This document shows positions 1-40,653 of a stretch of 40,653 nucleotides of DNA, piece by piece. The DNA is from Balneolaceae bacterium. Its GTDB lineage: Bacteria; Bacteroidota; Rhodothermia; Balneolales; Balneolaceae. The stretch's first letter is position 1, and every line of letters starts with the position of its first letter. Under the pieces are notes generated by a model. It ran no database searches. It had not been told where the DNA came from and was given only the letters and a program-made list of their open reading frames with translations. The stretch lies in assembly GCA_020832225.1 (NCBI GenBank), contig JAFIFA010000051.1, positions 1 through 40,653 on the forward strand, given 5' to 3'. Made by a program: the position numbers and the translations under genes.

Positions 1-2
1 CA

Positions 3-911
3 GGGGTTGATGCACCCGAGATAAAGACCATTGTTCTTATGCGGACAGTCAACTCTATGGTTGAGTTTAAACAGATTGTGGGACGTGGTACCCGGCTTTA
101 TGACGGCAAGGATTACTTCAGCATGTATGATTTCTATCGGAATCCGCATAGTAAGTTCATTGATCCCGATTGGGATGGTGAACCGGTAGACCCGGAGCCG
201 CCTTCACCACCGCCCCCACCAAAACCATGTGCTGAGTGTGGCAAAACACCTTGCGTTTGTCCACATGAACCTGAAATTTGTGAAGAGTGCGGGAATGCAC
301 CTTGTGTATGTGATAATGCTCCGAGAAAGCTGGTCAGAGTAAAGCTCTCCGATAGTAAAGTGAGAGAACTTGACTCCATGGTTAAAACCTCATTTTGGAG
401 CCCGGACGGCAAACCGATTTCAGGTGAGGAATTTGTACACAATCTGTTTGGTGACATACCCTCCTTTTTTAAAAATGAGGATGAACTGCGCAAGATCTGG
501 AGTAAACCAGAAACAAGAAAAAGATTGCTGCAGGAGCTAAGCGAGAAAGGCTACAGCCAGACTCAACTCGAAGACCTCAAGAAAATGGTGCATGGAGAAG
601 ATAGCGACCTGTTTGATGTGCTTGCCTACATTGCGTATCACTCCGAGATTGTACCCAGAACGGAACGGGCCAGCAGAGCTAAGCTGCACTTAGATTCTTA
701 CGATGCGAAGCAGCAGGAGTTTATTAACTTCGTTCTGGAGCAATATATCAGAGATGGTGTAAGCGAACTGGACGATGAGAAGCTGCCAAACCTCATAGAG
801 CTAAAATACAATGCACTGGCCAACGCAAAACGAGAGCTGGGCAGTGTAAAAACGATTAGGGATACATTTATTGGATTTCAGGAGTGGTTGTATAGTGAGA
901 GGGTTGGGTAG
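3..911 (+). CDS. hsdR: Type I restriction enzyme R subunit, C-terminal part (5' truncated by window)
   Basis: The reading frame is open from base 3, upstream of the first ATG at 39. It encodes GVDAPEIKTIVLMRTVNSMV followed by EFKQIVGRGTRL, the last helicase motifs of the SF2 motor of HsdR (motif VI is QIVGRGTR). HsdR is the ATP-dependent translocase/nuclease subunit of type I restriction-modification complexes. After the helicase comes a proline-rich linker, then two CxECGxxPCVC-type Cys clusters (about bases 225-312), then the helical EcoEI-type C-terminal domain that binds the HsdM/HsdS core. The nuclease and most of the helicase lie outside the window, as do any hsdM/hsdS genes. It sits on the far side of what looks like a tRNA-Val island. 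The family call is firm; activity cannot be judged. Confidence 0.93.
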   Translation, partial: GVDAPEIKTIVLMRTVNSMVEFKQIVGRGTRLYDGKDYFSMYDFYRNPHSKFIDPDWDGEPVDPEPPSPPPPPKPCAECGKTPCVCPHEPEICEECGNAPCVCDNAPRKLVRVKLSDSKVRELDSMVKTSFWSPDGKPISGEEFVHNLFGDIPSFFKNEDELRKIWSKPETRKRLLQELSEKGYSQTQLEDLKKMVHGEDSDLFDVLAYIAYHSEIVPRTERASRAKLHLDSYDAKQQEFINFVLEQYIRDGVSELDDEKLPNLIELKYNALANAKRELGSVKTIRDTFIGFQEWLYSERVG

Positions 912-1009
912 ATAGTTAGCAACTAAGAAAAATTAATTTTCTGTGTAAGTGGGTTGCTGTTTTTGGTTCATACCTAAAAGAAGACTGTAATTATTAAGAA
1001 GAGAATAGG

Positions 1010-1171
1010 ATGAACATACAAGAGAAAATTGAATACTACGTACGTGGTGAATTATCAAACAGTGAAATCGACCAATTATGGATAGAATTCCTGCGATCAC
1101 CTCAGTGGCATGAATACTTCATGACATATCTCCACCTGATGTCAATCATCAAAAACAGTAAGAGAAAGTAA
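1010..1171 (+). CDS. Small hypothetical protein (53 aa)
   Basis: ATG at 1010 follows a purine-rich GAGAATAGG immediately upstream and runs 53 codons to TAA. The product begins MNIQEKIEYYVRGELSNSEI and continues with DQLWIEFLRSPQWHEYFMTY, a helical, acidic and aromatic-rich sequence without a signal peptide or transmembrane segment. The N-terminus (x-IxxYVxGELs-x-xExxxLWxEFL) resembles short regulatory or anti-sigma-like N-terminal helices in which a small domain senses the sequence "GEL...", but I do not recognise a named family. It lies 98 bp after hsdR on the same strand and before a long non-coding stretch. It could be a stand-alone regulator, or the start of a larger gene that was lost. 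Coding status is supported by composition and the start context only. Confidence 0.5.
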   Translation: MNIQEKIEYYVRGELSNSEIDQLWIEFLRSPQWHEYFMTYLHLMSIIKNSKRK

Positions 1172-1315
1172 TTGTGATCCTCTCAGTGTTGCCAATAACA
1201 AAAGTTTAAAGTTGGCGGCTCATAAAGACATTTCCAGAAAAAATCAGGAAAATTTCTGCAAAACTGATTTTCATTTACAAACTTTTGGATTCTCTAGAGC
1301 AGATTTGAAGATTTT

Positions 1316-1360
1316 ACCTTTAGGTTGAGGCAGACCCTGGTGGCAAGACCCGGTAAAGGT
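1316..1360 (+). other. Possible structured RNA: three-way-junction-like fold
   Basis: Outer arms ACCTTTA (1316-1322) and TAAAGGT (1354-1360) are perfectly complementary. They enclose two similar small hairpins, GGT...ACC at 1323-1336 and GGT...ACC at 1339-1350, which share the pattern GGT-x-GGCA-x-ACC and may be a duplication. Pairing was done by eye; no known RNA family is recognised. Confidence 0.3.
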
Positions 1361-1506
1361 GGTGATACAAGTTCTGTTAAAAACGGGTTTGAATAATTAA
1401 CTGTTTTTAGTGTGCTGACTTGATATAGAACTGGTAGAGGGTAGCTAGCTGTCAGAAATAGAGCTTTAGGGAGGAAACCGGGTATGGTTTGTCTGTTAGT
1501 TGCGCG

Positions 1507-1529
1507 CTAACTACAAGCTTTGTAGTTAG
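1507..1529. repeat. Perfect 10-bp-stem hairpin, 3-nt loop
   Basis: CTAACTACAA (1507-1516) pairs perfectly with TTGTAGTTAG (1520-1529) around the loop GCT. The preceding GTTAGT (1495-1500) can compete for part of the left arm (CTAAC), so two mutually exclusive hairpins are possible, as in attenuators. There is no T-run directly after it on either strand. Confidence 0.5.
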
Positions 1530-1539
1530 GGTAGTTTGA

Positions 1540-1641
1540 TTGGACGTGCTGGACGCCGTCTTCACACAAATTCCCTTGATCTCAACACCTTTTTTGTTCT
1601 TTTGGAAGTAAAACCTCATATAGCGCGTCCAAGTCGTCCAA
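1540..1641. repeat. Long inverted repeat with paired TGGACG motifs
   Basis: The left arm TTGGACG-TGC-TGGACGC (1540-1556) is matched by GCGTCCA-AGT-CGTCCAA (1625-1641). Both 7-bp blocks pair perfectly and only the 3-bp centre differs. Each arm also contains TGGACG twice as a direct repeat, so the site offers four copies of one hexamer in mirror order around a 68-bp spacer. It could be a binding-site array for a recombinase or regulator, or a long RNA hairpin. Confidence 0.5.
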
Positions 1642-1858
1642 ATTGCTATAAATGATTAAATATCAATTATCTCAATAGAGCACCTCTCAAATGATACCAT
1701 GTCTTTTGCACATCCAGACTAGACTTTAATCCTTTGAATTGTTCTAAAGGTCATTACAATCACTAAGTGAGGGCGCGGCGCCATGCATGAACGAAGATAG
1801 GCCTGACGATAAGCTGAGGTCCCGTCGTGGATAGTATAGCTGATATAGGTAAAATAGC

Positions 1859-1905
1859 AACAGCCCGCTGATTATCCGGAGGGCCGGTCTAATATGCGGG
1901 CTGTT
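1859..1905. terminator. Candidate bidirectional terminator hairpin
   Basis: AACAGCCCGC (1859-1868) and GCGGGCTGTT (1896-1905) form a perfect 10-bp stem. The loop contains a smaller CCGG...CCGG pairing. It lies between convergent transcription units: the minus-strand primase gene ends at 2045. The U-tracts are short on both strands (TTTGT on plus; TTGCTATTTTA on minus), so efficiency is uncertain. Confidence 0.45.
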
Positions 1906-1980
1906 TGTATAGTCGGGTTTATCATATGATTCCCGTTTTTTTCATCAATTACCAGTCAATACACTCGCCAAACTGATCAA

Positions 1981-1998
1981 GTTGTTTGATCAAACAAC
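1981..1998. repeat. 18-bp perfect palindrome
   Basis: GTTGTTTGATCAAACAAC is perfectly self-complementary with the centre TGATCA. It lies 47 bp beyond the stop codon of the primase gene. It could be a protein-binding operator or a recombination site; its function is unknown. Confidence 0.5.
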
Positions 1999-2044
1999 AA
2001 GCTTTACCTGGCTCGTAGCGGTGTTTTACGTACTGTCAATTATA

Positions 2045-4732
2045 TCATTCCTCCGTTTTGTTTTTGCCTCCGATGAAGGTGATAAATCTGTCATCTCCGC
2101 TTTTTCTTTCGACAACTTCCACTATTCCGGGTTCAAGGTCAGCACATTTTTTTAAATGAATAGTGAACTTAGCCTGCGGAATTGTATCCCCATATTGCAA
2201 GTATTCTAACTCGAATTTTCTGTGAAGATGAGGCTTGAAGTATTCAATGCCCGGCTCTATCTCATCGTAGAAGAATTGCACCAATTCTGCCGACGTTTCT
2301 AGTATCATCTTTTTCTTAGCGTAGTTCCCTTCGAAACTGGATAAACCGTTCTTGAGATAAAATTGAAGACAAGTGATCACAAAATTATCAAACCGGCTCC
2401 ATTCCTCAGAGTCCCAATCATCAAAAAAAGTTTGACCAAATTCCTGGTCTACAGTTCTATGGGGACCAAAATAATCAGGCAGCTCAACAATGTTTTGGCG
2501 CCTTTTAAAACTGTTACCTGTACCACCAACAGAACTGTTTGTTGTGATGGCTATTTTTGGCGACAACCTGAAAGGTATTTGAACTTGATCTTTATGCTTT
2601 TGCTCAACAACCATGTCATCGGTGATGATATTAAACAGACCCTCAAAGTCAAACCCCGGGCGAACGTCATCGATCAAAACAACCTGATCTCCAATCGTTA
2701 CCCCTTGAAACGCAAACCGGTGAGAAGGCTGAAAGTTTTTTCCTTGTACATAATTGTACTTTCGAATGTGATCAGTGGCCTTAATTAGAAGGCTTTTTCC
2801 CGTTCCACCTTGAGCTTCTTCAACTGAATCAACGATTTTTCCATCTACCAGAATAAGCGCTTTAGCATTTGCTTTGTCTTTATACGTATGGAGTAAATAC
2901 CCAAGGCTTGATTTAATCGCCTGATATCTCGCTGGGTCATCCTGTCCAAGTTTTTGCACAAATTGCTCAAATACAGCATACGCTCCGTTCACTTCATTTA
3001 CTTCAATGGATCTTTCAATTATCTGATCTTTCCATATGACGCCGTCTAGCTCTGAATAGGGAATTACTTTAGCAGACGCCTGCGTAATTTCTAACACCCC
3101 ATTTTTATAGAAGAGGAAAGCTTTATTTGGCTCATCTGTCACGAAGTGGATTTCTTTGTTTCTCAGTAACAACTGGCTCTTTTCACCTGACAGAGAGCTT
3201 GCCTTTACGTAGTATGCGTTGTGAATTTCATTGCGCATTCTTTCCGGTTCATCTTCATCAAGCAATTCAATTGGAATTTGATCAATGAGGTCTCTGACAA
3301 AATCATTCAGCTTAGAAAGGTTTACAGAACTGATAATATTATCCTGTTTTCGGATACTAATAGGTTCATCTCCAAAGTAGATCTTCATAAATCCTTGTTG
3401 CTCCAATACATCTATAAAGCTTTTATGGTGAATTGAAATACCGGATTTTAGTGATCCTCGCCAAAATTTAGATATCCTCTCCGGGTCTATATTTTTGGCT
3501 CCAGATGATGTAGGAGCTTCACTAGGCATCTTTGCTTGCTCTGCGCCGCTATCCACTTCAGTCTTCTTTGATTGCCCTGATTTATTAGCCATTTCAAATA
3601 TCATTGAACGCGCTTGATCCATTTCAGTCTCTGGAATTTGCATCTCATCATGGTTACCTGAAATTAGCTCATCCCGGCTCTTCCCTGCCCTAAACCAATC
3701 AGCTAAATCCTTCAATTTTCCATCTGAAATTGCGTGAATATTCACGAGTTTTACCTCAATGTCTGTGGTCATACGCTTTATTGACATTGCAATATCAATC
3801 GCATTGCGCTTAGCCTCATCTGTATCGCAATCAAAATAGACCAACACCTCTCTGGTACCCCTTTGGAAAATATCATTGATAGCTTTTTTTTGGAGATCGG
3901 TTAGCCGCGTGTTTTCTCCAGAGCAAATGCTAATGCAGTCATCAGTGGTATGTTGTGATAAAAGCATTGCTTCTCGAGGAGATTTACAAAAGTGGAGTGC
4001 TTTTGTCCCGCTTGTTTTCTCTAGACCAAAAATTGTATGCTTAACTTTGGATCCTGGCAGACTCAATATGACCTTTTCATCCGTATACTCGTTTCTGCGG
4101 TAGAGTTGAGCCCCGGAGAAGTATGGTATCAACAGGAAGTCTTCATCGTTGTATTGATGAATACCGCACCCATGCTCTATTAAGGTTTGAAAAGTAATTT
4201 GGTCATATTTGCCAACCATCTTCACTAATGGGTGCTCTTCCTCAAGCGCATCTCTAGCAGCTTGTAATAGTTTAGCTTGAACCTCATCCTTCCAAAAATC
4301 TTTTGGCTGTTTTGGACCATCTTTCTGAGAAGAATGCGTAGTTGATCTTGACCGGGTCGGCAAGCTAAAGCCTGCATTCCCATTATTCGTTGTATTTGTT
4401 CGATATGGCCTAACAATTGCCCATATCTGTTCCATCGGCTCAATTACGCTCTGATCAGGATGATTGAAATAGCGCTTCACAAGTTCCACGATATTTCCTG
4501 TTTCACCTGTCCCTTGATCAATCCAACTACCAGTTTTCACATGTACACCAAACGAAGGGTGCTTATCCTTTCTAAGCGGTGAGCGGCAGACAATGAACCC
4601 ATCTTCATTTGGCTCCCTCGATTGCAAATCGATCCCTAAACTATTATAAACCGCAACGATTTCAGTTTCAGTAAGCGGTAGCAGATCTTTTGGGATCAAC
4701 TTTGTAAGGTCAATTTTATTATTTTTACTCAT
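2045..4732 (-). CDS. Island-encoded primase/helicase (Toprim + SF3-like P-loop ATPase)
   Basis: The 895-residue protein has three parts. Residues ~45-90 form a CHC2-like primase zinc domain with only C49 left (CRSPLRKDKHPSF, then W-x-D-x-G-x-G-x-x-GN). Residues ~243-305 form a Toprim domain with the catalytic Glu in KSPREAML (E254) and the DxD motif in YFDCDTD (D301, D303). The C-terminus is a ring-helicase-type ATPase with Walker A GGTGKS (642-647), Walker B VVLIDD (684-689), a sensor Asn in AITTN (732) and an Arg pair at 744-745. This is the architecture of replication proteins of phages, P4-like satellites and integrated elements. It would prime and unwind the excised element. The ATG overlaps the stop of the preceding small frame as ATGA, and alpA lies upstream on the same strand. 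The exact family name is not certain. Confidence 0.85.
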   Translation of the reverse strand: MSKNNKIDLTKLIPKDLLPLTETEIVAVYNSLGIDLQSREPNEDGFIVCRSPLRKDKHPSFGVHVKTGSWIDQGTGETGNIVELVKRYFNHPDQSVIEPMEQIWAIVRPYRTNTTNNGNAGFSLPTRSRSTTHSSQKDGPKQPKDFWKDEVQAKLLQAARDALEEEHPLVKMVGKYDQITFQTLIEHGCGIHQYNDEDFLLIPYFSGAQLYRRNEYTDEKVILSLPGSKVKHTIFGLEKTSGTKALHFCKSPREAMLLSQHTTDDCISICSGENTRLTDLQKKAINDIFQRGTREVLVYFDCDTDEAKRNAIDIAMSIKRMTTDIEVKLVNIHAISDGKLKDLADWFRAGKSRDELISGNHDEMQIPETEMDQARSMIFEMANKSGQSKKTEVDSGAEQAKMPSEAPTSSGAKNIDPERISKFWRGSLKSGISIHHKSFIDVLEQQGFMKIYFGDEPISIRKQDNIISSVNLSKLNDFVRDLIDQIPIELLDEDEPERMRNEIHNAYYVKASSLSGEKSQLLLRNKEIHFVTDEPNKAFLFYKNGVLEITQASAKVIPYSELDGVIWKDQIIERSIEVNEVNGAYAVFEQFVQKLGQDDPARYQAIKSSLGYLLHTYKDKANAKALILVDGKIVDSVEEAQGGTGKSLLIKATDHIRKYNYVQGKNFQPSHRFAFQGVTIGDQVVLIDDVRPGFDFEGLFNIITDDMVVEQKHKDQVQIPFRLSPKIAITTNSSVGGTGNSFKRRQNIVELPDYFGPHRTVDQEFGQTFFDDWDSEEWSRFDNFVITCLQFYLKNGLSSFEGNYAKKKMILETSAELVQFFYDEIEPGIEYFKPHLHRKFELEYLQYGDTIPQAKFTIHLKKCADLEPGIVEVVERKSGDDRFITFIGGKNKTEE

Positions 4733-4965
4733 AAGTAAATGAATTTTAATTGTTTAAATGTTTCAATACACTCCAGAGATACCCAATCGGTAGACGTAGT
4801 TTTTCCACATCTGACCGTCCTTGACGGTAGCCTGGTAGCTTTTAAGATTTCGGTATTTTTTTCGGGGGGCTTACAAATGAAATGCTGTCTAAAGCTGTAA
4901 GCCGTTTGTCGGAGGGTTTTTCGGTATTTTTTTAACGGTGGAGTAGCTGCGCCTTTATGGGACAA
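4729..4965 (-). CDS. Doubtful small frame between alpA and the primase (78 aa)
   Basis: The frame starts with TTG one base after the alpA stop and ends in an ATGA overlap with the primase start. That placement would fit a translationally coupled operon gene. Against it: there is no visible ribosome-binding site, the composition is odd (rich in Lys, Arg, Thr, with no clear domain), and it runs straight through a hairpin and a repeated A-rich motif shared with non-coding DNA upstream of alpA. No family is recognised. It could equally be an untranslated leader carrying regulatory structure for the primase. Confidence 0.28.
   Translation of the reverse strand: MSHKGAATPPLKKYRKTLRQTAYSFRQHFICKPPEKNTEILKATRLPSRTVRCGKTTSTDWVSLECIETFKQLKFIYL
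4848..4933 (-). repeat. Hairpin flanked by direct repeats, related to the array upstream of alpA
   Basis: Two copies of TTTCGGTATTTTTTT (4848-4862 and 4919-4933) flank a hairpin with the perfect 8-bp stem GGCTTACA (4868-4875) / TGTAAGCC (4896-4903). As in the three-unit array at 5192-5365, the stem directly follows a TTTTTTCGGGG block on the plus strand (read on minus: stem-loop, then CCCCGAAAAAA). A separate small hairpin, ACCGTC-CTT-GACGGT, lies at 4814-4828. Confidence 0.55.
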
Positions 4966-4966
4966 G

Positions 4967-5152
4967 CTATTTAACAGTAGGCAAATTCGTTACCCATTCC
5001 ATTATATCAGACTCGATCCAGCCAACGCAACGATTTGAAACTTTTCTACACGGCGGCAGCTCTCCATTCTGCACCATCCTCCATATAGTAGATCTGGAAA
5101 CAGAAAGTAGTTTCGCTAATTCAGCTGGTCGGATAATTTTTATTTTACTCAT
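4967..5152 (-). CDS. AlpA/excisionase-type HTH protein
   Basis: This 61-residue protein begins MSKIKIIRPAELAKLLSVSR and continues STIWRMVQNGELPPCRKVSN, ending WIESDIMEWV. That is the winged-helix MerR/AlpA pattern: I-I-R-x-x-E-(V/L)-A-x-L-L-x-V-S-x-(S/T)-T-I-W-R, then a wing (GELPPCRKVS) and W-x-E-x-D-I-x-x-W. AlpA-like proteins of prophages and satellites activate integrase expression or act as excisionase (directionality factor). The length is full for the family. It heads a minus-strand unit with the primase and is preceded by a hairpin array that may contain its promoter or binding sites. No integrase is next to it. Confidence 0.88.
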   Translation of the reverse strand: MSKIKIIRPAELAKLLSVSRSTIWRMVQNGELPPCRKVSNRCVGWIESDIMEWVTNLPTVK

Positions 5153-5191
5153 GCTAAATATTGATTGATTTAAAAATCCTGTTCAATTGAA

Positions 5192-5365
5192 TTTTTCGGG
5201 TAGTCCAAAGACTGCAAGAGGCAAAATCTTATGCGCTGGACTGTTTTTAGATGAGTTTTTCGAGTAGTGCAAATCTGCGAGAGGCAAATTGAATGCACTG
5301 TACGTTTTAGATAGGTTTTTCGGGGGATTGCTTAAATTGGGAGAATCAAATTTATTAAGCAATTC
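5192..5365 (-). repeat. Three tandem hairpin units with covarying stems
   Basis: TTTTTCG blocks begin at 5192, 5256 and 5316 (spacing 64 and 60 bp). Each is followed by a stem-loop: AGTCCA/TGGACT (5202-5207, 5237-5242), AGTGCA/TGCACT (5266-5271, 5294-5299) and ATTGCTTAA/TTAAGCAAT (5327-5335, 5355-5363). The stem sequences differ but pairing is kept. The loops share an AGAGGCAAA-like core (5217, 5279; AGAATCAAA in unit 3), and the spacer TTTTAGAT-x-x-G recurs between units. On the minus strand each unit reads stem-loop then CCCGAAAAA, ending upstream of alpA. It could be a replication origin with iterons, a regulatory RNA leader, or excisionase-binding sites. Confidence 0.7.
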
Positions 5366-5529
5366 ATCACATAATACGACACTAAAATAATTATGTCAAA
5401 CTGATGTTGAAACTTTTTCCTAAAGCTACTCAAACTAACTAACGTTGTTAATTGTGGGTATAGTCTCATACTGTTGTTTTTAGCAAAGTGAAAGACAATC
5501 TACATCAAGACCTTCGATAAGCACCATTT

Positions 5530-5548
5530 GTTGTCCCAATGTTGTCCC
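5530..5548. repeat. Direct repeat GTTGTCCC x2 near the tRNA 3' side
   Basis: GTTGTCCC occurs at 5530-5537 and again at 5541-5548, an 11-bp spacing close to one helical turn. The pair lies between the hairpin array and the tRNA-Val terminator. Short helically phased repeats beside a tRNA attachment site can be integrase arm sites; this is a suggestion only. Confidence 0.3.
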
Positions 5549-5570
5549 CAAATAATTATGACAGGCAAAT

Positions 5571-5614
5571 AAAAAAAGCCTGCCACTATGTAAATTCATA
5601 ATTGACAGGCTTTT
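5571..5614 (-). terminator. Rho-independent terminator of tRNA-Val
   Basis: On the minus strand the stem AAAAGCCTG (5614-5606) pairs with CAGGCTTTT (5582-5574) and is followed by further Ts (seven in total, 5577-5571). It begins 8 bp after the tRNA 3' end, so it should terminate the tRNA transcript. Confidence 0.85.
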
Positions 5615-5621
5615 ATCTGTG

Positions 5622-5696
5622 TGGGTGGTACAGGATTCGAACCTGTGACCCCCTGCTTGTAAGGCAGGTGCTCTGAACCAACTGAGCTAACCACCC
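5622..5696 (-). tRNA. tRNA-Val (anticodon TAC)
   Basis: The minus strand folds as a full cloverleaf: acceptor GGGTGGT/ACCACCC, D arm with AGCTCAGTTGGTTCAGAGC, anticodon stem CCTGC/GCAGG with the loop CTTACAA (anticodon TAC), and T arm ACAGG-TTCGAAT-CCTGT. The discriminator base is A and CCA is not encoded. Its 3' end faces the primase/alpA region, the usual orientation for a tRNA used as an integration site. Confidence 0.97.
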
Positions 5697-5770
5697 ATGT
5701 TTTTCAAGACTCCAAATATACGAAGTTCAAAAACCGAAGCAAACCCACAGACTCGATTTTTTTAAACTTT

Positions 5771-8700
5771 TCAGGGCTCCGAGCTAAAGGTTACAACCGT
5801 ACTTTCATCCAGATCTACACCCAATACCGTCACGGATATTGAAACTTCACCTGCAGACGGACTGGTTATCTCTGCCGTGTATCTGCCGGGCTCAGCCCCA
5901 TCTTCGACAACACTTTCTACTACTTCCCCATCACCGCTAAAATTTATCACAAAATCGTCCACGTTAACACCGCTGATCACATTTCCAAAAGCATCTCGCA
6001 CAATGATCGTCAAAACCACATTCTGGCCAATCGTTTGCTCTTCAGGGTTAACTTCAACCAGTGATAGCTCAGCGTCCGGAGCAGCTGCAATCACCTCAAA
6101 AGGGTCCGTTGTCTCTGTATCCAAACCGTCTACAATAAAATCGATCGTGTATGAACCAATATCTTCAATGATCAGCCCACTAAATGAGGCCACCCCATCC
6201 GAACCTGTATTGACTGAACCCGGGGTCGTCGCAAATGATCCATCATTTAAGGATACCTCAACAGAAACTCCCTCTACAGGATTATCACCAATATCTGTCA
6301 CCTCTAAAGCCGGAGCCGGAGTGATCTCCTCCCCTGCTACTGTCTCCGTTGGTTGCTCCAGCACTGCGAGATTCTCCGGAGCACCAGCCGTGGCCGTTAC
6401 TGTAAATCTAACGTCATCATCCCCGATTGAGGCCTCGACAATGTACTCACCAACTTTATCACCGGGTGTGAAGTTGATCTCAGCCAGCCCCTGTGGGTCA
6501 GTTGAAACCGAAGTTGATGAAAGTACCGATCCATTGGCATCTTCAGGTTGTTCAGGAAGCTGAAAACTAACTGACTCACCCTCTACCGGATTTCCGAAAT
6601 TATCTGTAACGAGTACACTTAGTGGGTCGCCAAGCTCCTCAAGAATGGGTCCACTTTGGTTATTTCCGCTTTGGATCGCAATCGATGTGGCGGCTGCAGG
6701 CTCAATCGTAAATTCGTCGCTCTCTTCTGACGTTAATCCATTTACCTCAAACTGAATTCGGTATGTACCTGCAGCTTCTATTTCGAGTCCGGGGAATTGT
6801 GCGCGGCCATCAACTCCAGTGGTCCTGGTTGTAATACCGGAGCTGAAGCTACCACCAATCAGTGAAATTTCTACCTCTAACCCTTCCAGCGTGTTCCCTT
6901 CTTCATCTGTAACTTCCGCCTCAGGAGTCGGAGAGAGCTCCTCTCCTGCTACCGTATTTGACGGCTGCACAGTAATGTTGATCTCCTCAGGATCCCCCGC
7001 GCTCACCTCGCTTTCAAACGGACTGCCTGATATTCCTTCCCCATTCAGCTCAATCGTGATATTGTCCGTGCCTGAATTGCTGGGCGTATAGGCTGCCCGA
7101 TACTGTCCGTCTGTGGATGTCTCCGTGACGTCCGGGCTGGCTGTATTGGCCCCGCTTACCGATACCGACAGATCTGAGGCCACGCCCGTGATTGCGTTAC
7201 CAAAGGCGTCCACAACATCAATCAAAATTTCGGTCTCCTCTCCGGCCTGTCCATCCGGGACATCAGCAGTTGTATTGGATGGAGATGGAGATGTAGCACT
7301 CACCGTAAAACTCTGAGATGTCTCATCCAGTGAACCGGCAGAGAACTCCAGCTGGTAACTTCCGGCACTATTAATCTGAAGATTACCAAATGTGGCAACT
7401 CCGCTACTATTGGTGGATTGAGTCGTAGTTCCAGAACTGAACGTGCCACCTAAGAGGGCTACATCCACATTCACATCCTCAATTGGATTGCCTCCTTCAT
7501 CAGTAACTGTAACCGCCGGTGCCGGTGAAATAGACTCACCCGCTATTACATCGGTTGGCTGCGGATTAATCGCCAGATTTGAAGGTGAACCGGTTTCCGC
7601 ATCGGCCGAAATGGTTGCGCTCTCACCATTCGCCTCGGCCGTTACCTCATACTCACCGGTTCGGTCACCCAGCGTTAGTGTCGTGGATGCACGTCCACTG
7701 CCATCCGTGTCCGCTGATGTAGGCGAAACCGACTGGCCACTCGCTCCGGAAGGTAAGTTGGTTACTTCAAAAGATACATTCACACCCGATATGGTATTGC
7801 CAAAGGCATCAGTCACTTCAACCACAAACGGATCACTCAGGGTGCTGCCAACCGTGTCGCTCTGCCCGCTGCCGCTTACTGCAGTTACATTGTCGACCTG
7901 ACCGGGCGATACGTTGAATGAGTTGGATGTTACATCCAGCGAACCGGCAGAGAACTCCAGTTGATAACTTCCTTCACTATTAATCTGAAGATTGCCAAAT
8001 GTGGCAACTCCGCTGCTGTTGGTGGATTGAGTCGTGGTTCCCGCGCTGAACGAACCACCTGAGAGGGCTACATCAACATCCACACTCTCAACCGGATTGC
8101 CTTCTGCATCGGAGACCCTAACCGCTGGTGCCGGTGAAAAAGACGCTCCTGCAGTTACATCACTTGGCTGCGGATTAATCGCCAGATTTGAAGGTGAACC
8201 GGTTTCCGCATCGGCCGAAATGGTTGCGCTCTCACCATTCGCTTCGGCCGTTACCACATACTCACCAGGGCGGTCACCCAATGTTAATGTCGTGGATGCG
8301 CGTCCATTTCCATCCGTATCAGCTGATGTCGGCGAAACCGACTGGCCACTGGCTCCGGATGGTGAACTGCTCACGCTAAATGATACGGACACATCCGATA
8401 TAGTGTTGCCAAAGGCGTCCGTCACTTCAACCACAAACGGATCACTCAGGGTGCTGCCAACCGTGTTGCTCTGACTGCTGCCGCTTACTGCAGTTACATT
8501 GTCGACCGGACCGGGCGATACGTTGAATGAGTTGGAGTCGTCTGAAACTGAGTTCGAGGTAATGGTAACCACCCTGTTGTTGCCCGCCTCTTCGATTGTA
8601 AAGGAGCCGCTGGCTTCTCCATTATTAAACGACAGTGACGTAGGGGAGATCGAACCGCTGTTAACACTCACATCCGCTGAGCCATCAAACCCGGTTGCCG

Positions 8701-11700
8701 TATTTCCATTTCCATCCTCAGCCGTCACCGAAATCGTAAACGACTCACCGGCCGTAACGTTTGAAATATTTTCAATCGAGAATGAGGCAACATCACCTGC
8801 GCCCACTTCACTGGTAAACGGGCTGCCCGATATCCCGGAGCCCCCCAGCTCGATGGCAATATTGTCTGTACCCGAAGAAGCGGGAGTGTATTCTGCACGG
8901 TAGAGACCCGCTGTGGATGTCTCTGAAACCGATGGTGAAGCTGAATTGGCTCCACTCACTGAAACCGACAGGTCGGATGCCACTCCGCTCACTCTGTTTC
9001 CAAAGCTGTCGCGAACCGTGATTTCAATAACGGTCTCTTCTCCGGAAGCCCCGTCAGGAACATCCGCTGTCGTAGCCGAAGCGGATGGCGGAGCCGGTAC
9101 TACATCAAACGAATCAGACTCTGCATCATCATCTGCTCCAACTGCATTGAATCTGAGGCTGTAACTACCGGAGCTATTGATTACCAGGTCATCAAAAACG
9201 GCAATTCCCGAGCTGTTTGACTCTGCGGTTGTGGTACCGCTGTTGAAGCTGCCGCCACCCACAATCGTGACGGTTACTTCAACACCTTCAACCGGATTGC
9301 CAAACTCATCATCCACCCTTGCTGATGGCGGACCCTCAATTGGCTGACCGGCCACGGTTTCGGACGGCTGTGTCTCTACCGATACAGCATCTGCATCGCT
9401 TGTTGCCACACTGCTTGAGAAGGGGCTTCCCTGAATGCTGTTTCCATCAAGAGTAATCGTAATTTCATCCTCACCGGTCGTTACAGGCCTGTAGCTTGTC
9501 TGGTAGACGCCATTACCATCATCCTCAATCGACTCAGGCGACACGCTGCTGTTATCTCCTGAAATTGAGAGCTCCAGTCGGTCAGCAGCACCTTCAACCC
9601 GGTTTCCGAATGCATCCTCCACTGTGATGGTAATAGAGGTGAGATCTCCGGCTGATCCGTTTGGAACGGTTGCCGTGGTATTTCCGGCCAGAGGCTCAGC
9701 AGGTTCAACTTCAAACTCATTACTCTCGATTGAAAGTGCGTTTGAGCCTACTGTGAATTCAAGGGTGTATCCGCTTCCCGCCGTCTCTATGACCAGATCG
9801 TCAAACTCTGCAAGCCCATCTTCGTCGGATGTGGCGCTTGTTTCGCTGCCATCGGTCAGATCACCGCCATTTAGCGAGGCGCTTACACTGACGCCTTCAA
9901 TCGCATTACCAAGCTCATCCACCACACTTACAGAAGGCGCCGAATCGAGAGCTTCACCCGCTGTTCCGGTTTGAGGCTGCTGCGAAATCAGGAGATCGGA
10001 AACGGACCCAATCTGTGCGGAAGCGGTAAATGTTACCGTCTCATCCACGCCGGCATCTGCGGTAATCTCATAAGTACCCGGAGTGGTTCCGAGCGTAACT
10101 GTTGTCCCTGCCAATCCATCTTCATCGGTTTCAACCGTGGAATCTCCGAAACTCTGTCCGGCAGCGGCAGTTGGTGTTTCGGTAAACTCAAACTCCACTT
10201 CAACTCCCTCAACAGGATTTCCAAAGGCATCCGTTACCCGCACCACAATCGGGTCAGAGAGCTCGCTGGCTACCTGAGCACTTTGGTTATTTCCTGAAAC
10301 AATTTCTATCTGATCGGCAGGCCCGGATACAAACGTTATAACCGGTTGATCTTCCAGCGTAACGCCATCAGCCACCACAACCACGGTGATCTCACCGACC
10401 TCAGCCGATGTTATTTCAGTTCGGTAAACACCAGGCTCATCCGTCTCCTCTATATCATCCGCAACTGCCGGATTTATGTCACCCAGTTCGATATCATCTT
10501 CCATACCCGCAACCGGGTTATTCTCTTCGTCCCTTAGGGTTATGGTTACCACAGAGGAGTTGCCCGCCTGAACCAGGTCGGGGTCTACAGCCACGCTTGA
10601 GTTGGTTGAACTTATATCACTTGCCGTAATCTCACTGCTAAACGGGCTGCCCGATATTGCTTCCCCGTTGAGCTCAATTGCAATCTGATCCTCACCAATT
10701 GAAACCGGTGTGTACTCCGCACTGTATGTTCCCGGCTCGCTTCCCGCTTCCACATCGGGCGATGCGCTATTTGCCCCGCTTACGGTAACCGAAAGATCTG
10801 AGGCCGCACCGCTAACCGGATTCCCGAACGGATCATTAACCGTAATGGTGATCACTGTTGATTCACCCACCACCCCATCCGGAACTTCCGCAGATGAATT
10901 TGCAGGAACTCCATCAGCTGCTTCAATATCAAAGGTTGAACTCTCTACCGATGAGACATCATCAGCGTCTGCGCTGAAATTAATTCGGTAATCACTATCT
11001 GCGCTGTTGATTCGCAGATTGGTGAACTCAGCTACACCTTCGGCATCCGTCTCCACATCGGTGGTGCTTTCGCTGCTAAACTCCGATTTGTTGAGAGATG
11101 CAGTTATCGTTACACCCTCAAGCGGATCTCCATCCGGAGTGAGTAGCTGAACAGCCGGTGCCGGTTCAAGCGGTACGCCGGCAGTCCCATCTTCAGGCTG
11201 TTGGGTAATCTCCTGTTCCGGTGCTCCCGTTCGACCAAAAACGGCGGTGATCTCTTTGTCAGAATCCATCGTGATGATCAGCGGATTCTCTTCGCTGTTC
11301 TCATCTCCCTGCCAGCGACGAAACTCCCACTCATCAGCCGCAGTAGCCGTAAGTGTTACCTCATCCCCGTCACCATAACTCTCTTCATCAGGGTCGATAT
11401 CAACCGTTCCTTCACCTTCAATATTTACCACCAGCTGCAGCTCCGGAATCTCTTCAAATACTGCCGTTACGCTTTTGGGCTCATCAATAATGGTCTGCTG
11501 AGGATTTTCATCCCCTTCCAGGTCGCCCTCCCAACGGGCAAAGAACCACCCTTCAGCAGGCTCGGCGGTCAGCTCTACGGTTGTTGAAACTACGTTGGAT
11601 GATGTAGTAACCTGATTTACTGAGATCTCGCCACCTTCTGGTCGTTGCGAACGGGCATCAATACCATCTTCAGGCAGATCTCCCGAACTTCGGTCAATAT

Positions 11701-12175
11701 CTTGCTGGTCATCTGATTTCTGATCGCCAGAATCTCGTGAGCTATCTGCTGTTTGAGAGCTTGCTGAAAGGTCTCCGCTGCTTTGACTCTCAATCACACG
11801 GTCGATTACCTCTTCGGTAACCACCCCCTCCCCTACAATTTCGATGGTGAGATCATAATCTCTCGGGGTGAAGTTGGCCGTAACGTTGAGATTCCGGCGT
11901 ATAGTGAGAAAGGTCGGATTTGCAGAACCGGTCAGGTCTCCGCTCCACCCTTCAAATACAAAGTCCGCTGATGGGTTTGCACGAAATTCAATCCTTGTGC
12001 CATCCAGAAACTCTCCACCTGATGGTGAGACCTCACCTGCACCCTCCGGTGATACATCAGTGGTTACGGTATAGCTGTCGGGCAGTGAACCTTCTATAGG
12101 AGATTGTGAACGACTACAGCTAAAAACGATGAAGAGTGACAAAAAAATCGCAGCTAATCGGTATCTGTGCATCAT
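5771..12175 (-). CDS. Giant surface lipoprotein with InlB B-repeats and ~18 Ig-like modules
   Basis: This 2134-residue protein has a type II signal peptide (hydrophobic 6-18, lipobox FSC with C20), so it is probably anchored in the outer membrane. Residues ~35-103, 107-242 and 247-313 are divergent InlB B-repeats (each with F-x-G/R-W-x-G-D...NP...T-A-x-F). The second is interrupted at ~128-185 by a Ser/Asp/Gln-rich insertion. From ~318 to the end run about eighteen ~100-residue Ig-like modules of the invasin/Big_1-filamin kind, each with a D-x-x-GN-x-(V/I)-x-G-V core, in alternating subtypes. No C-terminal sorting domain or enzyme is seen. The protein is strongly acidic, as expected in saline habitats. 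The role is probably adhesion or acting as a long stalk. The start is favoured by GGAG about 8 bp upstream; MM gives two possible ATGs. Confidence 0.9.
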   Translation of the reverse strand: MMHRYRLAAIFLSLFIVFSCSRSQSPIEGSLPDSYTVTTDVSPEGAGEVSPSGGEFLDGTRIEFRANPSADFVFEGWSGDLTGSANPTFLTIRRNLNVTANFTPRDYDLTIEIVGEGVVTEEVIDRVIESQSSGDLSASSQTADSSRDSGDQKSDDQQDIDRSSGDLPEDGIDARSQRPEGGEISVNQVTTSSNVVSTTVELTAEPAEGWFFARWEGDLEGDENPQQTIIDEPKSVTAVFEEIPELQLVVNIEGEGTVDIDPDEESYGDGDEVTLTATAADEWEFRRWQGDENSEENPLIITMDSDKEITAVFGRTGAPEQEITQQPEDGTAGVPLEPAPAVQLLTPDGDPLEGVTITASLNKSEFSSESTTDVETDAEGVAEFTNLRINSADSDYRINFSADADDVSSVESSTFDIEAADGVPANSSAEVPDGVVGESTVITITVNDPFGNPVSGAASDLSVTVSGANSASPDVEAGSEPGTYSAEYTPVSIGEDQIAIELNGEAISGSPFSSEITASDISSTNSSVAVDPDLVQAGNSSVVTITLRDEENNPVAGMEDDIELGDINPAVADDIEETDEPGVYRTEITSAEVGEITVVVVADGVTLEDQPVITFVSGPADQIEIVSGNNQSAQVASELSDPIVVRVTDAFGNPVEGVEVEFEFTETPTAAAGQSFGDSTVETDEDGLAGTTVTLGTTPGTYEITADAGVDETVTFTASAQIGSVSDLLISQQPQTGTAGEALDSAPSVSVVDELGNAIEGVSVSASLNGGDLTDGSETSATSDEDGLAEFDDLVIETAGSGYTLEFTVGSNALSIESNEFEVEPAEPLAGNTTATVPNGSAGDLTSITITVEDAFGNRVEGAADRLELSISGDNSSVSPESIEDDGNGVYQTSYRPVTTGEDEITITLDGNSIQGSPFSSSVATSDADAVSVETQPSETVAGQPIEGPPSARVDDEFGNPVEGVEVTVTIVGGGSFNSGTTTAESNSSGIAVFDDLVINSSGSYSLRFNAVGADDDAESDSFDVVPAPPSASATTADVPDGASGEETVIEITVRDSFGNRVSGVASDLSVSVSGANSASPSVSETSTAGLYRAEYTPASSGTDNIAIELGGSGISGSPFTSEVGAGDVASFSIENISNVTAGESFTISVTAEDGNGNTATGFDGSADVSVNSGSISPTSLSFNNGEASGSFTIEEAGNNRVVTITSNSVSDDSNSFNVSPGPVDNVTAVSGSSQSNTVGSTLSDPFVVEVTDAFGNTISDVSVSFSVSSSPSGASGQSVSPTSADTDGNGRASTTLTLGDRPGEYVVTAEANGESATISADAETGSPSNLAINPQPSDVTAGASFSPAPAVRVSDAEGNPVESVDVDVALSGGSFSAGTTTQSTNSSGVATFGNLQINSEGSYQLEFSAGSLDVTSNSFNVSPGQVDNVTAVSGSGQSDTVGSTLSDPFVVEVTDAFGNTISGVNVSFEVTNLPSGASGQSVSPTSADTDGSGRASTTLTLGDRTGEYEVTAEANGESATISADAETGSPSNLAINPQPTDVIAGESISPAPAVTVTDEGGNPIEDVNVDVALLGGTFSSGTTTQSTNSSGVATFGNLQINSAGSYQLEFSAGSLDETSQSFTVSATSPSPSNTTADVPDGQAGEETEILIDVVDAFGNAITGVASDLSVSVSGANTASPDVTETSTDGQYRAAYTPSNSGTDNITIELNGEGISGSPFESEVSAGDPEEINITVQPSNTVAGEELSPTPEAEVTDEEGNTLEGLEVEISLIGGSFSSGITTRTTGVDGRAQFPGLEIEAAGTYRIQFEVNGLTSEESDEFTIEPAAATSIAIQSGNNQSGPILEELGDPLSVLVTDNFGNPVEGESVSFQLPEQPEDANGSVLSSTSVSTDPQGLAEINFTPGDKVGEYIVEASIGDDDVRFTVTATAGAPENLAVLEQPTETVAGEEITPAPALEVTDIGDNPVEGVSVEVSLNDGSFATTPGSVNTGSDGVASFSGLIIEDIGSYTIDFIVDGLDTETTDPFEVIAAAPDAELSLVEVNPEEQTIGQNVVLTIIVRDAFGNVISGVNVDDFVINFSGDGEVVESVVEDGAEPGRYTAEITSPSAGEVSISVTVLGVDLDESTVVTFSSEP
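7317..8537. repeat. Recent tandem duplication inside the Ig-like gene (609-bp period)
   Basis: Bases ~7317-7927 and ~7926-8536 align at a constant offset of 609 bp (203 codons, two Ig modules) with long stretches of identity, for example around 7561-7635 and 8170-8244. Other modules of the same subtypes in this gene are far more diverged, so this copy is young. The length is a multiple of three, so the frame is kept. Confidence 0.9.
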
Positions 12176-12444
12176 ATAATCACTCCGGATAATTCTTCCT
12201 TCAATACATCATCCCGACCTCCGCCGGAACAGATCAAATCGAACTCAAATGATTGGTTTTACATAGACTTTTATATACCAATTTGGTCTGTTCAATAGTA
12301 TTAGTTTACTCTAATTCTGAGTAAGTGTGGCTTACACCCGTCAATGATTTGCAATCTGCATCTTTGATTTTTTTTTCGTTTTTTGAGTACAGGTTAACGG
12401 TGTTAACCCGACTTCTGATAAACAAACCATGAATAGGTAACTTT

Positions 12445-13746
12445 ATGAGCAGCAGCGGAAAGAGAAGGGAAGTTGTATTTATTGAAGGGGGAAGAACGCC
12501 ATTTCTGCGTTCACAATCGGATTTCAAAAAACTGAGTGCTTTCGATCTCGGGCGTGAGGCCATTTCGGGTTTGGTGGGAAAAACACAGCTGGACGGCAGC
12601 GATATTGATCACGTATGGTATGGAAATGTGATCCAGGATATCAACACGAGCAACATCGCCCGTGAAGCCTCGATGGCAGCCGGGCTTCCCGATCACATCC
12701 CCGCAACCACCCTCTCGATGGCCTGTATCTCATCGAACGTTGCCCTTACAACTGCATTCGATGCTATTGCATGTGGACGCATCAATGGCGCAATTGCCGG
12801 CGGTGTGGAGGTAATGAGCGATATCCCGATCCGTTTTCGAAAGCCGTTTCGCCAAAAACTGCTCGAAACTCAGAAGTACAGAAAACCGACCGATTGGTTG
12901 AAGTTCTTTAAGGGGCTCAGGCCGTCACACCTTCTTCCCGAAATTCCCTCTATCTCTGAATTTTCGACGGGTGAGACAATGGGGCGAAGCTGCGATAAAA
13001 TGTGCGCCAAATATGAGGTTTCCCGTGAGGAACAGGATCATTTTGCTGAACGCTCTCATCTGCTTGCTGCAAAGGCTACGGAAGAGGGATTTCTGAATGA
13101 TGAAATCTTTCCTGTCTCTCTCAAAAACGGGGACAAACTGATTCGCGAGGATAACGGCATCCGTGGAGACACCTCCAAAGAGAAGCTGGCAAAACTGCGC
13201 CCTGCCTTTGTGAAGCCGCACGGAACCGTTACTGCAGGCAACGCCTCCTTTCTCACCGATGGCGCCTCGGCGGGACTCGTGATGGAGAAAGAGCATGCGC
13301 TTGAAAGAGGGTACCGCCCCAAGGCGATTCTCCGGGCGTATAGCTACGTGGCGCAGCGTCCTGACGACGAGCTGCTAATTGGCCCTGCCAAAGCCGTCCC
13401 GGTTGTTCTGGATGAGATGAATCTTACAATGGATGAAATTGACGTATTTGAATTTCACGAAGCCTTTGCCGGTCAGATGGTGACCGTACTGAAAGCCCTG
13501 GCCAGCGACGATTTTGCAAGGAATCGCCTCAAACGAGAGCAAAAGGTTGGAGAGATCCCTGAAGAGAAATTGAACACACTGGGTGGATCACTCTCAATTG
13601 GTCACCCCTTTGCGGCTACCGGGATGCGCCTGGTAACCACCGCAGCCAACCGACTCATTCGCGAAAACGGACGCTACGCCCTCATCGCCGCCTGCGCCGC
13701 CGGCGGCCAGGGACATGCGATGGTGATTGAAAGGTTTGAGGAGTAA
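12445..13746 (+). CDS. fadI: Acetyl-CoA acyltransferase (3-ketoacyl-CoA thiolase)
   Basis: This 433-residue thiolase carries out the last step of fatty-acid beta-oxidation, cleaving 3-ketoacyl-CoA with CoA. The conserved elements are in order: GGRTPF near the N-terminus, the nucleophile Cys in SMACISSN (~residue 94), NASFLTDGAS, the His of EFHEAFAGQ, the His of SIGHPFAATG and the second Cys in AACAAGGQGHAM. Length and the extended loop match the FadI branch rather than FadA. fadJ follows 268 bp downstream on the same strand, the classic FadI/FadJ pairing, although repeat DNA has been inserted between them. The ATG start at 12445 gives the full family N-terminus. Confidence 0.93.
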   Translation: MSSSGKRREVVFIEGGRTPFLRSQSDFKKLSAFDLGREAISGLVGKTQLDGSDIDHVWYGNVIQDINTSNIAREASMAAGLPDHIPATTLSMACISSNVALTTAFDAIACGRINGAIAGGVEVMSDIPIRFRKPFRQKLLETQKYRKPTDWLKFFKGLRPSHLLPEIPSISEFSTGETMGRSCDKMCAKYEVSREEQDHFAERSHLLAAKATEEGFLNDEIFPVSLKNGDKLIREDNGIRGDTSKEKLAKLRPAFVKPHGTVTAGNASFLTDGASAGLVMEKEHALERGYRPKAILRAYSYVAQRPDDELLIGPAKAVPVVLDEMNLTMDEIDVFEFHEAFAGQMVTVLKALASDDFARNRLKREQKVGEIPEEKLNTLGGSLSIGHPFAATGMRLVTTAANRLIRENGRYALIAACAAGGQGHAMVIERFEE

Positions 13747-14000
13747 GACGTGAGATGTAAGACGTGAGACGATAGACGGAAGACAATTCACGACCCGGAA
13801 GATAACTTGAGCAATAACTCTCCCCTCCTTTTTAAGAGCCTGCCCCGAAACGTCGGGGAGGGGCCGGGGGTGGTTGATCAAGGCCCCAAAATCCTAACTA
13901 GTGAAATTATAACAATGAGAAAAAAGTGGAAACAAAAATATGAGGACGATTCGCGGTATCTATCCGTCTCTCGTCTTGCGTCTCACGTCTCACTCAAAAT
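13747..14000. repeat. Intergenic repeat element with inverted ends between fadI and fadJ
   Basis: The left end (~13748-13787) carries GACGTGAGATGTAAGACGTG; the right end (~13962-13995) carries the same kind of sequence in reverse complement (TCTCGTCTTGCGTCTCACG), giving imperfect terminal inverted repeats of ~35 bp. Inside is a GC-rich palindromic block at 13838-13860 that recurs at 22620-22642. The GACGTGAGA motif also appears at ~40425-40450. No transposase is encoded; it looks like a non-autonomous dispersed element. Confidence 0.55.
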
Positions 14001-14014
14001 AAACCATCCAAACC

Positions 14015-16150
14015 ATGACAACGAAAAAACAATCCGGCATCTTTAAAACAGAGATCACCGACGGTGTGGCCGTGGTTACACTGGACACCCCGGGTGAGAA
14101 AGTGAATAAACTCAATGAGGCTTTAATTGATGAGTTCTCGGAACTGCTCGACCGCCTGGAATCGGACGACGACCTGACCGGGGCCGTACTGATGAGTGGC
14201 AAGCCGGAGAATTTTATTGCCGGTGCCGATATCGAGATGTTCAAAACCCGTGAGACTGCGGAGGAGATGACCGAACTTAGTCAGACGGGCCATGACATTC
14301 TGCTTCGGGTTGAGAAGTGCAAAAAGCCGATAGTAGCCGGCATCCACGGCTCCTGCATGGGTGGAGGCACCGAACTCGCACTTGCCTGTCACTATCGCGT
14401 CGTTTCGGATCACAACTCAACCAAAATCGGTCTACCCGAGGTAAAACTGGGACTCCTACCCGGTATGGGTGGCACACAGCGGCTTCCGAGACTGATCGGC
14501 ATTCAGAAAGCCCTCACCTATATGCTGACCGGAAAGAATATGTACAGCTATCAGGCGAAGAAAACCGGGTTTGCCAACGAAACGGTTCACCAGCACGCCA
14601 TCAAGGAGGCCGGAATCAAGGCTGTGAAAAAGCTGAGCAAAAAGAGAGGTTCCAATCCCGACAAGCGCTCTCTGGTTGAAAAGCTGCTTGAGGGGAATCC
14701 TCTTGGGCGAAGCATCATCTTTAGCCAGGCCCTCAAAAAGACGATGGGTCAGACCAAGGGAAACTACCCGTCTCCGCCCAAAATTATTGAGAGTGTCAAA
14801 CACGGCTATAAAAATGGTTTTGAAAAGGGGCTTCAAAATGAGGCCCGGCTCTTCGGTGAACTCGCTGTAACTCCGGAATCGCGGGCGCTGGTCAATCTCT
14901 TTTTTGGGATGACTGACGCCAAGAAGATCCCCAACGAAGACCTAAAAAAGGATGTGAAGCGAATTGGCGTTCTGGGCGCCGGTCTTATGGGTTCCGGCAT
15001 CACCGAGGTGAGCATTGATGATGGCTACCATGTCTGGCTGAAGGATCAGTCACTCGAAAACGCCGCCAAGGGTGAGGGCGAGATCCGCAAAAACCTCGAC
15101 AAAAAAGTGGGGAAGCGAATTTTGTCGGAGTTTGAACGGGACGAGAAGCTGAGCCTGATCCACCCCACCGACAGCTACAACGGTTTTGATAAAGTGGATC
15201 TTGTGATCGAGGCGGTTTTTGAAGACCTGGATCTGAAACGGAAGATTGTGAAGGAGGTGGAAAAACACGGCAGTGAGAAGACGATTTTTGCCTCAAACAC
15301 CTCATCGCTGCCGATCAGCGAAATTGCAGCGGAGGCGAATCATCCGGAAAATATCATCGGCATGCACTACTTCTCGCCTGTACAGAAGATGCCGCTGCTG
15401 GAGATCATCAAAACAGATCAAACCGCAGAGTGGGTTACCGCAACCGCATATGATGTGGGAATTCGTCAGGGCAAAACGGTGATTGTGGTGAACGACGGAC
15501 CGGGCTTCTACACAACCCGAATTCTTGCACCGTTTATGAATGAGGCGCTTCTGTTGATGGAGGAGGGAGCATCCATCGAGCAGCTCGACAAGGCGATGAA
15601 GCAGTTCGGTTTCCCGGTGGGGCCAATGGCTCTTTTTGATGAGGTAGGGATCGATGTGGGTGCCCATGTTGCTGGTGTTTTGAGCGACAAGTTTGAAGCG
15701 CGGGGCGCAAAAACCAGCAAAAAGGCTGCGGAGCTTGTGGAAGCCGGATATAAGGGGCGAAAAAATGGCAAGGGGTTCTACAAGTATGAGAACGGATCGA
15801 AGAAAAAAGAGGTGAACCGGGAGATCTACACCTTTTTTGGCGGCGGAAATCGCAAGCAATTCAAGGATGAGGAGATTCAGCAACGCCTCTCGCTGGTTAT
15901 GGTGAATGAAGCCGTGCTCTGCCTGCAGGAGGATGTATTGATGAGTCCGGTTGATGGTGACCTGGGCGCCATTTTAGGACTTGGGTTCCCTCCATTTCTC
16001 GGAGGGCCGTTCCGTTATATCGACCGGGAGGGGGCCGGGGAGATTGTGAATCGGATGAACACGCTGGAGAAGACGCAGGGAGCGCGTTTTAAGGCGGCGG
16101 ATATTCTGAGGGAGAAGGCTGTGAAGAGTGAGGGGTTTCATGAGGGGTGA
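14015..16150 (+). CDS. fadJ: Bifunctional enoyl-CoA hydratase / 3-hydroxyacyl-CoA dehydrogenase
   Basis: This 711-residue FadJ-type alpha subunit converts 2-enoyl-CoA to 3-ketoacyl-CoA. Residues ~1-190 are the crotonase domain, with IAGADIEMFK, the oxyanion segment GSCMGGGTELALAC and the catalytic Glu region GLPEVKLGLLPGMGGTQRLP. Residues ~318-500 are the NAD-binding domain (RIGVLGAGLMGSGI) with the catalytic HYFSPVQKMPLLEI segment. The rest is the C-terminal dehydrogenase domain (GRKNGKGFYKY). The length is normal. It forms the trifunctional complex with the thiolase encoded upstream. The ATG start lies just after a repeat element, with no clear Shine-Dalgarno site. Many codons and the overall composition match fadI. 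Confidence 0.95.
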   Translation: MTTKKQSGIFKTEITDGVAVVTLDTPGEKVNKLNEALIDEFSELLDRLESDDDLTGAVLMSGKPENFIAGADIEMFKTRETAEEMTELSQTGHDILLRVEKCKKPIVAGIHGSCMGGGTELALACHYRVVSDHNSTKIGLPEVKLGLLPGMGGTQRLPRLIGIQKALTYMLTGKNMYSYQAKKTGFANETVHQHAIKEAGIKAVKKLSKKRGSNPDKRSLVEKLLEGNPLGRSIIFSQALKKTMGQTKGNYPSPPKIIESVKHGYKNGFEKGLQNEARLFGELAVTPESRALVNLFFGMTDAKKIPNEDLKKDVKRIGVLGAGLMGSGITEVSIDDGYHVWLKDQSLENAAKGEGEIRKNLDKKVGKRILSEFERDEKLSLIHPTDSYNGFDKVDLVIEAVFEDLDLKRKIVKEVEKHGSEKTIFASNTSSLPISEIAAEANHPENIIGMHYFSPVQKMPLLEIIKTDQTAEWVTATAYDVGIRQGKTVIVVNDGPGFYTTRILAPFMNEALLLMEEGASIEQLDKAMKQFGFPVGPMALFDEVGIDVGAHVAGVLSDKFEARGAKTSKKAAELVEAGYKGRKNGKGFYKYENGSKKKEVNREIYTFFGGGNRKQFKDEEIQQRLSLVMVNEAVLCLQEDVLMSPVDGDLGAILGLGFPPFLGGPFRYIDREGAGEIVNRMNTLEKTQGARFKAADILREKAVKSEGFHEG

Positions 16151-16159
16151 GTGGCATGC

Positions 16160-16178
16160 CATGGGGCTTTGCCCCATG
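16160..16178. terminator. Hairpin after fadJ
   Basis: CATGGGGC-TTT-GCCCCATG is a perfect 8-bp stem with a 3-nt loop, 10 bp after the fadJ stop. It is followed by only a short T-rich stretch, so it may slow or end transcription, or be one of the palindromic repeats common in this genome. Confidence 0.45.
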
Positions 16179-16195
16179 TTGATTTGGGTGAGGCT

Positions 16196-16399
16196 TTATT
16201 CGACCTTATGGGCGATGCCACTGAGATTCCCCTTCAGGATATCTGCACCCAGCTCCCTGAGTGCTTTCGCTTGCGGCTGGTCAGGATTTCGGGTCAATGC
16301 CTTCACTTTCCAGCCGTTCTTCAACAGATGACGCGCTACGGCACCACCTTGTCTGCCTGTGGCCCCGGTAACCAGAACCCACTTTTTTTGATCAGTCAT
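16196..16399 (-). pseudogene. NmrA-like NAD(P)-binding protein, N-terminal fragment
   Basis: The frame encodes 67 residues beginning MTDQKKWVLVTGATGRQGGA, a Rossmann nucleotide-binding start (VTGATGRQGG), followed by VARHLLKNGWKVKALTRNPD and LRELGADILKGNLSG. This matches the first quarter of NmrA/SDR-a proteins, which are normally ~280-300 residues. It stops abruptly right after the first beta-alpha-beta-alpha unit, and the DNA beyond (towards fadJ) holds no continuation in any frame. The start has GAGAGGTGGGG just upstream, so the original start signals survive. It is interpreted as a gene truncated by a deletion at the fadJ side. Confidence 0.8.
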
Positions 16400-16501
16400 A
16401 CCCCACCTCTCTGTTTTGATAAGGGTTAAAACTCAATTATATAGTTTCACCCGAACCATCAAAGTGTGGAGGCCCGATTTTAACGGTCTGATCTTCCCTG
16501 T

Positions 16502-16897
16502 TTACCGTTTCGTCTCCACACCGGAATCCACCAGATCCTGATATCCCCCGATGTTGTAGACGTTCTCAAACCCCTTGCTCTTCATAATCTGTGCAGCCTG
16601 ACCACTTCGGTTTCCGGTACTGCAATAGAGGTAGTAGGTCTCATCACGGTCGAGCTGATCGACCGCATCGTGGAGCTCGCCATCCAGCCAGTTGTAGAGG
16701 GCATCCGTAAGTTTCAGATGGCCGGCCTCATGTTCCTCCTTTGTACGAACATCGATAACCACTCCCGGTTTTCCTTCGAACCTCTCCTTAAACTTCTCTG
16801 CACTAATCTCCATATCGCCACTGCTTCTCGTCAAAAAATTAAACATAAATACGCCTGTAATAATTAATAGTAGTGTTTTTGTTATTCCTTTCTTCAT
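16502..16897 (-). CDS. Membrane-anchored single-domain rhodanese
   Basis: From the ATG at 16897 the product is 131 residues: a short basic N-terminus (MKKGITK), a hydrophobic segment (TLLLIITGVFMFNFL) that is a signal or anchor, then one rhodanese domain. The domain contains VVIDVRTKEEHEAGHLKLTD and the active-site loop YCSTGNRSG with the sulfur-carrying Cys, ending NIGGYQDLV. Rhodaneses move sulfane sulfur between donors and thiols; here the domain probably faces the periplasm. A longer frame starts at 16933, but the MKK start gives a normal signal sequence. It lies just outside the sulfur cluster and may serve it. Confidence 0.87.
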   Translation of the reverse strand: MKKGITKTLLLIITGVFMFNFLTRSSGDMEISAEKFKERFEGKPGVVIDVRTKEEHEAGHLKLTDALYNWLDGELHDAVDQLDRDETYYLYCSTGNRSGQAAQIMKSKGFENVYNIGGYQDLVDSGVETKR

Positions 16898-16933
16898 ATC
16901 CATTCTGTCATATTCATCTGTTCTTACAACCAA

Positions 16934-17477
16934 ACCATGAATCCTGTTCCGGGAGTTTCAATGGAGCTTTTGCCTATTCGTCACGGTTCATTAACGAACC
17001 CGCTTACCAAATGATATTTACGTTCAATCCATTCCTACCGGTGAATGATTCAAAAATGCTTTTTACCTTATAGCCCATCTCCCCTACAGATCCTTCACTC
17101 CGCTTCGCTTCGTTCAGGATGACGCGTTTGCCGGGGAAAAAGGGCGGCGCACACCAATACGGGTTTGCTGCGTGCGGATTCGCGCCGCACTTACCGATTA
17201 TAAATCTAAAAAACGACGGGGAAAACCGCAGAACAGAGCAACCGACGAATGTCCAACAGAAAAAGTGGTTACGCCCCAAGCTTTTGATTAGCCCCTCAAC
17301 AACACTTTCTCTGTTTTTCTGTTGTATCGTTTCACTGTTTCCACTTCCACTTCCACTTTATCGGTTACTCTGTTTCTCTGTTCGTCGGTTTTATCGATTT
17401 CCCTGTTTATCTACCGGTTACAGATACGAAATTGCTTCTTAACTTATAGCCCATTTCCCCCACAGATCCTTCACTGA
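16934..17477. repeat. Gene-free repeat stretch
   Basis: No gene is seen. A near-identical direct repeat built on TATAGCCCAT-TCCCC-ACAGATCCTTCACT lies at ~17069-17099 and ~17444-17476. The first copy continues into CGCTTCGTTCAGGATGACG, a palindromic intergenic sequence type widespread in bacterial genomes. Between the copies are a GC-rich CGGCGC segment (17150-17200) and a pyrimidine-rich low-complexity run with repeated CTGTTTC / TCCACT words (17300-17420). Confidence 0.6.
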
Positions 17478-19271
17478 TCAGAAAAAGAAGTAGTAGAAAA
17501 AGAGAACTGATACGACCATAAAGACGATGGTCATTCCTCCTCCTGCCTTGAAGTAATCTTTTGTTTTATAGCCGCCCGCGGTCATCATCAAGGCATTTAC
17601 CTGATGCGTTGGCAGCACAAAGGAGTTGCCTGCATTAACTGCCGCAAGCAGCACAAGGGGACGCGGATCCACGCCGGCCAGCAGCCCGATGCTCACCACC
17701 AGAGGCGCCAAAACCACAACCGCACCTACATTCGACATCACCAGTGAAAAGATCGTGGAGAGCAGCGCAACCGTAAAGAGCAGGATCATCAGGTGGCTCC
17801 CTTCCACCACGCCCATCACGTTCTCTGCCAGAAATTCGGCCGTACCGCTATTCTGCATCGCAACACCGAGGGGGATGAGACCAACCAGGAGAAATACCAC
17901 TTTCCACTCAATGGCCTTGTAGGCGTCCTGCATCGTCATCACTTTGCTCAAGATCATCGCCATGGCGCCGGTCAGGAAAGCAATTGAGATCGAAAAGCCC
18001 GCCATTGCCAGCACAATCGCCAGCAGAAAACTACCGGCTGCCTGCCACGTTTTGGATGGATCTTTTCTCTCGGCATGCACCGATGTGGCCACCACAAAGG
18101 GCTCACTCTCTTCCAGATCGCGGATGCTGTTCCACGGTCCGTAAATAATAAATGTATCGCCGGTCTTGATCACCCTGTCTGAAAAATCTCCCTCCACCCG
18201 CTTCCCCTCGCTAAAGAGCATAACCGGCTCGGTGCCATGTTTCCGACGAAGGGAGTATTGACGTATTGTCTTCCCGACCAGATTGGACCGGGGCGGCACA
18301 ATCACCTCTACGAAACCGGACTCTTCCGGATCATTGAGCTCATCAAACAGAGTGTTCTCCTCTGCCTCCTCAAGACCATAATCGACCGCAAACTGCTCAA
18401 CCCGCCCCTGATCTCCATAAAGTGCCACAACATGATCATCCTTCAGCTCGGTCTCCCTCCAGGGCGCATAATCGGGACGCTTTCCATTCGCCAGCGCCAG
18501 AATGTTAATATCATATTTAGTCCATATTCCAGTCTCTTCAACCGTCATTCCAGTCATCGATGAGCCCGCAGGAATTCGGAAAAATCGGATATCCTTTTTC
18601 AGGTTGAAGGCTTCTACCACCTTCTCCTGTTCTGTCATCTCAAGTTTGCCGTCGGTTTCGCCCTGTGGCAGCACATATTTTCCAAAAAAGAGAAAATAGA
18701 GGATGGCTGAAACGAGCAGTGCCACACCCACACCGGTTACGGCAAATAGCCCGTATGGCGCCAATTCTGCGCTTTCAAGAAGATCGTTGGTTAGAATAAG
18801 GTGCCCCGAACCCACCATCGTGAGCGTACCGCCAATAATTGCGGCAAATCCAACCGGCATGATAAATACCGATGCAGAGACCTTAATTCTCCGTGCAATG
18901 TCGATGATGCTGGGCAAAAAGAGTGCTGCAGCACCGATGTTCTGAATCACCCCGGAGAGTGTACCTACCGAGAGCGATAACGATCCCAGCACCGACGACT
19001 TTTTGGTGCCCACCCTCTTCAACAGCCATTTTGAGAAGCGCGACATCATACCTGTTTTGGCCACCCCTTCACCCAGAATCATTACGGCGATCATCGCCAC
19101 CACGGCATTACTCGAGAACCCCGACAGAGCCTCACTGCTGGTTAAGATACCGGACCAGGTCAGAAGCAGCATCGTTAGTATGGCGGTAACATCAATCCGT
19201 ACAAGCTCGGTAACCAGCATGAAGATGGTAAACCCCATGATGGCCAGTACGATGATAATTTCAGCTTCCAT
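17478..19271 (-). CDS. SLC13/DASS-family anion transporter with two RCK_C domains
   Basis: The 597-residue protein has N-terminal membrane helices (~1-200), a soluble middle (~215-385) and a second membrane block. The middle holds two TrkA-C/RCK_C-like domains (FRIPAGSSMTGMTVEETGIW and VIVPPRSNLVGKTIRQYSLR). The second membrane block includes the hairpin region MSNVGAVVVLAPLVVSIG and ends near NAGNSFVLPTHQVNALMMTA, the SNP/T-type motif of this superfamily. The architecture is typical of bacterial SLC13 proteins that move sulfate, sulfite, organosulfonates or dicarboxylates. Its position beside a SulP permease and sulfide-oxidation genes favours a sulfur oxyanion. Direction of transport cannot be read from sequence. 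Confidence 0.88.
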   Translation of the reverse strand: MEAEIIIVLAIMGFTIFMLVTELVRIDVTAILTMLLLTWSGILTSSEALSGFSSNAVVAMIAVMILGEGVAKTGMMSRFSKWLLKRVGTKKSSVLGSLSLSVGTLSGVIQNIGAAALFLPSIIDIARRIKVSASVFIMPVGFAAIIGGTLTMVGSGHLILTNDLLESAELAPYGLFAVTGVGVALLVSAILYFLFFGKYVLPQGETDGKLEMTEQEKVVEAFNLKKDIRFFRIPAGSSMTGMTVEETGIWTKYDINILALANGKRPDYAPWRETELKDDHVVALYGDQGRVEQFAVDYGLEEAEENTLFDELNDPEESGFVEVIVPPRSNLVGKTIRQYSLRRKHGTEPVMLFSEGKRVEGDFSDRVIKTGDTFIIYGPWNSIRDLEESEPFVVATSVHAERKDPSKTWQAAGSFLLAIVLAMAGFSISIAFLTGAMAMILSKVMTMQDAYKAIEWKVVFLLVGLIPLGVAMQNSGTAEFLAENVMGVVEGSHLMILLFTVALLSTIFSLVMSNVGAVVVLAPLVVSIGLLAGVDPRPLVLLAAVNAGNSFVLPTHQVNALMMTAGGYKTKDYFKAGGGMTIVFMVVSVLFFYYFFF

Positions 19272-19332
19272 TTATTTGCCCGTTCAATTGTTGGTAAATC
19301 GTTGTTTTGTAATCGATTTTTGAATTTTTTCT

Positions 19333-21039
19333 CTACTTGTCCAGCCAGATGCGCGACTGTTCACTCTCATTTGCTGATGCTGCAATAACCGCACTATCTA
19401 CATCCATATAGAATCGCCAATCGTCATCATGGTCAGACTTACGCCTGATCAGATCCCTTACCGGCGATTTCACTTCCGCCAGATGCAGCCTGATGCTCTC
19501 CTTATCCATCTCCTTTTTGAGTTTGAACAGCTCATCCAGTCCGGTTGAGTCGATATCGTTAACTCCATTCAGATCAAGAATCAGGCAACTGGTATCGGGG
19601 TTATGCCTGATCAATTCACCAATTTTATCTTTGAAATACTCCGCATTTGCAAAGTGAATGGGAGCATCAAACCGAAAAACCAGAAACTCCTTCTCCTGCT
19701 CCGTCTCATATCGATCCACATTGCGATAGATGTTGGTTTCAGGAATCCTGCCAAGAATGGTATGGTGAGGCCTTGCCGATCGGTAGACCAGCATGATGAC
19801 CGACAGCGTCACTCCCAGAAGTATACCCTCTTCAATACCGATGAAGAGGGTACCCGCAAAGGTAGCCAGAAACATATATCGGTCGTAGTGCTTCAAACGC
19901 CACAGTTTTCTGAACTGCTCAACCTCCACCAGGCCATATACCGCCATCATAATAATTGCAGCCAGTATGGCATTGGGCAGATAGTAGAATAACGGGGTTA
20001 AAAAGAGGAGGGTCACTCCAATAATGATGGCTCCATATAGCGATGAGAGCGTTGTTTTTCCTCCTGTATCGTAGGCTACGGCCGTTCTCGAGAAGCTGCC
20101 GGTTGTGGGGAATGATTGAAATAGTGACCCCGCTATATTGGATGCACCCAGCGCAATCAGCTCTTTGTCAGGATTGATGGAGTAGCTCTTATCCTTCTGC
20201 TGAATCGCTTTTGCTACCGCAATTGCCTCCATATAGGCAACCAGTGAGATAGCCATCGCCATCGGGAAGAGAGCGGTGATCTGATTCATCGACAACAGGG
20301 GAACCTGAAACTCAGGAAGACCTGCAGGAATCGCACCCACGATCGCTATGCCGAATCTATCCAAACCCGCCAGCCAAACAACCATTATTCCGATGAATAC
20401 AACCGCCAGTGAACCCGGGAATGATGGAACTCTCTTTTTGAATAGCCAGATCAAGCCGATTGCAAAAATCCCAATCAGCAACGTCTGGTAGTTTACATCG
20501 CCCACCTGTAGCATCACCCCATAGATTATCTCATGAAGATTGCCGCTAACAGACTCTATGCCCAGAAGATGGTGAAGCTGACTGAACCCAATCACAATTG
20601 CTGCTGCCGAAATAAAACCCGACAGAACCGGATGCGACAGCAGATTAACAAGAAAACCCAGTCTCATCAAGCCAAACAGGAATTGGATCCCACCAACCAT
20701 CAGCGCAAGCAGTACGCTTAACGCGATGTACTCTTCAGGTGTTGAAGCCAACGGAGAGACGGCCGATGCCACCAGTAACGCAATCAGGGCAACCGGACCA
20801 ACAGCGAGGTGACGCGATGTGCCGAGAAATGAGTAGATAATCAACGGTACCAATGAGGCGTAAAGTCCATACTCCGGCGGAAGACCCGCGATCAACGCAT
20901 ACGCCATTCCCTGTGGAATGAGCATTACGGCTACTGTAAAACCGGAAATGGCATCCGCTTTAAATAGTGATCCATTGTAGGTTTTCAGCGTAGCCAAAAC
21001 CGGAAAGATCTCGTCAATATGTGTGCGCCGGAATCTCAA
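19333..21039 (-). CDS. SulP-family sulfate permease with STAS domain
   Basis: The 568-residue protein has the SulP membrane domain (starting ISGFTVAVMLIPQGMAYALI and continuing AGLPPEYGLYASLVPLIIYS, the SulP signature), with the scaffold SFPTTGSFSRTAV around ~residue 310. A cytoplasmic C-terminal STAS domain (~430-545) carries ILDLNGVNDIDSTGLDEL. SulP proteins exchange sulfate, bicarbonate or other anions. The start is TTG at 21039: an in-frame stop lies shortly upstream and the next Met is already inside the first helix, so no ATG is available. It is followed 61 bp later by the SLC13 gene on the same strand, so the two are probably co-transcribed. Confidence 0.92.
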   Translation of the reverse strand: MRFRRTHIDEIFPVLATLKTYNGSLFKADAISGFTVAVMLIPQGMAYALIAGLPPEYGLYASLVPLIIYSFLGTSRHLAVGPVALIALLVASAVSPLASTPEEYIALSVLLALMVGGIQFLFGLMRLGFLVNLLSHPVLSGFISAAAIVIGFSQLHHLLGIESVSGNLHEIIYGVMLQVGDVNYQTLLIGIFAIGLIWLFKKRVPSFPGSLAVVFIGIMVVWLAGLDRFGIAIVGAIPAGLPEFQVPLLSMNQITALFPMAMAISLVAYMEAIAVAKAIQQKDKSYSINPDKELIALGASNIAGSLFQSFPTTGSFSRTAVAYDTGGKTTLSSLYGAIIIGVTLLFLTPLFYYLPNAILAAIIMMAVYGLVEVEQFRKLWRLKHYDRYMFLATFAGTLFIGIEEGILLGVTLSVIMLVYRSARPHHTILGRIPETNIYRNVDRYETEQEKEFLVFRFDAPIHFANAEYFKDKIGELIRHNPDTSCLILDLNGVNDIDSTGLDELFKLKKEMDKESIRLHLAEVKSPVRDLIRRKSDHDDDWRFYMDVDSAVIAASANESEQSRIWLDK

Positions 21040-21102
21040 CGAGGATTATCGATTTGATGGAGGAGTTGTACCCTGCTCTCTCTGAAAGTCAGATTGGTCA
21101 AT

Positions 21103-21135
21103 TAAAAAAGTCACCGGCAGATTTCACTCTGCCGG
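21103..21135 (-). terminator. Rho-independent terminator after the MBL/rhodanese gene
   Basis: The stem CCGGCAGA (21114-21121) / TCTGCCGG (21128-21135) has a 6-nt loop. On the minus strand it is followed by GACTTTTTTAAT. It lies 15 bp after the stop of the persulfide-dioxygenase-like gene and separates it from the SulP gene. Confidence 0.85.
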
Positions 21136-21149
21136 ATTCGGTCGTTTAT

Positions 21150-22556
21150 CTATGCGGGTTGCTTTGCTTTGTATGCAGCAAAATCATCTTCAATTAGTAC
21201 AGCGTCGTGGCCGTCTCTCTTAAGCAGTGCTGTGGCCACCGCAGATCGTCCGCCTGTCTGGCAGTGAACGAGGTATTTCTTGCCCTTCTCCAGGTTCTCT
21301 TTGCCCGGAAGAAGTCGCGTATGCGCGATGTTGATGGCGCCTTCTATCTTGCTTTCAGAAAATTCGGACGCTTTTCGCACATCCAGAACTTCACTGTTCT
21401 CAGGCCTGTTATCCAGATCTTCAAACGACATGATTTCCAGCTTTGCCATCTCATTACCTTGCTCTTTGTACATCTGCAGATCGCGTGCGGTAAAGTATCC
21501 CGCTACCCGATCGAGGCCGATGTTATAGAGATCTCGCACAGCCTCTACAAGCCGATGCTCCTCTACCAGAAGGAAGATCTCTTCATCTTCCGTGATGTAG
21601 GAACCGGCAACGGTGTTGAACTGCTTGTTCAGAGGTGAGAGCAGTGATCCGGGAATGTGTCCCACAGCAAACTCACCACGTTCGCGTGTATCCAGAATAA
21701 CGGCACCCTCTTTTTTGGCCGCTTTGGATATCTCTTTAAGCGTGAGACGTTTTGGCTGAGGCAGCCCCCCGATCAGCGCCGGGCCGATTTTGTTGTCACG
21801 CTTCATGCGTGCAAAGTAGAGTGGTGGCTCTGGCTGTCCTGCGAGGATAAAGTTCACGAAGTCATCCTCTGAGGTAGCAGATTTCAGTGAATTGTTGTAG
21901 CGGAGTTCATAACCAACGGTTGTCTCCGGGATCGCACCAAGAGCTTTACCACAAGCGCTGCCTGCACCGTGTCCCGGCCACACCTGCATATACTCAGGCA
22001 TGGTCTTAAACTCTTTCACTGTTTTGTAGAGAGTGCGGGCCGATGGCTCCATCACATTCTCCTGTCCTGCTGCAGATTCCAGCAGATCTGGACGACCAAC
22101 ATCGCCCACAAATACGAAGTCGCCAGTTGCCACACCCATCGGTTCATCAGCCGCAGCTCCGTCTGTTACAAAGTAGCTGAGGTGTTCCGGAGTGTGTCCA
22201 GGTGTGTGCCACGCTTTAATGGTGATGTTTCCGATTTTGAATGAATCGCCATCATTAAGCAGTTCAAAATCGTAATCGCTGCCTTTTAGCCACTCATATC
22301 TCCAGTCTTTATCTCCCTCGTCTGAGGCATAAACCTTAACACCTCTCTCGGCGAACTCACGAAGTCCGGAGATATAGTCTGCATGGATGTGAGTATCCAC
22401 GGCAGCAGTGATGGTCAGGTTCTGTTTTGCAGCATGGTCGATGTACTGATCAATATCTCTCATTGGATCAATAATGACAGCCGTTCCGTTGGCTTGGCAG
22501 CCAACCAGATATGCATATTGCGCTAATTTTTCATCGAAGAATTGTTTGAAATACAT
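21150..22556 (-). CDS. Persulfide dioxygenase-like metallo-beta-lactamase with two rhodanese domains
   Basis: In this 468-residue protein, residues 1-~250 are an ETHE1-type MBL domain with metal ligands in THIHADYISG (H56, H58, D60), HTPGHTPEH (H117, H121), GDFVFVGDVGRPDL (D146/D152) and WPGHGAGSACGK (H196). Enzymes of this type oxidise glutathione or other persulfides to sulfite. Two rhodanese domains follow. The second has the active Cys in HCQTGGRSA (C432); in the first the corresponding loop reads LLVEEHRLVEA without Cys, so it is probably structural. A strong AAAGGAG lies 8 bp before the ATG. It belongs to the sulfur cluster and would act downstream of sulfide:quinone oxidoreductase. A terminator follows. 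Confidence 0.92.
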   Translation of the reverse strand: MYFKQFFDEKLAQYAYLVGCQANGTAVIIDPMRDIDQYIDHAAKQNLTITAAVDTHIHADYISGLREFAERGVKVYASDEGDKDWRYEWLKGSDYDFELLNDGDSFKIGNITIKAWHTPGHTPEHLSYFVTDGAAADEPMGVATGDFVFVGDVGRPDLLESAAGQENVMEPSARTLYKTVKEFKTMPEYMQVWPGHGAGSACGKALGAIPETTVGYELRYNNSLKSATSEDDFVNFILAGQPEPPLYFARMKRDNKIGPALIGGLPQPKRLTLKEISKAAKKEGAVILDTRERGEFAVGHIPGSLLSPLNKQFNTVAGSYITEDEEIFLLVEEHRLVEAVRDLYNIGLDRVAGYFTARDLQMYKEQGNEMAKLEIMSFEDLDNRPENSEVLDVRKASEFSESKIEGAINIAHTRLLPGKENLEKGKKYLVHCQTGGRSAVATALLKRDGHDAVLIEDDFAAYKAKQPA

Positions 22557-22619
22557 GGATTTATCTCCTTTAGTTGTCTTGTCTTTGTTTTTGATATTCG
22601 TTTAAAAAGTCTTCCCTTG

Positions 22620-22642
22620 GCCTGCCCCGAAACGCCGGGGAG
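22620..22642. repeat. Dispersed GC-rich palindromic repeat, copy 2
   Basis: A 23-bp block containing CCCCG-AAACGC-CGGGG is identical except for one base to 13838-13860 in the fadI-fadJ spacer. It is followed by a second imperfect hairpin (CTCCGGCAG...CTGACGGAG, 22650-22674). It lies between the yeeE-like gene and the MBL gene and could work as a weak terminator. Confidence 0.6.
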
Positions 22643-22708
22643 CTGAGTACTCCGGCAGTGCTTTTCTGACGGAGGCTTGTTCACGTCAATAAGTTATTTA
22701 ACGACTTA

Positions 22709-23134
22709 TCAATGCGGCAACTTATCCCTCAACACACCATAGGTGTAGGTTCCCACCAGTGCCGCTCCAATCGGGATCAGCATAATGGTTAAACCGCTGC
22801 CGAGCAGTGCAAACATCGGTCCCGGACATGCGCCAAGCAGCGCCCAGCCAAGCCCGAACATGCTGCCGCCAATCAGATACCTTTTCACCTGTGAGGGATC
22901 TTTTGGTGGTATTGAGATTGGGTTGCCCTGTGCATCTTTCATGTTGTTCCGTTTGATGATCTGTACGGATATAATTCCGACAATCACAGCAAGTCCGATA
23001 ATTCCATACATGTGGAATGCATCAAACCGGAACATCTCCTGGATTCTGAACCAGGATACGACCTCTGATTTCATCAGTACAAAGCCGAAGCCGGTACCGA
23101 TCAGTAGATATTTCAGATATTCAGTGAATTTCAT
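22709..23134 (-). CDS. YeeE/YedE-family half transporter (second subunit)
   Basis: The 141-residue membrane protein has about four hydrophobic helices and the family's Cys motif LLGACPGPMFALLGSG. Two-gene YeeE/YedE systems (PmpA/PmpB-like, DUF6691 in this half) form a channel for thiosulfate or sulfane sulfur whose Cys residues relay the substrate. The partner half lies directly upstream (23261-23824), 126 bp away with a hairpin between. The loop with KDAQGNPISIPPKDPSQVKR is on one side of the membrane. Its place between sulfide oxidoreductase and persulfide dioxygenase genes supports uptake of sulfur species into the cytoplasm. Confidence 0.88.
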   Translation of the reverse strand: MKFTEYLKYLLIGTGFGFVLMKSEVVSWFRIQEMFRFDAFHMYGIIGLAVIVGIISVQIIKRNNMKDAQGNPISIPPKDPSQVKRYLIGGSMFGLGWALLGACPGPMFALLGSGLTIMLIPIGAALVGTYTYGVLRDKLPH

Positions 23135-23210
23135 AATACTCTTTAATTCTGTGAACCTGCCTGCTTCAAGAGATCAGACAGCATTCTGTTTATGTATGCT
23201 TTTTTGTTAG

Positions 23211-23256
23211 CACAACACTGTCAGGAACCGTCTTCACGGTACACTGACAGGTTGTG
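23211..23256 (-). other. Intergenic hairpin between the two YeeE/YedE genes
   Basis: CACAACACTGTCAG (23211-23224) pairs with CTGACAGGTTGTG (23244-23256) with a single bulge. An inner ACCG/CGGT continues the stem to a TCTTCA loop. It starts only 5 bp after the upstream gene's stop. On the minus strand it is followed by A-rich, not T-rich, DNA, so it is more likely an mRNA-stabilising or processing hairpin that tunes the ratio of the two subunits than a terminator. Confidence 0.5.
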
Positions 23257-23260
23257 GTCC

Positions 23261-23824
23261 TTAACCCAAAATGATTGGATAGATAAACCAGGTCATCAGC
23301 AAACCACCAATGAAGAAGCCTATAACAGCTATCAGGGATGCAAGCTGAAGATCCGAGAGACCTGATATAGCATGACCTGATGTACAACCGCCCGCGTATC
23401 TCGCTCCAAACCCTACCAGGAATCCTCCCAGCACAAGCACAGTTAAACCGGCCGCTGAACCGAGAGAGCCCCAGGAGAAAAGATCATCCGGAACAAGTCC
23501 GTTAAAATCCTGAATGCCCAATGCCTGCAGATCGGTGATTGTGGATTGTGCAAGCGCAATCGGTTCGGGGTTGGCAAAAACATATCCGCCTAGAAATCCG
23601 CCAAGTACCGATCCAACCAGAAACGTGATGTTCCATTTGCCGGCTGTCTTCCAGTCGTAGTTGAAAAACTCGACGTTTCCGAAATTACAGGCCGCACATG
23701 CATGCCTCAGGTTGGCCGACACCCCAAACATCTTTCCGCCCATTAGAAGCAGTAGAGGTACTGTTAGCCCGATAATCGGACCGGCTATGTACCAGGGCCA
23801 TGGTTGATAAAGTAGATCTAACAT
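23261..23824 (-). CDS. YeeE/YedE-family half transporter (first subunit)
   Basis: The 187-residue membrane protein has about five hydrophobic helices and the hallmark YAGGCTSGHAISG (Cys in the pore) near the C-terminus, plus an extra Cys cluster RHACAACNFG near residue 40. It is the larger half of the paired YeeE/YedE (PmpA-like) sulfur transporter; the smaller half follows downstream on the same strand. A 16-bp palindrome 58 bp before the ATG matches the one in the sqr/gntR promoter, so it is probably under the same repressor. Confidence 0.9.
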   Translation of the reverse strand: MLDLLYQPWPWYIAGPIIGLTVPLLLLMGGKMFGVSANLRHACAACNFGNVEFFNYDWKTAGKWNITFLVGSVLGGFLGGYVFANPEPIALAQSTITDLQALGIQDFNGLVPDDLFSWGSLGSAAGLTVLVLGGFLVGFGARYAGGCTSGHAISGLSDLQLASLIAVIGFFIGGLLMTWFIYPIILG

Positions 23825-23881
23825 AGTGATGATTCTTATTTCGTTTTTTGTTTCTGATTACAAGATAAGGCATTTGTATGT

Positions 23882-23897
23882 ACTTGTCAATACAAGT
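23882..23897. promoter_or_regulatory. HutC-type operator upstream of the YeeE/YedE pair
   Basis: ACTTGTCAATACAAGT has 6-bp inverted arms (ACTTGT/ACAAGT) and matches the operator style of HutC-group GntR regulators (xCTTGTxxAxACAAGx). It lies 58 bp upstream of the first YeeE/YedE gene and shares 14 of 16 bases with 25228-25243. Confidence 0.75.
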
Positions 23898-23918
23898 TGA
23901 TTTCCCACTCAATATCCT

Positions 23919-25178
23919 TTAGGCCCTTCCCTTAAGCATTCCCTGCCAATAGATTACAGGGAGAACATCTTTCTTCATGTGATACATTGACCGACGCTCT
24001 TTAGCCTGATTGATCGGAAATGAGGGTGTCATTTTATTGTTGTAGTCAAACTCTGCGAGTATCAGTTTTCCGTAGCCGGTTAATAATGGGCACGAACCAT
24101 ACCCGTCATATGAGACCGATCGGTCTAGTTCACCTTTTCTGATCATTGAAGCCATATTTGATGATACCACCTTCGATTGTTTTCGAATTGCGGCGCCTGT
24201 TTTTGCATTTGGTGTATTCCCTGCATCTCCGAGGCTGAATACATTCTCATACCTAACGTGCTGCAGTGTATGCTTATCTACATCCACCCAGCCCTCACTA
24301 TCTGCCAGGAGACTCTTTTTCACGAACTCAGGTGCGCCTTGAGGCGGTGTAACATGCAGGAAGTCAAATTTCATCTCTTTCTCATCTTCCACTACTCCAT
24401 TTTTATAGATATCATAGACCGCAATCTTCTCGTCAGGACGAATCTCACGAAGATTATGTAGAAAGTGGGTCTTGATACTGTATCTCTTTATTGGCTTTTC
24501 AAGTGCCTTGGCGATTTCCGGCACTCCAAAAATGGTGCTACCGCCACTTGTAAAGTGAACTTGAGCCTTATCGAGCAAACCCTTTTTTCTCCATGTATCT
24601 GCAGCCATATACATGATTTTCTGAGGAGCACCACCACACTTGAATTTGGTATTTGGCTGGGTAAATAGCGCCGTTCCACCCTTAAAATCCTGAACAGATC
24701 TGTTCACATAATCCACGTACCTATATGAGTAGATGCTACTGATTCCGTTCCTACCTATTCCCTCTGAAAGTCCCGGAATTGCATCCCAGTCGATCTGAAT
24801 ACCAGGAGCCACCACCAGATAATCGTAGGAGTAGGTGCTTCCTCTCTTGGTGAAAAGTAAATTTCTATCCGGTTTAAACTCTGTTACAGAGTCCTCAATC
24901 AGCACAACACCTTCAGGAATTACACTCTCCATGGTTCTGTGCGTCTGCTCTTTATCTACAACACCAACCCCTGCGAGAGTCCAAAGAGGCTGATAGAAAT
25001 GATCTTTGGCCGGATCTATAATGGCGATATCACTATGCTTCAACTTTTTCCGTAACTGTGCCGCAACTGTTACTCCCGCCGAACCTCCCCCCACTATCAA
25101 AACCTGATGATGAGTTGAATAGAGCGATTCATCTTTCTCCTTAATAACTTTACCCGAATCTGTTTTTATCTCATTCAT
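23919..25178 (-). CDS. sqr: Sulfide:quinone oxidoreductase
   Basis: From ATG at 25178 the product has 419 residues. The FAD-binding start is HQVLIVGGGSAGVTVAAQLR, followed by DHFYQPLWTLAGVGV, the SQR signature, and TKFKCGGAPQKIMYMAADTW with the redox-active Cys, then FSLGDAGNTPNAKTGAAIRKQ near the end. These features fit the mitochondrial-like (type II) SQR branch, which oxidises sulfide to sulfane sulfur at the membrane and reduces quinone. The longer frame from 25241 is unlikely: the chosen ATG has TGGAG 7 bp upstream, and the promoter palindrome lies inside the longer version. It is divergent from the gntR gene. Confidence 0.93.
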   Translation of the reverse strand: MNEIKTDSGKVIKEKDESLYSTHHQVLIVGGGSAGVTVAAQLRKKLKHSDIAIIDPAKDHFYQPLWTLAGVGVVDKEQTHRTMESVIPEGVVLIEDSVTEFKPDRNLLFTKRGSTYSYDYLVVAPGIQIDWDAIPGLSEGIGRNGISSIYSYRYVDYVNRSVQDFKGGTALFTQPNTKFKCGGAPQKIMYMAADTWRKKGLLDKAQVHFTSGGSTIFGVPEIAKALEKPIKRYSIKTHFLHNLREIRPDEKIAVYDIYKNGVVEDEKEMKFDFLHVTPPQGAPEFVKKSLLADSEGWVDVDKHTLQHVRYENVFSLGDAGNTPNAKTGAAIRKQSKVVSSNMASMIRKGELDRSVSYDGYGSCPLLTGYGKLILAEFDYNNKMTPSFPINQAKERRSMYHMKKDVLPVIYWQGMLKGRA

Positions 25179-25227
25179 TGCTGAACTCCATTGATTAATA
25201 ATGCTCAGTTCAAATATCTGACAAAAT

Positions 25228-25243
25228 ACATGTAAATACAAGT
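25228..25243. promoter_or_regulatory. HutC-type operator in the sqr/gntR divergent promoter
   Basis: ACATGTAAATACAAGT differs at 2 of 16 bases from the palindrome at 23882-23897. It sits 50 bp before the sqr ATG and 65 bp before the gntR ATG, where one bound dimer could control both directions. Confidence 0.72.
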
Positions 25244-25307
25244 ATTGATATTTCGAGTTGGGTTCACTATTTTAAGGACGAAGATTATTAACAAACCACC
25301 GCTCAGA

Positions 25308-26096
25308 ATGAAACTCAAAGAAGGCATCCCTCGCCATAGCCAGATCAGCAGATGGCTGCGAAACCAGATTGAAGAAGGAAATTACAAGCCTGACGAAAAG
25401 CTGCCGTCAGAGAATGAACTGGCAAAAAAATTTAACGTTAGCCGGGTTACAATACGACGGGCACTGCAATCCCTGGAGAGTGAATCGATCATCTATCGAT
25501 GTCAGGGGCTCGGATCGTTTGTAAGTGATGACCGTGCACCCCACAACCTGATTCGCCTCACCGATTTCAACGAAGATATGAGCAAAGCCGGCCTTGAGGC
25601 TTCATCTCTTGTTCGCGAGTTCAAAACCATTGAGGCCCCCTCCTGGCTGGCTGATATTCTGGACATTGAAGAGGGCACAAAAGTGATACAGATCGACCGT
25701 CTGCGGCTTGGTGATGGTGAACCTGTAGCATTCGACAGCACCTGGCTGCCAATCTTGTACGGACAACTTCTGGATGAAAAGAGCCTCCGTGAAAGCACCA
25801 TCTATAAGGTACTTGAGGAGAATTATGACATACCGATTGTTCGAGGGTGTTATCGCATCTCCGCAGAGATCTGCACCGCAGAGCTTGAGACCGATCTTAA
25901 AGTCCCTGAACATTCACCGCTGCTGCTTATTGACCGGATCTCCTACACCATTGGCAACAAACCGGTCTACTACCAAAAGCGGTACTATCGCACCGATAAG
26001 GTTCTCTATGAAATGACCCTTGAGAGAGATAAAAATGGCAGCTCACCATCCGGAGACATGCCACTTAAAGAGTTTATACCCGTATTTAAATCCTAA
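25308..26096 (+). CDS. GntR-family regulator, HutC subgroup
   Basis: The 262-residue protein has an N-terminal winged helix (residues ~8-75: PRHSQISRWLRNQIEEGNYK, LPSENELAKKFNVSRVTIRR, GLGSFVSD) and a C-terminal UTRA ligand domain (~90-245) with IQIDRLRLGDGEPVAFDSTW and YYQKRYYRTDKVLYEM. HutC proteins usually repress neighbouring operons until a small ligand binds the UTRA domain. Two operator-like palindromes (25228 and 23882) place sqr, the YeeE/YedE pair and its own gene under its control. The DsrE-like and FAD genes follow with spacing of 16 bp or overlap, so they are probably co-transcribed. The ATG at 25308 is preferred over a TTG at 25245 that lies next to the operator. Confidence 0.9.
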   Translation: MKLKEGIPRHSQISRWLRNQIEEGNYKPDEKLPSENELAKKFNVSRVTIRRALQSLESESIIYRCQGLGSFVSDDRAPHNLIRLTDFNEDMSKAGLEASSLVREFKTIEAPSWLADILDIEEGTKVIQIDRLRLGDGEPVAFDSTWLPILYGQLLDEKSLRESTIYKVLEENYDIPIVRGCYRISAEICTAELETDLKVPEHSPLLLIDRISYTIGNKPVYYQKRYYRTDKVLYEMTLERDKNGSSPSGDMPLKEFIPVFKS

Positions 26097-26112
26097 ATAA
26101 CAGAGAAAAATC

Positions 26113-26538
26113 ATGAAAACACTACTCCTTATACTTTTAGCCGCAGGACTCACAATGAACGCTTCAGCAAGCACCGAAGATCACGATGAACTCTTTGTCG
26201 TACTGACATCAGGCGATGCAGAAACCCAGATGATGGCGATGGTTCTGGCCACTCAATCACTGAACAGGGATGTCCCCGTACGGGTACTTCTCTGCAGTGA
26301 AGCGGGTGAGCTGGCAATAAGAGATTCTGAATCACCTTCGTTTGAACCGGCCGGACGATCTCCTAAAGAGCTGCTTGGCGGATTGATTAACAATGGCGTC
26401 AACGTTGAAGTTTGCGGCATCTTCCTACCCAACCGTGAATATAGTGAAGCCGACCTTTCTGAAGGAATAGGAGTCGCATCACCACCGGAAGTGGCAGAGT
26501 ATATGAGCCGTAAAGATGTTCGGTACTTCACCTTTTGA
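26113..26538 (+). CDS. Secreted DsrE-like protein
   Basis: This 141-residue protein has a signal peptide (MKTLLLILLAAGLTMNASAS) and a DsrE/DsrF-like fold: LFVVLTSGDAETQMMAMVLA, VRVLLCSEAGELAI with one Cys, LLGGLINNGVNVEVCGIFLP with a second Cys in the usual sulfur-carrier position, and YMSRKDVRYFTF at the end. DsrE-family proteins carry sulfane sulfur on a Cys. A periplasmic version within a sulfide-oxidation cluster fits a role in presenting sulfur to the YeeE/YedE transporter or accepting it from SQR, which is inference. It lies 16 bp after gntR and overlaps the next gene. Confidence 0.82.
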   Translation: MKTLLLILLAAGLTMNASASTEDHDELFVVLTSGDAETQMMAMVLATQSLNRDVPVRVLLCSEAGELAIRDSESPSFEPAGRSPKELLGGLINNGVNVEVCGIFLPNREYSEADLSEGIGVASPPEVAEYMSRKDVRYFTF

Positions 26539-27683
26539 GAAAAAAGCCACAGATTATACCGTCTGAGAAACTAAAAACAGTCCTGATAACGGGCGCCGGA
26601 CACGCTGCGCTCCCGCTCATTAAAATCGGGAGACAGATCAGAGAGGCAGGCGGTCAAATCATTGTTCTCAACGACAATCGCGAGCTGATCTACTCCGGCA
26701 CCGTGCCACAATTTACAGGTGGATTTCTTGACAGGGAACAGACTTCCGTAGATCTCAAGCTGCTCTGCGAGCGTTACGGCGTCACGTTCATACAGGGAAA
26801 GGCAACGGCACTCAACCGGGAAGATAAAACTGTTGAAACGGAAACGGGTGAAATCATCCCCTACCACCGTCTCTTGGTCAACCTGGGTGCCGCCACAAAA
26901 CCGGCATTTAGCGGAGAGACAATCTACCCCGTCAAACCGCTTACCTCTCTGCTAAACTTCAGGGAGCAGCTTAAGAATGGTGATGCGGAGAGCCTTCTCA
27001 TTGCGGGCGGCGGTGCAGCCGGCTCGGAGTTGGCCCTCAATCTATCCCACCCTGATTCTCCATACCAGCCTCATATCACGGTTGTTGAAAGGAGCGATCG
27101 AATACTCTCATCCTTCCCCAAAAGACTATCTTCTATGGTAGCAGAGAGGTTGAAAAACAGAGGTGTAACACTCAAGATCGACACAACCGTTACTAAAGAG
27201 CTTATTCAGCAATTTGACCACACCATTCTGTCAGCCGGTAACCGACCTCAATCGCTGCTTCTTTCACACGATCTGCCCACCAGCAGTACCGGACGAATCA
27301 TCACTGATGAAACGCTTCGGGTTAAAAACAACCCGGATATCTTTGCGGCCGGCGACATGACCGATGTAGATGGCAAAAACTATCCCCAGATTGGTGTTCA
27401 TGCGGTGAAGCAGGGGCTCGTTATCAGAGAGAATATGTTGGCCCTTTTAAAAGGAGAACCACTTTCCCGATATAAACCCTATCCCATCAATCCGCTTATA
27501 CTCTCTGATGGGCCCGATTCAGCATTTTTTATTGCCGGCAACCTGGTGCTGAATGGCCGGGCGTTTGCCGTATTAAAATATCTGCTGGACATGCGCTGGC
27601 TGGAGCGATATACCAAAAAACCGAATGATAGACGTTCCGATTTAACGCTGATCCGGGACGGCATCAGGCGATCTAAGAGCTAA
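26535..27683 (+). CDS. FAD-dependent pyridine nucleotide-disulfide-type oxidoreductase
   Basis: The 382-residue protein starts with a FAD-binding loop (VLITGAGHAALPLIKIG), has a second nucleotide site in the middle (LLIAGGGAAGSELALNLSH) and ends with the FAD-contacting segment DIFAAGDMTDVDGKNYPQIG and GVHAVKQGLVIRENM. The pattern, including LIYSGTVPQFTGGF, is close to NDH-2/SQR relatives and to the flavoprotein part fused to SelD in some bacteria. The start is TTG, overlapping the dsrE-like stop by four bases (TTGA), with no ATG available nearby, so translational coupling is likely. It may pass electrons from sulfur or NAD(P)H to quinone; the substrate is not known. Confidence 0.85.
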   Translation: MRKKPQIIPSEKLKTVLITGAGHAALPLIKIGRQIREAGGQIIVLNDNRELIYSGTVPQFTGGFLDREQTSVDLKLLCERYGVTFIQGKATALNREDKTVETETGEIIPYHRLLVNLGAATKPAFSGETIYPVKPLTSLLNFREQLKNGDAESLLIAGGGAAGSELALNLSHPDSPYQPHITVVERSDRILSSFPKRLSSMVAERLKNRGVTLKIDTTVTKELIQQFDHTILSAGNRPQSLLLSHDLPTSSTGRIITDETLRVKNNPDIFAAGDMTDVDGKNYPQIGVHAVKQGLVIRENMLALLKGEPLSRYKPYPINPLILSDGPDSAFFIAGNLVLNGRAFAVLKYLLDMRWLERYTKKPNDRRSDLTLIRDGIRRSKS

Positions 27684-27732
27684 TGATCAACATAGAGCTC
27701 ATTCATCAAACGGCCTTATGTAGCCAGACTCC

Positions 27733-27942
27733 TTACTGATCCGACTGGTACTCCAGAATATCTCCCGGCTGACAATCAAGTGCTTCACAGATCGCTTCGA
27801 GGGTGGAGAAGCGAATCGCCTTCGCTTTGCCGGTTTTCAGGATGGAGAGATTGGAGATGGTGACATCAACCCGCTCAGAAAGCTCGGTGAGACTCATCTT
27901 CCGTTTGGCCAGCATCACGTCAAGATTTACGATGATTGCCAT
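27733..27942 (-). CDS. Xre-family regulator (short)
   Basis: The 69-residue protein is almost entirely one HTH: MAIIVNLDVMLAKRKMSLTE, LSERVDVTISNLSILKTGKA, KAIRFSTLEAICEALDCQPG, ending DILEY. This is the YozG-like group of very small Cro/CI regulators that occur beside DUF2975 membrane proteins (as in Bacillus YoaS/YozG). Two DUF2975 genes end 2 bp upstream on the same strand, so the three form one operon. The likely role is autoregulation of the membrane proteins. Confidence 0.93.
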   Translation of the reverse strand: MAIIVNLDVMLAKRKMSLTELSERVDVTISNLSILKTGKAKAIRFSTLEAICEALDCQPGDILEYQSDQ

Positions 27943-27944
27943 AA

Positions 27945-28574
27945 CTACACCGTCAGTTTTTGCTCATCGTGCATGATTGCGGCTTGATTCACGATCTCGG
28001 CCACCACATAGCAGGTAAATCCGGCCATCAGCAGAGTAAAATCGAAGGAGGGCGGCATTAACGTAAGTTCTGCCGTGCCGATGACAGACTCAAAATTCCA
28101 ACGGCTGAACCACTCATATCCATATTTCAGTGGTGCTGCAAAAAGCAGCAGCAGAGAGACCGTTTTAAGGTCTTTTCCATTTTCGGGTTCAAATACCCTG
28201 TCTAGCGCCATCGAATTGAGCGGTCGCTTCAGAACCGAGAGTGCGTAGAGGGTATATCCTAAGAGACCAACTTGAATTAACCCAACCAGAATAGTGGAGA
28301 TCGACAGCTCCTGAAAGCTGAAATAATTGACTCGTATGCCGGCAAACGATTGAAAAACAACCGTTCCGGGCTCAAAAAGCCCCCGAAGATCCTTGATGTA
28401 GCTGTTCGCCTCAAGATAAACCGGGAATCCCATTGGAAACAAAGAAGTACCGGTGACAAGCCCGATGATGAACATCGCACCAGCTATGACGGTAAATGCA
28501 AGTACGACTGCCCAGGCAAACTGTACCGTGAAACGGATAAGGGAGACTATAGACCAGCGTCCAGTAGCTTTCAT
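27945..28574 (-). CDS. DUF2975-family membrane protein
   Basis: The 209-residue protein has four hydrophobic helices (~15-38, ~92-114, ~140-156, ~178-196) separated by a soluble loop of ~40 residues after helix 1. The ending, TLLMAGFTCYVVAEIVNQAA-IMHDEQKLTV, is the DUF2975 C-terminal signature (F-x-x-G-x-x-x-xV-(I/V)AxI-(F/V)xxA...L-x-x-E-x-x-LTV). The ATG overlaps the stop of the upstream DUF2975 gene by four bases (ATGA). The function of the family is unknown; its members pair with small Xre regulators. Confidence 0.85.
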   Translation of the reverse strand: MKATGRWSIVSLIRFTVQFAWAVVLAFTVIAGAMFIIGLVTGTSLFPMGFPVYLEANSYIKDLRGLFEPGTVVFQSFAGIRVNYFSFQELSISTILVGLIQVGLLGYTLYALSVLKRPLNSMALDRVFEPENGKDLKTVSLLLLFAAPLKYGYEWFSRWNFESVIGTAELTLMPPSFDFTLLMAGFTCYVVAEIVNQAAIMHDEQKLTV

Positions 28575-29383
28575 ATCGTCAACTCCTGTTCTTTTTGAAG
28601 TTTAACGCCCTGGTCAAAACTCCAGGCAATGGCCAGCAGCACCAGCCCGAAAAGAAGCATTATCAGAGGCTGACTTAAACCGGAACTTACCGCCGATGCA
28701 TTTTCAAACCGAAGATCAGCGAAGAGATCGGGTCTGATAAGTGAGGTCCAGAGCCACATAAAAAAAGGAGCGGCAATAGCCATCCAGGCGGTGATTTTAA
28801 GGTAAAACGCGTTGTTTCGGGTAAAGAAGCCCGGGGTGAGAAGACCCGCAATGAATTTTCGCAAATACCAGATAAAAACGATTCCGTACAGAATCACAAG
28901 CAACATACTCAGTGAATTTGTTCTTGCATAGGAAACGAACACCTCTTTTTCGAGAGAGACCGCCGGAACTGCATAGCGTACCGGAACTCCATTTGTAGAC
29001 TCTGCAACGATCGTTCTACCTTGGATAAGCCCAAAATAACTGCTCTCCGAAGAGCTAAGCTCCTGATTGACCTTACTTGCCTTAAGTGTAAGAGAGTCTG
29101 AAAAAGAGACCCTGTAGACGTTATCCAATGACGTAAAATAGTAGTTCTCCTCATCAACGCCATCCTCCACATCAATCACCCGCTCATATTTATAGTTGTC
29201 TCCTAAAAAGCTTTGAGACACACGATAGCTCGTCTTGGCAACTCCTTCCAGATCAATATTCGGCGCGATTAATGAAGGCAGCTTTGCAAAGTAGAAGAGC
29301 CCAAAGAGAAATGATAAGGCAAGAATTACCAACGTAATATTACATGCCCAAACAACGATTTTTATTGAAAATGGTGACTTCAT
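28571..29383 (-). CDS. DUF2975-family membrane protein with large extracytoplasmic loop
   Basis: The 270-residue protein has helix 1 at ~10-32, a loop of about 110 residues (~35-145), then three helices and the DUF2975 ending (SQPLIMLLFGLVLLAIAWSF, then KLQKEQELTI). It is a diverged tandem relative of the next gene, with a longer loop that contains no Cys or known motif. It is the first gene of a three-gene operon ending with the Xre regulator. The start has no strong Shine-Dalgarno site. The function is unknown; a sensor or membrane-stress role has been speculated for such pairs. Confidence 0.82.
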   Translation of the reverse strand: MKSPFSIKIVVWACNITLVILALSFLFGLFYFAKLPSLIAPNIDLEGVAKTSYRVSQSFLGDNYKYERVIDVEDGVDEENYYFTSLDNVYRVSFSDSLTLKASKVNQELSSSESSYFGLIQGRTIVAESTNGVPVRYAVPAVSLEKEVFVSYARTNSLSMLLVILYGIVFIWYLRKFIAGLLTPGFFTRNNAFYLKITAWMAIAAPFFMWLWTSLIRPDLFADLRFENASAVSSGLSQPLIMLLFGLVLLAIAWSFDQGVKLQKEQELTI

Positions 29384-29658
29384 AGTATACTATTTATTCT
29401 AATTCCCGTACCTAATTACGGTAAATTTTTATTGATAAACAACAAAAACTTTCTGTTTATTAGTAATATGGCACCTGAACTAATCAACAAGGCACTAACC
29501 TTATAGTCGACCCTGCAAACTATACACCCCACAGGAGCACGCACTCAATCTGCTAAACCCCACTTTTAACCCACTACTATTGCAAGCCGTTTTGCTACAG
29601 GATTGAGAAAGCTCTATCTTAACAGGCTATCAACCATGAATTAAACAGACGATTTTAG

Positions 29659-29976
29659 ATGAGTTTTTTAAACGTATTTTTTCTGATGGGATCACCTGAC
29701 GGTGGTGGAGACGGTGCTATCATCAATCTCCTTTTTCTCGGTGCACTCTTCTTTGTATTCTACTTCTTTATCATCCGTCCGCAGAGCAAACGCCAGAAAG
29801 AGATTCAGAACAAGGTTTCAGAAATGAAGCGTGGCGATAAAGTTGTTACCTCCGGTGGTATGTTCGGCATCGTGAACTCCATCGAAGAGGAGACTGTTCT
29901 GCTCGAAATTGACAGCGGTGTGAAAGCCCGTTTTCAGAAGAGCTCCATCACCGATGTAAACCCGAACAAGAAATAA
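29659..29976 (+). CDS. yajC: Sec translocase accessory subunit YajC
   Basis: The 105-residue protein has one transmembrane helix (~residues 23-42: IINLLFLGALFFVFYFFIIR) followed by the family motif RPQSKRQKEIQNKVSEMKRG and DKVVTSGGMFGIVNSIEEET. YajC joins SecDF in the inner membrane and supports protein export. Length and motif order are standard. The gene is not next to secD here; ribB follows 135 bp downstream on the same strand. A short hydrophilic Gly/Asp stretch (GSPDGGGDG) precedes the helix. Confidence 0.95.
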   Translation: MSFLNVFFLMGSPDGGGDGAIINLLFLGALFFVFYFFIIRPQSKRQKEIQNKVSEMKRGDKVVTSGGMFGIVNSIEEETVLLEIDSGVKARFQKSSITDVNPNKK

Positions 29977-30032
29977 GAGTGAAAAGATAGACTCCCATTG
30001 AGGAGGGTCCCGCATCTGATTTTTTGCAGATA

Positions 30033-30076
30033 GAGGTGTTGATATGGATCTTATTGCGTTATCCGGACAACACCTC
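30033..30076 (+). promoter_or_regulatory. Leader hairpin upstream of ribB
   Basis: GAGGTGTTG (30033-30041) pairs perfectly with CAACACCTC (30068-30076), with an inner GGAT/ATCC. A second small hairpin, ATCTG/CAGAT, lies just upstream (~30014-30031). It ends 35 bp before the ribB ATG. It does not match the FMN riboswitch consensus; it could be the end of the yajC unit or a ribB leader structure. Confidence 0.4.
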
Positions 30077-30111
30077 AACAATCTTTGCACAGCATTTACC
30101 AAAGCATAGCT

Positions 30112-31335
30112 ATGAGTCGTTCCCCTTTTCATACCATTCCTGAGGCAATTGAGGATATCCGCGCCGGAAAAATGATCATCGTGGTAGATGATGAAGATCG
30201 CGAGAATGAAGGGGATTTCCTGATGGCCGCAGAGAAAGCCTCCCCGGAGGCGATCAACATCATGGTGAAATATGGTCGCGGCCTGGTCTGCGTGCCGATT
30301 ACGCGTCACCGCGCCAAGGAGCTAAAGCTGGACTACATGGTAACCGAGGGCGCCGATCCGGATGAAGCCGCCTTCACGATCTCCATCGATCACAAAGAGC
30401 TGACAACCACCGGTATCTCCGCACCTGACCGCGCGAATACCATCCGGGAGATGATCAACCCCAAAGCTAGTCCGAATGACTTCCGTCGACCCGGTCACGT
30501 TTTTCCGCTGATTGGCGTGGATGGCGGGGTTCTGAGACGTGCCGGCCATACGGAGGCAGCGATCGACTTCGCCCGCCTTGCCGACTGCTCACCCGCCGGC
30601 ATCATCTGCGAAATTATGCATGATGATGGTGAAATGGCCCGGCTTCCCGAACTGATCGAGCTTTCCAAAAAGTTCGACATGAAGCTGGTGACCATCAAGG
30701 ATCTGATCGCCTACCGAATGAAGCATGAGTCGCTCGTGAAAAATGTTATGAGCGTCGATATGCCGACCATCTACGGCGACTTCAAGCTTCATGTGTTTGA
30801 GGAGAAACTGACCGGCGAAAACCATCTCGCTTTTGCCAAAGGGAGCTGGACCTACGAAGATCCGGTTCTCGTTCGCGTACACTCTGCAAACCCCCTTGCC
30901 GATATCTTTGGGAGCAAGCGGAGTGATAAGACTGCTATTCTGCAGCAGAGCCTAAGACTGGTTGACAAGTCGGATTGTGGCGTAGTTCTCTATATGGATC
31001 AGAACAGCCGTGAGTTCTCCATCACCGACCAGCTTACCGCAATCCGCCTTCAGGATGAGGGACACTCCAAGGAGGAGATCAAGGCGAAACTTGGCTCCAA
31101 AATGGACGCCCGGGATTATGGCGTTGGAGCACAGATTCTTCACAGTCTCGGCATCCGAAAACTGAAGCTCCTTACCAACAATCCTGTAAAGAGAGTGGGA
31201 CTGAACAGCTTTGGACTTGAGATGGTGGATGAAGTTCCTATTCCGCTCGACCACATCGATACGGATCACCCCGAAGAGAAGCTGGATAAGCCACAGACAA
31301 GAGAAGGATTTCTAAAGCGGCTGATGCTTGAGTGA
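30112..31335 (+). CDS. ribB: DHBP synthase with degenerate GTP cyclohydrolase II domain (RibBX-like)
   Basis: The product has 407 residues. The N-terminal half (~1-205) is an intact 3,4-dihydroxy-2-butanone-4-phosphate synthase with DDEDRENEGDF, TTTGISAPDRANTI, RPGHVFPL and GHTEAAIDFA, which makes the four-carbon unit of riboflavin from ribulose 5-phosphate. The C-terminal half has the RibA fold (ARDYGVGAQILHSLGI, LLTNNPVKRVGLNSFGLEMV), but its zinc site, normally with three Cys in ECLTGDxxGSxRCDCG, reads SANPLADIFGSKRSDKTA, and the catalytic RGIGL segment reads SREFSIT. GTP cyclohydrolase activity is therefore very unlikely, and a separate ribA should exist elsewhere. The start at 30112 is preferred over the upstream frame extension (30085), which lies inside a leader hairpin region. 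Confidence 0.9.
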   Translation: MSRSPFHTIPEAIEDIRAGKMIIVVDDEDRENEGDFLMAAEKASPEAINIMVKYGRGLVCVPITRHRAKELKLDYMVTEGADPDEAAFTISIDHKELTTTGISAPDRANTIREMINPKASPNDFRRPGHVFPLIGVDGGVLRRAGHTEAAIDFARLADCSPAGIICEIMHDDGEMARLPELIELSKKFDMKLVTIKDLIAYRMKHESLVKNVMSVDMPTIYGDFKLHVFEEKLTGENHLAFAKGSWTYEDPVLVRVHSANPLADIFGSKRSDKTAILQQSLRLVDKSDCGVVLYMDQNSREFSITDQLTAIRLQDEGHSKEEIKAKLGSKMDARDYGVGAQILHSLGIRKLKLLTNNPVKRVGLNSFGLEMVDEVPIPLDHIDTDHPEEKLDKPQTREGFLKRLMLE

Positions 31336-31523
31336 CTAAGGGCAATTGAGAGATGAGTCGTGAGTCATGAGTCGCGAGTAATAGGTTCCCTTGAGGGGAG
31401 CAGAAGCGGAGGCAGACGAGGGGTGTAGCTAGAGCCTATATCTGCCGAGGGTATTTCTTTTGCTAATGGCAATCCCTGGATGTTTAGCTAATCCTTATAG
31501 GGGAAAGTTGACCCCGATGGTTC

Positions 31524-31760
31524 GGGACTGCGCAAATGCACGCAGCAATTGGCAGTAGACATTTGACAACCGTGAAATCGAGATTTGGCTTAGATCTGCC
31601 AATCTATTCTTTTTTGTGTTGCGGATTGATTTAACCACAACGAACACAACGCAGGAACAAAGGTCGCGAAGGGAAACTATGTGTGATCTTAGCGCTCTTT
31701 TGAGCTGTCTGCGTTACGAGTTGCGGGTTTAGTGATTCGGGTTATTGACGAGGCCCTTTT
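31524..31760. repeat. Dispersed intergenic repeat, copy 1
   Basis: The first 26 bases (beginning GGGACTGCGCAAATGCACGC) are identical to 40451-40476. Similarity continues through GGCAGTAGA...TTGACAA...CGTGA and, after a gap, through GGGAAA-x-TAT (31671 vs 40551), GCGCT-x-x-TTTGAGCT and GAGTT-x-CGGGTT. The second copy is cut by the window edge. Confidence 0.75.
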
Positions 31761-31955
31761 TTCATTTTTCCACTATAAGGCAATTCGGGCTTTAATTAGA
31801 ATAAGGGGAAGTTTTTACCACAGAGAAGGCGCAGAGAGCGCTGCGAAACCATTAATTAGATGTCGCCTCCTTTGAGCTTCACCCTTTCAGCACTCTTCAC
31901 CAGCCCTGAAAGGCGAACCAACTCAGCCCTGAACAACTGGAGTTCATAATAGCAC

Positions 31956-31973
31956 TTGTCCCGCCAGGGACAA
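31956..31973. repeat. REP-like hairpin TTGTCCC/GGGACAA
   Basis: TTGTCCC-GCCA-GGGACAA is followed by CATATGGGTAGAAACCAC and preceded by two AGCCCTGAA words. This order matches palindromic intergenic repeats seen in many Bacteroidota-type genomes that are often mobilised by a RAYT-type transposase; no such gene is in this window. Confidence 0.45.
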
Positions 31974-32268
31974 CATATGGGTAGAAACCACAAAGAGATT
32001 CACGATTCCCGTGCCGAGGAGTGGTTTTTGAAAAGGAACGGGATTCACCGAGGCGCAGTGGGAAAGAGTTTGCAAGTAGGTTTTCGGATGATAGCGATTT
32101 GTCTGGCCCACACGAACACACCCCTTATTTTCACAAATCAGGCTGCGCCTTTTTGTTCAAACATATCCCCTCTCAAGAGGGGAACTTCAACCCTCAACTA
32201 AATTCTTACCCGCTTCCGCCTTCCGGCTCTCAACGATTCTACAATTCAACAGTTCAACAAATAAACCG

Positions 32269-32922
32269 TTACAACCCTTTCTCTTTCGCCTCGTCGGCAA
32301 TGGTCTCCTGATCGTTCAACTCTTGAGAGAGGTTTTCGGGTACAATATTCTCCTCTGCTGAACTCTGAGTTGGCTCAGCTTCATCCTGATCTTTCACCTC
32401 CTCTTCAACCGGCATGATCTTTTTATGAAAAATCAGCAGGGCGATGATCGATGTACTTATTGCGATATCGGCCACATTGAAAATGTAGGGGAAAACCGGC
32501 GTATCACCGATAGATGCCGTAAAGTGGATAAAGTCGACTACGGCACCTTCAAGCATTCCGCCATAGCCGCCAATGTAGCCCATAATGAACCGATCGGTGA
32601 TATTTCCAAGCGCACCACCGATTATAAGTCCCATACAGGCCAGATAGGCAAAATTGGCCTTTTTCAGGGTCATCAGGATATAGGTCACGATCCCTATGGT
32701 GGCAATGATCGCCACCATGCTGATCATGGGCGTGGAGAGCCAGTCCATACCGAGGGCCATACCAGGATTCTTGGTAAAGTTCAGTGCCAGCCAGCCTTCG
32801 ATCAATTCAACCCGGTGAAGGGACGGATTGTGGTAGATCATCTGCTTGGTTATCTGATCGATAATCAAGACAATGGCAGCCGGAACGAAGAGAACCAGTA
32901 GTTTTTTGGTACGCTCGGTCAA
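32269..32922 (-). CDS. lspA: Lipoprotein signal peptidase (signal peptidase II)
   Basis: The product has 217 residues from a TTG at 32922, one base after the stop of the DksA-like gene, with AAGG just upstream. An ATG at 32979 would overlap the neighbour by 56 bp and add a non-homologous basic stretch, so the TTG is preferred. Four membrane helices carry the aspartyl protease motifs: FVPAAIVLIIDQITK, NFTKNPGMALGM, GGALGNITDRF (catalytic Asp), GAVVDFIHF and FNVADIAIS (second Asp). It cleaves prolipoproteins, of which this window encodes at least two. The ~50-residue acidic tail after the last helix (EEEVKDQDEAEPTQSSAEEN...) is longer than usual. It is the last gene of the ileS operon. Confidence 0.93.
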   Translation of the reverse strand: MTERTKKLLVLFVPAAIVLIIDQITKQMIYHNPSLHRVELIEGWLALNFTKNPGMALGMDWLSTPMISMVAIIATIGIVTYILMTLKKANFAYLACMGLIIGGALGNITDRFIMGYIGGYGGMLEGAVVDFIHFTASIGDTPVFPYIFNVADIAISTSIIALLIFHKKIMPVEEEVKDQDEAEPTQSSAEENIVPENLSQELNDQETIADEAKEKGL

Positions 32923-32923
32923 A

Positions 32924-33328
32924 TTACCTTCGTTTGAGTTTGGCCTCGATGCTGAGCTGGGTGTGCGGAACCGCCTCAAGACGACCCTTCGCTATTTTCT
33001 TCCCGGTTACTTTGCAGACGCCATAGGTTTTGTTTTCAATACGCTTCAGCGCATCATCCAGATAGCGGACAAACTTCTTCGTGCGGTTGAAGAGCATATA
33101 GGTCTTCTCACGCTCCTGAGCGTCTGTTCCGGCATCTGCCATATGAAAGGAGTATGCCGATTCATCTGAAGCGTTCTCCATGCTTTCGCGCAGGAGGTTC
33201 TGCAGGGTTGTAAGCTCCTGCTCAGCCTCATCACGTTTTTTAATAATGATCTCCTTAAAATACTCAAGCTCCTCATCATTGTAAGGAGATACTCTATCCG
33301 AAGTTTTGGAATCTTTTGAAGATGCCAT
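32924..33328 (-). CDS. DksA/TraR-family protein with incomplete zinc finger
   Basis: The 134-residue protein has a coiled-coil N-terminal half (EELEYFKEIIIKKRDEAEQE, ending ESMENASDES with an acidic tip) and a C-terminal segment YGVCKVTGKKIAKGRLEAVP. Only one Cys remains of the four that bind zinc in DksA. This is the usual form in Bacteroidota-type bacteria. Related proteins bind RNA polymerase through the secondary channel and modulate initiation with ppGpp; whether this one does is unknown. It lies 11 bp after ileS and 1 bp before lspA, a common gene order in this group. Confidence 0.9.
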   Translation of the reverse strand: MASSKDSKTSDRVSPYNDEELEYFKEIIIKKRDEAEQELTTLQNLLRESMENASDESAYSFHMADAGTDAQEREKTYMLFNRTKKFVRYLDDALKRIENKTYGVCKVTGKKIAKGRLEAVPHTQLSIEAKLKRR

Positions 33329-33339
33329 AGTAGTGATGA

Positions 33340-36300
33340 TTATTTGTTAGTAGTTCTTCGTATCGAAATTTCGCACTGGGAACCTTCAATTTCCCACGAT
33401 TTTACGAAATCAGATACCTCAAGTAGTCTCTGTTCAATCTCTTCAGCAAGGGTTTCAGTTTTTACCGTCTCCGAAGAGGATGCGATCGCTTCCGACAGAT
33501 CATCAGATCCGCTGAATCCAATCACGATGCGGTCGGTTACCTCAAAATCGGCTTCTTTCCGCATATTTTGTATACGATTAATAAACTCACGCGAGAGCCC
33601 CTCCTTCATCAATTCGGGAGTGATCTCCGTATCCACAGCAACTGTGATTCCATCCTCGGTCTCTACAGACCACCCTTTCAGTCCGGTACGGAGAATTTCG
33701 ATCTCATCAGACGAAATTCTTACAGTTTCGCCGCTCTCAAGTTCCAGACTAATGGTCCCGTTCTCTTCAAATTCGGAGATTTGGTCAGTGTCCAGACTTT
33801 TAATCTTGCCGGCCACTTCCTTCATCTTCGGCCCAAGACGCTTGCCGAGAACCGGGAAATTGGGTTTAGCGCTTTTGCTAACAATTCCGGAGTCATCGTC
33901 CACAAACTCTATAGCCTTAACGTTTACTTCATCCAGAATTATATCCCGAACCGCCTCAACTACAGATCGCTCACCACTCTCCATCGGCAATATAATACGT
34001 GAAAGTGGTTGACGCACGTTAACATCGATTTGATTTCTCACACGCAGCACAATGGAGCTTACGGTGCGCGCAACTTCCATACGTCGCTCCAGCTGCTTGT
34101 CAATCGCCGTCTCCTCCACCGTTGGGTAGAATGAGAGGTGCACCGACTCTTCGTCCTGATCGGTAACGCTGTTCAGCTTCTGATGGAGCCACTCACCAAA
34201 ATAGGGCGCAATCGGGCTCACAATCTTGGCCAGGCTCGCCAGGCACTCATAAAGTGTTTGATAAGCGGCCGTTTTGTTGAGGCTGCTCCCCTCTTTCCAG
34301 AAACGGCGCCGGCTGCGCCGTACATACCAGTTACTCAGCTCCTCCACAAACAGCTCGATCTCTCTTGCTGCACGCGTTGGCTCATACTCTTCCAGAAATT
34401 CATCCACCTGCTTCACAGTGGTGTTGAGGCGGGAGATGATCCATCGATCCATCTCTGTACGCTCCGACTTGGCCAGCGGTGAACCGGAGTAGGTGAACCC
34501 GTCGATATTCGCATACATGGCGAAGAAAGAGTAGGTATTCACGATAGTGTTGAAAAACTTACGTTGTGTCTCCTGAAGCCCCTCTTCACTGAACCGAGTG
34601 TTCTCCCACGGAGAGGAGTTGCTCATCATATACCAGCGAACCGTATCGGCGCCATACTTCTGAATCACCTCAAACGGATCAACGGTATTGCCTTTCGACT
34701 TACTCATCTTCTCGCCCTTGGCATCCAGAACGAGTCCGTTCGACACCACATTGTTGTAGGCAGGCTTGTCAAAGAGCATTGTGGCAAGTGCGTGGAGCGT
34801 GTAGAACCATCCACGGGTCTGATCCACCCCTTCCGCGATAAAGTCGGCAGGAAAATTCTCTTTAAACTTATCCTTATTCTCGAACGGATAGTGCCACTGA
34901 GACCACGGCATTGCACCGGAGTCGAACCATACATCGAGCAGATCAGGGATTCGCCTCATGGTTCCGCCTTCCGGGCACTCCCAGGTAAACTCATCAATGT
35001 GAGGACGATGGAGGTCGATCTCAACATCTTCGCTGATTCCCGCCTTCTTGCGTAGCTCTTCAACGCTGCCGATGCATTCGACATAATCCGGGTTCTCATC
35101 GCTGACCCAGAGCGGTATCGGGGTTCCCCAATAGCGCTGGCGCGACACGGCCCAGTCCACATTATTTTCGAGCCAGGTGCCAAAACGACCGGTACCGGTG
35201 CTCTCCGGCTTCCAGTTTATCTTCTTGTTGTGGGCAACCATCTTATCCTTCACATCGGTGGTGCGGATAAACCACGACTCCACCGGGTACGACATCAGGG
35301 GAGTTCCCTTTCTCCAGTCGAACGGATAGTTGTGAAGGTAGGTCTCATGGCGGTACATCAGATGTTTATCCTTAATGGCCCGCGCAATATCCTTGTCGGC
35401 ATCCTTGAACCATTGTCCCTCAAAATCAGGAACCTGGGCGGTAAATTTTCCTTCCCTGTCGATCGGGTTGAACATCGGGATACCGGCCTCTTTACAGGTC
35501 TCATAGTCATCAGCACCAAATGCAGGAGCTGTATGAACCACACCGGTACCTTCGTCAGTCGTCACGTAGTCTGCCTCAATTACACGCCATGCGCTCTTTT
35601 TATCGTGCTCTTTAGCAGCAAATTCAAAAACCGGCTTGTAGACCCAACCTACCAGTTCACTGCCTTTGTAGGTCTCAATAATTTCATAATCGTGACTGAG
35701 CGCCTCATCCAAGCACCCTTTTGCCAGAATGTAGTGCTCAGTTCGGTCATCTTCCGACACGCGGACCTTCACATATTCAAGCTCCGGATTAACGGCAAGC
35801 GCCATATTGGAGATGATAGTCCACGGTGTTGTGGTCCAGGCAAGGAAATAGACGTTTTCGTCGGCATCCAGTGGGAATTTCACGTAGATGGACGGATCCT
35901 GAGTCTCCTTGTAGCCGAGGCTCACCTCATGGGAAGAGAGAACTGTTCCACTGCCGGGTGAGTACCACTGGATTTTGTAGCCCTGATAGACCAGACCTTT
36001 CTCGTAGAGCTGCTTGAAGGCCCACCATACAGATTCGATGTAGTCGTTATCGAACGTGATATAGGGGTTCTCAAGATCTACCCAGTAACCCATTCGTGAG
36101 GTGAGATCATCCCAAAGGTCCTTGTATTTGAGCACGCTCTCGCGGCACTTCTCATTATATTCGGCGAGCCCATACTCCTCAACCTGCGAGCGCCCTTCGA
36201 GGCCGAGCTCTTTTTCAATCTCAATCTCTACGGGGAGTCCGTGAGTATCCCACCCCCCTTTGCGCTCCACCCGGAATCCCTTCAGGGTTTTGTAGCGACA

Positions 36301-36510
36301 AAAGAGATCTTTCACCGTGCGTGCCATCACATGATGGATGCCCGGCTTACCGTTAGCGGTTGGTGGACCCTCAAAAAAAGTGAAGGGAATGCCGTCCTCG
36401 CGGGACGAGAGACTTTTCTGAAAAATCTTCTTCTCGTTCCACCAGTTCAGTGTTTTCACTTCCGCCTTGGGATACGCAAGCTGTTTTACTTCTTCAAATT
36501 GTTTAGCCAT
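33340..36510 (-). CDS. ileS: Isoleucyl-tRNA synthetase
   Basis: The 1056-residue class I synthetase has FFEGPPTANGKPGIHHVMAR with the HIGH-type motif (residues ~57-62), an intact editing domain (~190-400, including WTTTPWTIISNMALAV and DEGTGVVHTAPAFGADDYE), DVWFDSGAMPWSQWHYP, and GEKMSKSKGNTVDPF (KMSKS near 605), followed by the anticodon-binding domain and a C-terminal domain. Length and motif spelling place it in the eukaryote-like (type 2) branch, which is often less sensitive to mupirocin. It is the first gene of the ileS-dksA-like-lspA unit. The ATG at 36510 gives the complete N-terminus. Confidence 0.96.
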   Translation of the reverse strand: MAKQFEEVKQLAYPKAEVKTLNWWNEKKIFQKSLSSREDGIPFTFFEGPPTANGKPGIHHVMARTVKDLFCRYKTLKGFRVERKGGWDTHGLPVEIEIEKELGLEGRSQVEEYGLAEYNEKCRESVLKYKDLWDDLTSRMGYWVDLENPYITFDNDYIESVWWAFKQLYEKGLVYQGYKIQWYSPGSGTVLSSHEVSLGYKETQDPSIYVKFPLDADENVYFLAWTTTPWTIISNMALAVNPELEYVKVRVSEDDRTEHYILAKGCLDEALSHDYEIIETYKGSELVGWVYKPVFEFAAKEHDKKSAWRVIEADYVTTDEGTGVVHTAPAFGADDYETCKEAGIPMFNPIDREGKFTAQVPDFEGQWFKDADKDIARAIKDKHLMYRHETYLHNYPFDWRKGTPLMSYPVESWFIRTTDVKDKMVAHNKKINWKPESTGTGRFGTWLENNVDWAVSRQRYWGTPIPLWVSDENPDYVECIGSVEELRKKAGISEDVEIDLHRPHIDEFTWECPEGGTMRRIPDLLDVWFDSGAMPWSQWHYPFENKDKFKENFPADFIAEGVDQTRGWFYTLHALATMLFDKPAYNNVVSNGLVLDAKGEKMSKSKGNTVDPFEVIQKYGADTVRWYMMSNSSPWENTRFSEEGLQETQRKFFNTIVNTYSFFAMYANIDGFTYSGSPLAKSERTEMDRWIISRLNTTVKQVDEFLEEYEPTRAAREIELFVEELSNWYVRRSRRRFWKEGSSLNKTAAYQTLYECLASLAKIVSPIAPYFGEWLHQKLNSVTDQDEESVHLSFYPTVEETAIDKQLERRMEVARTVSSIVLRVRNQIDVNVRQPLSRIILPMESGERSVVEAVRDIILDEVNVKAIEFVDDDSGIVSKSAKPNFPVLGKRLGPKMKEVAGKIKSLDTDQISEFEENGTISLELESGETVRISSDEIEILRTGLKGWSVETEDGITVAVDTEITPELMKEGLSREFINRIQNMRKEADFEVTDRIVIGFSGSDDLSEAIASSSETVKTETLAEEIEQRLLEVSDFVKSWEIEGSQCEISIRRTTNK

Positions 36511-36800
36511 ACAGAACGAAATCGTTCATCAAAAAAATTTCAAGTAAGTACCTAATATACGAAAACCTCAGGAATGTAAATACCTGCGGGCGCTTTGATT
36601 TTTCTAACCGCTCCGCAAAGGCGGGCTAAGATATAGGGAGGGAGAGAGAAAGTCAGGTTAAATGTGGGATGGAGATTAGCAAACTGAGTGATACTGTCAT
36701 GTTAATCGGGCTTCTATCAAAAAATTCAGTCAACAGGTTGTGTTCAAGGGATTAATATAGGTTTCCTGCATTCAATACTGCTCAATAAAATAACAGGCCC

Positions 36801-37850
36801 CTAATCTCCCAAAAGAGGCAGGTCATAGAGATAGATCCCCTCACTATCCATATGTGTTGTAGCGTAGATGGTGCCATTTTTTTCAGAAACGGTAAACCTG
36901 CTTACAGGCAGATTAAAAGCTGCGTGGTAGACCAGTTCACCCTCCCAATTCCAGATTTCGATTGTTGGCCTGGAGATATCCGGATTTTCTGCAAGTTGAT
37001 CACGATCTGCCCGGATCCCCCTGGCGTAGATATAATTATCAGTGACATGTTCAACAACCCGGTATTGATACTCACCCGGCTCACCAGACGGATTATCCAA
37101 TCCTGAATCCGATATCATAATCTCTCGTTCAAGCTCTCCTTCTGTAGTGTATATTTTAATCAGATTATCATAGAGATAAGCACTCACAAACCGTTTACCA
37201 TCCGGGGAAGCTCGTGTTGTTTTAAAGTATCTGAATGCACGCTCCAAACCCGTTAGGTCTGATTCAGGAAAGGCTCCGAACTCCTTAAGTGGCTCACTAT
37301 CGTTTGGCGCAATCATCACATACTCAGTCTCTCCAGTTTCAACGGAAAGATCGGTATCAGAAACAAAAAGCTCCTCATTGATAAGGGTCAAATTATTTAA
37401 CGGCTCAACCTGTCCATCCAGCTCAAGCGTAAACCTCTCTATCTCGAGTAGTGTGCTGTCGGTTATCTCAAAGACCCGCATTTCTCTTGATCCAATCTCG
37501 TAAATGTAAACTCTCTCTGCCATCGAGTTTATCTGCCGTATCGGTGTAAATGGAAACTCATCCGGACCACTACCTCTGCTCCCCCAAGAGTAAAGGTATT
37601 TCAACTCCGCAGAATCAAACAGATGAAATAACCGATCATCCTGATCATCTGAGACCATAATATACCGGTCTCCTACATTGAATATCCCAACTGCATTGGC
37701 GATAAAAAGCTCTTCGCCATCAATGAAGCCGGCCTGTTCCAATTCAGAAAGATCAGAATGATCGATCACAACATCTACCTCTTCTTGGGCAGAACATGAC
37801 ACAAGTAGTATCAAGATTTTTATACCAAAAAAGAGACGAAATAACTTCAT
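36801..37850 (-). CDS. Six-bladed beta-propeller lipoprotein
   Basis: This 349-residue protein has a lipoprotein signal (MKLFRLFFGIKILILLVSCS; lipobox LVSC with Cys 19). The rest consists of short beta-strand repeats with blade-like units such as YIMVSDDQDDRLFHLFDSAE, VYIYEIGSREMRVFEI and IYATTHMDSEGIYLYDL. This resembles the 6-bladed beta-propeller lipoproteins of Bacteroidota (BF3164/DUF4221-like), which are commonly encoded beside Cys-rich or NVEALA-type secreted peptides, as here. The fold is inferred from repeat spacing; function and ligand are unknown. Confidence 0.78.
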   Translation of the reverse strand: MKLFRLFFGIKILILLVSCSAQEEVDVVIDHSDLSELEQAGFIDGEELFIANAVGIFNVGDRYIMVSDDQDDRLFHLFDSAELKYLYSWGSRGSGPDEFPFTPIRQINSMAERVYIYEIGSREMRVFEITDSTLLEIERFTLELDGQVEPLNNLTLINEELFVSDTDLSVETGETEYVMIAPNDSEPLKEFGAFPESDLTGLERAFRYFKTTRASPDGKRFVSAYLYDNLIKIYTTEGELEREIMISDSGLDNPSGEPGEYQYRVVEHVTDNYIYARGIRADRDQLAENPDISRPTIEIWNWEGELVYHAAFNLPVSRFTVSEKNGTIYATTHMDSEGIYLYDLPLLGD

Positions 37851-37908
37851 AGATAATTATTTGTGAGTCTATGTTGATGAAAATTAAAAATCTAAATTTT
37901 AACTTATT

Positions 37909-38262
37909 CTAACCACAGGTTCCTGAGCCTGAACCAGGACCAGTTACACTCTTCATTGTGCAACCGCAAAAATTACAGGTTGTTAAGAACATACAACCAT
38001 TGCAATCAGGAGCCATGGTTCTACACTGAACAGAACCATCACAGATATCACTATCCTCTTCTCCCCTATCTGATGCCATTAAGGAACCTAGTCTAAAGCT
38101 CAAAGATATATCCCTATTAAAATTTGATTGCCCACATTGATTCACCACATTTGCGAAAAACGAAGAAGTTTCAATAAGTTCAATCTGATCACTATCAGTA
38201 TATTTATCACCTTCTATCTCAACAGAAAGCGAGATGGTCATAAATACACCAAACATTAACAT
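37909..38262 (-). CDS. Cys-rich secreted peptide, possibly NVEALA-like; start unclear
   Basis: From the ATG at 38262 the product has 117 residues: a hydrophobic start (MLMFGVFMTISLSVEI), a middle with FFANVVNQCG, and a tail with about eight Cys (CDGSVQC, DCNGC, TTCNFCGC, GTCG). Architecture and position 58 bp from a beta-propeller lipoprotein gene recall NVEALA-family peptides. The frame stays open upstream to about 38330 and would add a basic plus hydrophobic stretch (RNLKKTGSYGKVNCGIFA) that completes a normal signal peptide, but no ATG, GTG or TTG occurs there. Either a rare start codon is used, or the original start was lost by mutation and the gene is broken. Confidence 0.55.
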   Translation of the reverse strand: MLMFGVFMTISLSVEIEGDKYTDSDQIELIETSSFFANVVNQCGQSNFNRDISLSFRLGSLMASDRGEEDSDICDGSVQCRTMAPDCNGCMFLTTCNFCGCTMKSVTGPGSGSGTCG

Positions 38263-38384
38263 TGCAAATATTCCACAATTAACTTTTCCATAACTACCTG
38301 TTTTTTTTAGGTTTCTAAATGCACATAAACAATAAACAAATCAAAAAAAACACAACTAATCGTCTCGTCCAATTTAAAATCTCC

Positions 38385-38894
38385 ATGACCAACATTAGAC
38401 CAATCACCAAAGAAGAGCCCTATAAAATCGTTTTTGTCTGTCTGGGCAATATCTGCCGGAGCCCGACGGCTGAGGGGATCATGCAGCATTTGGTAAACGA
38501 GCGAGGGCTGCAATCCTATTTCTACATCGATTCTGCCGGCACCTCAGCCTATCATATTGGTGAGCCGGCTAATAGTAAGAGTCAGCAGACCGCAAACCGC
38601 CATGGCGTTAAACTCCACTCCCGTGCCCGACGATTTGAAGCGGCTGACCTGGAGGAATTTGACCTCATTTTTGCGATGGATCACGAGAACTACAGCAACA
38701 TCAAAGAGCTCGACAAAAATGGAAAGTACACCGATAAGGTGTTGATGATGAGGAAGTTCGACCCTCAACCCGACGACAAGAATGTACCGGATCCCTATTA
38801 CGGCGGAATGGACGGGTTTGAGCATGTATACGAAGTGCTTCGCCGAAGCTGTGAAAAGCTGCTGGATGAACTGAGTGAACGGATAGACCACTAA
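38385..38894 (+). CDS. Low-molecular-weight protein-tyrosine phosphatase
   Basis: From ATG at 38385 the product has 169 residues. The catalytic P-loop VCLGNICRSPTAEGIM (C-x5-R-S) lies near residue 20, and the general acid is in VPDPYYGG near residue 130. Intermediate segments (DSAGTSAYHIGEPANSKSQQ, DLEEFDLIFAMDHENYSNI) are typical of the family. These enzymes dephosphorylate tyrosine in protein kinases and polysaccharide-export regulators, or act as small-molecule phosphatases. The longer frame from 38319 adds 22 residues of AT-rich leader and is not preferred. It is divergent from the Cys-rich peptide gene. Confidence 0.93.
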   Translation: MTNIRPITKEEPYKIVFVCLGNICRSPTAEGIMQHLVNERGLQSYFYIDSAGTSAYHIGEPANSKSQQTANRHGVKLHSRARRFEAADLEEFDLIFAMDHENYSNIKELDKNGKYTDKVLMMRKFDPQPDDKNVPDPYYGGMDGFEHVYEVLRRSCEKLLDELSERIDH

Positions 38895-39027
38895 TTTCAA
38901 TAAATCACAACAGCCTTTGTTGATGTTTCTATTCAGTGAATAGGATGGATAGAATAAGAAGTTTTCATAGGTAGTTGGATATAGGCCATCATTCATTATC
39001 ACCGCTTTTTATTTCTTATCTTTAAAG

Positions 39028-39339
39028 ATGATCACCCAACACGAAAAAGATATCATCATTCAAACACTTGATCCGTACAAGCCCAATAGAATCGGTGTTT
39101 TTGGCTCCAGGGTTCGAAATGAACAATCCAATCAAAGTGACCTGGATCTGCTGGTTGATTTAGAAAATGTCAATTTACTCGAGCTTGTTGGATTGGAGGA
39201 AAAATTGAGCCGCTTATTGAACCTAAAGGTGGATTTGGTGACAGAAGCTTCCCTTAACAAACATCTTCGACCTTTGATCGAAAAAGAGATCCAATATATC
39301 CTGAATCAGGAAAAAGATGCCGCCGAAGATGAAAAGTGA
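39028..39339 (+). CDS. MNT-type nucleotidyltransferase (antitoxin of a HEPN/MNT pair)
   Basis: The 103-residue protein has the minimal nucleotidyltransferase core: IGVFGSRVRNEQSNQSDLDL with the GSxxR...SDxD catalytic signature, then LLVDLENVNLLELVGLEEKL and a Lys-Val-Asp-Leu-Val strand supplying the third Asp (KVDLVTEASL). In HEPN/MNT systems (HepT/MntA) this protein AMPylates and neutralises the HEPN RNase encoded next to it. Here the downstream partner is reduced to a 16-codon remnant overlapping its stop, so the antitoxin stands alone. Confidence 0.9.
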   Translation: MITQHEKDIIIQTLDPYKPNRIGVFGSRVRNEQSNQSDLDLLVDLENVNLLELVGLEEKLSRLLNLKVDLVTEASLNKHLRPLIEKEIQYILNQEKDAAEDEK

Positions 39340-39379
39340 CAAGATCTATATTCTCCATATGATCTATTCTATGAACTAG
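39329..39379 (+). pseudogene. HEPN (HepT-like) toxin remnant, 16 codons
   Basis: An ATG inside the end of the MNT gene (11-bp overlap) starts MKSDKIYILHMIYSMN and then stops. The first residues match the usual start of HepT/DUF86 HEPN proteins (M-K-x-D-x-(I/V)-Y-(I/L)-L-H-(I/M)), which continue for ~110-140 residues. The DNA beyond 39380 contains no HEPN continuation with the Rx4-6H motif in any frame that I can see. The overlap with the MNT gene is the normal arrangement. Confidence 0.65.
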
Positions 39380-39552
39380 ACATCATTTTAAGAGGTAGAG
39401 AGAATGGCCAATTCTGTATCAGACGAAGGTAAAGAGGGTTTTTGATTCCTTCTCCATTTTTAAATTAATCCACAATCAGAATGTTGAGAATAGATTGATT
39501 CAAAAAAACGAGGGTGGCTCTCCGGCCAAATTCTTATCCCAGACTCGAAATT

Positions 39553-40416
39553 ATGAATCTACCCGACAAACTCACTCAATTCCTAAAGTCCGAACATAAC
39601 CAGACCATCCAAAGCAGCACACCTATTGGTGGTGGGAGTATCAACCAAGCCGCAATGATCGTTACCGATCAGGGCGAACTCTTCCTGAAGTGGAACAGCA
39701 ACGCTCCTCCCGATTTTTTTGAGAAAGAGGCAGAAGGTCTCCGGATTCTCGGTGATGCCTCAGTCACTATCCGTATTCCTGAAGTGATCCTGTCGGAATC
39801 TCCTGCCGGCGACCGACCGGGATTTCTGTTGATGGAGTATATTGATGAGGGCTCCTCCGGTGATCCATTCAAGTTTGGCGCAGATCTGGCCGATCTCCAC
39901 AAGAACAACTCTGATCAGTTTGGCCTTTTCACCGACAACTACATCGGATCCCTTCCACAGAGCAACAGCCAACATTCGGAGTGGAGCGATTTTTTCGCTG
40001 AAGAGCGGATCAAACCCCAGCTCAAAATGGCCATCGATTCCGGCAAACTGGACTCCGGAATCACCCGATCGTGGGAGCGACTCGCTGCAAAGTTGGACGA
40101 CAACTTTCCATTTACTGATCCATCCCTCATCCACGGCGATCTCTGGAGCGGCAACTATCTGTACGACAGCTCAGGGCGTGCTGTTCTGATCGATCCCGCC
40201 GTCTACTACGGCCATCCAGAGATGGATCTCGCCTTCAGCCGGATGTTTGGCGGTTTCCCAAGCTCGTTCTACAGCGGTTATGAATCGGTATCGCCCCTTG
40301 AACCCGGCTTCGAAGAGCGGATTCCTATCTACAATCTCTACCCGCTGCTGGTCCACGTAAATCTCTTTGGCGGGCACTATTGCAGTCAGGTGGAGGGGGT
40401 TTTGATGAGATTTTAG
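39553..40416 (+). CDS. Fructosamine kinase family protein
   Basis: From ATG at 39553 the product has 287 residues. It has the FN3K/aminoglycoside-kinase-like fold: GGGSINQAAMI nucleotide loop, ELFLKWNS with the ATP-binding Lys, FEKEAEGLRIL, FLLMEYI hinge, the catalytic loop SLIHGDLWSGNYLYD, metal-binding VLIDPAVYYGHPEMDLAFS, and the family ending NLYPLLVHVNLFGGHY. Bacterial members phosphorylate ketosamines (glycation products such as ribulosamines) so that the sugar leaves protein amines. Length and motif order are complete. A longer frame from 39514 is possible, but the ATG at 39553 matches the family N-terminus. It has no operon partner. Confidence 0.93.
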   Translation: MNLPDKLTQFLKSEHNQTIQSSTPIGGGSINQAAMIVTDQGELFLKWNSNAPPDFFEKEAEGLRILGDASVTIRIPEVILSESPAGDRPGFLLMEYIDEGSSGDPFKFGADLADLHKNNSDQFGLFTDNYIGSLPQSNSQHSEWSDFFAEERIKPQLKMAIDSGKLDSGITRSWERLAAKLDDNFPFTDPSLIHGDLWSGNYLYDSSGRAVLIDPAVYYGHPEMDLAFSRMFGGFPSSFYSGYESVSPLEPGFEERIPIYNLYPLLVHVNLFGGHYCSQVEGVLMRF

Positions 40417-40450
40417 GTTAGTGGGAGACGTCAGACGTGAGAGGTAAGAC

Positions 40451-40653
40451 GGGACTGCGCAAATGCACGCAGCAATGGGCAGTAGATAGTTGACAAACGT
40501 GACATAGGGATCCGGGTCCTAAATACAAGAAATAGTGCATAGGTTACAGAGGGAAATTATCTCAAAATTTTGCGCTGCTTTGAGCTTCTTATCGAGTTAC
40601 GGGTTCCGAGTATTCGTGTTGCGAGTTGTTTAACCACAATGGACTCAAAGCAG
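40451..40653. repeat. Dispersed intergenic repeat, copy 2 (runs off window)
   Basis: This matches 31524-31760: 26 identical bases at the start, then diverged similarity with a ~47-bp shorter middle, and a final TTTAACCACAATGGACTCAA-type segment resembling 31631-31650. Just before it (40425-40450) lies a GACGTCAGACGTGAGAGGT stretch like the inverted ends of the fadI-fadJ spacer element. Confidence 0.75.

Follow-up and report, generated by a model that had tools for sequence, protein, structure and literature searches.

What purpose is served by three imperfect tandem repeats, each with a hairpin of its own, that lie between a tRNA-Val gene and an alpA gene in a Balneolaceae genome? The first-pass annotation had seen selection on structure in this array and had proposed a replication origin, a set of excisionase sites or a regulatory RNA comparable to the P4 immunity RNA. 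The DNA analysed here (the window) is a contig of 40,653 nucleotides, C68, from a draft genome of 3.37 Mb in 231 contigs.

The element and its genes

The features that define the setting of the array are the following.

5621..5696, minus strand: tRNA-Val (TAC), the integration target, with the att repeat at 5621-5667
5574..5614, minus strand: intrinsic-terminator-like inverted repeat directly downstream of tRNA-Val
5529..5548, plus strand: two TGTTGTCCC direct repeats, at 5529 and 5540, possible integrase arm sites
4967..5152, minus strand: alpA, encoding an AlpA-type excisionase/regulator of 61 amino acids (PF05930)
2045..4732, minus strand: gene for a protein of 895 amino acids with DUF5906 (PF19263; PHROG 28855, function not annotated), a putative primase
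39-911, plus strand: C-terminal part of an EcoAI-family type I restriction R subunit, the gene running off the contig

The last 47 bp of tRNA-Val (5621-5667) are copied at the end of contig C168 (L030, 1501-1547), and since this copy diverges within the tRNA, an element is integrated in tRNA-Val. The duplicated tRNA 3' end at the far boundary is typical of tRNA-integrated elements, and the att duplication marks contigs C68 and C168 as the two ends of one such element. In the window the element extends from 5620 leftwards and continues beyond the contig end at position 1. Read leftwards on the minus strand, the order is terminator-like repeat, TGTTGTCCC repeats, array, alpA, a fourth hairpin and the primase-like gene, with alpA oriented like tRNA-Val and downstream of it. 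The restriction subunit is probably defence cargo of the element. To the right of tRNA-Val the scanned genes look chromosomal (a large Ig-repeat protein, fatty-acid oxidation, transporters, a tRNA synthetase). The genome has four integrase candidates, none of which could be identified as that of the element. The annotated setting, beside a genuine alpA, a primase-like gene and tRNA-Val, was thus confirmed.

Anatomy of the array

The array comprises three imperfect tandem units of about 62 bp at 5192-5378, with stems of 6, 6 and 9 bp, each unit beginning with TTTTTCG(G/A)G. A fourth unit, between alpA and the primase-like gene, is grouped with them by flank and stem. Coordinates refer to the plus strand, and the strand of U1 to U3 is assigned from that of alpA.

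5192..5255, minus strand: unit U1, hairpin 5202-5242, 6-bp stem AGTCCA/TGGACT, loop 29
5256..5315, minus strand: unit U2, hairpin 5266-5299, 6-bp stem AGTGCA/TGCACT, loop 22
5316..5378, minus strand: unit U3, hairpin 5327-5363, 9-bp stem ATTGCTTAA/TTAAGCAAT, loop 19
4858..4918, minus strand: related unit U4, hairpin 4868-4903, 8-bp stem GGCTTACA/TGTAAGCC, loop 20
5245..5264, plus strand: conserved spacer copy 1, TTTTAGATGAGTTTTTCGAG
5305..5324, plus strand: conserved spacer copy 2, TTTTAGATAGGTTTTTCGGG

Within the alpA-primase operon the array occupies the same-strand leader, at 40-215 nt before the start of alpA; its hairpins are clear of the start codon. The unit-to-unit spacings of 64 and 60 bp are not both multiples of three and the array holds only short ORFs, which argues against a coding role. 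On the alpA strand no terminator-like T run is found 3' of the hairpins, and no promoter could be assigned, the TAAATTTG box in U3 having no clear -33 partner. U1 and U2 each have a GTAG at their foot. Around the fourth hairpin, identical 15-bp stretches (TTTCGGTATTTTTTT) occur at 4848-4862 and 4919-4933, 71 bp apart; judging by this flanking pair, it looks as if the unit had been inserted or duplicated.

Relatedness of the units exceeds that of shuffled sequences for U1-U2 (identity 48/61, z 11.7, 0/300 shuffles), U2-U3 (z 4.7, 0/300), U3-U4 (z 3.4, 1/300) and U1-U3 (z 2.5, 9/300). The chance of an equally long stem at the same place, also from shuffles, is 0.043 for U1, 0.025 for U2, 0.0015 for U3 and 0.0005 for U4; the stem evidence is weak for U1 and U2 and strong for U3 and U4. 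The spacer TTTTAGATNNGTTTTTCGRG has two exact occurrences, against 0.10 expected at up to 3 mismatches. Tandem Repeats Finder did not report the array, because the copies are too diverged. The units, stems and spacer, and the kinship of the hairpin at 4868-4903, therefore stand as first described. The loop core fared less well: a good AGAGGCAAA is confined to U1 and U2, its place in U3 is taken by GAGAATCAAA and U4 has no core, while GAGAGGCAAA-like words are found in the window at chance frequency (46 observed, 44.6 expected).

Covariation of the stems, from which selection on structure had been concluded, likewise has less behind it than was claimed. A single compensatory pair, C-G to G-C, distinguishes the 6-bp stems of U1 and U2, a change with a chance of about 3% given two stem differences (a hand estimate), and the U3 stem is unrelated to those of U1 and U2; all units are on one contig and no orthologous array is available for comparison. 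The minus (alpA) strand RNA folds with a z-score of -2.96 (2/200 shuffles as stable) and the plus strand with -2.19, also better than shuffles; read on the plus strand, U1 and U2 gain two G-U pairs. Predicted folding slightly favours the alpA strand but is compatible with either.

Searches for further arrays

A covariance model was built from the three units; an alignment that included U4 left stem arms unaligned and was not used. Among 245 genomes of the class, the model recovered the window's units with E-values of 5e-9 to 1.5e-6. Five weak extra matches (E 0.006-0.08 per genome) correspond to about the chance rate for 245 genomes, and the three of them that were read (L065, L066, L069) seem to be coding and have no tandem copy. 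The same model gave nothing convincing besides the window's units over 40 sources of related loci. A pattern search at 3 mismatches in 92 genomes of the family matched the window alone, and a DNA search of its own genome found the array in single copy. No array was found beside 26 related alpA genes, and beside 8 related primases only isolated repeat pairs were seen. Around 21 related alpA genes neither the spacer word nor the loop word exceeded shuffles, the exception being a 14/18 spacer match at L045; at L044, where the recognition helix of AlpA is nearly identical, no clear spacer or loop word is found near alpA. In viral contigs the spacer pattern and the primase gave no match, while AlpA led to four distant loci, all devoid of the array. 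A comparison of the leader with Rfam gave no match that reached the gathering score; with the limit relaxed to E 5, the one hit was a chance snoRNA match outside the array.

The array is therefore an orphan, present in no other genome searched. As no further instance was found near related alpA or primase loci, its standing, judged by the criterion of the first-pass annotation itself, as a conserved element, as an origin for the primase or as a set of AlpA sites is lowered, and none of the three functions first proposed gained support. The remark that no described element has such a layout still holds as far as these searches reach.

A start-codon hairpin in related alpA genes

Many alpA genes of the same taxonomic family, probably Balneolaceae, carry an inverted repeat of which the 3' arm overlaps the start codon or lies directly against it, while the 5' arm begins 34-49 nt upstream of the start. 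The stem sequence varies among loci, for example GGTTTCTACTGT-22-ACAGTAGAAACC|ATG in L062, TTCATAATTTTTG-19-CAAAAATTATGAA in L040 and TAGCTTTATGAGT-18-ACTCATAAAGCTA in L096. Measured as the duplex energy of the start region with the 52 nt preceding it, the hairpin is present at P 0.05 or less in 19 of 27 other alpA loci of the family (L038, L040-L042, L045, L046, L048-L050, L052, L053, L056, L061, L062, L075, L076, L078, L084 and L096) as compared to 13 of 141 control gene starts (Fisher P 7e-11); the pattern was spotted by eye and tested afterwards, and some of the loci are mutually related. Of the family loci, seven were retrieved once the pattern had been noticed; six of these show it by inverted-repeat score and five by the energy test. 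Between two related loci, L056 (GTTTGTCATC/GATGACAAAC) and L084 (ATTTGTCATC/GATGACAAAT), an outer pair is compensated by changes that are silent in the protein. Across the family the hairpin thus has a fixed position and a free sequence. Additionally, at L039 a compound fold-back extends from about -122 to +12 of alpA, in which two separate stretches of upstream sequence are complementary to the start region.

TAnnTTTG-like promoter boxes occur most often at -50 to -31 of alpA (15 hits/20 positions), where the 5' arm begins, and a transcript from such a box would lose most of that arm. When a start at -26 is assumed, the modelled alpA start region is on average 55% unpaired, versus 27% in the longer transcript. 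The hairpin of the relatives looks like a fold-back protection of the excision gene against read-through. It is absent from E. coli alpA (L074) and from AlpA loci of other families of the phylum (L088, L092-L094, L097-L100), and no paper on AlpA start hairpins was found in the literature. The window's own alpA has no such hairpin, its start region giving an energy of -7.6 against a shuffle mean of -7.2 (P 0.38), nor is there one at longer range. The start-codon hairpin is a more general and better supported result than the array.

A proposed structured leader and its alternatives

We tentatively regard the array as a structured leader of the alpA-primase operon in the tRNA-Val element, with a probability of roughly 35%. 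Directly established are the relatedness of the units, the beyond-chance stems, the same-strand leader position and the fourth unit before the primase-like gene. Any transcript entering from the tRNA side would carry the tandem, self-contained stem-loops before it reached alpA, and the differing stems would favour pairing of each hairpin with itself over pairing with its neighbour. Because most relatives' alpA genes have a variable start-codon hairpin and the window's alpA has the array instead, we infer that the array may act in RNA, holding down alpA, and thereby excision, or insulating it from stray transcription. It would then be a different structural solution for the leader that the relatives fill with the start-codon hairpin. 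The presence of that hairpin in 19 of 27 relatives makes structure in alpA leaders a recurrent theme of such elements; the replacement by the array would rest on one case of absence, two further loci (L055 and L082) having neither hairpin nor array. The stability of the minus-strand RNA fold and the unit spacings unsuited to coding speak for a structured leader. Against it stands the absence of any homologous array from the searches, so that there is no covariation among orthologues. Also against it count the better-than-shuffled fold of the plus strand, the position of the hairpins off the start codon and the lack of a T run behind them and of an assignable promoter.

It is possible, if somewhat unlikely, that the array works at the level of DNA, its spacer and loop words being sites that AlpA, the integrase or a replication initiator would recognise at intervals of about six helical turns, and its hairpins inverted half-sites or extruded structures. 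The spacing of 60-64 bp, the conserved spacer, the proximity of the att site and alpA, and the fold of the array as single-stranded DNA (z -2.79, 0/200 shuffles) all suit such sites. The stems, however, vary among the units as sites for one protein would not be expected to, the relatives show no clear spacer or loop word apart from the single match at L045, even where the recognition helix is nearly the same, and the related primases have no comparable arrays beside them. An unlikely explanation of similar weight is relaxed tandem duplication, by which a hairpin sequence was duplicated by slippage and is now drifting, its pairing partly inherited and partly due to chance. U1 and U2 are plainly paralogous, their stems thus not independent and individually only weakly beyond chance, and the lone compensatory change and the lack of homologues agree with drift, whereas the strong and different stems of U3 and U4, with related flanks, do not.

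The remaining alternatives have lower probabilities. That the leader yields a small antisense RNA of the P4 CI/C4 type, terminating the replication operon and giving immunity, would agree with the position of the array ahead of a primase gene, as in P4, but is improbable: complementarity of the seqA/seqB/seqC type has not been demonstrated, Rfam gave no match and the primase belongs to a family other than P4 alpha. Very improbable are hairpins of the attC, REP or IS200/IS605 type, which variable stems with fixed flanks, the GTAG at the foot of U1 and U2 and the Y1 transposase genes in the genome might bring to mind. The units contain no attC core motifs, the array is single-copy and no units were found beside the Y1 genes examined.

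A structured leader would bear on a general problem, as an integrated element has to keep its excision genes silent next to a strongly transcribed tRNA gene; if structured leaders silence such genes, this explains how these islands stay put. A wider proposal, which we consider doubtful, is that alpA leaders form a class of fast-changing structural insulators, mostly a single start-codon hairpin of which the sequence turns over while pairing and position are kept; in this element a tandem array of mutually distinct hairpins would have taken its place, a kind of leader with no earlier description. The array itself is a real, modest, orphan feature.

Comparison with known systems

Integron attC sites have the core motifs GTTRRRY and RYYYAAC flanking each hairpin. 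Here a single such word is present, at 4969-4975, outside all units. REP/RAYT hairpins were likewise rejected, the array being found at one place in the genome and at none of the Y1 transposase loci examined. With iteron replication origins the array shares direct repeats near a replication gene, but its units are imperfect, of 60-64 bp and with differing stems, and they have no counterpart at the 8 related primases; origins elsewhere in the elements are possible.

Characteristic genes of P4-like satellites include psu, delta, sid and epsilon, none of which was noticed in the part of the element that the window contains. The element resembles these satellites and CP4-57-type islands in its tRNA target, AlpA, primase-like gene and probable defence cargo (the type I restriction subunit). 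The window's alpA carries PF05930, the AlpA domain of P4-like satellites, and to this extent agrees with the label P4-like. The label is otherwise loose, as the published marker of the P4 alpha primase family is PF03288 (PMC8628076) and a Pfam scan of the 895-aa protein gave only PF19263/DUF5906. The likeness extends to the leader, which in both cases precedes the replication operon of an integrated element that has alpA and a primase-like gene. In P4 the leader is associated with the CI RNA, an antisense RNA of the C4 type; the leader described here matches no known covariance model in Rfam, has no demonstrated antisense segments and precedes a primase of another family.

Fold-back leaders that sequester the start codon are known from the transposases of IS10, IS50 and IS200. 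Such a leader keeps read-through transcripts untranslated, and its sequence can vary while pairing holds. The window's array differs from them in that it lies off the start codon as a tandem set of three, and pairing with the start region, found in 19 of 27 relatives, is not seen for the window's alpA (P 0.38). What is shared is an inverted repeat in the leader of a mobile gene, and the alpA hairpins of the relatives fit this type.
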